Shown: positions 1 to 48,091 of the stretch, one piece after another
How the letters are laid out: each line of letters begins with the position of its first letter
How positions within the stretch are numbered: the first letter of the stretch is position 1
Origin: an uncultured Pelagibacteraceae bacterium
GTDB taxonomy: Bacteria > Pseudomonadota > Alphaproteobacteria > Pelagibacterales > Pelagibacteraceae
DNA length: 48,091 nt
Assembly: GCA_902572345.1 (NCBI GenBank)
Contig: CACGEW010000009.1
Span: 1 to 48,091 of the forward strand
Direction of reading: 5' to 3'
Position numbers and translations under genes: made by a program
Notes under the pieces: model-generated
What the model saw: only the letters and a program-made list of their open reading frames with translations
Databases searched by the model: none
What the model was told of the DNA's origin: nothing

Positions 1-216
1 TGAATTTATTCTGTGGTCTGTTTTTATTTTGTTAAAAAACATAACTGGAACGGGCTCAAACGTCATTACACCTATTGGCAGCTTATTTTTTTTTGCTTTT
101 CGTTTTGCCTCTTTGATTACTTTCTGGTGGCCTAGGTGTAATCCATCGAAATTTCCAACGGCTATCACAGAATTTTTATGAATTTTTTTCAAATTTGCAT
201 TATTGTAAATTTTCAT
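1..216 (-). CDS. ribF: Riboflavin kinase / FAD synthetase, N-terminal part (cut by window edge)
   Basis: Bifunctional RibF phosphorylates riboflavin to FMN and adenylates FMN to FAD in the cytoplasm. Only the first 72 codons lie in the window. The visible part carries the nucleotidyltransferase-type signature of the FAD synthetase domain: VGNFDGLHLGHQ, then VMTFEPVP, in the usual place after a short lead. The ATG at 216-214 overlaps the TAA of the upstream HAD phosphatase gene by one base (TAATG), so the two genes are translationally coupled. The kinase half and the 3' end lie left of the window. Identification rests on these motifs and is firm for the family. Confidence 0.9.
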   Translation of the reverse strand, partial: MKIYNNANLKKIHKNSVIAVGNFDGLHLGHQKVIKEAKRKAKKNKLPIGVMTFEPVPVMFFNKIKTDHRINS

Positions 217-1022
217 TACCATTTTAGCTCTGTTTGAAAAAAGTTTGCTTCAACATTATATTTTTTTAAAAGAAGATTTAGTTCTGAAGTATTATCATAT
301 TCATCACGATGAACACCGTTAGATATGAATATACAATCTATTTTTAAATTGTTAGCACCTTTAATATCTGTTCTTAAATTATCACCAATTGCTAGAACTT
401 TATCGCTTTCGCTAAAACAGAGTTTATAGATTTCTTTATGTGGTTTTCCAAAATATATTACTTTTCCTCCAAGTTCTTCAAATACTTTTGCCACTGAACC
501 TGCACACAATTCTTCAACATTTCCTCTGTGAACTGTCAAGTCTGGATTTGTACAAACTAATTTTTTTGAGACATACTTTTGCAAAAGTTTTTTATAATAC
601 TCCAAATTATCTTCATGCTCGTCAAATAAACCTGTGCATATTATGAAGTCACAACTTTTAATATCAACTTTGTTATTTTTTACTTTTTCAAATATAGAAA
701 TGTCTCTAAGTGGTCCTAGATGAAAAAAAGTCTTGCCAAATTCATTTTTATTAATTGCATGCATTGCGGCTTCTCCTGAAGTCATAACATTTAAAAGATA
801 TTTTTTGTTCATTTTCATTTTCAATAAAAAATTGATGACATTTGAACTTGGCCTTGGGGCATTTGATAAAAATACAACTTTTTTGGAATTGTTTATTAAA
901 TGATCTATAGCGTCTATTGCTTTTGGGTTAAGCATAACTCCATTATGCACTACGCCCCATAGATCTATAACAAAAGTATCATATTCATCGTATATATCTG
1001 CTAAATGATTTAATTCTTTCAA
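216..1022 (-). CDS. HAD-superfamily IIA hydrolase (TIGR01459-like phosphatase)
   Basis: A 268-residue cytoplasmic haloacid-dehalogenase phosphatase of the class IIA group (relatives of NagD). Visible motifs in order: motif I DLWGVVHNG near residue 20, the motif II region VFLSNAPR near 50, the GKPHKEIY lysine segment near 193, and motif III IGDNLRTDIKGA near 213. Motif I reads DLWGV rather than the common DxDGV; the first aspartate is the expected nucleophile. The substrate is not known; the tight coupling to ribF suggests, but does not show, action on a flavin or riboflavin-pathway phosphate. It is the first gene of its unit and is divergent from groES. Confidence 0.82.
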   Translation of the reverse strand: MKELNHLADIYDEYDTFVIDLWGVVHNGVMLNPKAIDAIDHLINNSKKVVFLSNAPRPSSNVINFLLKMKMNKKYLLNVMTSGEAAMHAINKNEFGKTFFHLGPLRDISIFEKVKNNKVDIKSCDFIICTGLFDEHEDNLEYYKKLLQKYVSKKLVCTNPDLTVHRGNVEELCAGSVAKVFEELGGKVIYFGKPHKEIYKLCFSESDKVLAIGDNLRTDIKGANNLKIDCIFISNGVHRDEYDNTSELNLLLKKYNVEANFFQTELKW

Positions 1023-1093
1023 TTTAATAATTCTTTTCTTTTAATGCTCATAAAATATAGTATTTATAGGTCTTTTTTTAATGATATTTGCCT

Positions 1094-1121
1094 CTTGAAA
1101 TCTTAACAAAACATACCATAT
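1094..1121 (+). promoter_or_regulatory. Heat-shock (RpoH-type) promoter of groESL
   Basis: CTTG at 1094-1097, 18 bases, then CCATAT at 1116-1121. This fits the alphaproteobacterial sigma-32 pattern (CTTG, 17-18 bases, CYTAT-like). The groES start is about 36 bases downstream with a clear AGGAG at 1143-1147. No CIRCE inverted repeat (TTAGCACTC type) is visible between 1023 and 1156, so control looks RpoH-based rather than HrcA-based. Confidence 0.65.
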
Positions 1122-1156
1122 CAACACTACAATAAAATTTATAGGAGAAAATATAT

Positions 1157-1453
1157 ATGAAATTTAGACCTTTGCACGATCGTGTGCTTATCAAAGTACT
1201 AGACAGTGAAGAAAAAACGGCTGGTGGAATAATTATACCAGATACAGCCAAAGAAAAACCCCAAGAAGGTGAGGTTGTTGCAGTGGGACCAGGAGTTAAA
1301 AACGAAGACGGAAAGGTGTCCCCAATGGATGTAAAAGTTGGCGATATAGTTCTTTTTGGAAAATGGTCTGGAACTGACGTGAAAATTGATGGAAAAGAAT
1401 ACAGTATTATGAAAGAGGCAGACATAATGGGTATTTCAAAAAGTAAAAAATAA
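1157..1453 (+). CDS. groES: Co-chaperonin GroES (Hsp10)
   Basis: GroES forms the heptameric lid of the GroEL folding chamber in the cytoplasm. The 98-residue product has the usual length and motifs: [11 protein letters not shown] at the start, the mobile loop [19 protein letters not shown] near residues 18-37, then [10 protein letters not shown]. The ATG at 1157 follows AGGAG by about ten bases. groEL begins 18 bases after the stop with its own SD (TAGGAG), giving the standard bicistronic operon. A sigma-32-type promoter lies upstream. Confidence 0.98.
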
Positions 1454-1462
1454 ACTTTATAG

Positions 1463-3130
<1,668 letters not shown>

Positions 3131-3180
3131 TACGTTTCCATTTAGAGAACACTCTAAAAACATACACTAAACAGAATTAG

Positions 3181-3215
3181 AACCCCTGGAACGAAAGTTT
3201 CGGGGGTTTTTTTTT
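3181..3215 (+). terminator. Intrinsic terminator after groEL
   Basis: A 12-base arm at 3181-3192 (AACCCCTGGAAC) pairs with 3197-3208 (two G-U wobbles) around a GAAA loop, and the T run extends to 3215. It is a strong rho-independent terminator in an otherwise AT-rich gap and separates groESL from the downstream methyltransferase gene. Confidence 0.93.
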
Positions 3216-3238
3216 ATTTTTCTGCTAAGTTCAAAATT

Positions 3239-3985
3239 ATGAAATTAAAAGCAAAATTAAGGTACTTAATATTTAAATATTTTCCTAAAAAATACATAAA
3301 AAAATTTAATTTATCATTTGAACATAAACTTAACTACAACCTATTAGACTTGTTAAAAAAAGGACTTAAAATAGATGTTATTTTTGATATTGGTGCATAT
3401 CGGGGTGAATGGAGTGAATCATTAAGTATAACTTCACTGAAAAAAAGAAAGTTTTTCTTATTTGAGGCAAATGAAGAAAATCGAAGCTTCCTAGAGAAAC
3501 TTAACTTTAAATTTTTTTTTCATATTCTATCTGACCAGACCAAAGATGTTAATTTTTACTCTAATGTTTCAACTGGAGACTCATATTTAAAGGAACAAAC
3601 GTCTTTTTATACCGAAAATTCTAATGTGGTTTTGAGAAAATCAACAACATTGGATAGTATTGTTAAAAAAGAAAACTTGCCTTTACCAGATTTTTTGAAA
3701 ATTGATACACAAGGAAGTGAGCTCGATATTCTCAGGGGCTCAAAAAAATCTATTTCTAAATGTTCTTTGATATATTTAGAATGTCCAATTATTGAGTATA
3801 ATTTAAAAGCTCCTAAATTAAATGAATATATAGATTATTTAAATTTAATCGATTTTGTGCCATATGATGTTTGTGAAATTCATAAAATTGATAATGTTTT
3901 AATACAAATTGATATACTTTTTATCAAAAAAAATATTCTAAATAAAATTTACCCAAATAAAAAAATTCTTAATATTTTAAATTAA
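3239..3985 (+). CDS. FkbM-family methyltransferase
   Basis: A 248-residue SAM-dependent methyltransferase of the FkbM type, a family that usually O-methylates sugars or glycan and lipid precursors. The SAM-binding motif I is VIFDIGAYRGEW near residue 50, followed by FLFEANEENRSFLEKL near 77. The family core TTLDSIVKK...PDFLKIDTQGSELDIL lies near 140-170. It stands alone on the plus strand between the groESL terminator and the convergent hisG, whose 3' end it overlaps by 17 bases. No SD is evident before the ATG at 3239. Such genes are often accessory (surface glycan variation). The substrate cannot be read from the sequence. Confidence 0.85.
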   Translation: MKLKAKLRYLIFKYFPKKYIKKFNLSFEHKLNYNLLDLLKKGLKIDVIFDIGAYRGEWSESLSITSLKKRKFFLFEANEENRSFLEKLNFKFFFHILSDQTKDVNFYSNVSTGDSYLKEQTSFYTENSNVVLRKSTTLDSIVKKENLPLPDFLKIDTQGSELDILRGSKKSISKCSLIYLECPIIEYNLKAPKLNEYIDYLNLIDFVPYDVCEIHKIDNVLIQIDILFIKKNILNKIYPNKKILNILN

Positions 3986-4649
3986 GCAAAAAAGGCTCTA
4001 AATTTTTTTTATATTTTTTTGTAATTAATAAACAAGCAGTTGAATTAAGTATCAATCCATCTTTAAGAACTCTTAAATTATTATCAGATAAAGTTTTGCC
4101 TGTAGAAGTGATATCTGTAATAATTTCTGAAGATCCAATAAATGGATAGGTTTCAGTGGCGCCAAGACTAGGAATCAATTTATATTGAGTAACTCCTTTA
4201 GAAATCAGAAAATCATTGGTTAAATTTGGATATTTGGTCGCCACTCTCAATCTAGAATTTCTTTTAGATCTAATATCAAACGATACCTCTTCAAGATCAG
4301 CGATGGTCTGTACGTCTATCCAATCGTCGGGTACCGCGATTACTAAGCTGGCATTACCAAAATTAAGTTTTTTTTGAATATTTATTTTACCTTGTAAATT
4401 TTTATGAGACTCTTTTAAAAGATCTAATCCAGATACACCTATGTCTAGAGTGCCATCTCCTAATCTTTGAATAATTTCTTTGGCATGAAGAAATATAATT
4501 TTGATTTTTGGATTTTTTTCAATAGTGCCAAAATAATTTCTTTCTTTTTCATTATGTAAAATCTTAAATCCACTATCATTAAAAAATGATATTGCTTTAT
4601 CTTTTAAACGTCCTTTACTTGGCAGACCTATAGTAATTAAATCTTTCAT
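3969..4649 (-). CDS. hisG: ATP phosphoribosyltransferase catalytic subunit, short form
   Basis: HisG condenses ATP and PRPP in the first step of histidine synthesis. The 226-residue length marks the short form, which lacks the C-terminal regulatory domain and needs HisZ. Visible features are GLPSKGRLKDKAISFF at the N-terminus, DIGVSGLDLLKE near 82 and the PRPP-binding-type segment EIITDITSTGKTLSDNNL near 178. Its ATG overlaps the hisZ stop by four bases (ATGA). The 3' end runs 17 bases into the convergent FkbM gene. The upstream partner HisZ is present, so the pair should be functional and allosterically regulated by histidine. Confidence 0.95.
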   Translation of the reverse strand: MKDLITIGLPSKGRLKDKAISFFNDSGFKILHNEKERNYFGTIEKNPKIKIIFLHAKEIIQRLGDGTLDIGVSGLDLLKESHKNLQGKINIQKKLNFGNASLVIAVPDDWIDVQTIADLEEVSFDIRSKRNSRLRVATKYPNLTNDFLISKGVTQYKLIPSLGATETYPFIGSSEIITDITSTGKTLSDNNLRVLKDGLILNSTACLLITKKYKKNLEPFLLNLKY

Positions 4650-5683
4650 ATATTTTTTAAGTTAATTGCCGCTCCAACAGCAGGAATATTATTTTTAGCT
4701 CCTAAACTTTTAAGTAAATCATCATATCGGCCGCCCCTAGCGATTTCTTTATTCCCCGAAAATACTTCAAATACAATTCCAGAATAGTATTCAACATCTC
4801 TCCCAAAATTAGCGATAAAATTTATATTTTGATTAAGTTTTTTTAGATTAAGAAGGGATTTAATATTTTTAAATATATTTTTTTTTAAATTATTTTTTTT
4901 AGTAAATTCTAATAATTCTTCATCAAGTTCTGAGAGTTTACAATTAATTTTTAAAAAAGATTTAATAATTTTTACAATTTCTTTTCCATTAGTAAAAGAT
5001 CTTGGATCTTGTATCTTTTTATCAAATCTTTTTAGAATTTCTGATACTGATCGTCCAGCAATCATTCTATCTTGAGCTAATTTTTTCATTTCATAAAATC
5101 TTTTCTTATCTGAGTCAAAAGTAACCGCATCAATATCTGTATTTTTTTCTAATCTTTTTAAAAGCTCTTTGAAATATTCTGGTCTCCAAAAGTGTCTAAT
5201 CAATCTTAACTTCCATCTCTCAGGCATAACTAAAGCATTAATCAAACTTTTATACAATCCAATATCACCAACTTTGATTTGAATTTTTTTCTTTTTAATT
5301 TTTTTTACAGAACTTAAAATTGTGCTCATAACTTTCAAATCATCTTGAATTTGATTTTTTGAACCTAAAATTTCAATACCGAGTTGATCATTAATAAAAT
5401 CAGAACCTTTTTTGTTAAATCTTTTATAAGCTTGACCCGAGTAATAAATTTTAGAGGAAGATTTTTTTTGCAGAAAACTAATACATGATGCAACTGTTAA
5501 ATCTGGCCTTAAGCACATCGTTTTTCCATCTTCTCTATCAAAAGTAAGCATTGAACTTCTAAATTTTTCACCAGACCTTTCAATTATAAAATCTGAGTCC
5601 AATAGAACATCAGGTTCTAACAAAACAAAACCATTACTCCTAAAAGTTTTAATGATAGATTCAGATAATTTTTTTGATTTCAT
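4646..5683 (-). CDS. hisZ: ATP phosphoribosyltransferase regulatory subunit HisZ
   Basis: HisZ is a HisRS paralogue without synthetase activity that activates short-form HisG and carries the histidine-sensing function. The 345-residue product has class II synthetase-like features: MCLRPDLTVASC near residue 56 (counterpart of motif 2 entry), YYSGQAYKRF near 79 and GGRYDDLLKSLGA near 317. The middle region is very lysine-rich and diverges from HisRS. Its start overlaps the hisS 3' end by 23 bases and its stop overlaps hisG by four, so hisS-hisZ-hisG form one coupled operon. Confidence 0.92.
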   Translation of the reverse strand: MKSKKLSESIIKTFRSNGFVLLEPDVLLDSDFIIERSGEKFRSSMLTFDREDGKTMCLRPDLTVASCISFLQKKSSSKIYYSGQAYKRFNKKGSDFINDQLGIEILGSKNQIQDDLKVMSTILSSVKKIKKKKIQIKVGDIGLYKSLINALVMPERWKLRLIRHFWRPEYFKELLKRLEKNTDIDAVTFDSDKKRFYEMKKLAQDRMIAGRSVSEILKRFDKKIQDPRSFTNGKEIVKIIKSFLKINCKLSELDEELLEFTKKNNLKKNIFKNIKSLLNLKKLNQNINFIANFGRDVEYYSGIVFEVFSGNKEIARGGRYDDLLKSLGAKNNIPAVGAAINLKNI

Positions 5684-6995
5684 TTACTAATTCTTTAATT
5701 TCAATTGATTGCTCTTTGCCGGATCTTAAATTTCTTAAAGTTGGTTTACTAGATTTTATCTCGTTCTCACCATATAAAATTACAGCAGGCGAATTAATCT
5801 TATTTGCATACTCCATTTGTTTTTTTAATTTGCTTTCACTAGGATAAATTTCTACACTTATGCCAGCTTTTCTTATAATCGTTTGTATAGCTATGTAATC
5901 TTTCATTGAATTTTTATCAAAAACACAAATCACGATAGGTTTAGATTGTTTAATTTTAAATTCTGTTTTCTGCATCAAGGCATATACCAATCTATCTAAT
6001 CCGATTGATATTCCTGTGGCAGGAGCATCATAATTACCAAAATTGTTAACTAAGTTATCATATCTTCCTCCGCCTCCTATCGAGCCAAATTGAATTACCT
6101 GTCCTTTATCATTGGTTACATCAAATTTTAAATTCACCTCAAAAATCGCACCAGTATAATATTCCAGCCCTCTTATAATTGATGGATCAAATTCAAAATT
6201 ATTAAAATTGTAATCTTTAAATATTTTTAATATCTCTAATAAATCTTCGGTTTCCGGTGACTTTTTTTTTAGCGCTTCTTCTATTGTTTCAATATCTTTG
6301 GGTTTCAAATTAGCGCCTTTTGTGAAATCTCCTGATTTGTCTTTTCTACCAGAGCCCAACAATTCTTTTACTCCATTCCAACCAAGTCTATCAATTTTAT
6401 CTAGAGCTCTTAAGGCGGTAAGTTTTTGCTGACTATCGTTAATATTTATTTTTTTAAATAATTCTTCAGTTATTTTTCTTGATGATATCTTTACTATATA
6501 TTCTGATTTAGTTAGACCGCACTTTTCAAGAATTTCTGATATCATTACACATAACTCAGCATCAGCTTGTAAACTTTTAGTGCCTACATAGTCTGCGTCG
6601 AATTGTAAAAATTCTCTAAATCTTCCTGGTCCAGGTTTCTCATTTCTCCAAACAGTTCCTAATTGATATCTTTTAAATGGTTTGGGAATTTCTAAAAAAT
6701 TTTTTGCAACATATCGTGCGAGTGGTGCTGTAAGATCATATCTCAAAGACAGCCATTTATTATCATCTCTAAATGAAAAGACACCCTCATCTGGTCTATC
6801 TTTATCTGGTAAAAATTTTCCAATACTATCTGAATACTCAAAACTTGGTGTTTCAAGATATTGAAAACCATACTTGATCATAACTTCTTTAATGTTAGAA
6901 ATTATAAAATCACGTACGAGTAATTCTTTTTCTTGTCTATCTACAAACCCTAATGGAAGTTCTTTAGAAGGGTTGATCTTTTTTTCTTTTTTCAT
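5661..6995 (-). CDS. hisS: Histidyl-tRNA synthetase
   Basis: HisRS charges tRNA-His. With the ATG at 6995-6993 the protein has 444 residues. The reading frame is open further upstream, but that part is the tRNA-His gene, so the longer start is rejected. Motifs: SLRYDLTAPLARY (near 85), motif 2 region RYQLGTVWRNE...GRFREFLQFDAD (near 108-135), histidine A-type RGLEYYTGAIFEV (near 273) and GGGGRYDNLV (near 306). The FREFLQFDAD version is that of the alphaproteobacterial HisRS group. No SD precedes the start, which lies four bases past the tRNA CCA end. It overlaps hisZ by 23 bases. Confidence 0.96.
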   Translation of the reverse strand: MKKEKKINPSKELPLGFVDRQEKELLVRDFIISNIKEVMIKYGFQYLETPSFEYSDSIGKFLPDKDRPDEGVFSFRDDNKWLSLRYDLTAPLARYVAKNFLEIPKPFKRYQLGTVWRNEKPGPGRFREFLQFDADYVGTKSLQADAELCVMISEILEKCGLTKSEYIVKISSRKITEELFKKININDSQQKLTALRALDKIDRLGWNGVKELLGSGRKDKSGDFTKGANLKPKDIETIEEALKKKSPETEDLLEILKIFKDYNFNNFEFDPSIIRGLEYYTGAIFEVNLKFDVTNDKGQVIQFGSIGGGGRYDNLVNNFGNYDAPATGISIGLDRLVYALMQKTEFKIKQSKPIVICVFDKNSMKDYIAIQTIIRKAGISVEIYPSESKLKKQMEYANKINSPAVILYGENEIKSSKPTLRNLRSGKEQSIEIKELVNEIKKII

Positions 6996-6999
6996 TTTT

Positions 7000-7076
7000 T
7001 GGTACAGCAGGGTGGATTCGAACCACCGACCCCTAGTTCCACAAACTAGTGCTCTAACCAACTGAGCTACTGCTGC
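7000..7076 (-). tRNA. tRNA-His (GTG anticodon)
   Basis: The reverse complement folds as a full cloverleaf of 77 bases: acceptor GCAGCAG pairs with CTGCTGT (first pair G-U), D arm GCTC...GAGC, anticodon stem CTAGT/ACTAG with loop TTGTGGA (anticodon GTG, plus-strand 7040-7042), and T arm GGTGG TTCGAAT CCACC. CCA is genome-encoded. The base before position 1 is T, not the usual extra G, and the discriminator is A73. This matches the known alphaproteobacterial group that lacks G-1. The 3' end is four bases from the hisS start. Confidence 0.97.
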
Positions 7077-7244
7077 ATCCTAGTTATATTTATCTTAATT
7101 TTTATTAAATTTATATATATTTGATTATAAGCTAAGCAATAGCTTAGCGTGCATTCTGTGAGAATGTGATCTTAAAGTTGATAATTTGTTTTTTATAATC
7201 ATACTAATTATTTAAAAAACAATTGTGTCATTTTCAAGAATAAA
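7077..7244. other. Noncoding region upstream of tRNA-His with two small inverted repeats
   Basis: No open frame of note. GCTAAGC (7131-7137) and GCTTAGC (7142-7148) form a perfect 7-base inverted repeat with an AATA spacer. CATTCT/AGAATG (7152-7157, 7161-7166) form a second one. Read on the minus strand, the first repeat lies directly before TATAAT (7129-7124), a likely -10 for the tRNA-His-hisS unit. No good -35 could be placed. The repeats may be operator-like or part of an untranslated RNA; neither is shown. Confidence 0.4.
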
Positions 7245-7290
7245 TTAGCGGGACAATAAAAAAGCTAGGCTTGTCTTAATGTCCCGTTAA
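7245..7290 (-). terminator. Nested inverted repeat downstream of the cold-shock gene, possible terminator
   Basis: TTAGCGGGACA (7245-7255) pairs with TGTCCCGTTAA (7280-7290) with one G-T pair. Inside the 24-base loop, AAGC/GCTT (7262-7265, 7269-7272) forms a small hairpin. On the minus strand the small hairpin is followed directly by a run of T residues, which resembles a weak terminator enclosed in a longer stem. It begins about 23 bases after the cold-shock gene stop, so ending that transcript is the simplest role. Confidence 0.5.
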
Positions 7291-7313
7291 CCAGTGATTT
7301 TTGGAAATTTAGA

Positions 7314-7526
7314 TTAAGATGTTTTCTGCAGTTTTACTGCTGAAGGACCTTTTTCCGTGCTCTCCACTTCAAACGTTAACTCATCACCTTCGTTTAAATA
7401 TTTTAAACCTGCTTCTCTTACAGCTGAAGAATGAACGAACACGTCTTTTTCTTTGTCTTCTCTTTCAATGAAACCATATCCTTTAGTACCATTGAACCAC
7501 TTTACTTTACCTTTTAGTGTACTCAT
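7314..7526 (-). CDS. Cold-shock domain protein (CspA family)
   Basis: A 70-residue single cold-shock-domain protein that binds single-stranded RNA or DNA and acts as an RNA chaperone. RNP1 is KGYGFIE (residues 15-21) and RNP2 is VFVHSS (residues 29-34); both have the family aromatic residues. The length is typical. The ATG follows AAGGA by about 13 bases. The leader upstream contains a 7-base inverted repeat (7559-7577). It is monocistronic between accA and the tRNA-His leader. The exact csp paralogue cannot be assigned. Confidence 0.96.
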
Positions 7527-7558
7527 ATTGTTTGTTTTTCCTTATTATTATTAACTTT

Positions 7559-7577
7559 AACTAATTAAAAATTAGTT
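7559..7577 (-). repeat. Small hairpin in the cold-shock gene leader
   Basis: AACTAAT (7559-7565) and ATTAGTT (7571-7577) are perfect inverted repeats, about 33 bases before the start codon. Leaders of cold-shock mRNAs often fold in a temperature-dependent way; here the stem is AT-rich and weak, so such a role is only a possibility. Confidence 0.3.
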
Positions 7578-7637
7578 GAGTGAACCTTAAATAGCCTAGA
7601 ACAATAAAAGTCAATAGGAGAAAATAATATTTAATAA

Positions 7638-7658
7638 AATTGTTTTTTTGCAACAATT
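7638..7658 (-). terminator. Weak intrinsic terminator after accA
   Basis: AATTGTT (7638-7644) and AACAATT (7652-7658) form a 7-base stem. On the minus strand the stem begins two bases after the accA stop codon and continues into TTTTATT. It is AT-rich, so confidence is limited. Confidence 0.4.
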
Positions 7659-7659
7659 G

Positions 7660-8766
7660 TTAAAATATAAGGGCAATTAAGCTTGTTAGGGCCAATAGGC
7701 CTATACCTGTATAAATTATTTTATTTTTAGCAATGTGGGATACTAATTTTTGTATATTTGCCTCTTTATAACTTAATCCTCTTCCATCAAGATTAGCAGA
7801 TTTATTAAAGCCTTGACCTCTACCAATTTGAAGAAACTTTGCTTTTCTATGGTCGTAAATTTCTTCTTTACTAAAGTTTTCAAAACTTTTTAAGTTTTTC
7901 ATTATTGAGTGTTTAATATCTGCGGCAATACTTTCGGGGTCTCTGTGAGCTCCGCCTAATGGTTCTGAAATTATCTCATCAATGACACCAAGTTTTAATA
8001 AATCTTTTGCGGTTAATTTCATTGCTTCTGCTGCTTGCAATGATTTACTAGGGTCTCTCCAAAGAATTGATGCACATCCTTCTGGAGAAATTACGGAATA
8101 AATAGAATTTTCCAACATGATAACTTTATTTGATGAAGCTAAGGCTATTGCTCCACCAGATCCACCTTCTCCAATAATAATTGAGATGTTTGGAACAGTT
8201 AATGACATGCAGCACTCTATTGAATTAGCGATAGCTGAAGCTTGTCCTCTTTGTTCAGCTCCAAGTCCTGGATATGCTCCAGGTGTATCAATAAAACTTA
8301 CCACGGGTATTTTAAAACGGTCAGCTAACTTCATTAGCCTAATACATTTTCTATATCCCTCTGGTCTCATCATTCCAAAATTTCTTTCAATTCTACTATT
8401 TAAATCTTCACCTTTTTCTTGACCGATAACTAGAACAGATTTGTTATCAATTAATCCAAATCCAGCGATGACAGATTTATCGTCACCAAAATATCGATCA
8501 CCTGATAATAAAGTAAATTGAGAAAATATTTTTTTAATATAAAAATTTGCTTTAGGTCTATCTTCATGTCTAGCAACTTGAGTTTTTTGCCAGCTATTAA
8601 GATTTGCATAAGTCTCTTTGAGTTTTTCATTTATTTCGTTTTGAGTATTTTTAATCTTTTGAGTATCGACTTCTGAAATACCTTCTGAACCAAAGGGGCT
8701 TTTTAAACTATCAACTTCCTGCTCAAGTGCTTTAATTTCTTTTTCAAATTCTAAATAGTTTTTCAT
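7660..8766 (-). CDS. accA: Acetyl-CoA carboxylase carboxyltransferase subunit alpha, with C-terminal membrane tail
   Basis: AccA with AccD transfers the carboxyl group from biotin to acetyl-CoA, the first committed step of fatty acid synthesis. Core features: YLEFEKEIKALEQEV at the start, HEDRPKANFYI near 68, then the crotonase-like core with IDTPGAYPG near 161 and EGGSGGAIAL near 200. The family core ends near residue 315, close to the usual full length of about 320. Here a further 53 residues follow, ending in a hydrophobic stretch (residues about 350-368, IIYTGIGLLALTSLIALIF) that looks like a single transmembrane anchor. The partner accD is at 43902. Its start is divergent from glcB, 56 bases apart. 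Confidence 0.95.
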   Translation of the reverse strand: MKNYLEFEKEIKALEQEVDSLKSPFGSEGISEVDTQKIKNTQNEINEKLKETYANLNSWQKTQVARHEDRPKANFYIKKIFSQFTLLSGDRYFGDDKSVIAGFGLIDNKSVLVIGQEKGEDLNSRIERNFGMMRPEGYRKCIRLMKLADRFKIPVVSFIDTPGAYPGLGAEQRGQASAIANSIECCMSLTVPNISIIIGEGGSGGAIALASSNKVIMLENSIYSVISPEGCASILWRDPSKSLQAAEAMKLTAKDLLKLGVIDEIISEPLGGAHRDPESIAADIKHSIMKNLKSFENFSKEEIYDHRKAKFLQIGRGQGFNKSANLDGRGLSYKEANIQKLVSHIAKNKIIYTGIGLLALTSLIALIF

Positions 8767-8793
8767 ATGAGTTGTTTATGCTACTATTAATAT

Positions 8794-8806
8794 ATTATAT
8801 TATAAT
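8794..8806. promoter_or_regulatory. Overlapping divergent -10 elements of accA and glcB
   Basis: In the 56-base gap TATAAT occurs on the plus strand at 8801-8806 and on the minus strand at 8799-8794. Each sits about 17-28 bases before the corresponding start codon, implying short leaders. No convincing -35 was found for either direction, so the assignment is tentative. Confidence 0.4.
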
Positions 8807-8822
8807 GTAAAGGACTGAGGCT

Positions 8823-10967
8823 ATGAGTATAACTGAGAAAAATGGGCTTAAAATTAATACAAAATTATTTGATTTTGTTAATAATGAAGTAATTCCAGGT
8901 ACTAACATTGAATCAGAGGAATTTTGGAATAATTTTGGAAATATTGTTCATGAGCTTGCGCCAGTGAATAAAAAGTTAATCCTCAAAAGAGAAGATACTC
9001 AAAAAAAAATAGATGACTGGCACAAAAAAAATAAAGGTAAAGAATTAAATAAAAAAGAGTATTTAGAATTTTTAAAATCCATTTCTTATATCATTGAAGA
9101 AAAAGATGACTTTAATATTGAAACAACAAATGTAGACGATGAAATTGCCATAATAGCTGGGCCTCAACTTGTGGTGCCAGTTGATAATGCAAGATATGCT
9201 TTAAATGCTGCTAATGCCCGATGGGGAAGTTTGTATGATTCGTTATACGGAACGGATGTAATTCCAGGAGAAAAAGGTAAAGGTTTTGACGAAGAAAGAG
9301 CTCAAAAAGTTATAGTCTTTGTAAGAAAATTCCTAGATGAAAGTTTCCCGTTAGATAATGAGAGTTGGAATAAAATCTCTGGAATAAAAGTAAAAGATAA
9401 GGACTTAGTTTTCCTTGAGAACAAAAAAGAAATTTATTTAAAAAACAAAGATCAGTTTATTGGGTATAATGGAGAAAAAGAAAAACTTACTTCAATTTTA
9501 TTAAAAAATAATAATCTACATATTGATATTATAATTGATCCAAATCATTACATTGGAAAACTAGATAAAGCTTCGATCTCCGATTTCATTGTTGAGTCTG
9601 CTCTTTCAACCATAATTGATAATGAGGACTCGGTTGCTGCAGTGGATGCTGAGGATAAAATTAAATGTTACCGTAATTGGCTTGGTTTAATGAAAGGTGA
9701 TTTAACAGCCAACATGGAAAAAAACGGAAAAAAATTTGTTAGAAAATTAAACCCAGATAGAACTTATATATCTAAAGATGGGAAGAAAATTACTCTTCAT
9801 GGAAGAGCATTGTTATTAAATAGGAATGTAGGGCACTTAATGACTAACCCTGCAATTTTACTTAAAGATGGTACAGAAATTCCAGAAGGCATAATGGATG
9901 CATTCATGGCTACGTTATGCGCTCTACATGACTTTAAAAATAAAAATAACTCAAGAACTGAATCAGTTTACATTGTAAAACCAAAAATGCATGGGCCAGA
10001 AGAGGTTGCTTTCACTAATACATTGTTTGAAAAAGTTGAAGAAACCTTAGGAATTAAAAAATACTCAATTAAAGTTGGGATTATGGATGAAGAAAGAAGA
10101 ACAACTGTTAATTTAAAGGAGTGCATTAGACAAGTTAAGAATAGAATAGTTTTTATTAATACAGGTTTCTTAGATCGAACTGGTGATGAAATGCATACTT
10201 CTTTTGAAGCTGGACCAATGATCTTTAAAGGGGACATGAAAAAATCAACTTGGCTTGGTACTTATGAAAACTGGAATGTTGATATCGGATTAAGTTGTGG
10301 TTTTTCAGGTAAAGCTCAAATTGGAAAAGGCATGTGGGCTATGCCAGACCAGATGGCAAATATGATGGATCAAAAAATTGGTCATCCAAAATCAGGTGCT
10401 AATTGTGCATGGGTTCCTTCTCCTACTGCTGCTACTTTGCACTCAATACATTATCACAAAGTAAATGTTTTTGATGAACAAAAAAAAATTAAATCAAGAT
10501 CAAAAGCTAAGCTCGATGATATTTTGGAAATACCTACAGCAGATAGACCTAATTGGGCTATAGATGATATCAACCGCGAATTAGAAAACAACGCACAAGG
10601 AATTTTAGGATATGTTGTTAGATGGATCAATCAAGGTGTTGGTTGCTCTAAAGTTCCAGATATAAATAATGTTGGTCTTATGGAAGATAGAGCAACACTT
10701 AGAATATCATCTCAACATATTGCTAATTGGTTACATCACGGGATTTGTAAAGAAGATCAAGTAATGGAAGTGATGAAGAAGATGGCTAAAATTGTTGATG
10801 AACAAAATAAAAATGATCCTGCTTATCAAAAAATGTCAGATAACTTTGACAAATCTGTAGCTTTCTCTGCTGCTTGTGATCTTGTATTTAAAGGTCGAGT
10901 TCAACCTTCTGGTTATACAGAACCTTTGCTTCATCAAAAAAGATTGGAAAAGAAAGCTGGTAATTAA
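8823..10967 (+). CDS. glcB: Malate synthase G
   Basis: Malate synthase condenses glyoxylate with acetyl-CoA to give malate. The 714-residue length is typical of the monomeric G form. Visible motifs: [13 protein letters not shown] near 130, [15 protein letters not shown] near 327 (catalytic arginine region), the substrate-binding [15 protein letters not shown] near 392 and [18 protein letters not shown] near 620 with the catalytic aspartate. The ATG at 8823 is preceded by GGACTGAGG, a moderate SD. The 3' end overlaps recR convergently by four bases. No riboswitch fits in the short upstream gap. Likely role: assimilating glyoxylate from glycolate or glycine, as isocitrate lyase is not in the window. 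Confidence 0.98.
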
Positions 10968-11569
10968 CTTCCAGTAACTGGGACTCTATTTTTAAAGGCT
11001 GAAAATAAAGTGCCATCATCTAACTGTTCAATTTCTCCACCCACAGGTAAACCTTGTGCTAATTTAGTGATCTTTAGATTATCATTTTTTATTGTATCTT
11101 CGATGTAGTGGGCGGTAGTTTGGCCTTCAACAGTAGCACTTGTAGCAATAATAACCTCTTTTAAGTTATTTTTTTTAATTCTTTTAACAAGAGACTCAAT
11201 AAGAAGATTTTTTTGCTCGTAATTTTCGTTAGAGTTTAATGTGCCTCCTAAAATATGGTAATGACCTTTATAAATATTAGCTGAGTCAATGACCCACATA
11301 TCAGCTAAATTTTCCACGACACATATCTTGTCATAAGAATTATCAGATGAGCAAATGCACACTTTGTCGATTATTTTTAAATTTCCGCAATCAACACACC
11401 TAACTACTTTTTTATAAACTTCAGCTAGAGATTTGGCCAAAGGTTTAACCATATTGTCTTTATTGTTAATCAATTTAAGTATTATTCTTTTTGCTGATTT
11501 TGGTCCTAAACCTGGCAACTTAGAAAATTGCTGGATCAGCTCGTTTATTTCTGGAATTTCATTATCCAT
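10964..11569 (-). CDS. recR: Recombination protein RecR
   Basis: RecR acts with RecF and RecO to load RecA at gaps. The 201-residue product has the helix-hairpin-helix near 15-35 ([13 protein letters not shown]), a zinc segment at 58-73, and a Toprim domain beginning [14 protein letters not shown] near 83, with GGTLN near 108 and [15 protein letters not shown] near 170. The third zinc cysteine is displaced: the spacing is C-x2-C-x9-C-x1-C (C58, C61, C71, C73) instead of the usual C-x2-C-x8-C-x2-C. The start overlaps the stop of ybaB by one base (ATTATG type), in the conserved dnaX-ybaB-recR order. Confidence 0.97.
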
Positions 11570-11889
11570 TAGAAAGGAAGTTTAAAATCTAGTGGTAAAT
11601 TAAGTCCACCTGTTACTTTAGATAACTCTTCTGCAGATTTCTTCTTTAGGTTCTCTTTTGCATTGTTGTAAGCAGCTATAATTAAATCATTAATTATTTC
11701 TTGGCTTTCTTTTTTAGCTGTATCACTAATTGAGATAGATTTTAATTCATAATCACCTGACAAAACAACCTTGACCAAATTTCCACCGGCTTCACCCTCA
11801 ACTTCAATTTTTTTAATTTGTTCTTGGGCATCTTTCATTTTCTCTTGCATATCTTTTGCTTTTGAAAGCATATCAGAAAAATTTGTCAT
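11569..11889 (-). CDS. ybaB: YbaB/EbfC family nucleoid-associated protein
   Basis: A 106-residue DNA-binding protein of the YbaB/EbfC family, which dimerises and associates with the nucleoid. The N-terminal helix is MSKAKDMQEKMKDAQEQIKK, followed by the beta sheet region EGEAGGNLVKVVLSGDYELKSI and a C-terminal helix ending in a short Leu/Pro-rich tail. It lies between dnaX and recR with one-base overlaps on both sides, the common bacterial arrangement. Confidence 0.95.
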   Translation of the reverse strand: MTNFSDMLSKAKDMQEKMKDAQEQIKKIEVEGEAGGNLVKVVLSGDYELKSISISDTAKKESQEIINDLIIAAYNNAKENLKKKSAEELSKVTGGLNLPLDFKLPF

Positions 11890-13559
11890 TATTCCTCTTC
11901 TGTAAGATCAATTAATTTTGCATCTGGAAAAGCTTTTTGCATATCAAGAGCAACCTTGCTTTTCTTAAATTCATCGATCATATTGTTTTTATCTTCTTGA
12001 TTCTTTTCATAGATGCTTTTTGCATTACTATTTTTACTCAAAGAAATAACCCATCGCTCACCTGTCCATAATAATAGTTTTTCTGTTAAATTTTTTATAA
12101 AATTTTTATTAAGTTTTTCATTAAAACTAATATCAATTTTTCCTCTATTAAAACTTACTAATTTCACGTTTCGTTCAAGATCATATTTAAGTTCAATCTC
12201 CTTTTCTTTGATTGCTAAATTTATTAGATCTTGAAAACTTGTTATTTCAATTTTTATATTTTGACTTTCTTTAGATAAATTTTTAATTGGGTTCGTTTTT
12301 ATTTGGTTAATATTCTTCAATTGATTTTTAATTTGATTAGAAATATTATCAACTGGCTGGTCATCAATTTTTTTTCCTATTGAAGAATCACTTGATATTT
12401 GGCTGCTATCATTTTCTAAGTTTGTTGCTTGTTTTTTTGTATCTATTTTTTTTAAATGTACTAATTGCATAATATACATTTCTAAAGTTAAATTTTCATT
12501 TCCAACTATCCTTAAGTCATCGATCGTCTTAATAGTAAGCTGCCAAAATAAACCTATGTCTTGCATGTCAATATTTTTGGAATACTGATCGATCATTTGA
12601 ACTTCAGCTTCTGACACGGACATGTCTTTTTCAATTGGTCCGAGACTTATTCTTCTGCTGAATAAGTAAAGAACCTCAAGGATATCATTTAAAAAGTTTT
12701 TCGCATCTAAGCCGTCATTTATTAATTCGTTTAATATACTAGAAGCATTCTTTTCATTGCCGCTCAAAACTTCTTTAAATAATGTGATAACTTTGCTTTT
12801 ATCTGCCAATCCTAACATCATCCTGACATCAGGTTCTTCTATTTGTTTATTTTCATTGATACTTTGAGAAATTAAAGCTCTATCAAGTAATGATATAGAA
12901 TCTCGAACAGAACCCTCTGAAGTTCTTGCAATAAGTTTAATCGCATCTTCAGATATTTTACCTTTTTCTTTATCTGCTATTTTCTTAAGATGCTGACAAA
13001 GTTGTTCTACACTAACTCTTTTAAGATCAAATCTTTGACATCTTGATAAAATAGTTACAGGTATTTTTCTTACCTCCGTGGTTGCTAATATAAATTTTAA
13101 ACTTGGTGGCGGCTCTTCTAAGGTTTTAAGTAAGCCATTAAATGCTTGTTTTGAAAGCATGTGTACTTCGTCAATTATAAATATTTTAAACCTTGCGCTA
13201 GTAGGGCTGTACTTTGAATTTTCAATTAATTCTCTAACATCATCTATTCCAGTTTTAGATGCAGCATCCATCTCTAAAATATCAATATGATTTGAATTAA
13301 TAATTTCTTGGCAAGTAGGACAAAATTTTTCAGCAGAACAATTTATTCTAGAGTTATCATTTTTTTGACAGTTTAAAGCTTTTGCGATCAAACGCGCTGT
13401 TGTAGTTTTTCCCACACCTCTTATTCCAGTTAATAAATACGCATTTGGAGTTTTCCCAAGTTCAATTGCATTTGTAATTGTTTTGGCCATGACTTCTTGG
13501 CCGATTAAATCTTTGAACTCTTGTGGCCTATATTTAAGTGCTAAAATTTTATTTGTCAT
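11889..13559 (-). CDS. dnaX: DNA polymerase III subunits gamma and tau
   Basis: DnaX is the clamp-loader ATPase of the replisome. With the ATG at 13559-13557 it has 556 residues, starting MTNKILALKYRPQEFKDLIGQ. The frame is open 12 codons further upstream, but this lies in the 4.5S RNA and is rejected. Motifs: Walker A GIRGVGKTTTARL near 46, four zinc cysteines (NCQK...CSAEKFCPTCQ, near 62-82), Walker B IFIIDEVHML near 126, sensor 1 LATTE near 157. The tau C-terminal half is lysine-rich and poorly conserved. No SD is visible; the start lies six bases past the 4.5S RNA. No A-rich slippery site with an early stop was confirmed, so separate gamma production is not claimed. Confidence 0.96.
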   Translation of the reverse strand: MTNKILALKYRPQEFKDLIGQEVMAKTITNAIELGKTPNAYLLTGIRGVGKTTTARLIAKALNCQKNDNSRINCSAEKFCPTCQEIINSNHIDILEMDAASKTGIDDVRELIENSKYSPTSARFKIFIIDEVHMLSKQAFNGLLKTLEEPPPSLKFILATTEVRKIPVTILSRCQRFDLKRVSVEQLCQHLKKIADKEKGKISEDAIKLIARTSEGSVRDSISLLDRALISQSINENKQIEEPDVRMMLGLADKSKVITLFKEVLSGNEKNASSILNELINDGLDAKNFLNDILEVLYLFSRRISLGPIEKDMSVSEAEVQMIDQYSKNIDMQDIGLFWQLTIKTIDDLRIVGNENLTLEMYIMQLVHLKKIDTKKQATNLENDSSQISSDSSIGKKIDDQPVDNISNQIKNQLKNINQIKTNPIKNLSKESQNIKIEITSFQDLINLAIKEKEIELKYDLERNVKLVSFNRGKIDISFNEKLNKNFIKNLTEKLLLWTGERWVISLSKNSNAKSIYEKNQEDKNNMIDEFKKSKVALDMQKAFPDAKLIDLTEEE

Positions 13560-13565
13560 TTTAAA

Positions 13566-13655
13566 GAGGCAGGCAACAACCTGAAAAATTTTCACTACGG
13601 CTGCTTCTTTTCAGACCTGACCGGGTTTATGAAACATCCACCTGATGCCAACCTC
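13566..13655 (-). ncRNA. ffs: 4.5S RNA of the signal recognition particle (small type)
   Basis: The reverse complement carries the SRP core: GGTCAGGTCT, GAAA loop, AGAAGCAGCC, compared with the usual GGTCAGGTCC GGAA GGAAGCAGCC. The ends pair (GAGG at 13655-13652 with CCTC at 13569-13566, then GGCA with TGCC), giving an RNA of about 90 bases. A promoter is correctly placed for a start at 13655. The position just upstream of dnaX is the conserved alphaproteobacterial location. It binds Ffh for co-translational membrane targeting. Exact ends may differ by a few bases. Confidence 0.93.
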
Positions 13656-13661
13656 AATATG

Positions 13662-13691
13662 AGTATATCAAGATCAATTTAAATACTACAA
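13662..13691 (-). promoter_or_regulatory. Promoter of ffs (and dnaX)
   Basis: On the minus strand, TTGTAG (13691-13686), 18 bases, then TATACT (13667-13662). The -10 element ends seven bases before 13655, the predicted 5' end of the 4.5S RNA. The -35 is only a partial match. It may also drive dnaX, which starts six bases after the RNA. Confidence 0.6.
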
Positions 13692-13713
13692 GGCTAGATT
13701 CTAATTTTGTGGA

Positions 13714-14547
13714 CTATTTTTGCCTAAATGCTGAAGATTCGTACACTCCGAGGATATCTAAAGTCTCAGTATGGAAGCCTAATTCCTCTAAAGCCTTTTT
13801 TACTTTAGGTTGTTCTAAGTGTCCTTCAATATCTAAGTAGAAATTAGCTTGCTCAAAAGTATTTTTAACTGAAAAGCTCTCAAGTTTTGTTAAGTTTACT
13901 TGATTGGTAGCAAACCCACCTAAACATTTGTAAAGAGCTGATGGCTCACTTTTAACTCTAAAAATACAGCTAGTTAAAAATTTTTTCTTATCATCATAAT
14001 CTGGTTGCTCAATATTTTTCCCCATAATTAAAAATCTCGTTACATTTCCTTTGTCGTCCTCAATATTTTTTTTGAGTATTTTTAAATTATACATTTTTGC
14101 TGAAAGTTCTGATGCGATGGCTGCAATACTTTTATCTTTTCCTACAGCTAAATCTTTAGCAGAACCAGCAGTATCTACAGAAATAATTGATTTAAAATTT
14201 TTTTCATTAATAATTTTTTGACACTGACTGATAGCTTGTGCGTGACTTCTAACATATTTAATATCTTCAATTGAAGCATCTTGTTTTCCAAGTAAATTAT
14301 GTTCAACTGGGAGAAAATATTCACCGTGAATTTGTAATTTATATTTTGGCAACAAATAATGAATATCTGCTACTCGTCCTGCTAAAGAGTTTTCTATCGG
14401 AATAATTATTTTAGTGCTTGGGTCATCGAAAGCCAATTTAAAAGTATCTTCAAATGTTGAACAGGTTTTTATATCTGCATCTTTGTAAAGATTTTCAACA
14501 GCTATATGTGAGTACGCTCCAAGCTCTCCTTGAATTCCTATTTTCAT
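13714..14547 (-). CDS. pheA: Prephenate dehydratase
   Basis: Converts prephenate to phenylpyruvate in phenylalanine synthesis. The 277-residue monofunctional protein (no chorismate mutase domain) starts KIGIQGELGAYSHIA, has the dehydratase motifs IIPIENSLAGRV near 48 and the catalytic TRF in GNVTRFLIMG near 165. A C-terminal ACT domain (EPSALYKCLGGFA near 200, then NLTKLESFS, the phenylalanine-binding ESR-like site) should give feedback control. The ATG lies one base past the kdsB stop, so kdsB-pheA is one unit. Confidence 0.96.
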   Translation of the reverse strand: MKIGIQGELGAYSHIAVENLYKDADIKTCSTFEDTFKLAFDDPSTKIIIPIENSLAGRVADIHYLLPKYKLQIHGEYFLPVEHNLLGKQDASIEDIKYVRSHAQAISQCQKIINEKNFKSIISVDTAGSAKDLAVGKDKSIAAIASELSAKMYNLKILKKNIEDDKGNVTRFLIMGKNIEQPDYDDKKKFLTSCIFRVKSEPSALYKCLGGFATNQVNLTKLESFSVKNTFEQANFYLDIEGHLEQPKVKKALEELGFHTETLDILGVYESSAFRQK

Positions 14548-14548
14548 G

Positions 14549-15283
14549 TTAACTACTTTTCTCCATAATTTTTTTTACTTCCATTAAATCATTTTTAGTA
14601 TCAACACTTAACGGCGATGAGTTGATATATCCAACATGAATTGTCATTGAGTTTTCAAGAGCTCTTAGTTGTTCTAATTTTCTTTCCAATTCAAGCTTAG
14701 ATCTTTTTAAGCTTACATACCTTACTAGGGCTTTATTAGTAAAGGCATAAATGCCGACATGATGATAATAATTTTCATATTCATTTGAATCTTTTCTTAA
14801 AAAATCTAGTGCTTCACTAAATTTTCCATTGATTAATTTTTCTTTCACAACTACTTTGACATTATTCTCATCTGTAAGTTCGTTATCAGAGCTAAACGAG
14901 CTTGCTAAAGTCCCAATATCACAATTTCCTTCTTTCATGTAAGATATTAAATCAGAAATGGCTTGTGGCTTTATGTTTGGCATGTCGCCTTGCAAATTAA
15001 TAATTATATTAGGTTCACACTTTAAATAATCTTTGAAAGCTTCATAAACTCTATCTGTTCCAGTTTGATGGTCAGCTGATGTTAAGACTGCTTTTCCTTT
15101 ATTATCATTTATAACATCAATAATCTTTTGATCAGGAGTTGCCACATAAACTTCTGAATTTGCTTTTTTTGCAGCTTCATAAACATGGAGAATCATCTCT
15201 TTGTTGTTTATAAGCTCCAGTGGCTTATTAGGCAATCTTGTAGCGTCTAATCGTGAAGGTATTATTATTGCAATTTTGTCCAT
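14549..15283 (-). CDS. kdsB: 3-deoxy-manno-octulosonate cytidylyltransferase
   Basis: Activates KDO as CMP-KDO for lipopolysaccharide core synthesis. With the ATG at 15283 the protein has 244 residues, the usual size. It begins with the nucleotide-binding IIIPSRLDATRLPNKPL and shows QTGTDRVYEA near 93, NLQGDMPNI near 113 and HVGIYAFTNKAL near 175. A longer TTG start at 15298 lies inside a hairpin and is less likely. It is the first gene of a kdsB-pheA unit. KdsD, the first KDO-pathway enzyme, is at 34284 on the other strand. Confidence 0.95.
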   Translation of the reverse strand: MDKIAIIIPSRLDATRLPNKPLELINNKEMILHVYEAAKKANSEVYVATPDQKIIDVINDNKGKAVLTSADHQTGTDRVYEAFKDYLKCEPNIIINLQGDMPNIKPQAISDLISYMKEGNCDIGTLASSFSSDNELTDENNVKVVVKEKLINGKFSEALDFLRKDSNEYENYYHHVGIYAFTNKALVRYVSLKRSKLELERKLEQLRALENSMTIHVGYINSSPLSVDTKNDLMEVKKIMEKSS

Positions 15284-15288
15284 AATTA

Positions 15289-15305
15289 TGCGTCCCAAAG
15301 ACGCA
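15289..15305 (-). repeat. Hairpin just upstream of the kdsB start
   Basis: TGCGTC (15289-15294) and GACGCA (15300-15305) are perfect 6-base inverted repeats with a 5-base loop, five bases before the kdsB ATG. On the minus strand it is preceded, not followed, by a T run, so it is not a normal terminator for that strand. It would cover the ribosome-binding region of kdsB. Confidence 0.5.
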
Positions 15306-15375
15306 AAAAAAAATTAAGTAATTTAAGTTTTTTTATTAAAGTCGTGCTATACGTCACCTAGGTTTTATCAAAATA

Positions 15376-15924
15376 ATGGACAGTTTTGAAATAAATAAAA
15401 TAATAGCTGCAGTTCTTCTTACTGCACTAATCATTATTGGTATTGGAAAATTCACGGATATTTTATTCTATGTAGAAAAACCTAAAGAGTCTGCTTACAA
15501 AATAGAAGGTTTAGAAGTTGCTGCTACAAATGCTTCCGCTGAAAGTGCTGAAGTAAAAGTTGTAGAAGCTGTAGATATAAAAACTCTTTTAGCTATGGGT
15601 GATCTAGCACACGGAGAAAAAGTTTTTAAGAAATGTACTGCCTGTCATCAAATTGCAGCTGGTGGAAAAAATATGATTGGACCTAACCTGTGGGGAGTAA
15701 TTGGTAGAACTTCAGGTTCAATTAGTAACTATAAATATTCTAAAGCAATGATCGCTCATGCAAAAGAATGGTCTTTTGAAGAAATGAATAGCTACTTGAT
15801 TAAACCTCAAGCTCATATTAAAGGTACGAAGATGGCTTTTGCAGGATTACGAAAAGAAAAAGATAGAGCGTCTGTAATTTTATTTATGAACTCTAAAAGC
15901 GACAGTCCGAAACCTTTACCTTAA
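15376..15924 (+). CDS. cycM: Membrane-anchored cytochrome c (CycM / c552 type)
   Basis: A class I c-type cytochrome that carries electrons, probably between the bc1 complex and a terminal oxidase, anchored in the inner membrane with the haem domain in the periplasm. The 182-residue protein has an uncleaved N-terminal membrane helix (residues 8-24, KIIAAVLLTALIIIGIG), an Ala/Glu/Val-rich linker (46-66), the haem site CTACH (87-91) and the axial methionine in GTKMAFAGL near 152. The gene is monocistronic, divergent from kdsB and overlaps the 3' end of argF by four bases. Confidence 0.93.
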   Translation: MDSFEINKIIAAVLLTALIIIGIGKFTDILFYVEKPKESAYKIEGLEVAATNASAESAEVKVVEAVDIKTLLAMGDLAHGEKVFKKCTACHQIAAGGKNMIGPNLWGVIGRTSGSISNYKYSKAMIAHAKEWSFEEMNSYLIKPQAHIKGTKMAFAGLRKEKDRASVILFMNSKSDSPKPLP

Positions 15925-16847
15925 TCCAAACACCACTTTATTATACTTTTTTGCGCATGCACTCTATTTAGAGCTTGTCTCCAAACAACAGATTGTTTGC
16001 CGTCTATCACATCATCTGTTACCTCTTCGCCTCTTCCTACAGGAAGACAGTGCATAAAAATTGCGTCTGAATTTGCTTTGGTCATTAACTTTTTATTTAC
16101 TTGAAATGGCTTTAGGATTTTTTTCTTTGCTTTTTTATTAACTTTATCGTTCATTGAAACCCATTTATCAGTCATCACACAATCTGAATTTTTTACAGCT
16201 TCCTCAGGTTTCGTTGTTACAATCAGATTGACTTTATTTTTCTTTGCCCATCTTAGTATTTTTTTATTAGGAGAGTATTTTTTGGGACAAGCAATTTTTA
16301 AATTAAAATTAAATTTTCCTGCAGCCTCAATTAAAGAGTTAGACATATTATTATTTCCGTCTCCTAACCAAGAAATTGTTTTACCTTCAATAGTCCCATT
16401 GCTTTCTTCGTATGTGAGAATATCTGACATGATTTGACAAGGATGTCCTATATCTGACAAACCATTAATAATCGGTATATCTAAATGTTTTCCAAACTCT
16501 TCGAGATTTTTATGAGAAGACGTTCTTAGCATTACTATATCAACGTACTCTGTTAAAACCTTTGCAGTATCTTTAAGTGTCTCATCGCCTTTACCATAAT
16601 GTATTCCATCTGGATTTAATATAATTGATGAGCCACCTAGTTGTTTCACAGCAATATCAAAAGACATTCTTGTTCTTGTCGAAGGCTTTTCAAAAATCAT
16701 CGCCATAGATTTTCCCTCAAAAGGTTTATCTTCATCTGGAGCAGATTTATTTAAATTTTGTCTTTTAAGCTTTCTAGCTTTAGCCTCATCAATAATAGCT
16801 CTTAGATCATTGAATGAATGATCAGATATATTTATAAAATTTTTCAT
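15921..16847 (-). CDS. argF: Ornithine carbamoyltransferase
   Basis: Makes citrulline from ornithine and carbamoyl phosphate. The 308-residue product shows the carbamoyl-phosphate site KPSTRTRMSFD near 54-64, the HPCQIMSD segment near 136, the ornithine-side segment and the catalytic HCLP in FMHCLPVGRG near 265. Its ATG overlaps the argD stop by four bases. The usual argD-argF order of alphaproteobacteria is kept. Confidence 0.97.
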   Translation of the reverse strand: MKNFINISDHSFNDLRAIIDEAKARKLKRQNLNKSAPDEDKPFEGKSMAMIFEKPSTRTRMSFDIAVKQLGGSSIILNPDGIHYGKGDETLKDTAKVLTEYVDIVMLRTSSHKNLEEFGKHLDIPIINGLSDIGHPCQIMSDILTYEESNGTIEGKTISWLGDGNNNMSNSLIEAAGKFNFNLKIACPKKYSPNKKILRWAKKNKVNLIVTTKPEEAVKNSDCVMTDKWVSMNDKVNKKAKKKILKPFQVNKKLMTKANSDAIFMHCLPVGRGEEVTDDVIDGKQSVVWRQALNRVHAQKSIIKWCLD

Positions 16848-18010
16848 CTATAGTGTTTGCAAACCTTATCTAATATTTTTAAACCTAAATTAATTTCTTG
16901 CTTTGTGACATTTAAAGGAGGCAAAAGTCTGACTACATTTTCAGCAGCTCTTATGGTTAAAAGCTTATTGTCCATTAACTTTTGAATAAATTTAGTTTGA
17001 TCTCTGTGTAAACAAAGTCCAATCAATAACCCTTTTCCTCTGACTTCTTTAATTATATTTGGATATTTTTCTTTCAATTTCTTAAGACCTTTTAAAAAAT
17101 GATTTCCGTTTTTTGTTACATTGCTCAGAAAACCTTTTTTAAACATTATATCCATTACGGCATTTCCAGCACTCATTGCTAAAGGATTTCCTCCAAACGT
17201 AGATCCATGAGTCCCTGGTTTCATTCCCGATGCTACTTTTTTATTTACTAGTACAGCGCCAATTGGAAATCCGCCCCCTATCCCTTTTGCTATTGGTACG
17301 ATATCAGGTTTTATTTTTGCGTGTTCGAATGCAAAAAATTTTCCACTTCTTCCTATTCCACACTGAACTTCATCTAGAATTAATAAAATTTTCTTTTTAT
17401 TACATAATTTTCTTAATCCTGCTAAACAATAATCTGGTATTACTTTTATTCCACCTTCTCCCATAATAGTCTCAACCATAATTGCAGCAGTTCTACTTGT
17501 AATAGATTTTTCTAAACTTTTATGATCGCCAAAATTAAAATGATCAAATCCATCAACTTTAGGTCCAAAACCTTCAGTGGCTTTTTTACTATTACTCGCA
17601 AAAATAGTAGCTAGCGTTCTTCCATGAAAACTATTGTTAATGCACAAAATTCTATTTTTTCTTGGTTGACCCTTTGAATAAAAATATCTTCTTGCAAATT
17701 TTATTGCTGCCTCAGTAGCCTCGGCTCCTGAATTTTGAAAGAAAATGTAATCAGCAAATGTTTTTTGCTTCAATCTTTTGGCTAATCTTTCTTGTTCTGG
17801 AATTATAAAAGCATTTGATACGTGCCATAATTTTTTAGACTGTTTAGAAATTGAATTAATTAAATAATTATTGGCGTGTCCTAAACAATTGACTGCTATT
17901 CCTTGGACAAAATCCAAATATTTTTTTCCATTAGTTCCATAAAGAAAAGCACCTTTACCTTTAGTAAAAGCAACTTTTTTTCTATTATATGTGTTTAATA
18001 TCGCGCTCAT
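16844..18010 (-). CDS. argD: Acetylornithine aminotransferase
   Basis: PLP enzyme that transaminates N-acetylglutamate semialdehyde to acetylornithine; the family often also serves succinyldiaminopimelate in lysine synthesis. The 388-residue product shows FVQGIAVNCLGHAN near 33, FQNSGAEATEAAIKFAR near 88, FHGRTLAT near 129, LDEVQCGIGRSG near 208 and the PLP lysine in PIAKGIGGGFPIGA near 238. It starts one base after the stop of the ABC-2 permease gene and overlaps argF by four bases. Confidence 0.95.
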   Translation of the reverse strand: MSAILNTYNRKKVAFTKGKGAFLYGTNGKKYLDFVQGIAVNCLGHANNYLINSISKQSKKLWHVSNAFIIPEQERLAKRLKQKTFADYIFFQNSGAEATEAAIKFARRYFYSKGQPRKNRILCINNSFHGRTLATIFASNSKKATEGFGPKVDGFDHFNFGDHKSLEKSITSRTAAIMVETIMGEGGIKVIPDYCLAGLRKLCNKKKILLILDEVQCGIGRSGKFFAFEHAKIKPDIVPIAKGIGGGFPIGAVLVNKKVASGMKPGTHGSTFGGNPLAMSAGNAVMDIMFKKGFLSNVTKNGNHFLKGLKKLKEKYPNIIKEVRGKGLLIGLCLHRDQTKFIQKLMDNKLLTIRAAENVVRLLPPLNVTKQEINLGLKILDKVCKHYR

Positions 18011-18011
18011 T

Positions 18012-18824
18012 CTAAGATTTAATTTTATAACCTTTTTTATACAATAAGTAAGTAATAAACCAGCTAACGAAGCTTAATACTGATAAGTATATCAATCCAA
18101 TAAAAATTGATCCATCTGCTTTGCCAATAAAACTGTATCTAAAACCATCTATCATATAAAAAAATGGATTAGCTTTGCTTATAATTTGAAGAACTTCCGG
18201 TAATCTCTCTATTGAATAAAAAGTACCCGATAAAAAAGATAATGGAACAATCACAAAATTAGTTACCGTTGCCATATGGTCAAATTTTTCAGCCCATAAT
18301 CCTGCGATAATTCCAATATTTCCGAGAATGAAAGAGGAAAGTAAAGTAAATACTATAAGTAAAAGATAATTCGTGATCTCAATATCTATAATGAGTTTAA
18401 ATACAATGATGGAAACGATTGCTATCATCACACTTCTAGTAACTGCTGCAAGTGCAATTGAAATGGTAACCTCGGTTGCTGATAACGGTGCATAAAGTAA
18501 ATCAACTATATTGCCTTGTATTTTTCCAATCATGAAAGATGAGGATGAATGAGAAAATGACTGCTGTATTACTTGCATTGAAATCAACCCTGGCGCTAAA
18601 AAAGTTATAAAAGGTACGCCAAGCACATCTCCTCTATCTGCACCTATAGCTAGGGATAAAACAAGTAAAAAGAGTAAAGATGAAATAAGTGGAGAAAAAA
18701 TAGTTTGTATCCAAACAATTAAAAATCTTAAGACTTCTTTTTTATATAAAGTCCAAGCTCCAACCCAATTTATTAATCCAAATCTTCTCGATCCAATTTT
18801 ATATTTTTTTGTAATTTCAACCAT
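18012..18824 (-). CDS. ABC-2 type transporter permease
   Basis: A 270-residue inner-membrane permease of the ABC-2 family with about six hydrophobic segments (near 27-58, 70-90, 112-140, 147-172, 180-205, 235-262). Family features include FLAPGLISMQVIQQSF near 77-92 and PLSFLSGTFYSIERLP near 194. The cytoplasmic N-terminus is followed by NWVGAWTLYKKEVLRFL. The related YadH-type permeases pair with a separate ATPase, but no partner ATPase is next to it. It heads a unit with argD and argF, spaced by one base. The substrate is unknown. Confidence 0.85.
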   Translation of the reverse strand: MVEITKKYKIGSRRFGLINWVGAWTLYKKEVLRFLIVWIQTIFSPLISSLLFLLVLSLAIGADRGDVLGVPFITFLAPGLISMQVIQQSFSHSSSSFMIGKIQGNIVDLLYAPLSATEVTISIALAAVTRSVMIAIVSIIVFKLIIDIEITNYLLLIVFTLLSSFILGNIGIIAGLWAEKFDHMATVTNFVIVPLSFLSGTFYSIERLPEVLQIISKANPFFYMIDGFRYSFIGKADGSIFIGLIYLSVLSFVSWFITYLLYKKGYKIKS

Positions 18825-18960
18825 TGATAGTCTTATAACCTCTTATTAAAAAAACTGTGCACAACTAAAACTACTCACAGCTTTGCGGTCTTTTAATGTT
18901 TTAAACCCCAATATTATGTCCTAAGTTTTTCCTAATTACTAAATATTGTAATTATATACT
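18825..18960. other. Intergenic region between the ABC-2 permease and gcrA
   Basis: A 136-base divergent promoter region. TGTGCACAA (18856-18864) resembles a DnaA box on the minus strand, and CTGTG/CACAG are loose inverted repeats nearby. No GANTC site, terminator or small gene was seen. The sequence before gcrA is AT-rich and has no SD. Confidence 0.3.
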
Positions 18961-19458
18961 ATGAGTTGGACAGAAGAAAAAGTCGCGAAATTAAAAGAAC
19001 TCTGGTCTAAAGGCCATACTGCAAGCCAAATCGCTGAGGCTCTAGGTGACACCACACGAAACGCAGTTATTGGTAAAGCTCATAGATTAGATTTGGAGGC
19101 AAGAGCCCCATCGAAGCAATCTGGTCAATCATCAAATTCAAACAATAAACCGATAAGAAGAGGATCAGCCCCAACTTCTAGAAAAGCTAAATTTCAATCA
19201 ATATTATTAGATAAAAATTTTGAACCAGAAAACCCTAAGTCTTTAGAGGAGTTAACTGATCAAACCTGTAAATGGCCTATAGGGCACCCGAATGAAGAAA
19301 AGTTTTATTTCTGCGGAAGGAAACCTGAGGGCGAATTCCCATATTGTAAATTACACGTGCTATATGCATTTCAACCTAAGGGTACAAAAGAAGAGGTTCT
19401 TGATAAAGAAGATGACATTCCAGAATTTATTGAGAAAAAAGTTAAAGCCTCAGGGTAA
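18961..19458 (+). CDS. gcrA: Cell cycle regulator GcrA
   Basis: GcrA is an alphaproteobacterial regulator that binds sigma-70 RNA polymerase and activates genes depending on GANTC adenine methylation by CcrM. The 165-residue product opens with the helix-turn-helix segment SWTEEKVAKLKELWSKGHTA, then RNAVIGKAHRL near 36. A Ser/Asn-rich linker follows, and the C-terminal domain has CKWPIGHP...FYFCG...YCKLH near 98-128, as in the family. There is no SD before the ATG, so initiation may be leaderless. CcrM is not in this window. Confidence 0.95.
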   Translation: MSWTEEKVAKLKELWSKGHTASQIAEALGDTTRNAVIGKAHRLDLEARAPSKQSGQSSNSNNKPIRRGSAPTSRKAKFQSILLDKNFEPENPKSLEELTDQTCKWPIGHPNEEKFYFCGRKPEGEFPYCKLHVLYAFQPKGTKEEVLDKEDDIPEFIEKKVKASG

Positions 19459-19469
19459 TTCAAACTTAA

Positions 19470-19694
19470 ATGGAATTTATTAAAAAATACCTTAAGTGGT
19501 TAAGTACTTTTTTAGTATTAACAGGAATACTGCTTACCAATCTAAATATGTATCCTATTAATATTATGTTTCATGGTGCAGGGGTTGTAGGTTGGACGAT
19601 TGCTGGTTTTCTCTCAAAAGATAAAGCTATTCTTACAAACTTCGGATTACAAATACCTTTATTCTTAATAGGATTTTATCAATTAATTTTCTAA
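19470..19694 (+). CDS. Small three-helix membrane protein of unknown function
   Basis: A 74-residue hydrophobic protein. Three likely membrane segments: residues 10-28 (LSTFLVLTGILLTNLNMYP), 32-48 and 54-73. The first loop contains MYPINIMFHGAGVVGW, which looks conserved in character (His, Gly, Trp). It begins 11 bases after gcrA and is probably cotranscribed with it. Its 3' end overlaps the convergent phoB by 12 bases. I do not recognise a functional family with certainty. Confidence 0.75.
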   Translation: MEFIKKYLKWLSTFLVLTGILLTNLNMYPINIMFHGAGVVGWTIAGFLSKDKAILTNFGLQIPLFLIGFYQLIF

Positions 19695-20366
19695 AGAATA
19701 CCCTGCTGAACGAACAGTTCTTATTAAAGGTTTAGCTCCTTCAATATTTATTGATTGTCTTAATCTGGTAATATGAACATCCACTGTTCTAGATTCTACG
19801 TTTATATCGTCGCCCCAAACTTGTTCTAACAACTGCTCTCTTGAATATACTCTTTTTGGTTGCTTAATTAAAAAATCAAGTAATTTATATTCTTTAGGAC
19901 CTAAAGAAATTTCTTTTTCTTTCCTAAATACTTTCATAGACTCTCTATCTATTTTAAGATCTAAATAAGTAGCTTCTTCACTTACAATATTAGGTTTAAC
20001 TCTTTTCAATAGAGATTTTATTCTTGCCAACAACTCTGGGAAACTGAAGGGCTTAGTCATGTAATCTTCGGCACCAGTATTGAGTCCTTTGACTTTATCT
20101 TCTTCTTCACCTTTTGCCGTAAGCATTATAATGGGTATATTTTTTACTTTTTCATCTTGTTTTAAATATTGGCAAATTTTTATTCCTGATAAATCAGGGA
20201 GCATCCAATCTAATAAAACAAGGTCTGGTTTTTTTTCTTTAATTAATGAGAGGGCTTCTTCTCCGTTTGAGCTAGATGATACTTTGTATCCTTCTTTCTC
20301 AAGATTGTATGTAAGTAGAGTTAAAATTGGTTTTTCGTCTTCTACAACAAAAATATGGGCGCTCAT
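19683..20366 (-). CDS. phoB: Phosphate regulon response regulator PhoB
   Basis: PhoB, phosphorylated by PhoR under phosphate limitation, activates Pho promoters. The 227-residue protein has a receiver domain with acidic pocket VEDE (8-11), phosphoacceptor D53 in VLLDWMLPD, MLTAKGEE near 82 and the lysine in MTKPF near 103. It has a C-terminal winged-helix DNA-binding domain (GPKEYKLLDFLI, then SREQLLEQVWG and VDVHITRLRQSI). The start overlaps the phoU stop by one base at the end of the pst operon. Confidence 0.97.
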   Translation of the reverse strand: MSAHIFVVEDEKPILTLLTYNLEKEGYKVSSSSNGEEALSLIKEKKPDLVLLDWMLPDLSGIKICQYLKQDEKVKNIPIIMLTAKGEEEDKVKGLNTGAEDYMTKPFSFPELLARIKSLLKRVKPNIVSEEATYLDLKIDRESMKVFRKEKEISLGPKEYKLLDFLIKQPKRVYSREQLLEQVWGDDINVESRTVDVHITRLRQSINIEGAKPLIRTVRSAGYSLEN

Positions 20367-21061
20367 TAACTTTCTATAGGTTTACCTTTTGGTCTTGCTC
20401 CCTCAAGATATTCACCTTCGATTAAATAATAAAGAGACTCTGCGATGTTAGTTATGTGGTCTCCAGCTCTTTCTATGTTTTTTGTTACAAATAATAAATG
20501 AGTTGCCATTTCTAAATTTTTTTTGTCTTTTTGTAAATAAGTTGCAACTTCATTCATGGCTAAATTAGTCAAATCATCTACTTGTTCATCTTTTTTCCAA
20601 ATTTCAATTGCCTTATCTTTTGATTTATTGAGATAGGCGTCTAGAGCATCTTTTAATTGTTTTTGAACTAAATCACCTAGCCTTCTTAAACTTCCTATGA
20701 GTTCGTCAGGCAAATCTACTGGTAAAGGTTTTACCTTTTTAGCAACACTTTTAGCAAGATCTCCTATTCTTTCTAAATCGTGTGATATTTTCATTGTTGA
20801 AATAGTTATCCTTAAGTCTACTGCCATTGGAGCTCTTTTAACTAAAACAGTAGTAATTTGATTATCAATTACAGATCTCAATTCATTTATTTTTCCATCA
20901 TTTTTTACAATTTTATCAACTGAGTCTTTATCAACTTTAATTACAGCAGCCATTGCATCTGCCATTTGACTTTCTGTCAAACTTCCCATCATAACAAGAT
21001 TGTCATTTAAGCTTTGCATCTCCTCTTCGTATGATTTTACTGTATGGCCTGTTCCAGACAT
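20366..21061 (-). CDS. phoU: Phosphate signalling protein PhoU
   Basis: PhoU links the Pst transporter to PhoR and damps Pho signalling when phosphate is plentiful. The 231-residue all-helical protein has the two repeated three-helix PhoU domains, each with the metal-binding type motif: SHDLERIGDLAKSVAKK near 93 and VTKNIERAGDHITNIAES near 194. The ATG follows the pstB stop directly (TAAATG), and the stop overlaps phoB. Confidence 0.97.
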   Translation of the reverse strand: MSGTGHTVKSYEEEMQSLNDNLVMMGSLTESQMADAMAAVIKVDKDSVDKIVKNDGKINELRSVIDNQITTVLVKRAPMAVDLRITISTMKISHDLERIGDLAKSVAKKVKPLPVDLPDELIGSLRRLGDLVQKQLKDALDAYLNKSKDKAIEIWKKDEQVDDLTNLAMNEVATYLQKDKKNLEMATHLLFVTKNIERAGDHITNIAESLYYLIEGEYLEGARPKGKPIES

Positions 21062-21835
21062 TTATCCAAATCTCCCAGTTATATAGTCTTGTGTCATTTT
21101 ATTAGCCGGATTCTTAAATATTTTTTCCGTAGAATCTACTTCTATAATTTTTCCAAGATGAAAAAAACCTGTTTTTTGAGAAACTCTTACTGCTTGAGCC
21201 ATTGAGTGCGTAACTATTACAATTGTGTAACTTTTTTTTAAATCATCAATTAACTCTTCTATTTTTGCTGTAGCGATTGGATCTAAAGCAGAGCATGGTT
21301 CATCCATCAAAATCACTTCTGGATTGACCGATAGTGCTCTTGCAATACAAAGTCTTTGTTGCTGGCCTCCTGACAAACTTGTGCCTGGCTCATTTAATCT
21401 ATCCTTCACTTCATCCCATAGAGCTGCTTTTTTTAAACTTGTCTCAACTATGTTATCCATTTGATCTTTGTTCTCAGCAGCACCATGAATAATTGGGCCA
21501 TAAGCAATATTATCATAAATACTCTTTGGAAAAGGATTTGGTTTCTGAAAAACCATTCCCACTTTTTCTCTTAATGTAACTACATCAACATTTTTTTCAT
21601 TAATTTCAGCTCCGTCTATTTCAACAGAACCTTCTACCTTACAAATATCAATCACATCATTCATTCTATTAATGCATCTTATAAATGTTGATTTACCACA
21701 TCCTGATGGTCCAATTAACGCTGTTACTTCTTTTTGATTAATGTCTAAATTAATATTAAATAAGGCTTGTTTTTTTCCGTAGAAAACATTTAAGTTTTTT
21801 GCTTTTATTTTTATTTTTGAATTATTTAATTCCAT
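21062..21835 (-). CDS. pstB: Phosphate ABC transporter ATPase PstB
   Basis: Cytoplasmic ATPase of the PstSCAB phosphate importer. The 257-residue product shows Walker [10 protein letters not shown] near 37, the Q loop VFQKPNPFP near 94, signature LSGGQQQRL near 154, Walker [14 protein letters not shown] near 174 and the switch histidine in IVIVTHS near 206. It overlaps the pstA end by ten bases. Normal in every motif. Confidence 0.98.
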
Positions 21836-23088
21836 TTTTTTTCAAATTTTTGTCTAAGATAAACAGCAATGAAATTCATTACAATAAGAAAGCCAAGTAA
21901 CATCATAATTGTTGCCGATGTTTTTTCCACAAATCCTCTCTCAGCTTGTTCAGACCATAAATAAACCTGTACTGGTAAAGATGCTGATGGATCAACCGGT
22001 GAACTTGGAATATCAACTACAAAAGCGACCATCCCGATAAGAATTAAAGGAGCGGTCTCTCCTAAAGCTTGAGCTAGACCAATTATTGTTCCAGATAAAG
22101 TGCCTGGCATGGCTAGTGGAACAACGTGATGAAACACCGTCTGAAATTTTGAAGCTCCAACTGATAACGCTGCTTCTCTTATCGAAGGTGGAACTGCTTT
22201 TAATGATGCTCTGCACGGAATTATTATTCTCGGTAAAGTCATTAGAGATAATGTAATTCCTGCAACTAATGGGGTAGACCTAGGAAATTCCATTACACTT
22301 AATAATATTCCCAAACCTAAAAGGCCATAAACTATCGAAGGCACTGCTGCTAAATTATTAATATTTATTTCAATAAAGTCGGTTATCTTATTTTTTGGAG
22401 CAAATTCTTCCAAATAAATTGAGGCCATTATTGCTATTGGAAAAGACAAGACTAAACAAATTATAATTGTGAAAAATGATCCCATTAACGAACCTCCAAT
22501 ACCAGCTAACTCAGGATCTCTAGAGTCTCCTTTAGTAAAAAGATAATTATTAAACTTTTTGTTAATTTTTTCTTTTTCAACCAAATTGTCATAAATATTT
22601 AATTGATAATTACTAACTCGTCTTCGGTCCTCCGGTAAATCTCGAGGAAAATTTCCTTTATTGAGTTGATCGATATCATCAGAGGCTGTGATTTTTACTG
22701 GAACAACTTGATCAATTTTATTTGGGTTTTTAATTAAAAAATCTTTAATCTCAAACTCATAATCAGGACTAAACAATCTTAAAATCTGCCTTTCTTCTTT
22801 AGAGTCTTTTGCAGGATATATTTTTAAAAGGCTTTCCACTGCTAAATCATAGAAATCTGCATCTTTGAGAGAATTTTGATTAATTGGACTATCTAATTCT
22901 AGAAGAGACGAGTCGTAGTTTACTTCCACCTCTATCATTGTTCTGCTGAAAGCTGAACTTCCCTTAGAAAAAATATTTTGAACAAGAATTAATACAAAGA
23001 TAACTGCTAGGCTTACAGAGATTAAGCCGTACATCTTAAATCTCTTTTCTGCTCTATATCTTTTTTTTAATCTTTGTTCTTTAGTCAT
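21826..23088 (-). CDS. pstA: Phosphate ABC transporter permease PstA
   Basis: Inner-membrane permease of the phosphate importer. The ATG at 23088 is chosen (420 residues); a TTG eight codons upstream is less likely. After a basic cytoplasmic start there is one membrane helix (near 25-40), then a periplasmic domain of about 170 residues, then the binding-protein-dependent transport core (near 205-415) with the EAA-type loop [23 protein letters not shown]. The long form is usual in alphaproteobacteria. It overlaps the pstC 3' end by eight bases. Confidence 0.94.
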
Positions 23089-24460
23089 ATTTTTCTCTAT
23101 ATTTTTTAACAACTCTTAATGCGATATAATTTAAAATTAGTGTTGCGATAAATAATGTTAATCCTAAAGCGAATGCAGCTTGTGTTTTAGGGCTATCAAA
23201 TTCTTGGTCTCCCACCAATATCATTACAATTTGAGTTGTGATGGTTGTAGTGGACTCAAGAGGATTTATTGTTAGATTTGCAGCTAAACCTGCAGCCATC
23301 ACTACGATCATAGTTTCTCCAATAGCTCTTGAGACCGCTAAAAGAATAGATCCAATTATTCCTGGTAGAGCTGCTGGTATTACAACTTTTTTAATAGTTT
23401 CAGATTTTGTAGCACCAATCGCGTAAGAACCCTCTCTTAAAGATTGCGGAACTGAATTTATAACATCATCAGATAAAGAAGATATGTAAGGAATAATCAT
23501 TACTCCCATGATTAATCCAGCTGCTAGTGCACTTTCTGATGAAACAGTAAGACCCAAACTCTCACCAAGCGTTCTAAAGAAAGGTCCAACAGTTAAAGCA
23601 GCAAAAAAACCGTAAACCACAGTTGGTATGCCAGCTAAGATTTCAATAATTGGTTTAGAATACTTTCTTACTTTTGTTGAAGCATATTCAGCTAAATATA
23701 TTCCAGAAAATAAACCTATTGGTACGGCAACACACATAGCAATTAAAGCGATGAATGCAGTACCTGCAAATAAAGGCACAGAACCAAAAGCATCTTGAAG
23801 CTCTAAAAGTTCTTCAGGAGTTATAGCAGATGCATCTCTTACGAAAGCACGTTGGGGGCTCCAAGAGGTACCAAATATAAATTCAAATATGTTTATCGTA
23901 GAAAAAAACTTTAGGCTTTCAAATAACAGAGATACAATTATCCCTACTGTTGTCAAAATTGCTACTAAAGAAGAGGTAAATAATAAAACTTTTAGTATTA
24001 TCTCAACATCATCTCTGGCTTTATTGTTTTTTTGAATTTTTCTGTATGCAAAAGTTAGAGAGCCAATTAACGCAGCAGCTATAATTACAATTTTTGAATT
24101 TTGGGCAATAATATTAATTGATGAGTACTTAATTGAAGCTGCTTTAATTTCATTTGTTATTTCACCTGAAAAATTTCCATTAAAAAATGATAATGTTTGC
24201 TCATAAAATAAGTCTTTAGACTCAATTTGAGGAAAATTATTAAGTATCAAAACTTTGATGATTGCGGGTTCAAACAGTGACCAACATCCAAATATAATTA
24301 AGGCCGGTAAGCCACACCATAGAGATAAATAATAACCATAATAAGCGGGAAGGGCTTTTAATTTAATATTTTGAGTAACTAACTTACGAGCTTCAGATCT
24401 ACCAAAAAAATAACTAGAAAGGCAGAGAATTAAAATTACTCCCGCAATTAAAGAATTCAT
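23081..24460 (-). CDS. pstC: Phosphate ABC transporter permease PstC
   Basis: Second permease of the Pst importer. The 459-residue protein has an extended N-terminal half with membrane helices near 3-18, 44-68 and 125-145 and an intervening periplasmic part. The transport core follows from about residue 225 and contains the EAA loop LREGSYAIGATKSETIKKVVIPAALPG near 343-369. Length fits the long alphaproteobacterial form. The gene follows pstS after a terminator-like hairpin. CTGTAAC, a Pho-box half-like element, occurs about 25 bases before its start. Confidence 0.95.
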   Translation of the reverse strand: MNSLIAGVILILCLSSYFFGRSEARKLVTQNIKLKALPAYYGYYLSLWCGLPALIIFGCWSLFEPAIIKVLILNNFPQIESKDLFYEQTLSFFNGNFSGEITNEIKAASIKYSSINIIAQNSKIVIIAAALIGSLTFAYRKIQKNNKARDDVEIILKVLLFTSSLVAILTTVGIIVSLLFESLKFFSTINIFEFIFGTSWSPQRAFVRDASAITPEELLELQDAFGSVPLFAGTAFIALIAMCVAVPIGLFSGIYLAEYASTKVRKYSKPIIEILAGIPTVVYGFFAALTVGPFFRTLGESLGLTVSSESALAAGLIMGVMIIPYISSLSDDVINSVPQSLREGSYAIGATKSETIKKVVIPAALPGIIGSILLAVSRAIGETMIVVMAAGLAANLTINPLESTTTITTQIVMILVGDQEFDSPKTQAAFALGLTLFIATLILNYIALRVVKKYREKYD

Positions 24461-24522
24461 GATCTTTATGTAGACGAGTAATGTTACAGATTTGTTAAAT
24501 ATTTAAACTTAGAATTGAGAAT

Positions 24523-24553
24523 AAAAAAAAAGGCCGAATAATCGGCCTTTTTT
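24523..24553 (-). terminator. Terminator / attenuator between pstS and pstC
   Basis: GGCCGA (24532-24537) pairs with TCGGCC (24542-24547) around an ATAA loop; flanking A and T runs extend the stem and give a T tract on both strands. It sits 16 bases past the pstS stop, so it can partly end transcripts and raise the PstS level relative to the membrane components. Confidence 0.88.
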
Positions 24554-24569
24554 CATTAATTAACAACTT

Positions 24570-25586
24570 TTACTTGAGGGCAATTGTAACTAAGTCTTTT
24601 GCTGCAGTTCTAGTAACTTTATATTTGTCACTAGCTAGTGGCACTAATCCAATATCAGTTAAGTAACCTCTAGATCCCATAGCTTTTTTTGAAGTGAATG
24701 CATCTAAAAATTCTTTTAGACCAGGGACTACTCCAACATGAGCTTTCTTTGCATAAAAGAATAATGGTCTTGCTATTGGATAAGAATAATCTTGAATTCC
24801 TTCTAATGAAGGTTTTACTCCATTTATAGCTGCTGCTTTAATTTTATCTTTGTTTGCTAAATAATAGCTGTAACCAAAGAAACCGTAAGCGTCAGGATTA
24901 GCTGCAAGTTTTTGTACGATTAGAGTATCGTTTTCACCTGCTTCAACTGCGAAACCATCTTCTCTCATTTTTGCACATTCTTTTTTAGCTTTATCACCAA
25001 ATAGTGATTTAGCTGCTTTTGAACACCCTTTGTTCATTACTAATGAATTCCAAGCATCTCTTGTTCCAGATGTTGGGGGTGCAATTAAGATTTCGATTTT
25101 TTTGCTAGGTAAACTTGCATCTATATCACTCCATTTTTTATATGGGTTTTCTACTAATTTACCATTAACATCTACTTTTGCTGCTAGAGCTCTCCAAAGT
25201 TGCTCTTTTGTGAAATTTGCGTCAGGTGATTTTACTGAGTGAGAAAATGTTATACCATCATTTCCTACTACTACTTCGATTATATCTTTTACACCATTTT
25301 TTTCACATAATGCCTTTTCTTTAGATTTAATTGCTCTTGAAGCGTTAGTGATATCTGGGTGATTTACTCCAATACCAGCACAAAATAATTTCATTCCACC
25401 ACCAGTACCTGTACTTTCAATTACTGGAGTTTTAAAACTACCTTGTTTTCCAAATTTCTCAGCAACTACTGTTGCATATGGATAAACTGTTGAAGAACCT
25501 ACAATTTTGATTTGATCTCTTGCTTGCGCGTATGAAGCAAAAGAAAGGATAGCAATAACTGCTACTATGTTTTTTATAATTTTCAT
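24570..25586 (-). CDS. pstS: Periplasmic phosphate-binding protein PstS
   Basis: Binds phosphate in the periplasm for the PstCAB importer. The ATG at 25586 is chosen as it follows a strong SD (AAGGAG, seven bases before); an upstream ATG at 25607 is not needed. The 338-residue protein has a signal peptide (KIIKNIVAVIAILSFASYAQA, cleavage near residue 22), then GSSTVYPYATVVAE, SRAIKSKE and the phosphate-site TSGTRDAWNSLV near 172. A Pho-box-like element lies 66-83 bases upstream. Separated from pstC by a terminator. Confidence 0.97.
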   Translation of the reverse strand: MKIIKNIVAVIAILSFASYAQARDQIKIVGSSTVYPYATVVAEKFGKQGSFKTPVIESTGTGGGMKLFCAGIGVNHPDITNASRAIKSKEKALCEKNGVKDIIEVVVGNDGITFSHSVKSPDANFTKEQLWRALAAKVDVNGKLVENPYKKWSDIDASLPSKKIEILIAPPTSGTRDAWNSLVMNKGCSKAAKSLFGDKAKKECAKMREDGFAVEAGENDTLIVQKLAANPDAYGFFGYSYYLANKDKIKAAAINGVKPSLEGIQDYSYPIARPLFFYAKKAHVGVVPGLKEFLDAFTSKKAMGSRGYLTDIGLVPLASDKYKVTRTAAKDLVTIALK

Positions 25587-25651
25587 ATTTGTCTCCTTTT
25601 TAAACATAAACGAGACTTAAACTTTCAAGGTTATTGATTTATTAAACAAAT

Positions 25652-25669
25652 ATTAAATTTTTGTTACAG
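25652..25669 (-). promoter_or_regulatory. Pho-box-like PhoB site before pstS
   Basis: On the minus strand the 18-base sequence is CTGTAACAAAAATTTAAT. The first half fits one accepted form of the 7-base Pho repeat (CTGTMAY), the 4-base spacer is AT-rich as expected, and the second half matches at five of seven positions. It lies in the only noncoding gap of this regulon's core, 66 bases before the pstS start. Confidence 0.6.
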
Positions 25670-25692
25670 ACCTAACTTTTTAGTTGAATTTC

Positions 25693-26724
25693 TTAAATAG
25701 TTGGAAAATTTAGGGATATTTCAGTGCCTTTATTGATCTCACTTGAAATGGTCATTTCAGCTCTATGCTGGTTAACTATGTGCTTTACAATTGCTAAACC
25801 TAAGCCAGTTCCACCCACTTCTTTGCTTTTAGCTGGATCAACTCTAAAAAACCTTTCTGTGACTTGCGGTATATTCTCTTTTGATATGCCAATACCCTGG
25901 TCTTTAATCGTTACTAAAAAATTTTTATTTTCTGATTTAGTAGTGATTGTAATTTTTTTATTTTTTTCACTATATTTTATTCCATTATCTATAAGATTGT
26001 TAAAAACTTCTATTAAACGATTTCTGTCACCATTAATTTTTACATTTTTCGACTCTCGCTCAAATTGACATTCAATATTGTTTTTCTTTAAAATTTCTTG
26101 ATGAAGCTCAATAGAATGCGAGATAATATCATTTAAATTTACTTTTTCATTTGGTCTAATATGTTCCTGAAGTTCGATTCTAGATAGTGATAAAAGATCA
26201 TTAACAATATTTTCCATTCTAGAAGTTTGTTGAAGTACTACAGGTAGTATTTTTTTTTGACTTTCGGGATCTTTAGCTGCATGCCCGTTATTTATAGTTT
26301 CGAGTCCTAACTTAATACTTTGTAGTGGAGTTCTAAGTTCATGGGAAACATTAGCAACAAAATCAGATTTTAATTTTTGAACTTTAATAATATCTGTCAA
26401 ATCTTTAAAAAAGATTACTACTGAGTTACTGTCTTCAAGTAAATTACTTGGCCCTGGCATCACGCTAACTTTAAAAAATTGGAAATTCGGTTTTTTAATT
26501 TCTATATCTAAAATTCCACTTTTATTATTTTCTAAAGAATCATCGATTTGACTTAACAAACTTGGATCTCTTACAATACTTGAGATATTTTGATTTACTA
26601 TGCTTGATCCAAAATGATTTTTTGCTGCTTTATTAGCGTAACCTATTGATTTAAATTTATCTATTATTAAAACTTGATCTGGTAAATCTTCTAAAAATTT
26701 TATTTCCTTTAATGATTCATTCAT
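25693..26724 (-). CDS. phoR: Phosphate regulon histidine kinase PhoR (without membrane segment)
   Basis: PhoR phosphorylates PhoB. The 343-residue protein has a PAS domain (about 10-110), then the dimerisation and phosphoacceptor segment FVANVSHELRTPL with H128, and the ATPase domain: N box FNNLIDNGIKYSE near 231, DQGIGISKENI near 270 and GGTGLGLAIVKHIV near 301. It has no transmembrane segment, whereas PhoR proteins normally begin with one or two. An 80-residue membrane protein gene overlaps its start by eight bases, in a different frame, and may supply the anchor. The pst operon lies immediately downstream with its own site. Confidence 0.93.
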   Translation of the reverse strand: MNESLKEIKFLEDLPDQVLIIDKFKSIGYANKAAKNHFGSSIVNQNISSIVRDPSLLSQIDDSLENNKSGILDIEIKKPNFQFFKVSVMPGPSNLLEDSNSVVIFFKDLTDIIKVQKLKSDFVANVSHELRTPLQSIKLGLETINNGHAAKDPESQKKILPVVLQQTSRMENIVNDLLSLSRIELQEHIRPNEKVNLNDIISHSIELHQEILKKNNIECQFERESKNVKINGDRNRLIEVFNNLIDNGIKYSEKNKKITITTKSENKNFLVTIKDQGIGISKENIPQVTERFFRVDPAKSKEVGGTGLGLAIVKHIVNQHRAEMTISSEINKGTEISLNFPTI

Positions 26725-26959
26725 CTTTATCTTTTTTATTATTTTGGATTTTTTCGTAAAGATCTTTTAAATCTTCTTCGGACAAATTTTTTCTATTTAA
26801 TTCATCTAGTATTTTTTCATCTTCTTGTTTGCGTTTTTCACTTTTTTGCTGCTCCTTTACATCGCCTCTTGCTTCAAATCCAGCTTTAATATGTTTTGCA
26901 GATACTAAAATTACAACAATAGCGATAAAAGCTGCTAGTGATAAAAACAACAAAGTCAT
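26717..26959 (-). CDS. Small membrane protein with coiled-coil tail, coupled to phoR
   Basis: An 80-residue protein with one N-terminal membrane helix (residues 2-20, LLFLSLAAFIAIVVILVSA) and a highly charged, probably coiled-coil cytoplasmic tail (about 35-80, rich in Glu, Lys and Asp). I do not recognise a named family. It overlaps phoR by eight bases (ATGAATGA) and shares its promoter, so the two are made together. The phoR frame lies at +1 relative to this one; loss of one base in the A6 tract near the end would fuse them. A role as the membrane partner of PhoR is an inference from layout only. Confidence 0.7.
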   Translation of the reverse strand: MTLLFLSLAAFIAIVVILVSAKHIKAGFEARGDVKEQQKSEKRKQEDEKILDELNRKNLSEEDLKDLYEKIQNNKKDKDE

Positions 26960-26965
26960 CTCTAG

Positions 26966-26994
26966 ATTATAGCTGATATTTAACGAGGTGTTAA
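26966..26994 (-). promoter_or_regulatory. Promoter of the phoR unit, with a palindrome in the spacer
   Basis: TTAACA (26994-26989), exactly 17 bases, then a perfect TATAAT (26971-26966). Transcription would begin at about 26959, the A of the start codon of the 80-residue gene, so the mRNA would be leaderless. ATTTAAC/GTTAAAT (26978-26984 and 26990-26996, 5-base centre) is a perfect palindrome that covers the -35 and half the spacer, a typical operator position. Confidence 0.68.
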
Positions 26995-27083
26995 ATAAGT
27001 TTAGTAAGTATGTAAATTTGTAGCAAAAGGATTAAAAAAGGCAGAATAGTCCTGATAAGTTCCATTGTATGATTGTATTCATC
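26991..27083 (-). CDS. Possible tiny membrane peptide (30 residues)
   Basis: The minus strand encodes MNTIIQWKLIRTILPFLILL followed by LQIYILTKLI and a TAA at 26993. It is almost wholly one membrane helix. A weak purine-rich stretch (AGAAAG) precedes the ATG by about ten bases. The stop lies inside the phoR promoter. Upstream of it the same strand reads as a charged peptide in another frame, so it may be the remnant of a slightly longer gene. Doubtful; no independent support. Confidence 0.3.
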   Translation of the reverse strand, partial: DEYNHTMELIRTILPFLILLLQIYILTKLI

Positions 27084-27171
27084 CAATTTTCTTTCTAGCC
27101 AATTTCTTTGATATTTTTTTTTTGCCATGCGTGTATTTATATCAAGAACGTATAAAGATCAAGTTTTAGAA

Positions 27172-28104
27172 TTAAAACCAAGAAATATTTTTTGCTTTAC
27201 AAATTTCTTGAACTTTTTTTGGATAGTCAGTTATAATTCCATCTACACCGTACTCAATCATTCGAACAATATCTTGTTCTCTATTCACTGTCCAAACACA
27301 AGTGGCTAGACCATGTTTATGTGCTAATTCTACATTTTGTTTTGTAACATCTCGGTAGAAAGCACTCCACACATGCCCTTCTAATGATTTAATTATATTA
27401 GGAAGCAAAAATAATTCTTCCATAGGATAGTTTTTAACCATCCATGGAGAGTTTTCATAAATATTCTTTTTAGTGATTGAAAGACCTTGTTGCAGGGTAA
27501 TAAATCCTCTTAAAATATTTGGATTTTGTTTTTTAAGAGCGTAAAGAATTCTAAAATCATAAGAAGTGATTAAAGTTCTGTCCTCGAGTTTAAAATCTTT
27601 TATATCTTTAAGGATTAAGGAAACCATTTTTTCTGGGTCAGGTGTTACGTTTTCTTGTGTGGGAGTTGATTTAATTTCTAAATTTAAAAATACATCTTTA
27701 TATTTATCTTCCGTAACTAATTTAAAGAAATCAGTTAATTTTGGTATTTTTTCACCTGTAATAGGTTTTTGATTTTTAAATCTTTTTGCGTACTTTGTTT
27801 CGGGTTTTATACTTCCAATACTATACTTACTTATTTCATCATAAGTCAGTTCCATTAATTTCACGCTTTTATCTGTGATCCAATTCCCTGAGGCATCTTT
27901 AACTAAATCAGGATTTAATCTGTAGTCATGAAATATCGTTGGAATATTATCTTTTGAAATTACAACATCGAACTCAACAGCTTTAATACCAAGATCAAAA
28001 GTATATTTAAAACCAGAGATTGAGTTTTCAACAATATCACCTCTAGCTCCTCTGTGGCCGTATATTCTTATGTAATTAGGTTTCGTTAAAAATGGATTGA
28101 TCAA
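27172..28104 (-). CDS. ugpQ: Glycerophosphodiester phosphodiesterase
   Basis: Hydrolyses glycerophosphodiesters to glycerol-3-phosphate and an alcohol. The 310-residue TIM-barrel GDPD protein starts with IRIYGHRGARGDIVENSISG near 12 (catalytic HRG; metal Glu), then VEFDVVISKDNIPTIFHDYRL near 38-58 (acid pair and second histidine), and ends with TVNREQDIVRMIEYGVDGIITDYP, a typical barrel end. No signal peptide is seen, so it acts in the cytoplasm on imported substrates. It overlaps ugpC by four bases as the last gene of the ugp operon. Confidence 0.93.
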   Translation of the reverse strand: MINPFLTKPNYIRIYGHRGARGDIVENSISGFKYTFDLGIKAVEFDVVISKDNIPTIFHDYRLNPDLVKDASGNWITDKSVKLMELTYDEISKYSIGSIKPETKYAKRFKNQKPITGEKIPKLTDFFKLVTEDKYKDVFLNLEIKSTPTQENVTPDPEKMVSLILKDIKDFKLEDRTLITSYDFRILYALKKQNPNILRGFITLQQGLSITKKNIYENSPWMVKNYPMEELFLLPNIIKSLEGHVWSAFYRDVTKQNVELAHKHGLATCVWTVNREQDIVRMIEYGVDGIITDYPKKVQEICKAKNISWF

Positions 28105-29156
28105 TTAATCCTCAAATCAGTATTAGTATCAAACAGGTGTAGTTTGTCATTTTGAATGGAAAGATTTATGTTTTTTCCAATAGTATCTTCTTTAACAACA
28201 CCTGAGATACTTGCAACTAAAATTTCATTACTATTTTCAAGTTTACCATGAATAAGTGTATTCGCTCCGATCAACTCTACAAGTTCAACTTTTAACTTTA
28301 TCGGACCATTCTGATCTAATTCAAAATCTTCAGGTCGCATACCTACATTAACAGGTCCATTAAATTTTGAATTAACTGAAAGTGAAGCTTTGTTTGCGAA
28401 ACTCACTTTATTATTTTCGCAGTTACCTTTTAAAATATTCATCGCTGGACTTCCGATAAATTGAGCCGTGAATAAAGTTTTGGGCTTTGTATAAACTTCT
28501 AAAGGCGTTCCAATATGTTCTACATTCCCTTCATTCATTACAATCATTCGATCAGCTAAAGTCATCGCTTCAACTTGATCATGCGTTACATATAAAGAAG
28601 TAGTCTTTAATTGAGTTTGAAGCTTTTTAATCTCTAATCTCATTTGAACTCTTAATTTTGCATCTAGATTTGATAATGGTTCATCAAATAAAAAAGCTAC
28701 AGGATTTCTTACAATGGCTCTTCCCATAGCAACTCTTTGTCTTTGTCCTCCTGATAATTGATTGGGTTTTCTTTCTAATAATTCTCCAAGCTCTAAAATT
28801 TCAGCTGCTTTTTGAACTCTTGATTCAATTTCATCCTTTGGCACTTTTGCAATTTTTAAACCGTAAGCCATGTTACCAAAAACAGTCATGTGAGGATAAA
28901 GAGCATAATTTTGAAAAACCATTGCAATATTTCTTTCCATGGGCTCAAGCTCGTTTACTTTTTTATTATCAATTAAAATATTTCCTTCGTTAGCATCTTC
29001 TAAGCCTGCCACCATTCTAAGTAATGTTGATTTACCGCAACCTGATGGTCCAACTATTACAATCAGTTCACCATCTTTAACATCAATACTCAGATCGTGA
29101 ATAACCTGAGTTTTTCCAAAAGATTTCTTTAAATTTTGTAAACTAATTTGAGACAT
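28101..29156 (-). CDS. ugpC: Glycerol-3-phosphate ABC transporter ATPase UgpC
   Basis: ATPase of the CUT1-type importer for glycerol-3-phosphate and its diesters. The 351-residue product has Walker [13 protein letters not shown] near 36, the Q loop VFQNYALYPHM near 80, LSGGQRQRVAMGRA near 134, Walker B VAFLFDEPLSNLDAK near 152, THDQVEAMTLADR near 188 and a C-terminal OB-type regulatory domain with VGMRPEDFEL near 270. It overlaps ugpE by one base and ugpQ by four. Confidence 0.94.
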   Translation of the reverse strand: MSQISLQNLKKSFGKTQVIHDLSIDVKDGELIVIVGPSGCGKSTLLRMVAGLEDANEGNILIDNKKVNELEPMERNIAMVFQNYALYPHMTVFGNMAYGLKIAKVPKDEIESRVQKAAEILELGELLERKPNQLSGGQRQRVAMGRAIVRNPVAFLFDEPLSNLDAKLRVQMRLEIKKLQTQLKTTSLYVTHDQVEAMTLADRMIVMNEGNVEHIGTPLEVYTKPKTLFTAQFIGSPAMNILKGNCENNKVSFANKASLSVNSKFNGPVNVGMRPEDFELDQNGPIKLKVELVELIGANTLIHGKLENSNEILVASISGVVKEDTIGKNINLSIQNDKLHLFDTNTDLRIN

Positions 29157-30010
29157 TATTTATCGCTTTCTAATAACCCTTTAACAAAAAACTTTTGCAT
29201 ACTTATTACTACTATTATTGGTGGAACCATAGCTAACATTGCTGTTGCCATAACCGTTGGCCAGTGTGCATAATCATCGCCTGTAGGTATCATTGAGTCT
29301 ATTGCCATTACAATAGTTCTCATGTCTGGATCGGTCGTCATTAATAATGGCCATAAATATTGGTTCCAACCAAAAATAAATAAAATAACAAATAAAGCTG
29401 CAATGTTAGTTTTGCTTATTGGAACTAATATATCAAAAAAGAAACGCATTGGACTACAGCCATCCATTCTGGCTGCCTCAACCATTTCATCAGGTATGGT
29501 CATAAAAAATTGTCTAAATAAAAAAGTTGCTGTAGCTGATGCGATTAATGGGAAGATTAAACCTGTGTAAGAATTTAATAAATTCAAATTCGCAACAACT
29601 TCGTAAGTCGGAACTATTCTTACTTCAACTGGAAGCATCAGAGTAATAAAGATTAACCAGAAACATAAATTCCTAAATGGAAATCTGAAATAAACAAATG
29701 CGAAAGCTGACAATAATGAAATAATTATTTTTCCAACTGTTATTCCAATAGCCATAATTGCAGAGTTCATCATCATTTTTATTACAGGAACTTTGGCTCC
29801 GTATCCTTCTGGCGAACCCCTAAATAATGCATTAGCATAATTTTCAAAGAACTCTGTTCCAGGCAACATTGGTAATGGAGGATAAATAATTGCATCTTGT
29901 GTTACAGTTGAAGCAACAAAAGTTAGCCAAACTGGGAAGAATATAAATAATACACCAAGAATTAAACCAAGGTGAGTTAGCCAATAACCTGTTCTCTTTT
30001 TCTCAACCAT
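29156..30010 (-). CDS. ugpE: Glycerol-3-phosphate ABC transporter permease UgpE
   Basis: A 284-residue inner-membrane permease with six likely helices. The EAA loop is EMVEAARMDGCSPMRFFFDILVPI near 178-200. The extracytoplasmic part after helix 1 contains AIIYPPLPMLPGTEFFENYANA, as in UgpE proteins. It overlaps both ugpA and ugpC by one base. Assignment to glycerol-3-phosphate comes from UgpB and UgpQ in the same operon. Confidence 0.92.
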   Translation of the reverse strand: MVEKKRTGYWLTHLGLILGVLFIFFPVWLTFVASTVTQDAIIYPPLPMLPGTEFFENYANALFRGSPEGYGAKVPVIKMMMNSAIMAIGITVGKIIISLLSAFAFVYFRFPFRNLCFWLIFITLMLPVEVRIVPTYEVVANLNLLNSYTGLIFPLIASATATFLFRQFFMTIPDEMVEAARMDGCSPMRFFFDILVPISKTNIAALFVILFIFGWNQYLWPLLMTTDPDMRTIVMAIDSMIPTGDDYAHWPTVMATAMLAMVPPIIVVISMQKFFVKGLLESDK

Positions 30011-30891
30011 TAGTAATGGACCTTTCTCTCTATATATTTAAATTGAATAACAGTTAAAATTCCAACTAACACTAAAAGAATTACAGATTGAGCTGCACTT
30101 GAGCCTAAGTCTTGGCTCACGAAACCGTCTGAGAATACTTTATAAACAAGAATGGTGGTCGACTGTTCAGGTCCTCCAGAAGTAATGGTGTGAATTACTC
30201 CAAAAGTATCAAAGAAAGCATAAACAATATTTACTACTAATAAAAAGAATGTAATAGGTGAAAGCAGAGGTATCACAATTGATCCAAACCTTTTCCAAAA
30301 GCTAGCTCCATCTATTGCAGCTGCTTCAATAATGGATTTAGGAATAGCTTGTAGCCCTGCTAAAAAAAATAAAAAGTTATAACTTATTCTTCCCCATGAT
30401 GAGGCTAAAATAACTAAAAACATTGCTTGATCGCCTTTTAAAGTATGGTTCCATTCGTAACCTAAAGCTTTTAGATAATAAGAAGCTAAACCAATGTTTC
30501 CATTAAACATAAATAACCATAACACTCCTGCAATCGCTGGTGCTATAGCGTATGGCCAAATTAATAATGTTTGATAAACGCCGGCTCCTTTAATTAATCG
30601 ATCTGCTAATGCGGCTAAGTATAAACCTAGAGCCATTGAAGAAACAGATACTGCTGTTGAAAAAATAATTGTCGTTTTAAAACTTGCTAGATAGTAAGGG
30701 TCGGATAATAAAAATCTAAAATTATCTAAACCTACAAATTCTGTCTTTAATCCAAAAGGATCTGGTAAAAATAAAGAATTCCAAATGGCTTGTCCTGATG
30801 GGTAAAAAAAGAAGACAAAAGAAATCAGTAGCTGAGGTGCAACTAACAGTGCTGGTAACCACCAGCCTTTAAAAAAAACTCTTTTTTCCAT
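30010..30891 (-). CDS. ugpA: Glycerol-3-phosphate ABC transporter permease UgpA
   Basis: A 293-residue inner-membrane permease with six likely helices. It begins with a basic, Trp-containing start (FFKGWWLPALLVAPQLLISF), has LPDPFGLKTEFVGLDNFRFLL in the first outer loop and the EAA loop SIIEAAAIDGASFWKRFGSIVIPLL near 187-211. It follows ugpB after a stable hairpin with no T tract. It overlaps ugpE by one base. Confidence 0.93.
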   Translation of the reverse strand: MEKRVFFKGWWLPALLVAPQLLISFVFFFYPSGQAIWNSLFLPDPFGLKTEFVGLDNFRFLLSDPYYLASFKTTIIFSTAVSVSSMALGLYLAALADRLIKGAGVYQTLLIWPYAIAPAIAGVLWLFMFNGNIGLASYYLKALGYEWNHTLKGDQAMFLVILASSWGRISYNFLFFLAGLQAIPKSIIEAAAIDGASFWKRFGSIVIPLLSPITFFLLVVNIVYAFFDTFGVIHTITSGGPEQSTTILVYKVFSDGFVSQDLGSSAAQSVILLVLVGILTVIQFKYIERKVHY

Positions 30892-30904
30892 TTGATCTTA
30901 AGAA

Positions 30905-30932
30905 GTATACCAGGGGCTTTCGCCCCTGATAC
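30905..30932 (-). repeat. Stable GAAA-loop hairpin between ugpB and ugpA
   Basis: CAGGGGC (30911-30917) pairs with GCCCCTG (30922-30928); GTAT (30905-30908) and ATAC (30929-30932) can extend it past a 2-base bulge. In the minus-strand RNA the loop is GAAA, a very stable tetraloop. No T tract follows, so it probably protects the 3' end of the ugpB mRNA rather than ending transcription. Confidence 0.75.
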
Positions 30933-30943
30933 ATTAAATTGAT

Positions 30944-32257
30944 TTACTTGTTTGCTCTTTCAAATCTTCTTAAAAGAACGTTACCTCTTTTTACAGCGCT
31001 GTCTAAAGCTACTTGAGCAGTTTTAGTACCGTTGTAAACTCCTTCCATCTCTTCATCAATAATTCCTCTTATTTGATCAAAAGATCCAAGACGTAAGCCT
31101 TTAGAGTTTTGAGTAACTTTATTTCTCATCATCTGTATTCCTGCTAAATCAGTACCAGGATTTGATTTATAAAATCCTGACTTTTTAGTTGCTTTAGCAG
31201 CTGCAGTGGTAACACCTAAATAACCAGTGTCTTGGTGCCACTTAGCTTGAATATCAGTTCTTGATAAGAAAGCTAAAAATGCTGCAGTTCCTTTATTTTC
31301 TTCTTTAGATTTTCCAGATAATGCCCATAAAGATGAACCACCAATGATTGTGTTTTGAGGTGCTTCAGTTGCTCCATAGTAAGGTAAGTGTCTAATACCA
31401 AATTCGAATTTAGCTTCTTTTTTGATACCAGCATAACCGGCAGAAGACTCTGTCATTAACATGCATTCACCAGCTCTAAAATTTTTACCGGCTTCATTTC
31501 TTCTACCCATGTACTTAAATTTACCTTCTTGTGCCCATTTACCTAAAGTTTGAATGTGCTTGATGTGTACTGGGCTATTGAAAGATAACTCAGTATCTAA
31601 ACCAGCGAATCCATTTGATTTAGAAGCAAACGGTATGTTGTGGTACGCTGAAAAGTTTTCAAGGTGAACCCAGCTGTGCCAACAAGTACAGAAAGGCATA
31701 TCAATACCTTTTGCTTTTGCAGCATCAAGTGCGTTCCCAACTTTTTTCCACGTGCTTAAATCCATCTCTGGGTCTAATCCTGCTTTTTTCATTAGGTCTT
31801 TATTTACCCAAAGAACTGGAGTTGAAGAGTTATACGGCATAGATAACATTTTGCCATCTGTAGTCGTATAGTAACCTGATACAGCAGATACAAATCCATT
31901 AGGATTAAATCTTTGACCAGCATCTTTCATAAGTTGGTACATAGGAACGTAAGCTCCTTTTGCAGCCATTAAACTTGCTGTTCCAACTTCAAATACCATA
32001 AGAATATTTGGATGTTGACCAGCTCTGAATGCGGCGATACCAGCATTTAAGGTTTCTGAGTAATTACCTTTTCTTGTGTGTACTACAGTGTATTTGTCTT
32101 GTGATGCATTGAACTTGTTTACTTGTTCATCAAGTAATTCACCAAGTCTTCCACCAAAAGCATGCCACCATTGTATTTCTACTTTTGCTTGGGCAGCTGT
32201 TCCCGCAAACATTGCGAAAAGTGCCAACGAAGCAATTATTGCTTTTATTTTTTTCAT
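30944..32257 (-). CDS. ugpB: Glycerol-3-phosphate-binding periplasmic protein UgpB
   Basis: The solute-binding protein of the glycerol-3-phosphate importer. The 437-residue protein has a Sec signal peptide ending AAQAKVE (cleavage near residue 24), then the UgpB-type start IQWWHAFGGRLGELLDEQVNKFN and NSSTPVLWVNKDLMKKAGLDP near 145-165. It ends RGNVLLRRFERANK, near the usual length. It is the first gene of ugpB-A-E-C-Q and has a GGGGGA SD nine bases before the ATG. No clear Pho box was found in the 96-base gap upstream. Confidence 0.95.
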   Translation of the reverse strand: MKKIKAIIASLALFAMFAGTAAQAKVEIQWWHAFGGRLGELLDEQVNKFNASQDKYTVVHTRKGNYSETLNAGIAAFRAGQHPNILMVFEVGTASLMAAKGAYVPMYQLMKDAGQRFNPNGFVSAVSGYYTTTDGKMLSMPYNSSTPVLWVNKDLMKKAGLDPEMDLSTWKKVGNALDAAKAKGIDMPFCTCWHSWVHLENFSAYHNIPFASKSNGFAGLDTELSFNSPVHIKHIQTLGKWAQEGKFKYMGRRNEAGKNFRAGECMLMTESSAGYAGIKKEAKFEFGIRHLPYYGATEAPQNTIIGGSSLWALSGKSKEENKGTAAFLAFLSRTDIQAKWHQDTGYLGVTTAAAKATKKSGFYKSNPGTDLAGIQMMRNKVTQNSKGLRLGSFDQIRGIIDEEMEGVYNGTKTAQVALDSAVKRGNVLLRRFERANK

Positions 32258-32353
32258 TTTGAATGTCCCCCGTTTTCTTTAAAAAGAAAAAAATCTAGCA
32301 CAAAAGATATATAAAGAGGAGTCAGATATTAAACTTTAATTCTACCTAGGGTT

Positions 32354-32698
32354 TTATTTTATCTTTCCAAATAGGTTTAAAAGTATTACGCCTGAAATAA
32401 TTAAGATTAAACCGATTGTGCCATAAAGATTTGGTGTTTGATCATATTTAAATATGCCAAATAAAGTTACAGCTGTAATAGTCAAAGCACCATAAGTTGC
32501 ATAGGTAAAACCAATTGGAATTATTGTCATTGCCTTTGATAGACAAAATAAACATATAATAATACTAATTAGGCAAAATATAGTTGGGTTAAGTTTTGTA
32601 AATCCTTCAGTTGTTTTTAAAAAACCGTTTGATGCAATTCCAGTAACTATGCCTAAAAATAAATAGATGTATCCAGAAAATAAAGAAATACTTTTCAT
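32354..32698 (-). CDS. SMR-family small membrane transporter lacking the conserved glutamate
   Basis: A 114-residue protein with four membrane helices that aligns with EmrE/QacE over its length: YIYL (10-13), TEGFTKLNPT near 30, the TM3 region IPIGFTYATYGALT near 60-75 and a C-terminal GVILLNLFGK. The glutamate that binds substrate and protons in SMR drug pumps (E14 of EmrE) aligns with Gly20, and the W63 position is Tyr. It is therefore unlikely to be an ordinary drug/proton antiporter. The ATG directly follows the stop of the upstream NDUFA9-like gene (TAAATG). Confidence 0.82.
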   Translation of the reverse strand: MKSISLFSGYIYLFLGIVTGIASNGFLKTTEGFTKLNPTIFCLISIIICLFCLSKAMTIIPIGFTYATYGALTITAVTLFGIFKYDQTPNLYGTIGLILIISGVILLNLFGKIK

Positions 32699-33640
32699 TT
32701 AAGCTTTTGCAAATTGACCACCGTCTTTATATCTCCATAACCATTTCTTCATTTCTTCCTCAACATTTTTTGGATCAATTTCCAAATCTTTTAAAGTAAG
32801 ATGATTGTCTGAAACTATATTATCAGCTTCTGATAAAATCTCACACTGATCTTTTGTTAAAATTGGGGGAAAGGGTAGTAGATCAGTAATTGTACTTTGA
32901 ATTTTCGCAATCGGCATTGGCATGGGTACAATAAATCTTTTTTTCTTTATTGTTTTTAAGATTGATTTTACCATGTCACCGAAACTAATTACTTTCGGTC
33001 CACCAATTTCATAAATTTTTCCTTCATTACCTTTTAGCTCAATAGCTTGGACTATAGAGTCGGCAACATCTTCTACTAAAATTGGTTGAAATTTATAATT
33101 AACACTAACAATAGGTATGACAGGTAAAATACTTAATTTTGAAAAAAGATTTGTAAAATTATCTTCAGTTCCGCAGACAACACTTGGTCTTAATATCACG
33201 GTGTTTTTAAAATTATTTAAAGCTTTAACCTCACCTTGATATTTTGATTTTTGATAAAGTGATTTTGAATTTTCATTAGCTCCTATCGCTGATACATGAA
33301 CAAATTTTTTTACATCTGCATTTGCGCAAATTTTTGCAACAGCTTCGGGTATATTAGCATGTATATTATAAAATTTTTGTTTTCTAGTCTCATATAGGAT
33401 TCCTATAAGGTTTATTACAATATCTGAATTTTTTATTGCCTCTTTCAAATTAGAAAAATTATTTGGGTTCCAGTCAATTAATTCAATTGCTCCTGGTGTA
33501 GCTTGTGTTTTTAAATAACCTTTTTGGAAGACTTTTCGAGTGGAAACGATGCATCTATAGTTTTTCTTGGTCAAATTTCGAACAAGATATCGTCCTATAA
33601 AACCACCGCCACCTAAAATTGTGCAAATTTGATTTTTCAT
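32699..33640 (-). CDS. NAD(P)-binding epimerase-like protein (NDUFA9 / complex I accessory type)
   Basis: A 313-residue atypical short-chain dehydrogenase. It has the Rossmann motif ILGGGGFIGRYLVRNL near 8-23, DIVINLIGILYET near 74, the SxxxxxYxxxK-like YQKSKYQGE near 130 and ILRPSVVCGTEDNF near 148. This pattern fits the group related to mitochondrial NDUFA9, which in alphaproteobacteria has been linked to complex I or quinone-related functions. The exact role is not readable. It starts 20 bases from the divergent rnd gene and is followed without a gap by the SMR gene. Confidence 0.85.
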   Translation of the reverse strand: MKNQICTILGGGGFIGRYLVRNLTKKNYRCIVSTRKVFQKGYLKTQATPGAIELIDWNPNNFSNLKEAIKNSDIVINLIGILYETRKQKFYNIHANIPEAVAKICANADVKKFVHVSAIGANENSKSLYQKSKYQGEVKALNNFKNTVILRPSVVCGTEDNFTNLFSKLSILPVIPIVSVNYKFQPILVEDVADSIVQAIELKGNEGKIYEIGGPKVISFGDMVKSILKTIKKKRFIVPMPMPIAKIQSTITDLLPFPPILTKDQCEILSEADNIVSDNHLTLKDLEIDPKNVEEEMKKWLWRYKDGGQFAKA

Positions 33641-33660
33641 GGTATTTAGGACACTTATAT

Positions 33661-34284
33661 ATGAAAATAACTAAGTTTAAAGAGGACATAACTTCAGAAA
33701 TTGCTAACTCATTTCAAGAAAGTATCGCAATAGATACTGAAGCTACAGGCCTTCAAATACCAGAGAGGGATAAATTAAGTCTAATACAAATCAGTGACAA
33801 AAAAGGTAATGTTTTCATTATTCAGCCTAACAAAAAGAATTACAAAGCTCCAAACTTGGTTTCAGTTTTAGAAAATGAAAAGATTTTAAAAATTGGACAT
33901 TTTTTGAGATTTGATAAAAATGCTTTAGAGTTTTTTTTGAAGTGTAAAATTAAAAATATATTTGATACTAAAATTGCCTCAAAAATTGTAAGAACTTATA
34001 CGGATAGTCATGGTCTTAAAAACCTTGTTCAAGAGTTTTGTAATAAGTCGCTAGACAAAAGACAAGGAAGTAGTGATTGGAATAAAGATATAAGTGAATT
34101 AACTGATAAACAATTAGAGTATGCAGCAAATGATGTTATTTATTTACATAAAATCAAAGATGAATTAGAAAAAATGTTATTAAGAGAAAATAGAATGGAA
34201 ATTTTCAAAAAGTGTTTAATCTTTTTAGATACACGAGTAAATCTAGATCAAAGTGGATTTAAGTTTGATATTTTTGAACATTAA
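33661..34284 (+). CDS. rnd: Ribonuclease D (short form)
   Basis: A 207-residue 3'-5' exoribonuclease of the DEDD family that trims structured RNA such as tRNA precursors. The ATG at 33661 is chosen; an earlier in-frame start would run into the divergent gene. Exo I is AIDTEATGL near 26, Exo II is GHFLRFDKNAL near 80 and Exo III is YAANDVIYLHKI near 157. The HRDC domains of enterobacterial RNase D are absent, as is usual in alphaproteobacteria. It heads a 14-gene run and overlaps kdsD by one base. Confidence 0.93.
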   Translation: MKITKFKEDITSEIANSFQESIAIDTEATGLQIPERDKLSLIQISDKKGNVFIIQPNKKNYKAPNLVSVLENEKILKIGHFLRFDKNALEFFLKCKIKNIFDTKIASKIVRTYTDSHGLKNLVQEFCNKSLDKRQGSSDWNKDISELTDKQLEYAANDVIYLHKIKDELEKMLLRENRMEIFKKCLIFLDTRVNLDQSGFKFDIFEH

Positions 34285-35261
34285 TGAATAAAAAAAATTA
34301 TATAGCAATAGCTAATAAATCAGCTTTAATACAAATAAAAGAAATGAAAAAGATAAAAAAAGTCTTTAATAAGTCTTTTATAAAAGCAATTGATCTAATT
34401 TTAAATTGTAAAGGTAAAATTATTCTTGCTGGAATTGGTAAGTCTGGTTTAATAGCAAGAAAAATATCAGCAACTTTTTCTAGTGTTGGAATCCCAAGTT
34501 TTTTTTGTCATCCATCTGAGGCCCTTCATGGTGATATGGGTCAAATAGAAAAAAAAGATATTCTTATAATTATTTCATACTCAGGAAATACGATTGAATT
34601 AACTAACATGCTGAAATACGCTAATCGATATAGGATTAAAATTATCGGAATAGCATCAAAACATGACAGCACTTTAATTAAATCGAGTGATATAAAACTA
34701 ATTCTTCCGAAAGTTAAAGAAGCGGATATTACTGGAATGGTTCCAACATCAAGTACTACTTTAACTTTGCTGTTGGGAGATAGTATTGCAACTACTGTTA
34801 TTAATCAAAAAAAATTTTCGAAAGAAAAGTTCAAAGTATTTCATCCTGGTGGCAACATTGGACGTTCTTTACTTTTAGCTAAAGATATTATGGTTAAGGG
34901 AAAATCTATGCCAGTTATAGATTATAAAAAAAAGTTTTTTGAGGCACTAAAAGTAATGAACAAGAAAAAGCTAGGTATAATAGTTGTTATTAAAAAAAAA
35001 TTTATAAGAGGAGTGATAACAGATGGTGACTTACGACGAGATTTAAAAAATTACAATAAAATGAATAGTTTAGAAAAAATTATGACCATAAACCCATTTG
35101 TCGTCAATGAAAATATGCCAGCTTCTAAAGCATTAGCAATAATGAATGAAAAAAAAATTACAAGTTTACTAGTAGTTTCAGATAATCATTTGAAGAAAAA
35201 TTCTAAAATTTTAAAAGGCATTATTCATATTCATACTCTTTTAAAAAATGGAATAAAATGA
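34284..35261 (+). CDS. kdsD: Arabinose-5-phosphate isomerase (KpsF/GutQ family)
   Basis: Converts ribulose-5-phosphate to arabinose-5-phosphate, the first step to KDO for LPS. The 325-residue protein has an SIS domain (about 35-170) with AGIGKSGLIARKISATFSS near 50 and the serine-rich SYSGNTIELTNML near 96, followed by two CBS domains (about 205-320, ITDGDLRRDL and MNEKKITSLLVV). It overlaps rnd by one base and lptC by four, so LPS-precursor and LPS-export genes are joined. Confidence 0.95.
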   Translation: MNKKNYIAIANKSALIQIKEMKKIKKVFNKSFIKAIDLILNCKGKIILAGIGKSGLIARKISATFSSVGIPSFFCHPSEALHGDMGQIEKKDILIIISYSGNTIELTNMLKYANRYRIKIIGIASKHDSTLIKSSDIKLILPKVKEADITGMVPTSSTTLTLLLGDSIATTVINQKKFSKEKFKVFHPGGNIGRSLLLAKDIMVKGKSMPVIDYKKKFFEALKVMNKKKLGIIVVIKKKFIRGVITDGDLRRDLKNYNKMNSLEKIMTINPFVVNENMPASKALAIMNEKKITSLLVVSDNHLKKNSKILKGIIHIHTLLKNGIK

Positions 35262-35863
35262 GAGAAAGAAAAAGAAAATTAATATTCATTCAATCATTAT
35301 TGTTAATTATTGGAATACTAATTATTTTTTACACTTACTATAATAAAAATAATAAATTAAATAAACAAATTATCTCCAGAGATGATCAGAAGAACATCGA
35401 GAAGAAATTAGCTAATGAAAAAGACAGTGGAAATGTATTTTATGATATAGAGTACTCAGGTATCGATCTAGGTGGTAATAGATATATTTTGAAATCAAAA
35501 GAAGCTTTTAATAATAATCAAAATCAAGAAATTATTAATATGAAGTTTGTAGAAGCTACTTTTTATTTTAAAGACGACACGACTCTTTTTGTGTGGTCTG
35601 ATAAAGGAGTATATAATAATAGAACCTTAGATATGAAATTTGAAGGTAGCGTAGTGGTAAATTATCAAGAAAGCGAGCTTTATGCTAAAAATGCTGAATA
35701 TTCTAATCTTAAGGGCTTCATTACTATATCAGAGGATGTATTAATAAACGACAGCAGAGGAAGAATGGTTGCTGACAAACTTCTTTTTGATATAAAAAAG
35801 AAAACGTTAAATGTTCAGTCTTTAAGTGAAAATAAAATTAACGCTGATATAAAATTAAAATGA
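35258..35863 (+). CDS. lptC: LPS export periplasmic protein LptC (OstA-like fold)
   Basis: LptC is the inner-membrane anchored part of the Lpt bridge that passes LPS from LptBFG to LptA. The 201-residue protein has a basic start, one membrane helix (10-27, FIQSLLLIIGILIIFYTY) and a periplasmic beta-strand domain of OstA character (ANEKDSGNVFYDIEYSG..., later FEGSVVVNYQESELYAKNAEYS and SRGRMVADKLLFDIKKKTL). The latter part is LptA-like. lptA, normally next, is missing at this site. Overlaps lptB by four bases. Confidence 0.82.
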   Translation: MRERKRKLIFIQSLLLIIGILIIFYTYYNKNNKLNKQIISRDDQKNIEKKLANEKDSGNVFYDIEYSGIDLGGNRYILKSKEAFNNNQNQEIINMKFVEATFYFKDDTTLFVWSDKGVYNNRTLDMKFEGSVVVNYQESELYAKNAEYSNLKGFITISEDVLINDSRGRMVADKLLFDIKKKTLNVQSLSENKINADIKLK

Positions 35864-36615
35864 AAAAAGGTTTTAGAATTTTAAAATTTAAGAAAGACAA
35901 ACCCATATTCGAAATTAAAGATGTGAGCAAATCCTTCGATGGAAGACCGATTTTAAAAAAACTTTCTTTAAAAGTTTTTCCTGGCGAGTGTGTTGGAGTT
36001 TTAGGTCCTAATGGATGTGGTAAAACTACTTTATTTTCGATGTGTATTGGTGAACAAAATGTTGAGGGTGGAAAAATATTTCTTAAAGATAAATCAATTG
36101 AACAAATTCCAATTCACTTACGCTCAAAAGAGGGGCTGGGTTATTTGCCTCAGCAAAGAAGTGTTTTCAATATGTCTGTTTACGACAACATCTTAGGTAT
36201 TGCTCAAATTTCAATAAAAGGTGTAGATGCACAGAAATCAATAACAGAAAAATTACTTGATGAATTTAATTTACAACATTTAAGAACTTTGAATGCATCA
36301 GTGCTCTCTGGAGGTGAAATAAGAAGATTAATGATGGCGAGAGTAATGATCAATAAGCCCAAAATAGTTTTACTTGATGAACCTTTGGCAGCTCTTGATC
36401 CTTTAGTTATTCAGGATATTCAAAAATATATTTTAAAAATTCAATCAAATGGAACAGCAATTTTAGTAACTGACCACAATGTGAAAAATTTATTCGATAT
36501 AACTGATCGAAGCTATGTTCTTGGTGAACATTCTGTAATTGCTGAGGGTTCTTCAAGAGAGTTGTTAAAATCCACAAAAGCTATTGAACATTATTTTGGA
36601 TCACAATTTTCTTGA
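35860..36615 (+). CDS. lptB: LPS export ABC transporter ATPase LptB
   Basis: Cytoplasmic ATPase that powers LPS extraction by LptFG. The 251-residue product has Walker A GPNGCGKTTLFSM near 47, the Q-loop segment LGYLPQQRSVFNMSV near 93, signature LSGGEIRRLMMAR near 148, Walker B IVLLDEPLAALDP near 168 and the switch histidine in ILVTDHNVKNLF near 201. The first 17 residues extend before the usual start of the domain. The gene overlaps lptC by four bases and ends four bases before aroA. Confidence 0.95.
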   Translation: MKKGFRILKFKKDKPIFEIKDVSKSFDGRPILKKLSLKVFPGECVGVLGPNGCGKTTLFSMCIGEQNVEGGKIFLKDKSIEQIPIHLRSKEGLGYLPQQRSVFNMSVYDNILGIAQISIKGVDAQKSITEKLLDEFNLQHLRTLNASVLSGGEIRRLMMARVMINKPKIVLLDEPLAALDPLVIQDIQKYILKIQSNGTAILVTDHNVKNLFDITDRSYVLGEHSVIAEGSSRELLKSTKAIEHYFGSQFS

Positions 36616-36619
36616 GAAA

Positions 36620-37963
36620 ATGCCATTAAGTAATTTTAGTTTAAAAATAAATCATAAAATTTTACCTTTTAAAAAAAATATTTTTGTAGACTCTGATAAG
36701 TCTTTATCAATAAGAAGTTTTTTGATTGGCTCAATAAGCAACGGGATTTCCGATATTAATAATGTTTTAGAGTCTGAGGACGTTTTTTCTACAATTAATT
36801 CGCTTAAAAAATTGGGAGTAAAAATTAAAAAAAAAGAAAAAAAAAAATATATTGTCTATGGAAATGGTTTAGGATCTCTAATAGCAAAAAAAAATCTTAA
36901 ATTAGATTTTGGAAATTCTGGAACACTTGCGAGATTATTAATAGGAATTATTTCTACAACGCCAAATATTAATATAAAACTTTCTGGAGATGCTTCTCTT
37001 AGCAAAAGAAGTATGAAAAAATTAATTGAATTAATGGAATTATTTGGAGCGTCTTTCTCCCCTAATAAAAAATATAAATTTCCTTTGCAAATATCCTCTA
37101 GCCAATTTCCTATCGGAATAAAATATCAAGCTGGGGTATCGGCACAGCTTAAAAGTGCTGTCATACTTGCAGGTTTAAACTCATGGGGAGTCACAACTGT
37201 AATTGAAAAAGAAAAAAGTAGAGACCACACAGAAAATATGCTTTTAAGAAATTCCAAAGTGATAAAAATAAAAAATAATCGTGAAAGGATAATTAAAATT
37301 AACGGAAAAAAAAAATTAAACTCCTCTTCCATAAATATTTTTGGTGACCCATCTTCAGCCGCCTTCTTTACAGCGCTTACTTTGCTTAATCCTAGATCAT
37401 CCTTAATTATAAAAAAAGTTGGCTTAAATCCAACAAGGATTGGATTTTATAACTTGCTTAAAAAACACGGAGCCAAAATACAATTTAGGAAACTAAAAAA
37501 AAAAAATAATGAAGTACATGGAAATATTTTAATAAGGACGAGCAATTTAAAACCTATTAATGCTTCCAAAGAATTTTATGTTAACTCTACCGACGAATAC
37601 CCTATTTTATTTGTAATAGCAGCTTTATCTAATGGCTGTTCTCAATTCAACGGTATTAAAGATTTGGCTAATAAAGAAAGTAATCGAATAGTCGAAATGC
37701 AAAAAGTTTTGAAACAAATTGGCGTAAAAAGTTTTTCATCCAAAAATAGTTTAAAAATTTATGGTAAAGGAATTAATGATTGTAGCAATAAAAAAATATT
37801 TGTACCTAATTTAGGTGATCACAGAATATGTATGGCGACTTTTATTTTAGCAGTCTTGACTGGAGCTAAAACAAATATTAAAAATTTTGAAACAGTAAAT
37901 ACGTCCTCTCCTTCGTTCTTAAAAACAATGAAACAACTTGGAGCTAAATTTGAAACGAAATAA
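36620..37963 (+). CDS. aroA: 3-phosphoshikimate 1-carboxyvinyltransferase (EPSP synthase)
   Basis: Joins shikimate-3-phosphate and PEP in the shikimate pathway. The ATG at 36620 is chosen (447 residues); the frame is open into lptB. Motifs: DKSLSIRSFLIGSISNG near 23, LDFGNSGTLARLLIGI near 95, LSGDASLSKRSMKKLI near 126, SRDHTENML near 200 and the catalytic region NSTDEYPILFVIAALSNG near 320, then GDHRICMA near 401. The NSGTLAR form of the PEP-binding loop differs from the class I NAGTAMR. It overlaps cmk by 14 bases. Confidence 0.95.
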   Translation: MPLSNFSLKINHKILPFKKNIFVDSDKSLSIRSFLIGSISNGISDINNVLESEDVFSTINSLKKLGVKIKKKEKKKYIVYGNGLGSLIAKKNLKLDFGNSGTLARLLIGIISTTPNINIKLSGDASLSKRSMKKLIELMELFGASFSPNKKYKFPLQISSSQFPIGIKYQAGVSAQLKSAVILAGLNSWGVTTVIEKEKSRDHTENMLLRNSKVIKIKNNRERIIKINGKKKLNSSSINIFGDPSSAAFFTALTLLNPRSSLIIKKVGLNPTRIGFYNLLKKHGAKIQFRKLKKKNNEVHGNILIRTSNLKPINASKEFYVNSTDEYPILFVIAALSNGCSQFNGIKDLANKESNRIVEMQKVLKQIGVKSFSSKNSLKIYGKGINDCSNKKIFVPNLGDHRICMATFILAVLTGAKTNIKNFETVNTSSPSFLKTMKQLGAKFETK

Positions 37964-38591
37964 AATTTTTTTACAAATTACTTGTGATGGTGGTGCGGCT
38001 ACTGGAAAATCTACTGGTGCTAAATTAATTGCTAAAAAATATAAGTTACCATTTCTTTCAAGTGGTTTGCTTTATAGATATGCTGCCTTTTTAATTTTAA
38101 AAAACAATCCTAAAAATAAAATTTTTTTTTTGAACAAAAAATTTAAAATATTAAATTATAAAAAACTTAATAAATTAAATCTCCATTCACCTAAAATCTC
38201 TACTTATAGCTCAATTATAGCTAAAGAACTAAAAATAAGAAATATTCTTAAAAAATATCAAAAAAACTTCATTAAGAAAAATAAAGGCTGTGTTTTAGAG
38301 GGAAGAGATGCTTCAACTAAAATTTTACCTAATTCAGATGTAAAATTTTTCTTTATTTGTAATTTGAACACTGCTGCTAAGAGAAGATACGATGAATTAA
38401 AAAAAAAAAATTCAAAAATAAAACTTATTAATGTTAAAAATGCTTTAAAATTAAGGAATATTTTAGATAAAAAAAGAAAACATAGTCCTTTAAAAAAGCA
38501 TAAAAATGCTGTAGTTGTGGACACCGGTAAATTAAGCAAACAAGCAATGGTATATAAAATGTCAAAATATATAGATAAGTTTTTAAAATAA
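37950..38591 (+). CDS. cmk: Cytidylate kinase
   Basis: Phosphorylates CMP and dCMP. The TTG at 37950 is chosen because GGAG at 37940-37943 sits six bases before it and no ATG is nearby; a TTG at 37938 is the alternative. The 213-residue product has P-loop CDGGAATGKST near 12-22, SSGLLYRYAA near 36, LEGRDASTKILP near 110 and the LID/CMP region KKRKHSPLKK...VVVDTGKLS near 171-195. It overlaps the aroA 3' end by 14 bases and is three bases from rpsA, a common neighbour. Confidence 0.92.
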   Translation: MKRNKIFLQITCDGGAATGKSTGAKLIAKKYKLPFLSSGLLYRYAAFLILKNNPKNKIFFLNKKFKILNYKKLNKLNLHSPKISTYSSIIAKELKIRNILKKYQKNFIKKNKGCVLEGRDASTKILPNSDVKFFFICNLNTAAKRRYDELKKKNSKIKLINVKNALKLRNILDKKRKHSPLKKHKNAVVVDTGKLSKQAMVYKMSKYIDKFLK

Positions 38592-38594
38592 ATT

Positions 38595-40316
38595 ATGGCC
38601 TCTGAACAAGAATTAAAAAAAATTAGCCCCTCACAAAAAGAATTTCAAAGTCTATTAGATCAGGACTTTAAAGATAGAAAACTTAAAGAAAACGAAATAA
38701 TAAACTCTACTGTTACTGAGATAACCAAAAATTTTATAATAGTTGATTGCAAAGCAAAAATGGAGGGCATGATACCTATTGAGGAATTCAAAAATGATGA
38801 TGAGCTCTCAAAATTAAAAGTAGGTTCTAAAATTGATGTTTATCTAGAAAGAATAGAGAGTTTTAAGGGAGAAATAATTATTTCAAGAGATAAGGCAAGA
38901 AAAATGAAAGCTTGGAAAAAAATGGAAAAAGTTTTTGAGTCTCAAGAAGAAATGACTGGTTACATTACTGGCAAAGTAAAAGGAGGGTTTATAACTACAG
39001 TGGAAGGTTTACCTTGCTTCATGCCGTCCTCACAAATTGACGTAAAACCAATGAAGCGAATTGATCACTTAATGAACACTCCAGTAAAAGTAATTGCCAC
39101 TAGGATAGATAAAAATAGAGGTAACGTTTGTGTTTCAAGAAGAGCTGTATTAGAAAAAAATAAAAATGCGGTAATAACTGAGGCGCTGAAAAATCTTAAA
39201 GAAGGTGATATTGTTGAAAACGCCATCGTAAAAGCGACAACGGACTGGGGTATATTTTTAGATATAGACGGAGTTGATGCACTACTCCACGTTTCTGACC
39301 TAAGTCACGGAAGAGTAAAAAAACCAGCTGATTTAGTTACTATTGGACAGAAGTTAAAAGTAAAAATAACAAAAATTGACTCTAAAACTAATCGTGTTTC
39401 CGCATCTGTTAAAGCTTTAATAGAGGATCCTTTTGAAAATATTGAAAAAAAATACAAGTTGGGTGAAATATACGAGGGAGTTGTGACAAAGATCATGGAT
39501 TATGGTTGCTTTGTTAAAATACAAGAGGGTGTTGAAGGATTAATACATAATTCTGAACTTGATTGGACCAATAAAAACATTAAGCCAAGTAAAGTTTTAT
39601 CGGTATCTCAAAAAATAAAGTTTAAAATAGTAAACATAGATAAAGAAACAAAGAGAATTTCACTTTCATACAAGTCCACTTTAGAAAATCCATGGGATAA
39701 AATTAAAGATCTTGTAGGTAAGGAGGTTAAAATTATAATCAAGAATATTACAGATAAAGCAATTTTTGGTGATTTGTCTGATTACGGTCTCTCTGGAATG
39801 TTGCACTATAAAGAAATTTCATACGACGAAAGTGTAGAGAACCTAAAAAATTTTAAAAAAAATGATATTATAAATGTAAAAATTATAGAGCTTAAAGATG
39901 ATAAAATTAGATTCTCAAAAAGGGCCCTTGAAAAAGACCCTTTAGATTGGTTTAAAGATAACAATAAAAAAGTCGGCGACGTAATAACTACTCGTATTCA
40001 TGAAGTTTTGAAAACAGGAGTAAAAGTTTCAATTGATAAAGAAAAAAAGTTGATTGTTAACATAAGGAAATCTGATCTAGCAAAAGAAGCTTCGGATCAA
40101 AGACCAGAGGTATTCAGTAAAGACAACGCATTAGACGCTAAGATAATAGAACTAGATATTAAAAACAGAAGAATAAAATTAAGTCCAAAGTCTGCTCAGA
40201 TAGACGAAGAAAAGACATTAATAGCTAAATTTGGAGAAGGCGCAACAAAATCAGGTGCCACACTAAAAGGTATTTTTGAAAAAGCAATCGGTAAAAAAAG
40301 TAAAAAAGAAAAATAA
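38595..40316 (+). CDS. rpsA: 30S ribosomal protein S1
   Basis: S1 brings mRNA to the 30S subunit, in particular those with weak or no SD. The 573-residue protein is built of six S1 RNA-binding repeats, at about 35-105, 120-190, 205-275, 290-360, 375-440 and 460-530. Repeats 3 and 4 show the typical pattern (DWGIFLDIDGVDALLHVSDLS, and DYGCFVKIQEGVEGLIHNSE); repeat 6 is degenerate. The tail is lysine-rich. The cmk-rpsA-ihfB order is widely conserved. Confidence 0.98.
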   Translation: MASEQELKKISPSQKEFQSLLDQDFKDRKLKENEIINSTVTEITKNFIIVDCKAKMEGMIPIEEFKNDDELSKLKVGSKIDVYLERIESFKGEIIISRDKARKMKAWKKMEKVFESQEEMTGYITGKVKGGFITTVEGLPCFMPSSQIDVKPMKRIDHLMNTPVKVIATRIDKNRGNVCVSRRAVLEKNKNAVITEALKNLKEGDIVENAIVKATTDWGIFLDIDGVDALLHVSDLSHGRVKKPADLVTIGQKLKVKITKIDSKTNRVSASVKALIEDPFENIEKKYKLGEIYEGVVTKIMDYGCFVKIQEGVEGLIHNSELDWTNKNIKPSKVLSVSQKIKFKIVNIDKETKRISLSYKSTLENPWDKIKDLVGKEVKIIIKNITDKAIFGDLSDYGLSGMLHYKEISYDESVENLKNFKKNDIINVKIIELKDDKIRFSKRALEKDPLDWFKDNNKKVGDVITTRIHEVLKTGVKVSIDKEKKLIVNIRKSDLAKEASDQRPEVFSKDNALDAKIIELDIKNRRIKLSPKSAQIDEEKTLIAKFGEGATKSGATLKGIFEKAIGKKSKKEK

Positions 40317-40598
40317 TTGTCAAGACGAGAGCTAATAAAAAAGCTTAAAGATAAAAATCCTGAACTTAATAGATCTGAGTTAGAGATCACACTAGATTTG
40401 TTTTGTGATAATATCGTAGACACTCTAAAAAGTGGAAATGATGTTGAAATTCGCGGTCTAGGAAGATGGTATTGTAAAAATCTTAAAGAAAATTTTAATG
40501 CACGAAATCCTGCTACTAATGAGTTAATTTATAAACCAGAACGTGTTAAAGTTAGATTTAGACCGTCAAAAAAATTGAGAGAAATAGTGAACGAATGA
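40317..40598 (+). CDS. ihfB: Integration host factor subunit beta (HU/IHF family)
   Basis: DNA-bending protein that pairs with IhfA. The 93-residue product has the HU/IHF fold with SRRELIKKLKDKNPELNRSE at the start, VEIRGLGRWYCKNLKENFNAR near 42-62 and the arm RNPATNELIYKPERVKVRF with the intercalating proline. The gene begins with TTG directly after the rpsA stop (TAATTG), with no other start candidate. It overlaps pyrF by four bases (ATGA). Confidence 0.94.
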   Translation: MSRRELIKKLKDKNPELNRSELEITLDLFCDNIVDTLKSGNDVEIRGLGRWYCKNLKENFNARNPATNELIYKPERVKVRFRPSKKLREIVNE

Positions 40599-41284
40599 AG
40601 AAACCTAAAATTTTTATAGCTTGTGATACAAATAATATTAAAAAGGTAAAAGAAATTATCGCTAAATCAAAAACTACTAAACTAGATATTGGTTTCAAAT
40701 TTGGGCTAGAATTTTTTTATAGTATAGGAGGGCGTAAATTTATTTCAAAAATAAGGGGAAAAAAAATATTTTTAGATCTAAAACTCAATGATATTCCTGC
40801 TACGTGCGTTGCAGCAATCAAATCTTTAAAAGATCTCAGGAACATCAATTATTTAACATTACATGCTAATTCAGGTGAAGAAACAATTAGAGCAGTTGTA
40901 AAATCAGCAAAAAAAACTAATTCTAAAATGAAAATATTGTTAGTTACTATTTTGACAAGCATTTCTAATTTATCAATTAAAAAAATTGGTCACACAAAAT
41001 CTGTAAAAGATTTGGTAAAAAAACAAGCTCGCCTTGCTAAAACATGTGGTTGTCATGGAATAGTTTGTGCTGGCTCTGATTTAAAATTTCTGAAGAAAAT
41101 ATTCAAAGGTGAAATTATTACTCCGGGTATTCGTTTCAAAGGTGAGGACTCTGGAGATCAAAAAAGAGTTATGGGGCCTAAGGAGGCTTTTCAAAATGGG
41201 AGTACTGCACTTGTATTGGGACGTCCCATTATTCGAGGTAATATAAAAAAAAATATTTCAAAACTTATTAAAGAATTAGAATAA
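40595..41284 (+). CDS. pyrF: Orotidine-5'-phosphate decarboxylase
   Basis: Makes UMP from OMP, the last step of pyrimidine synthesis. The 229-residue product keeps the catalytic Lys/Asp array in IFLDLKLNDIPAT near 60-72 and the phosphate site ITPGIRF near 172 with LVLGRPII near 208. The length is normal. It overlaps ihfB by four bases and trpF by one. Confidence 0.96.
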   Translation: MKKPKIFIACDTNNIKKVKEIIAKSKTTKLDIGFKFGLEFFYSIGGRKFISKIRGKKIFLDLKLNDIPATCVAAIKSLKDLRNINYLTLHANSGEETIRAVVKSAKKTNSKMKILLVTILTSISNLSIKKIGHTKSVKDLVKKQARLAKTCGCHGIVCAGSDLKFLKKIFKGEIITPGIRFKGEDSGDQKRVMGPKEAFQNGSTALVLGRPIIRGNIKKNISKLIKELE

Positions 41285-41892
41285 TGAAAATTAAAATTTG
41301 TGGTTTAAATATAACCAGAGATGTTCAATTATGTATTGATCTTAAAGTAAATTTTTTAGGATTTGTCTTCTATGAAAAATCTCCTCGAAATATAAATTTA
41401 AAAGAAGTTAAGTATCTATCTAAATTTGAAAAAAAAGACTCTTCATTTGTCGCAGTTACAGTAAATCCATCTAATGATTTTATTAAGGAGAACTTATCTG
41501 AAAATTTTGACTATATACAGCTTCATGGTTCAGAAACAGAAGAAAGAGTAAAAGAGATAAAGAATATGGGTTTTAAAGTAATCAAAACTATAAAAGTAAA
41601 ATATGAGAGAGATATCGATAGATACAAACAATTTAATAATGCTGATAGAATACTATTTGATACACCAGGAATGGAAAAGTCATTACAATTTCCAAAAAGT
41701 CTTATTTCTAAACTCCCTAAAGGCGAGAAATATGCGCTAGCTGGCTCTATCTCTGAAGATAATGTAAGAAGTATTAGCAAATTAGGGGTTAAATTTTTAG
41801 ATTTATCATCTAGTTTAGAAAGTCAGGTAGGTTACAAAGATCATCTTAAAATTAAAAATTTTATTAAAAAAACTAATGAGCTTAAAAATTAA
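41284..41892 (+). CDS. trpF: Phosphoribosylanthranilate isomerase (divergent)
   Basis: Catalyses the Amadori rearrangement in tryptophan synthesis. The 202-residue barrel keeps the general base Cys in KICGL (residue 6) and the general acid Asp in ILFDTPG near 120. The GGxGxxFDW loop that follows this Asp in most TrpF proteins is absent and replaced by a shorter GMEKSLQFP segment, and the phosphate-site segments read ALAGSI and DLSSSLES. Activity is likely but the enzyme is divergent. It overlaps pyrF by one base and trpB by 17. Confidence 0.9.
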   Translation: MKIKICGLNITRDVQLCIDLKVNFLGFVFYEKSPRNINLKEVKYLSKFEKKDSSFVAVTVNPSNDFIKENLSENFDYIQLHGSETEERVKEIKNMGFKVIKTIKVKYERDIDRYKQFNNADRILFDTPGMEKSLQFPKSLISKLPKGEKYALAGSISEDNVRSISKLGVKFLDLSSSLESQVGYKDHLKIKNFIKKTNELKN

Positions 41893-43108
41893 AAGAAACA
41901 TTCCTTTAATCGATCAACATGACAAAAACTTTATGTATGGAGGAAAATTTGGTGGTAACTTTATACCTGAAACACTTAAAAAACCTATAGACGACTTAAC
42001 AAAACTATTTACGAAATTGAGAAAAGACAAAAAATTTCTAAATGAAAGAGATTATCACTTTAAAAATTATGTTGGCGCTCCAACACCTTTTATTAAATTA
42101 GAAAATTTAACCGATCATCTTGGAGGTGCTCAAATTTATGCAAAAGTAGTTTCTGAAGCCAATGGTGGAGCTCACAAGATTTATAATGCAACGGTTCATT
42201 GTTTGATAGCTAAGAAAGCAGGAAAGAAATATATTGTTGGGGACACAGGTGCAGGATACGCAGGTAAAATGCTCTCTATGGCAGCAAAAAAATTTGACCT
42301 CAAGTGTAAAATTTTTATGGGAGCTAAAGATATTAAAAGACAAAGACCTAATGTTGAAGCCATGAAAAAAAATGGAGCAAAAATAGTTCCAGTCACAACT
42401 GGAAGTCAAACACTAGTTGATGCTGTAAGTGAATGTATGAGATATTGGGTTTCAAATTGTGACACAACTCATATGTGTGTTGGTTCAACAGTTGGTCCCA
42501 ACATTTTTATAAAAATTTGCGCTTGGAGTACTGCTCAAATCTCAAGAGAATTGATTAAACAAGTTTATGAAGAATTTGGAAGAGTTCCTAATAAATTAAA
42601 ATTAATTAATTGCGTAGGAGGAGGAAGCTCAGCAGCAGGATTCTGGAATGAATTTATTAATACAAAAGCTCAATTAATTGGAGTGGAGGCTGGAGGTCCT
42701 AATAACAGCACACTTCATGCAGCACCATTAACCAATGGATCTAAAATTGGTATTCTACATGGTGCTGCACAATATGTTATACAGGATAAAGAAGGTCAGA
42801 TAGGTTCTACAGAGTCAATTTCTGCGGGACTTGATTATCCAGGAATTTCTCCTTTACATTGTTTTCTCAAAGATACAAAAAGGGCTAGGTATACTTCTGC
42901 AAGTGATGAGGAAGCACTTGAAGCTTATCAACTAGTTTCAAAACTTGAAAATATTTCTCCTTCACTTGAGCCATCACATGCGTTTGCTGAAGCAATAAAG
43001 CTAGCACCTAAGTTAAACTCTTCCGAGGTTATAGTTGTTAATTCTTGTGGAGATAGTCTTAAAGATAAAGACATAATCAAACAAAAGTTAGGTTCTTATA
43101 TAAGATGA
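41876..43108 (+). CDS. trpB: Tryptophan synthase beta chain (TrpB) with altered active site
   Basis: TrpB makes tryptophan from indole and serine using PLP. The 410-residue protein aligns along its whole length: GGKFGGNFIPETL near 22, GGAHK with the PLP lysine K101, GVEAGGP near 269, DKEGQIGSTESISAGLDYPG near 304. Several catalytic positions differ from the Salmonella enzyme: E109 is Asp123, Q114-H115 are Tyr128-Ala129, N236 is Ser, D305 is Arg338, S377 is Cys391, and the GRGDKD end motif is GDSLKDKD. R141 (MGAKDIKRQ) and E350 (LEPSHA) counterparts are kept. It overlaps trpF by 17 bases and trpA by four. Function as a full tryptophan synthase is likely from context but not certain. Confidence 0.88.
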   Translation: MSLKIKRNIPLIDQHDKNFMYGGKFGGNFIPETLKKPIDDLTKLFTKLRKDKKFLNERDYHFKNYVGAPTPFIKLENLTDHLGGAQIYAKVVSEANGGAHKIYNATVHCLIAKKAGKKYIVGDTGAGYAGKMLSMAAKKFDLKCKIFMGAKDIKRQRPNVEAMKKNGAKIVPVTTGSQTLVDAVSECMRYWVSNCDTTHMCVGSTVGPNIFIKICAWSTAQISRELIKQVYEEFGRVPNKLKLINCVGGGSSAAGFWNEFINTKAQLIGVEAGGPNNSTLHAAPLTNGSKIGILHGAAQYVIQDKEGQIGSTESISAGLDYPGISPLHCFLKDTKRARYTSASDEEALEAYQLVSKLENISPSLEPSHAFAEAIKLAPKLNSSEVIVVNSCGDSLKDKDIIKQKLGSYIR

Positions 43109-43905
43109 AATCTAAAATAACTCTAGCTTTTGATATTTGCAAAAAGGAAAAAAGACCAGCTTTAATTACTTACACAGTTGCTGGGGACAACACTAAGAAT
43201 AATTCTCTCAAAATTCTAAATGAATTATCAAAACATGCTGATATTTTGGAGCTTGGATTTGCACACAACACTCCTATAGCGGACGGCGGACAGATACAAG
43301 GTAGCTCCCATCGAGCTCTTAAAAATGGAATTAAATTAAAAGATGTTTTTCAAATAGTGAAGAAATTTAAAAAAATAAACCCTCATAAACCAATAATCCT
43401 AATGGGTTATTTCAATTTAATTTTTCAAAATGGAGAAAATAATTTTTTAAAAAGCTGTAAATCATCAGGAGTAGATGGCTTAATCATAGTTGATCTTCCT
43501 TATCCTGAAAATAAAAAATTTGCTAATAAATGTAAAAGAAAATCAATAAATTTCATTCAACTTCTATCTCCAACTACATCTAAAGATAGAATGAAAAAAA
43601 TTATTAAAGACTCGCACGATATGATTTATTACATATCAATGTTGTCAACAACTGGAGGAAAGTTAAAGGTTTCGCCAAAAAAAATTCTTCATAACTATAA
43701 TGCAATAAAAAGAATCAACCCAAAAAAGAATCTTGTGATAGGGTTCGGTATTACAGATAAGACTATATCATCATTAAAATCGGCAAATGGGTTAGTAGTG
43801 GGTAGTATGTTGTGTAAAACAATAACAGAATCACTCAAAATGAGACAAAATCCTGTCACAAAGTTGGGTAAAGTTGTGTACAATCTAAAAAGTAAAATTA
43901 TATGA
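43105..43905 (+). CDS. trpA: Tryptophan synthase alpha chain
   Basis: Cleaves indole-3-glycerol phosphate to indole for TrpB. The 266-residue barrel keeps the two catalytic acids, Glu in ILELGF (near 49) and Asp in PIADGGQIQ (near 60). The loop between them reads AHNT where FSDP is common. The phosphate-binding ends are GFGIT near 213 and VVGSML near 233; the loop 6 motif is STTGG in place of GVTG. It overlaps trpB and accD by four bases each. Confidence 0.94.
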   Translation: MKSKITLAFDICKKEKRPALITYTVAGDNTKNNSLKILNELSKHADILELGFAHNTPIADGGQIQGSSHRALKNGIKLKDVFQIVKKFKKINPHKPIILMGYFNLIFQNGENNFLKSCKSSGVDGLIIVDLPYPENKKFANKCKRKSINFIQLLSPTTSKDRMKKIIKDSHDMIYYISMLSTTGGKLKVSPKKILHNYNAIKRINPKKNLVIGFGITDKTISSLKSANGLVVGSMLCKTITESLKMRQNPVTKLGKVVYNLKSKII

Positions 43906-44816
43906 ATTGGATATCAAAATTTATTAAACCGAAAATAAAATCACTTTTCGAAAAAAAATCTTCAAGAACAGAGGAAAATCTTTGGACAACATGTGGATGT
44001 AAAAACTTAATATACAAAGAAGATATGGAGGCTAATCAAAAGGTCTGTCCTAAATGCGGAGCACATCATAAATTAACTTGTAGAGAGAGATTTGAAACTT
44101 TTTTTGATAATAAAGAATTTGAATTAATAGAGACACCTTTACCTAAAGATGATCCCTTAAACTTTGAAGATAAAAAAAAATATACTGACCGATTAAAAAT
44201 GGCTCGTAAATTAACTGGACAAGATGATGCTATCTTAATTGCAAAAGGTAAAGTTCAAAATATTAATATGATAGTTGGAGCACAAGATTTTAGATTTATT
44301 GGTGGATCGTTTGGTGCAGCTTCAGGAGAGGCATTTATAGCAGGTGCTCAACATGCAATTGAAAATAAAATACCTTTTATATTCTTTAGTTGTTCAGGAG
44401 GACAACGAATGATGGAGTCTTCTATTGCCTTAATGCAAATGTCACGAACTGCTTTAGCTGTAAATGAATTGAAAAGAGAAAATATTCCTTTCATAGTAGT
44501 TTTAACTGATCCAACAACTGGGGGTGTTACAGCTTCCTGGGCAATGTTGGGTGATATTTTAATTGCAGAACCAAAAGCTACAATCGGTTTTGCAGGAAGA
44601 AGAGTAATACAAGATACAGTTCGTGAAACTTTACCCGACCAGTTCCAGACAGCTGAATATGTGAAGGATCATGGCGGTATTGATTTAGTCGTTGAAAGAC
44701 AATACTTAAACTCAACTATAGGAACATTGTTAAATGTTCTATTGAAAAAAGCAGAGTCTCAAGCTAAACAAGACTCGAATGTCACAGTCGATAAGTCTCT
44801 ACAAGCAGCTAGCTAA
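43902..44816 (+). CDS. accD: Acetyl-CoA carboxylase carboxyltransferase subunit beta
   Basis: AccD with AccA carboxylates acetyl-CoA. The 304-residue protein has an N-terminal zinc ribbon (C31, C33, C49, C52) and a crotonase-like core with IVGAQDFRFIGGSFGAASGE near 125, FSCSGGQRMMES near 163 and TDPTTGGVTASWAMLGD near 205. The first zinc knuckle is C-x1-C rather than C-x2-C. The trpA-accD-folC order is common in proteobacteria. Its 3' end overlaps folC by 38 bases. Confidence 0.97.
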   Translation: MNWISKFIKPKIKSLFEKKSSRTEENLWTTCGCKNLIYKEDMEANQKVCPKCGAHHKLTCRERFETFFDNKEFELIETPLPKDDPLNFEDKKKYTDRLKMARKLTGQDDAILIAKGKVQNINMIVGAQDFRFIGGSFGAASGEAFIAGAQHAIENKIPFIFFSCSGGQRMMESSIALMQMSRTALAVNELKRENIPFIVVLTDPTTGGVTASWAMLGDILIAEPKATIGFAGRRVIQDTVRETLPDQFQTAEYVKDHGGIDLVVERQYLNSTIGTLLNVLLKKAESQAKQDSNVTVDKSLQAAS

Positions 44817-46041
44817 TTCCAAGCTTTTCAACAAAACAATAAATTTTGATTTAAAAAGAATAAAGTTAGTTCTTAAAAAGTTAGGAAACCCTGAGAGAAA
44901 ACTAAGTAATGTAATAAATTTTTTGGGTTCAAGTGGAAAATTTACCACTTTATATTCTTTAAAGTGTTTTATTGAAGCAAATAACCAAACAACATCAGCA
45001 TACATTTCACCATCATTAACAGATATTAAAGAAAGATTTTGGATGGGTGATAGATATTTAACACATCAAGAAATTAGGCATTCAATAAAACTTATTGTTA
45101 AATTAAAAGTGCCACTAACTATTTTTGAAGTTCTTACAGTAGTTTATATAATAAATGCCTCAAAAAAAAATACCAAATATCATCTAATAGAGGCAGGAGC
45201 ATTATTTGCAAAAGACTCGACTAATATATTTGATTTTCCTTTAGCTCAAGTCATTGTCAATATTAATAAACAACATTTAAATTTTCTTAAAAAAAAAACA
45301 TTAAATGAAGTTGTTTATCAGAAAGTGGGATTTTTAAGCAATTTTACCCAAATCTACGTTGGCAAGCAAAAACCAAATGTATTAAAAAAAATTAGAAGAA
45401 ATCTCAAAAATAATAAGAGTAAAATAATTTATCCAAATACTTGGAAATTAATTAAAAAAAATAACTGCCTTTTTTATAAAGACAAAAAGAATAAAATTAA
45501 ACTAATTGCTAAAAACATTCACTCAAAAGGATTATTAGAAAATGTTTGTCATGCAATCAAAATAGCACTAGATCTTAAAATTGACAGAAAAGTCATTGAA
45601 AGAACAATTCCAAATATTTCCTTCGAAGGAAGATTTCAGTATTTAAAAAGTGGGAAGGTTAAAAATAAACTACATAAAAGTGAACAGATCATGCTAGATG
45701 GTGCTCATTCTGAGACGGATGCTAAAAATTTAGCAAATTACCTGAGAAATATTAAAATACCTAAATACGCTGTTTGGGCTATGATGAAAAATAAAGAACC
45801 TAATCTATTTATTAAACAATTTAAAGGAATTTTTAAAAAGATAATAACTATACCCATTGAAAATGAGAAAAATAGTATGTCTGCCAAAGAATTAAAAGTT
45901 ATAGCGAAAAAAAATAAATTTAATGTAGACAAAGCTGAAAATTTTAATGAAGCAATAAAAAAAATTACCTCGTCTGACAAGAAGCTAATAAGCTGTATGG
46001 GATCTTTATATTATGTTGGAAATATATTAAAGAAAAATTAA
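44779..46041 (+). CDS. folC: Folylpolyglutamate synthase / dihydrofolate synthase (divergent)
   Basis: FolC adds glutamate to dihydropteroate and folates. The 420-residue product aligns with the Mur-ligase-like fold: LKKLGNPERKLSNVI near 32, P-loop GSSGKFTT at 50-57, SPSLTDIKERF near 77, DGAHSETDAKNL near 312 and a C-terminal domain. Important motifs are altered: the P-loop is usually GTNGKGS and the EVGLGGRLDATN loop is replaced by EAGALFAKDSTN. The start at 44779 is supported by the LYKQL...LGNP lead. The 38-base overlap with accD is the largest same-strand overlap here. It overlaps trxA convergently by four bases. Confidence 0.85.
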   Translation: MSQSISLYKQLANSKLFNKTINFDLKRIKLVLKKLGNPERKLSNVINFLGSSGKFTTLYSLKCFIEANNQTTSAYISPSLTDIKERFWMGDRYLTHQEIRHSIKLIVKLKVPLTIFEVLTVVYIINASKKNTKYHLIEAGALFAKDSTNIFDFPLAQVIVNINKQHLNFLKKKTLNEVVYQKVGFLSNFTQIYVGKQKPNVLKKIRRNLKNNKSKIIYPNTWKLIKKNNCLFYKDKKNKIKLIAKNIHSKGLLENVCHAIKIALDLKIDRKVIERTIPNISFEGRFQYLKSGKVKNKLHKSEQIMLDGAHSETDAKNLANYLRNIKIPKYAVWAMMKNKEPNLFIKQFKGIFKKIITIPIENEKNSMSAKELKVIAKKNKFNVDKAENFNEAIKKITSSDKKLISCMGSLYYVGNILKKN

Positions 46042-46355
46042 ATATGAGGTTTAATAAATTCCAACATATCTTTTTCACTAGTGGCTCCAACTTTAGTGCC
46101 TAGAAGTTTTCCACTCTTAAATAGAAGTACTGTTGGTACACCTCTCACAGAGTGTTTTGTAGGTTCATTGGGTTGACTCTCGATATCATGATAATAACAA
46201 TCAATTTTATCCGACATATCATTGGAAATTTTTTCTATAATTGGTTTAAGTTGTTGGCATGGTCCACACCATGAAGCGCTAAACTGGATTAAATTTAACT
46301 TACTACCATTTATTTGTTCTTGAAATTTTTCGTCTGTGGAATTTTTAAAAGCCAT
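46038..46355 (-). CDS. trxA: Thioredoxin
   Basis: A 105-residue cytoplasmic dithiol-disulfide reductant with the active site WCGPC (29-33) in FSASWCGPCQQLKPII, the cis-proline segment VRGVPTVLLFKSGK near 75 and the usual C-terminal helix. The FSASWCGPC lead differs slightly from the FWAxWCGPC norm. No signal peptide is present. It lies 34 bases downstream of sbcB and may be cotranscribed. Confidence 0.95.
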   Translation of the reverse strand: MAFKNSTDEKFQEQINGSKLNLIQFSASWCGPCQQLKPIIEKISNDMSDKIDCYYHDIESQPNEPTKHSVRGVPTVLLFKSGKLLGTKVGATSEKDMLEFIKPHI

Positions 46356-46389
46356 ACTGTTTAAATAAATATTTTTAATTGTTTGTCAA

Positions 46390-47811
46390 CTATGCAGATA
46401 GGTAATGTTTTTCCAAATCTTCAACGTATGCGTTAATATCATCTAAAATTTTTAATTTTTCCTTATCTTCTTGTTTTTCGAATTTTGCTCTCAAAGTATC
46501 AATCTCTGAATAAGTTCTAGGTATAGTATTCCATTTTTCATTGTTAGTGCTCAATAGTTTCTTTGCAGTGTCTTTATGTATTAAATTATAATCTTGTTTA
46601 CTTAATACCTCAGGTTTTTCCATATAAAGAAGTTTTTTACCAAAGTACTGTAGTCTCTCATCCTTAAATTTAGAAATTACATTCAATTTTTTATCCCATT
46701 CAGCTGAATGAAATTCAGGCATTATCTTATTGTCTTCAGTTGTGGTAAATTTAGCGTATATGCTTTCTTCATTATACAAATCTTCTTGTGACTTATTTTG
46801 TTCCTTTTCTTCAATTTCAGATCGTTTTATAGATTGAATTTTTTCTGCAAATTCTTTATTTTTTCTAACAAGTTCTGCTCGCTCTTTTAGTTTCATTGTT
46901 CCTATAACTTTATATTCGTCAAATTTATCTCCATAAGACGGATTCATAATGACAGGATGTTTATTGTGTCTTACAGTTCTTATAAATTTTGGCTGTTTTT
47001 TCATTGCAGCTTCTAGTTCCTTCAACGACATGCTTAAGTAGGGCGCAGGATCGTGTCTCAAATCAAAACATAGCGGCCATTGATATTGTGGGTGTTGACA
47101 CACAAAAGTTTGCACATAAGGCCTACTACGTCCATAAAAGTATTCATTTGTACAAAATAAAAGTTCTTTTTTTATTATTTCTAGTGATTGAGTTTTATCC
47201 ATGGTTAACATACTTGCTTTCCAAACATTGGGTGCTTTTTTAGAAATTATTTTAGCTATTCCCACAGTTGCCATAACATCTCCAATCGCGCTATGGGCAT
47301 CATCGTGCTCAATACCGTTGAGAGGTGCCATTTGATCTAATTTGTAAACATCATTACCTTTCTCATTAACGGGGTTTTTTAAAGTATTTGGGTAATATAA
47401 ATTGGCGGCTCTAGCTAAACTCAGAATATCTCCTCTAGTGTTTCCATTTGTGCTTGTGATGTAAGGATATTCTAAAGTTTGAAATAAAGTACACCTTAGA
47501 AACTCTTCGTCGAATTCTATCGAGTTGAATCCTATGTAAGTAGCTTTTCCCCATCTTTTTAAAGTTTCAACAAATTGTCTAATCATCTCATAATGAGATA
47601 AATTTGAATTCTTTAACATCTGAGGTGACGATTTATTTACAATCAGTGCCATAGCTTCAGGAATAATTCCCGGGCTTAACCTGCATCTAGCATCAAACCT
47701 ATCTAGTTCATCAAGATTATCATTTGTTAAGACAGCACCAATTTGAATTATCTGACCCCAATATTTATTGGAGGAACTAGTCTCAAAATCATAAAAGACA
47801 AAATTAGACAT
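46390..47811 (-). CDS. sbcB: Exodeoxyribonuclease I
   Basis: A 3'-5' exonuclease acting on single-stranded DNA in recombination and mismatch repair. The 473-residue length is normal. The DEDD-type exonuclease begins FVFYDFETSSS (metal Asp/Glu at 8 and 10), with GFNSIEFDEEFLR near 98 and HDDAHSAIGDVMATV near 175. The SH3-like and C-terminal helical domains follow (DLRHDPAPYLSMSLKELE near 250). It starts seven bases past the rmuC stop. The pairing of sbcB with rmuC groups two recombination functions. Confidence 0.94.
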   Translation of the reverse strand: MSNFVFYDFETSSSNKYWGQIIQIGAVLTNDNLDELDRFDARCRLSPGIIPEAMALIVNKSSPQMLKNSNLSHYEMIRQFVETLKRWGKATYIGFNSIEFDEEFLRCTLFQTLEYPYITSTNGNTRGDILSLARAANLYYPNTLKNPVNEKGNDVYKLDQMAPLNGIEHDDAHSAIGDVMATVGIAKIISKKAPNVWKASMLTMDKTQSLEIIKKELLFCTNEYFYGRSRPYVQTFVCQHPQYQWPLCFDLRHDPAPYLSMSLKELEAAMKKQPKFIRTVRHNKHPVIMNPSYGDKFDEYKVIGTMKLKERAELVRKNKEFAEKIQSIKRSEIEEKEQNKSQEDLYNEESIYAKFTTTEDNKIMPEFHSAEWDKKLNVISKFKDERLQYFGKKLLYMEKPEVLSKQDYNLIHKDTAKKLLSTNNEKWNTIPRTYSEIDTLRAKFEKQEDKEKLKILDDINAYVEDLEKHYLSA

Positions 47812-47818
47812 ACTAAAT

Positions 47819-48091
47819 CTACTTAAGAACTTTTATCTTTTCTGAATTTTCCTCTAATGTTTCTTTTACTTGTTGGGGGTCTTTAATATTAGAAAGTGTA
47901 TTCATTATTGATCTTGCGTCTCTTCCAAAGCCATCAGTTGCGGTCATGGCTTGTTCGAGTTTTTTTCTTAAGTCTTTAATTCCATCAAAGTGTTTATCGA
48001 ATCTAGAACTAATATTTCTTAAATCACTATAAATTTGCGTAGCATGTTGCTGGACTTTTAATGTTTGAAATCCTAAATGATAAGATTGTAA
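47819..48091 (-). CDS. rmuC: DNA recombination protein RmuC, C-terminal end (cut by window edge)
   Basis: The last 90 codons of a gene on the minus strand, ending in TAG at 47821-47819. The frame reads LQSYHLGFQTLKVQQHATQI, then FDKHFDGIKDLRKKLEQA and FGRDARSIMNTLSNI, which fits the coiled-coil C-terminus of RmuC, a protein thought to limit inversions at short inverted repeats. Only this tail is visible, so the family call rests on the pattern HLGF-QTL and the helical end. It is followed seven bases later by sbcB. Confidence 0.72.
   Translation of the reverse strand, partial: LQSYHLGFQTLKVQQHATQIYSDLRNISSRFDKHFDGIKDLRKKLEQAMTATDGFGRDARSIMNTLSNIKDPQQVKETLEENSEKIKVLK

Follow-up and report, generated by a model that had tools for sequence, protein, structure and literature searches.

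A Histidine-Rich Leader ORF as a Probable Histidine-tRNA Sensor of the tRNA-His–hisS–hisZ–hisG Operon in SAR11-Type Bacteria

Introduction

The leader of the enterobacterial his operon is a leader-peptide attenuator with clustered His codons. In mitochondria, tRNA genes punctuate the transcripts, and excision of the tRNAs leaves nearly leaderless mRNAs. Bacteria of the SAR11 group, which rank among the most abundant marine cells, possess few transcription factors. In Bacillus, His leader peptides are found before a hisS paralogue (hisS*) and before hisZ, and T-boxes before the other hisS genes, according to the part of PMC2965389 that deals with these loci. The cysS leader of Rhodobacterales, uORFC-8-2, is an ORF with cognate codons in front of an aminoacyl-tRNA synthetase gene, as outlined in the relevant part of PMC8632094. 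In Sinorhizobium meliloti, the 5′ end of the attenuator RNA rnTrpL begins with the ATG of trpL (PMC7298713, in its account of this RNA). Binding by the synthetase itself is described for ThrRS of Escherichia coli on thrS and for yeast HisRS on its own mRNA, where the bound part mimics the tRNA anticodon (PMC6542539, in the portion on these cases).

Here, we analyze a locus of an uncultured Pelagibacteraceae bacterium in a window (the whole stretch of DNA under study, 48,091 nucleotides of contig CACGEW010000009.1, assembly GCA_902572345.1) and compare it with its counterparts in related genomes. The locus resembles the his leader attenuators in having a short ORF with clustered His codons upstream of histidine genes (for Bacillus, the same part of PMC2965389), but it differs from them in that a tRNA gene stands between leader and hisS, the hairpin lies inside the end of the ORF, no intrinsic terminator is seen, and the ORF is predicted to be leaderless. 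Control of hisS by the charging of tRNA-His would be a trait shared with the hisS T-boxes of Firmicutes (PMC2965389, same part); however, no T-box model matched the window at its gathering score, which was reached by tRNA and SRP RNA only, and the Rfam his leader family gave no match at that score either. The cysS leader uORFC-8-2 is concerned with Cys and has an intrinsic terminator, and the pertinent part of PMC8632094 mentions no tRNA gene in the unit. Like rnTrpL, the SAR11 leader would be an alphaproteobacterial attenuator RNA that starts at the leader ATG, but rnTrpL belongs to Trp biosynthesis, is a studied attenuator RNA, and has no tRNA gene mentioned in the corresponding part of PMC7298713. 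Compared with thrS and the yeast HisRS mRNA, the putatively bound part in SAR11 is a real tRNA-His gene, the sole one found both in the genome of the window and in a second genome, G062. Compared with mitochondrial punctuation, the genome is bacterial, only part of its tRNAs are involved, and the arrangement is predicted from sequence.

None of the matches listed from the open literature describes a His leader in front of tRNA-His or hisS of SAR11, or a tRNA gene behind an amino-acid leader peptide. The terms hisS, histid-, and leader peptide are absent from the main text of a SAR11 RNA survey (PMC2704228).

Organization of the Operon

On the minus strand, the window carries csp (7526-7314), a gap, tRNA-His (7076-7000), hisS (6995-5661), hisZ (5683-4646), and hisG (4649-3969), in this order. 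The genes and the spacer that follow the gap are:

7000..7076, minus strand: tRNA-His (GTG) with G1-U72, A73, and encoded CCA, without G-1 (ARAGORN, Rfam)
6996..6999, minus strand: AAAA spacer from CCA to the hisS ATG (sequence)
5661..6995, minus strand: hisS, histidyl-tRNA synthetase, 444 aa (TIGR00442 above cut-off, E 8.1e-111)
4646..5683, minus strand: hisZ-like ATP-phosphoribosyltransferase regulatory subunit (HisZ models best, all below curated cut-offs)
3969..4649, minus strand: hisG, ATP phosphoribosyltransferase (TIGR00070 above cut-off)

The overlap is 23 nt between hisZ and hisS and 4 nt between hisG and hisZ. A relative of hisZ lies directly 3′ of hisS in 80 of the 80 named loci, and hisG lies directly 3′ of hisZ in 75 of these 80 in the stretches as fetched. 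The operon consequently unites tRNA-His with the synthetase that charges it and with the enzyme that opens histidine synthesis, the set that is expected under a sensor of His-tRNA. The genome of the window is of the SAR11 type, comprises 990,790 bases, is 92% complete, and has 28 tRNA genes found. According to both ARAGORN and Rfam, tRNA-His is the sole tRNA in the window; the Rfam span (7076..7003) is without the CCA, and that of ARAGORN is 7076..7000. The gene for the bacterial small SRP RNA lies at 13562-13656 on the minus strand (Rfam RF00169).

The family to which the window belongs (f1) was represented by 126 hisS loci, one per genome, from six genera. Genomes without a hisS match (7 of 37 g1 genomes) or with weak matches only (e.g., G080, G114, and G161) were left out.

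The tRNA-His–hisS Junction

A sequence-only reading of the window had singled out positions 6993-7076, the span from the hisS start codon through the 5′ end of the tRNA. It stated that hisS starts four nucleotides after the CCA of tRNA-His without a Shine–Dalgarno (SD) sequence, which is borne out by the sequence, ARAGORN, Rfam, and TIGR00442. On the minus strand, the junction reads CTGCTGTA-CCA, AAAA, ATGAAAAAAG; the hisS ATG is at 6995, and just CCA and AAAA, with no SD, stand between it and the acceptor stem with its discriminator. Conservation of the spacing, which had been proposed as a check, is found in the relatives: the gap from CCA to ATG is 3-6 nt in 121 of 126 f1 loci and 23-60 nt in the other five, all of them g6. 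Of the spacers called by ARAGORN, 102 are shorter than 8 nt, and 68 of these read AAAA. A tRNA-His is present within 60 nt of hisS in every one of the 126 loci and in all six genera, one of these tRNAs being seen in part. ARAGORN left the tRNA-His uncalled in 21 of the 126 loci, and an Rfam tRNA match was found at the hisS-side position in 20 of 20 tested; in the twenty-first (L111), a contig end truncates the locus and leaves the 3′ part of the tRNA only. An SD-like 4-mer at -18..-4 of hisS is absent in 108 of 126 loci, and the 18 loci that have one are all g6. In four g6 loci with gaps of 23-29 nt (L120, L122, L132, and L262), a short hairpin-like insert is seen by eye between CCA and the hisS ATG.

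The short spacer and the absent SD are ordinary for the genome of the window, because 10 of its 28 tRNAs, tRNA-His included, are followed by an ORF of at least 80 aa that starts 2-8 nt after the CCA (L031-L058), and because only 7 of the 43 ORFs of the window that reach 150 aa have an SD-like 4-mer before their first ATG. Such an ORF follows 5 of the 30 other tRNAs of G062 (L145-L174). The proposal that the 4-nt junction without SD provides a histidine-specific feedback is left without support, since nine other tRNAs of the genome have a like junction and starts without SD are the rule in the window. The earlier interpretation is supported in part: with the transcript cut or uncut, tRNA maturation and HisRS translation have this junction in common, as had been said, and it is the reading as feedback specific to histidine that finds no support.

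The counts of close ORFs (10 of 28 tRNAs) and SD-like motifs (7 of 43 ORFs), together with the lack of the junction in a second family of hisS loci (f2, described below), fit an explanation by streamlining only, in which short spacers are common, tRNA-His stands beside hisS by chance, and the junction has no regulatory meaning. Streamlining accounts for the 4-nt spacing, but not for the His-rich leader, the codon selection, and the fixed promoter presented in the following sections, nor does it say why tRNA-His has been kept at 60 nt or less in 126 of 126 f1 loci despite strong divergence of the tRNA. We consider it unlikely to be the whole explanation.

Two states of the transcript may be distinguished. 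With the tRNA excised, AAAA-AUG would be the start of the mRNA, which is rich in A and unstructured there (fold -0.7 kcal/mol); with the transcript uncut, 8 nt would separate the folded acceptor stem from the hisS AUG. A hisS mRNA made near-leaderless by processing is plausible, as is putative binding of HisRS to the tRNA part of the transcript. For tRNAs of Propionibacterium acnes that have an encoded CCA, cleavage is reported a few nucleotides downstream, presumably followed by trimming (PMC3848588, in the part on these tRNAs); by analogy, a cut of this type would land here in the spacer or in hisS itself.

Identity and Divergence of tRNA-His

The anticodon is GTG in 125 of 125 parsed f1 loci, U72 with A73 is found in 124 of 125, and base -1 is U in the window sequence. 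The derived alphaproteobacterial tRNA-His/HisRS pair is defined by A73 and by the lack of an encoded G-1 (PMC3937112, in the part that defines it); both traits are found here, the state of -1 in the window and A73 in 124 of 125 f1 loci. The persistence of these letters while the rest of the tRNA diverges, the folded acceptor stem so close to the AUG, and the precedent of yeast HisRS (PMC6542539, same portion) would suit an autogenous feedback, in which free HisRS, bound to the tRNA portion of a transcript not yet cut, would prevent either 3′ processing or the entry of ribosomes at the AUG 4 nt away, in the manner of ThrRS on thrS. However, the function of the tRNA itself requires the same letters, so the conserved GTG, U72, and A73 prove nothing about binding to the mRNA. 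The junction is moreover common to other tRNA-ORF pairs, and the gap widens to 23-60 nt in the five g6 loci. Autogenous feedback of this kind is, in our estimate, distinctly improbable.

In 24 of 125 parsed f1 loci (L112, positions 1266-1336, and 23 more), the hisS-linked tRNA-His is without the canonical TTCRA T-loop; the loop is AGCGTAA in 17 g6 loci and has other forms in 5, and it is TGCAACT in 2 g5 loci. The tRNA-His of L112 also lacks the GG of the D-loop by eye, with GTG and U72 retained. A mitochondrion-like tRNA may serve all His codons of G062. The idea that the hisS-linked gene is a tRNA mimic accompanied by a second, true tRNA-His was checked in two genomes, that of the window and G062, and is unsupported. 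One tRNA-His was found among the 28 tRNAs of the former (92% complete), and no second one among the 33 tRNA matches of the latter, which is a single contig. These 33 comprise 30 that were typed, none of them His, as well as the hisS-linked one, one tRNA-Leu, and one partial match of 33 bits that ARAGORN does not call and that has the anticodon CAT by eye.

The Leader ORF and Its His Codons

In the alignment of the g1 loci, an unexpectedly conserved stretch upstream of the tRNA is a small ORF. It sits between csp and tRNA-His, ends 48 nt upstream of the tRNA, and has three His codons and a hairpin at its end. Its parts are:

7125..7202, minus strand: leader ORF, 25 codons, MIIKNKLSTLRSHSHRMHAKLLLSL and stop (codon-level conservation, His clustering)
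7164..7166, minus strand: His codon 1 (CAT), His in 66 of 68 unique cores
7158..7160, minus strand: His codon 2 (CAC), His in 63 of 68 unique cores
7149..7151, minus strand: His codon 3 (CAC), directly 5′ of hairpin P3, His in 67 of 68 unique cores
7152..7166, minus strand: hairpin P2, CATTCT-CAC-AGAATG, which holds His codons 1 and 2 (pair counts, 64 sequences)
7131..7148, minus strand: hairpin P3, GCTAAGC-TATT-GCTTAGC, 7 bp, which starts at the next base after His codon 3 (pair counts, window fold)

The leader DNA is matched once in the genome of the window. With the contig-end locus L111 set aside, leader counts cover 125 f1 loci. An ATG-initiated ORF with at least three His within 8 aa is present in 100 of these against 17 of 2500 shuffled sequences, with 19 of 19 loci and 0 of 380 shuffles as the figures for f2; the shuffles were made from the same stretches with dinucleotides kept. 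The other 25 f1 loci have fewer than three His in any 8-aa window, two of them with one His. A leader ORF with at least two His is found in 123 of 125 f1 loci and in all 19 f2 loci.

Codons were tabulated in 68 unique 48-nt cores of the g1 type, drawn from 116 of 117 loci (L225 was left out). The third His codon, which lies outside both hairpins, is CAC in 54 cores, CAT in 13, and CAA in 1. A Ser codon of the leader encodes Ser in 67 of 68 cores by way of three synonymous codons, though the changes break the inner pair of P2. Over the six codons that run from His 1 through His 3, minority letters number 42 at third positions against 11 at first and second positions combined. The aligned cores indicate that this stretch is under selection at the codon level, because of the excess of third-position changes (42 against 11) and the synonymous changes in the His and Ser codons. 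The six codons of P3 give 11 and 24 for the same positions, and here it seems to be pairing, not coding, that rules.

The histidine-rich leader ORF presents itself as the means by which the cell probably senses a shortage of histidine-tRNA, and the histidine-specific regulator of the locus is most likely this ORF and not the junction. Comparison of the loci lends strong support to the predicted His-tRNA sensor. In g1, conservation extends beyond His to Ser, Arg, Ala, and Leu, as could be expected if the peptide of the small ORF acted in trans instead of in cis, for which peTrpL of S. meliloti offers a precedent (PMC7298713, in the part on this peptide). Outside g1 and g9, however, the peptides share little except His, and the position before hisS is constant. 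We regard an action in trans as highly improbable and retain the reading in which the ORF acts in cis.

Hairpins of the Leader

Pairs were counted in 64 unique 42-nt cores. In P2, two of the six pairs are changed on both sides (in 4 and 1 of the 64 sequences), the inner, loop-closing pair is broken in 19, and two outer pairs are broken in 1 each. The apparent covariation of P2 is modest, and P2 is the weaker of the two hairpins. All seven pairs of P3 are unbroken in the 64 unique g1-type sequences, with changes on one side only, a count that has to be read with the caveat that the pattern used to locate the cores, matched by all 116 loci, itself required most of P3.

In f1 as a whole, the last His codon is followed by a stem that begins at a distance of 0-6 nt in 93 of 123 loci; shuffled sequences that preserve base counts only show this in 5 of 2460 cases. 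Two f1 loci without a leader of at least two His were left out of the stem and promoter counts, so that 123 of 125 were used. A stem this close to the last His codon (6 nt or less) was found in none of the 4 g7 and g8 loci and in none of the 19 f2 loci; in g7 and g8, a further His codon lies inside the hairpin, by eye.

Two other pairings were considered and rejected. An anti-tRNA switch, in which the 3′ arm of the leader pairs with the 5′ half of the tRNA (seen by eye in g1), is lost by eye where the acceptor stem changes (L027, g7, and g8). A closing stem between the start and stop regions of the leader appears in the window fold and is missing from the g1 consensus fold.

The Leader Promoter

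The candidate promoter of the operon consists of two elements:

7232..7237, minus strand: -35 element TTGAAA (conserved position)
7209..7214, minus strand: -10-like element TAAATA, 17 nt after the -35 element and 6 nt before the leader ATG (sequence; T/A-rich f1 columns)

A candidate leader ATG has the motif TTG[ACT] at a distance of 34-36 nt upstream in 116 of 123 f1 loci and in all 19 f2 loci; among other ATGs of the same stretches, this holds for 113 of 2530 in f1 and 12 of 337 in f2. More than one candidate leader ATG is present in 17 of the 123 f1 loci, and TTG is missing at the expected place in 7. A strict scan for the sigma-70 consensus gave 3 promoter-like sites, with 3.5 expected, and the leader promoter is not among them; the case for this predicted promoter rests on conservation. 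In the window, the leader ATG lies 35 nt after the start of the -35 box. The leader ORF is predicted to be leaderless because the box stands at -35 from the A of the ATG, and the transcript probably starts at or very near this ATG.

That tRNA-His and the hisS mRNA are joined, as the sequence-only reading held, is strongly suggested by the conserved 4-nt spacing together with a conserved promoter upstream of both. An arrangement in which the leader is on a separate short transcript or acts in part, with tRNA-His transcribed constitutively from a promoter of its own, would draw on an A/T-rich, TATAAA-like motif about 8-16 nt before the tRNA that recurs in the f1 alignments by eye. However, the 60 nt that precede the tRNA reach a -35/-10 score of 8 of 12 at best, inside the span of 7-10 among the 28 scored tRNAs; the scan calls no site there, and no partner -35 element is seen. 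A separate tRNA promoter seems to us rather unlikely, and joint transcription from the leader promoter is preferred.

An inverted repeat, GGGACA...TGTCCC (7250-7285), lies downstream of the stop codon of csp and upstream of the leader promoter, with partial conservation by eye among the g1 loci listed. It is perhaps the end of the csp transcript.

A Second Family and Other Orders

The second family, f2, is represented by 19 loci, and in them ARAGORN calls no tRNA on the strand of hisS over the 700 nt that precede the gene; an SD-like motif stands before hisS in 13 of 19 loci. Relatives with hisS far from the tRNA and with an SD, which the sequence-only reading had named as evidence against its feedback, are thus at hand. 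The leaders of f2 have the same promoter spacing as those of f1, and their peptides are mostly of 11 aa and of the HHHxH type, examples being MFKFKHHHYHI, MIVFTHHHIHI, and MLIIKHHHSHI, each followed by a stop. In f1, leader and hisS are separated by the tRNA. The leader tracks hisS, because it precedes hisS in both families whether a tRNA is adjacent or not. The two families differ in the peptide as well as in the hairpin, and a common descent of their leaders is suggested by position, promoter, and His codons only. A tRNA-His on the same strand was found near the upstream end in 6 of the 15 f2 regions first fetched, and tRNA-His and hisS were for this reason probably near neighbors before they were joined.

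In the f2 leaders (L060-L074 and L141-L144), the stop codon is immediately followed by a covarying hairpin of 9 bp, in which several pairs occur in alternative forms. Behind the hairpin come a conserved ACCCC motif and a T-rich stretch, and the T-run does not come directly after the stem.

The comparison with other orders of the class used 50 hisS loci of 49 genomes, obtained from the 113 other-order genomes in a 115-genome search. ARAGORN found a tRNA in none of the 50 fetched stretches, and a leader with at least three His in 8 aa was found in none of the 47 loci with a placed hisS start.

Proposed Mechanism and Output

We propose that tRNA-His, hisS, hisZ, and hisG form one unit under a sensor in which the ribosome reads the supply of His-tRNA, and we hold this to be probable on balance. 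The transcript would start at the leader AUG or 1-2 bases from it, and a ribosome would load at the 5′ end and read the three His codons just before P3. When charged tRNA-His is short, the ribosome would stall at the His codons; stalled on the last of them, it should cover the 5′ arm of P3, and a ribosome that has passed them would end at the stop codon a few nucleotides after P3. Stalling would change the folding of P3 and of the RNA behind it. The fold of P3 is expected to depend on the ribosome because of the anatomy of the leader, and this folding would set the output of the operon, that is, of the tRNA, the synthetase, and the first enzyme of histidine synthesis. By analogy, a shortage of histidine would result in more of the operon, with the signal presumably passed on to the polymerase or to the RNA. 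The tRNA would form the 5′ end of the hisS transcript, and its excision would leave an AAAA-AUG mRNA, as behind other tRNAs of the genome.

As in known attenuators, an ORF with a cluster of cognate codons lies upstream of the genes for its own amino acid, and a promoter, recognized by its conservation, lies directly upstream of that ORF; an intrinsic terminator with a competing antiterminator was not found between leader and genes. No terminator-like site occurs in 6900-7700, and no intrinsic terminator is visible in genus g1. The 10 nt after the stem contain 4-5 T in 35 unique g1 loci and 3-7 T in 69 unique g6 loci; in f2, a stem was found in 11 of the 14 unique loci, and these 11 have 0-2 T. 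The counts leave out g5. The locus is not filed as a classical attenuator of the terminator type because of the few T after the stem and the lack of a terminator-like site. Genes for both Rho and RNase E/G are present, and the output might be mediated by either. As in tRNA-punctuated mRNAs, the start codon stands a few nucleotides from the 3′ end of the tRNA.

A combined scheme would have stalling on the leaderless His-codon ORF control the tRNA, the synthetase, and the first enzyme and, in addition, have each transcript choose between maturation of the tRNA and translation of HisRS across the 4 nt from CCA to AUG, the two outcomes competing or being gated by the binding of HisRS. We look on this fuller scheme as doubtful, and the leader-based sensor of a single unit is the reading that we carry forward.

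Conclusions

If the proposed mechanism is true, a leader that responds to the charging of His-tRNA would control tRNA, synthetase, and biosynthesis in one unit, which would be a very compact regulator. With its frequent tRNA-AUG junctions, the SAR11 group would also offer a testable bacterial parallel to mitochondrial tRNA punctuation.
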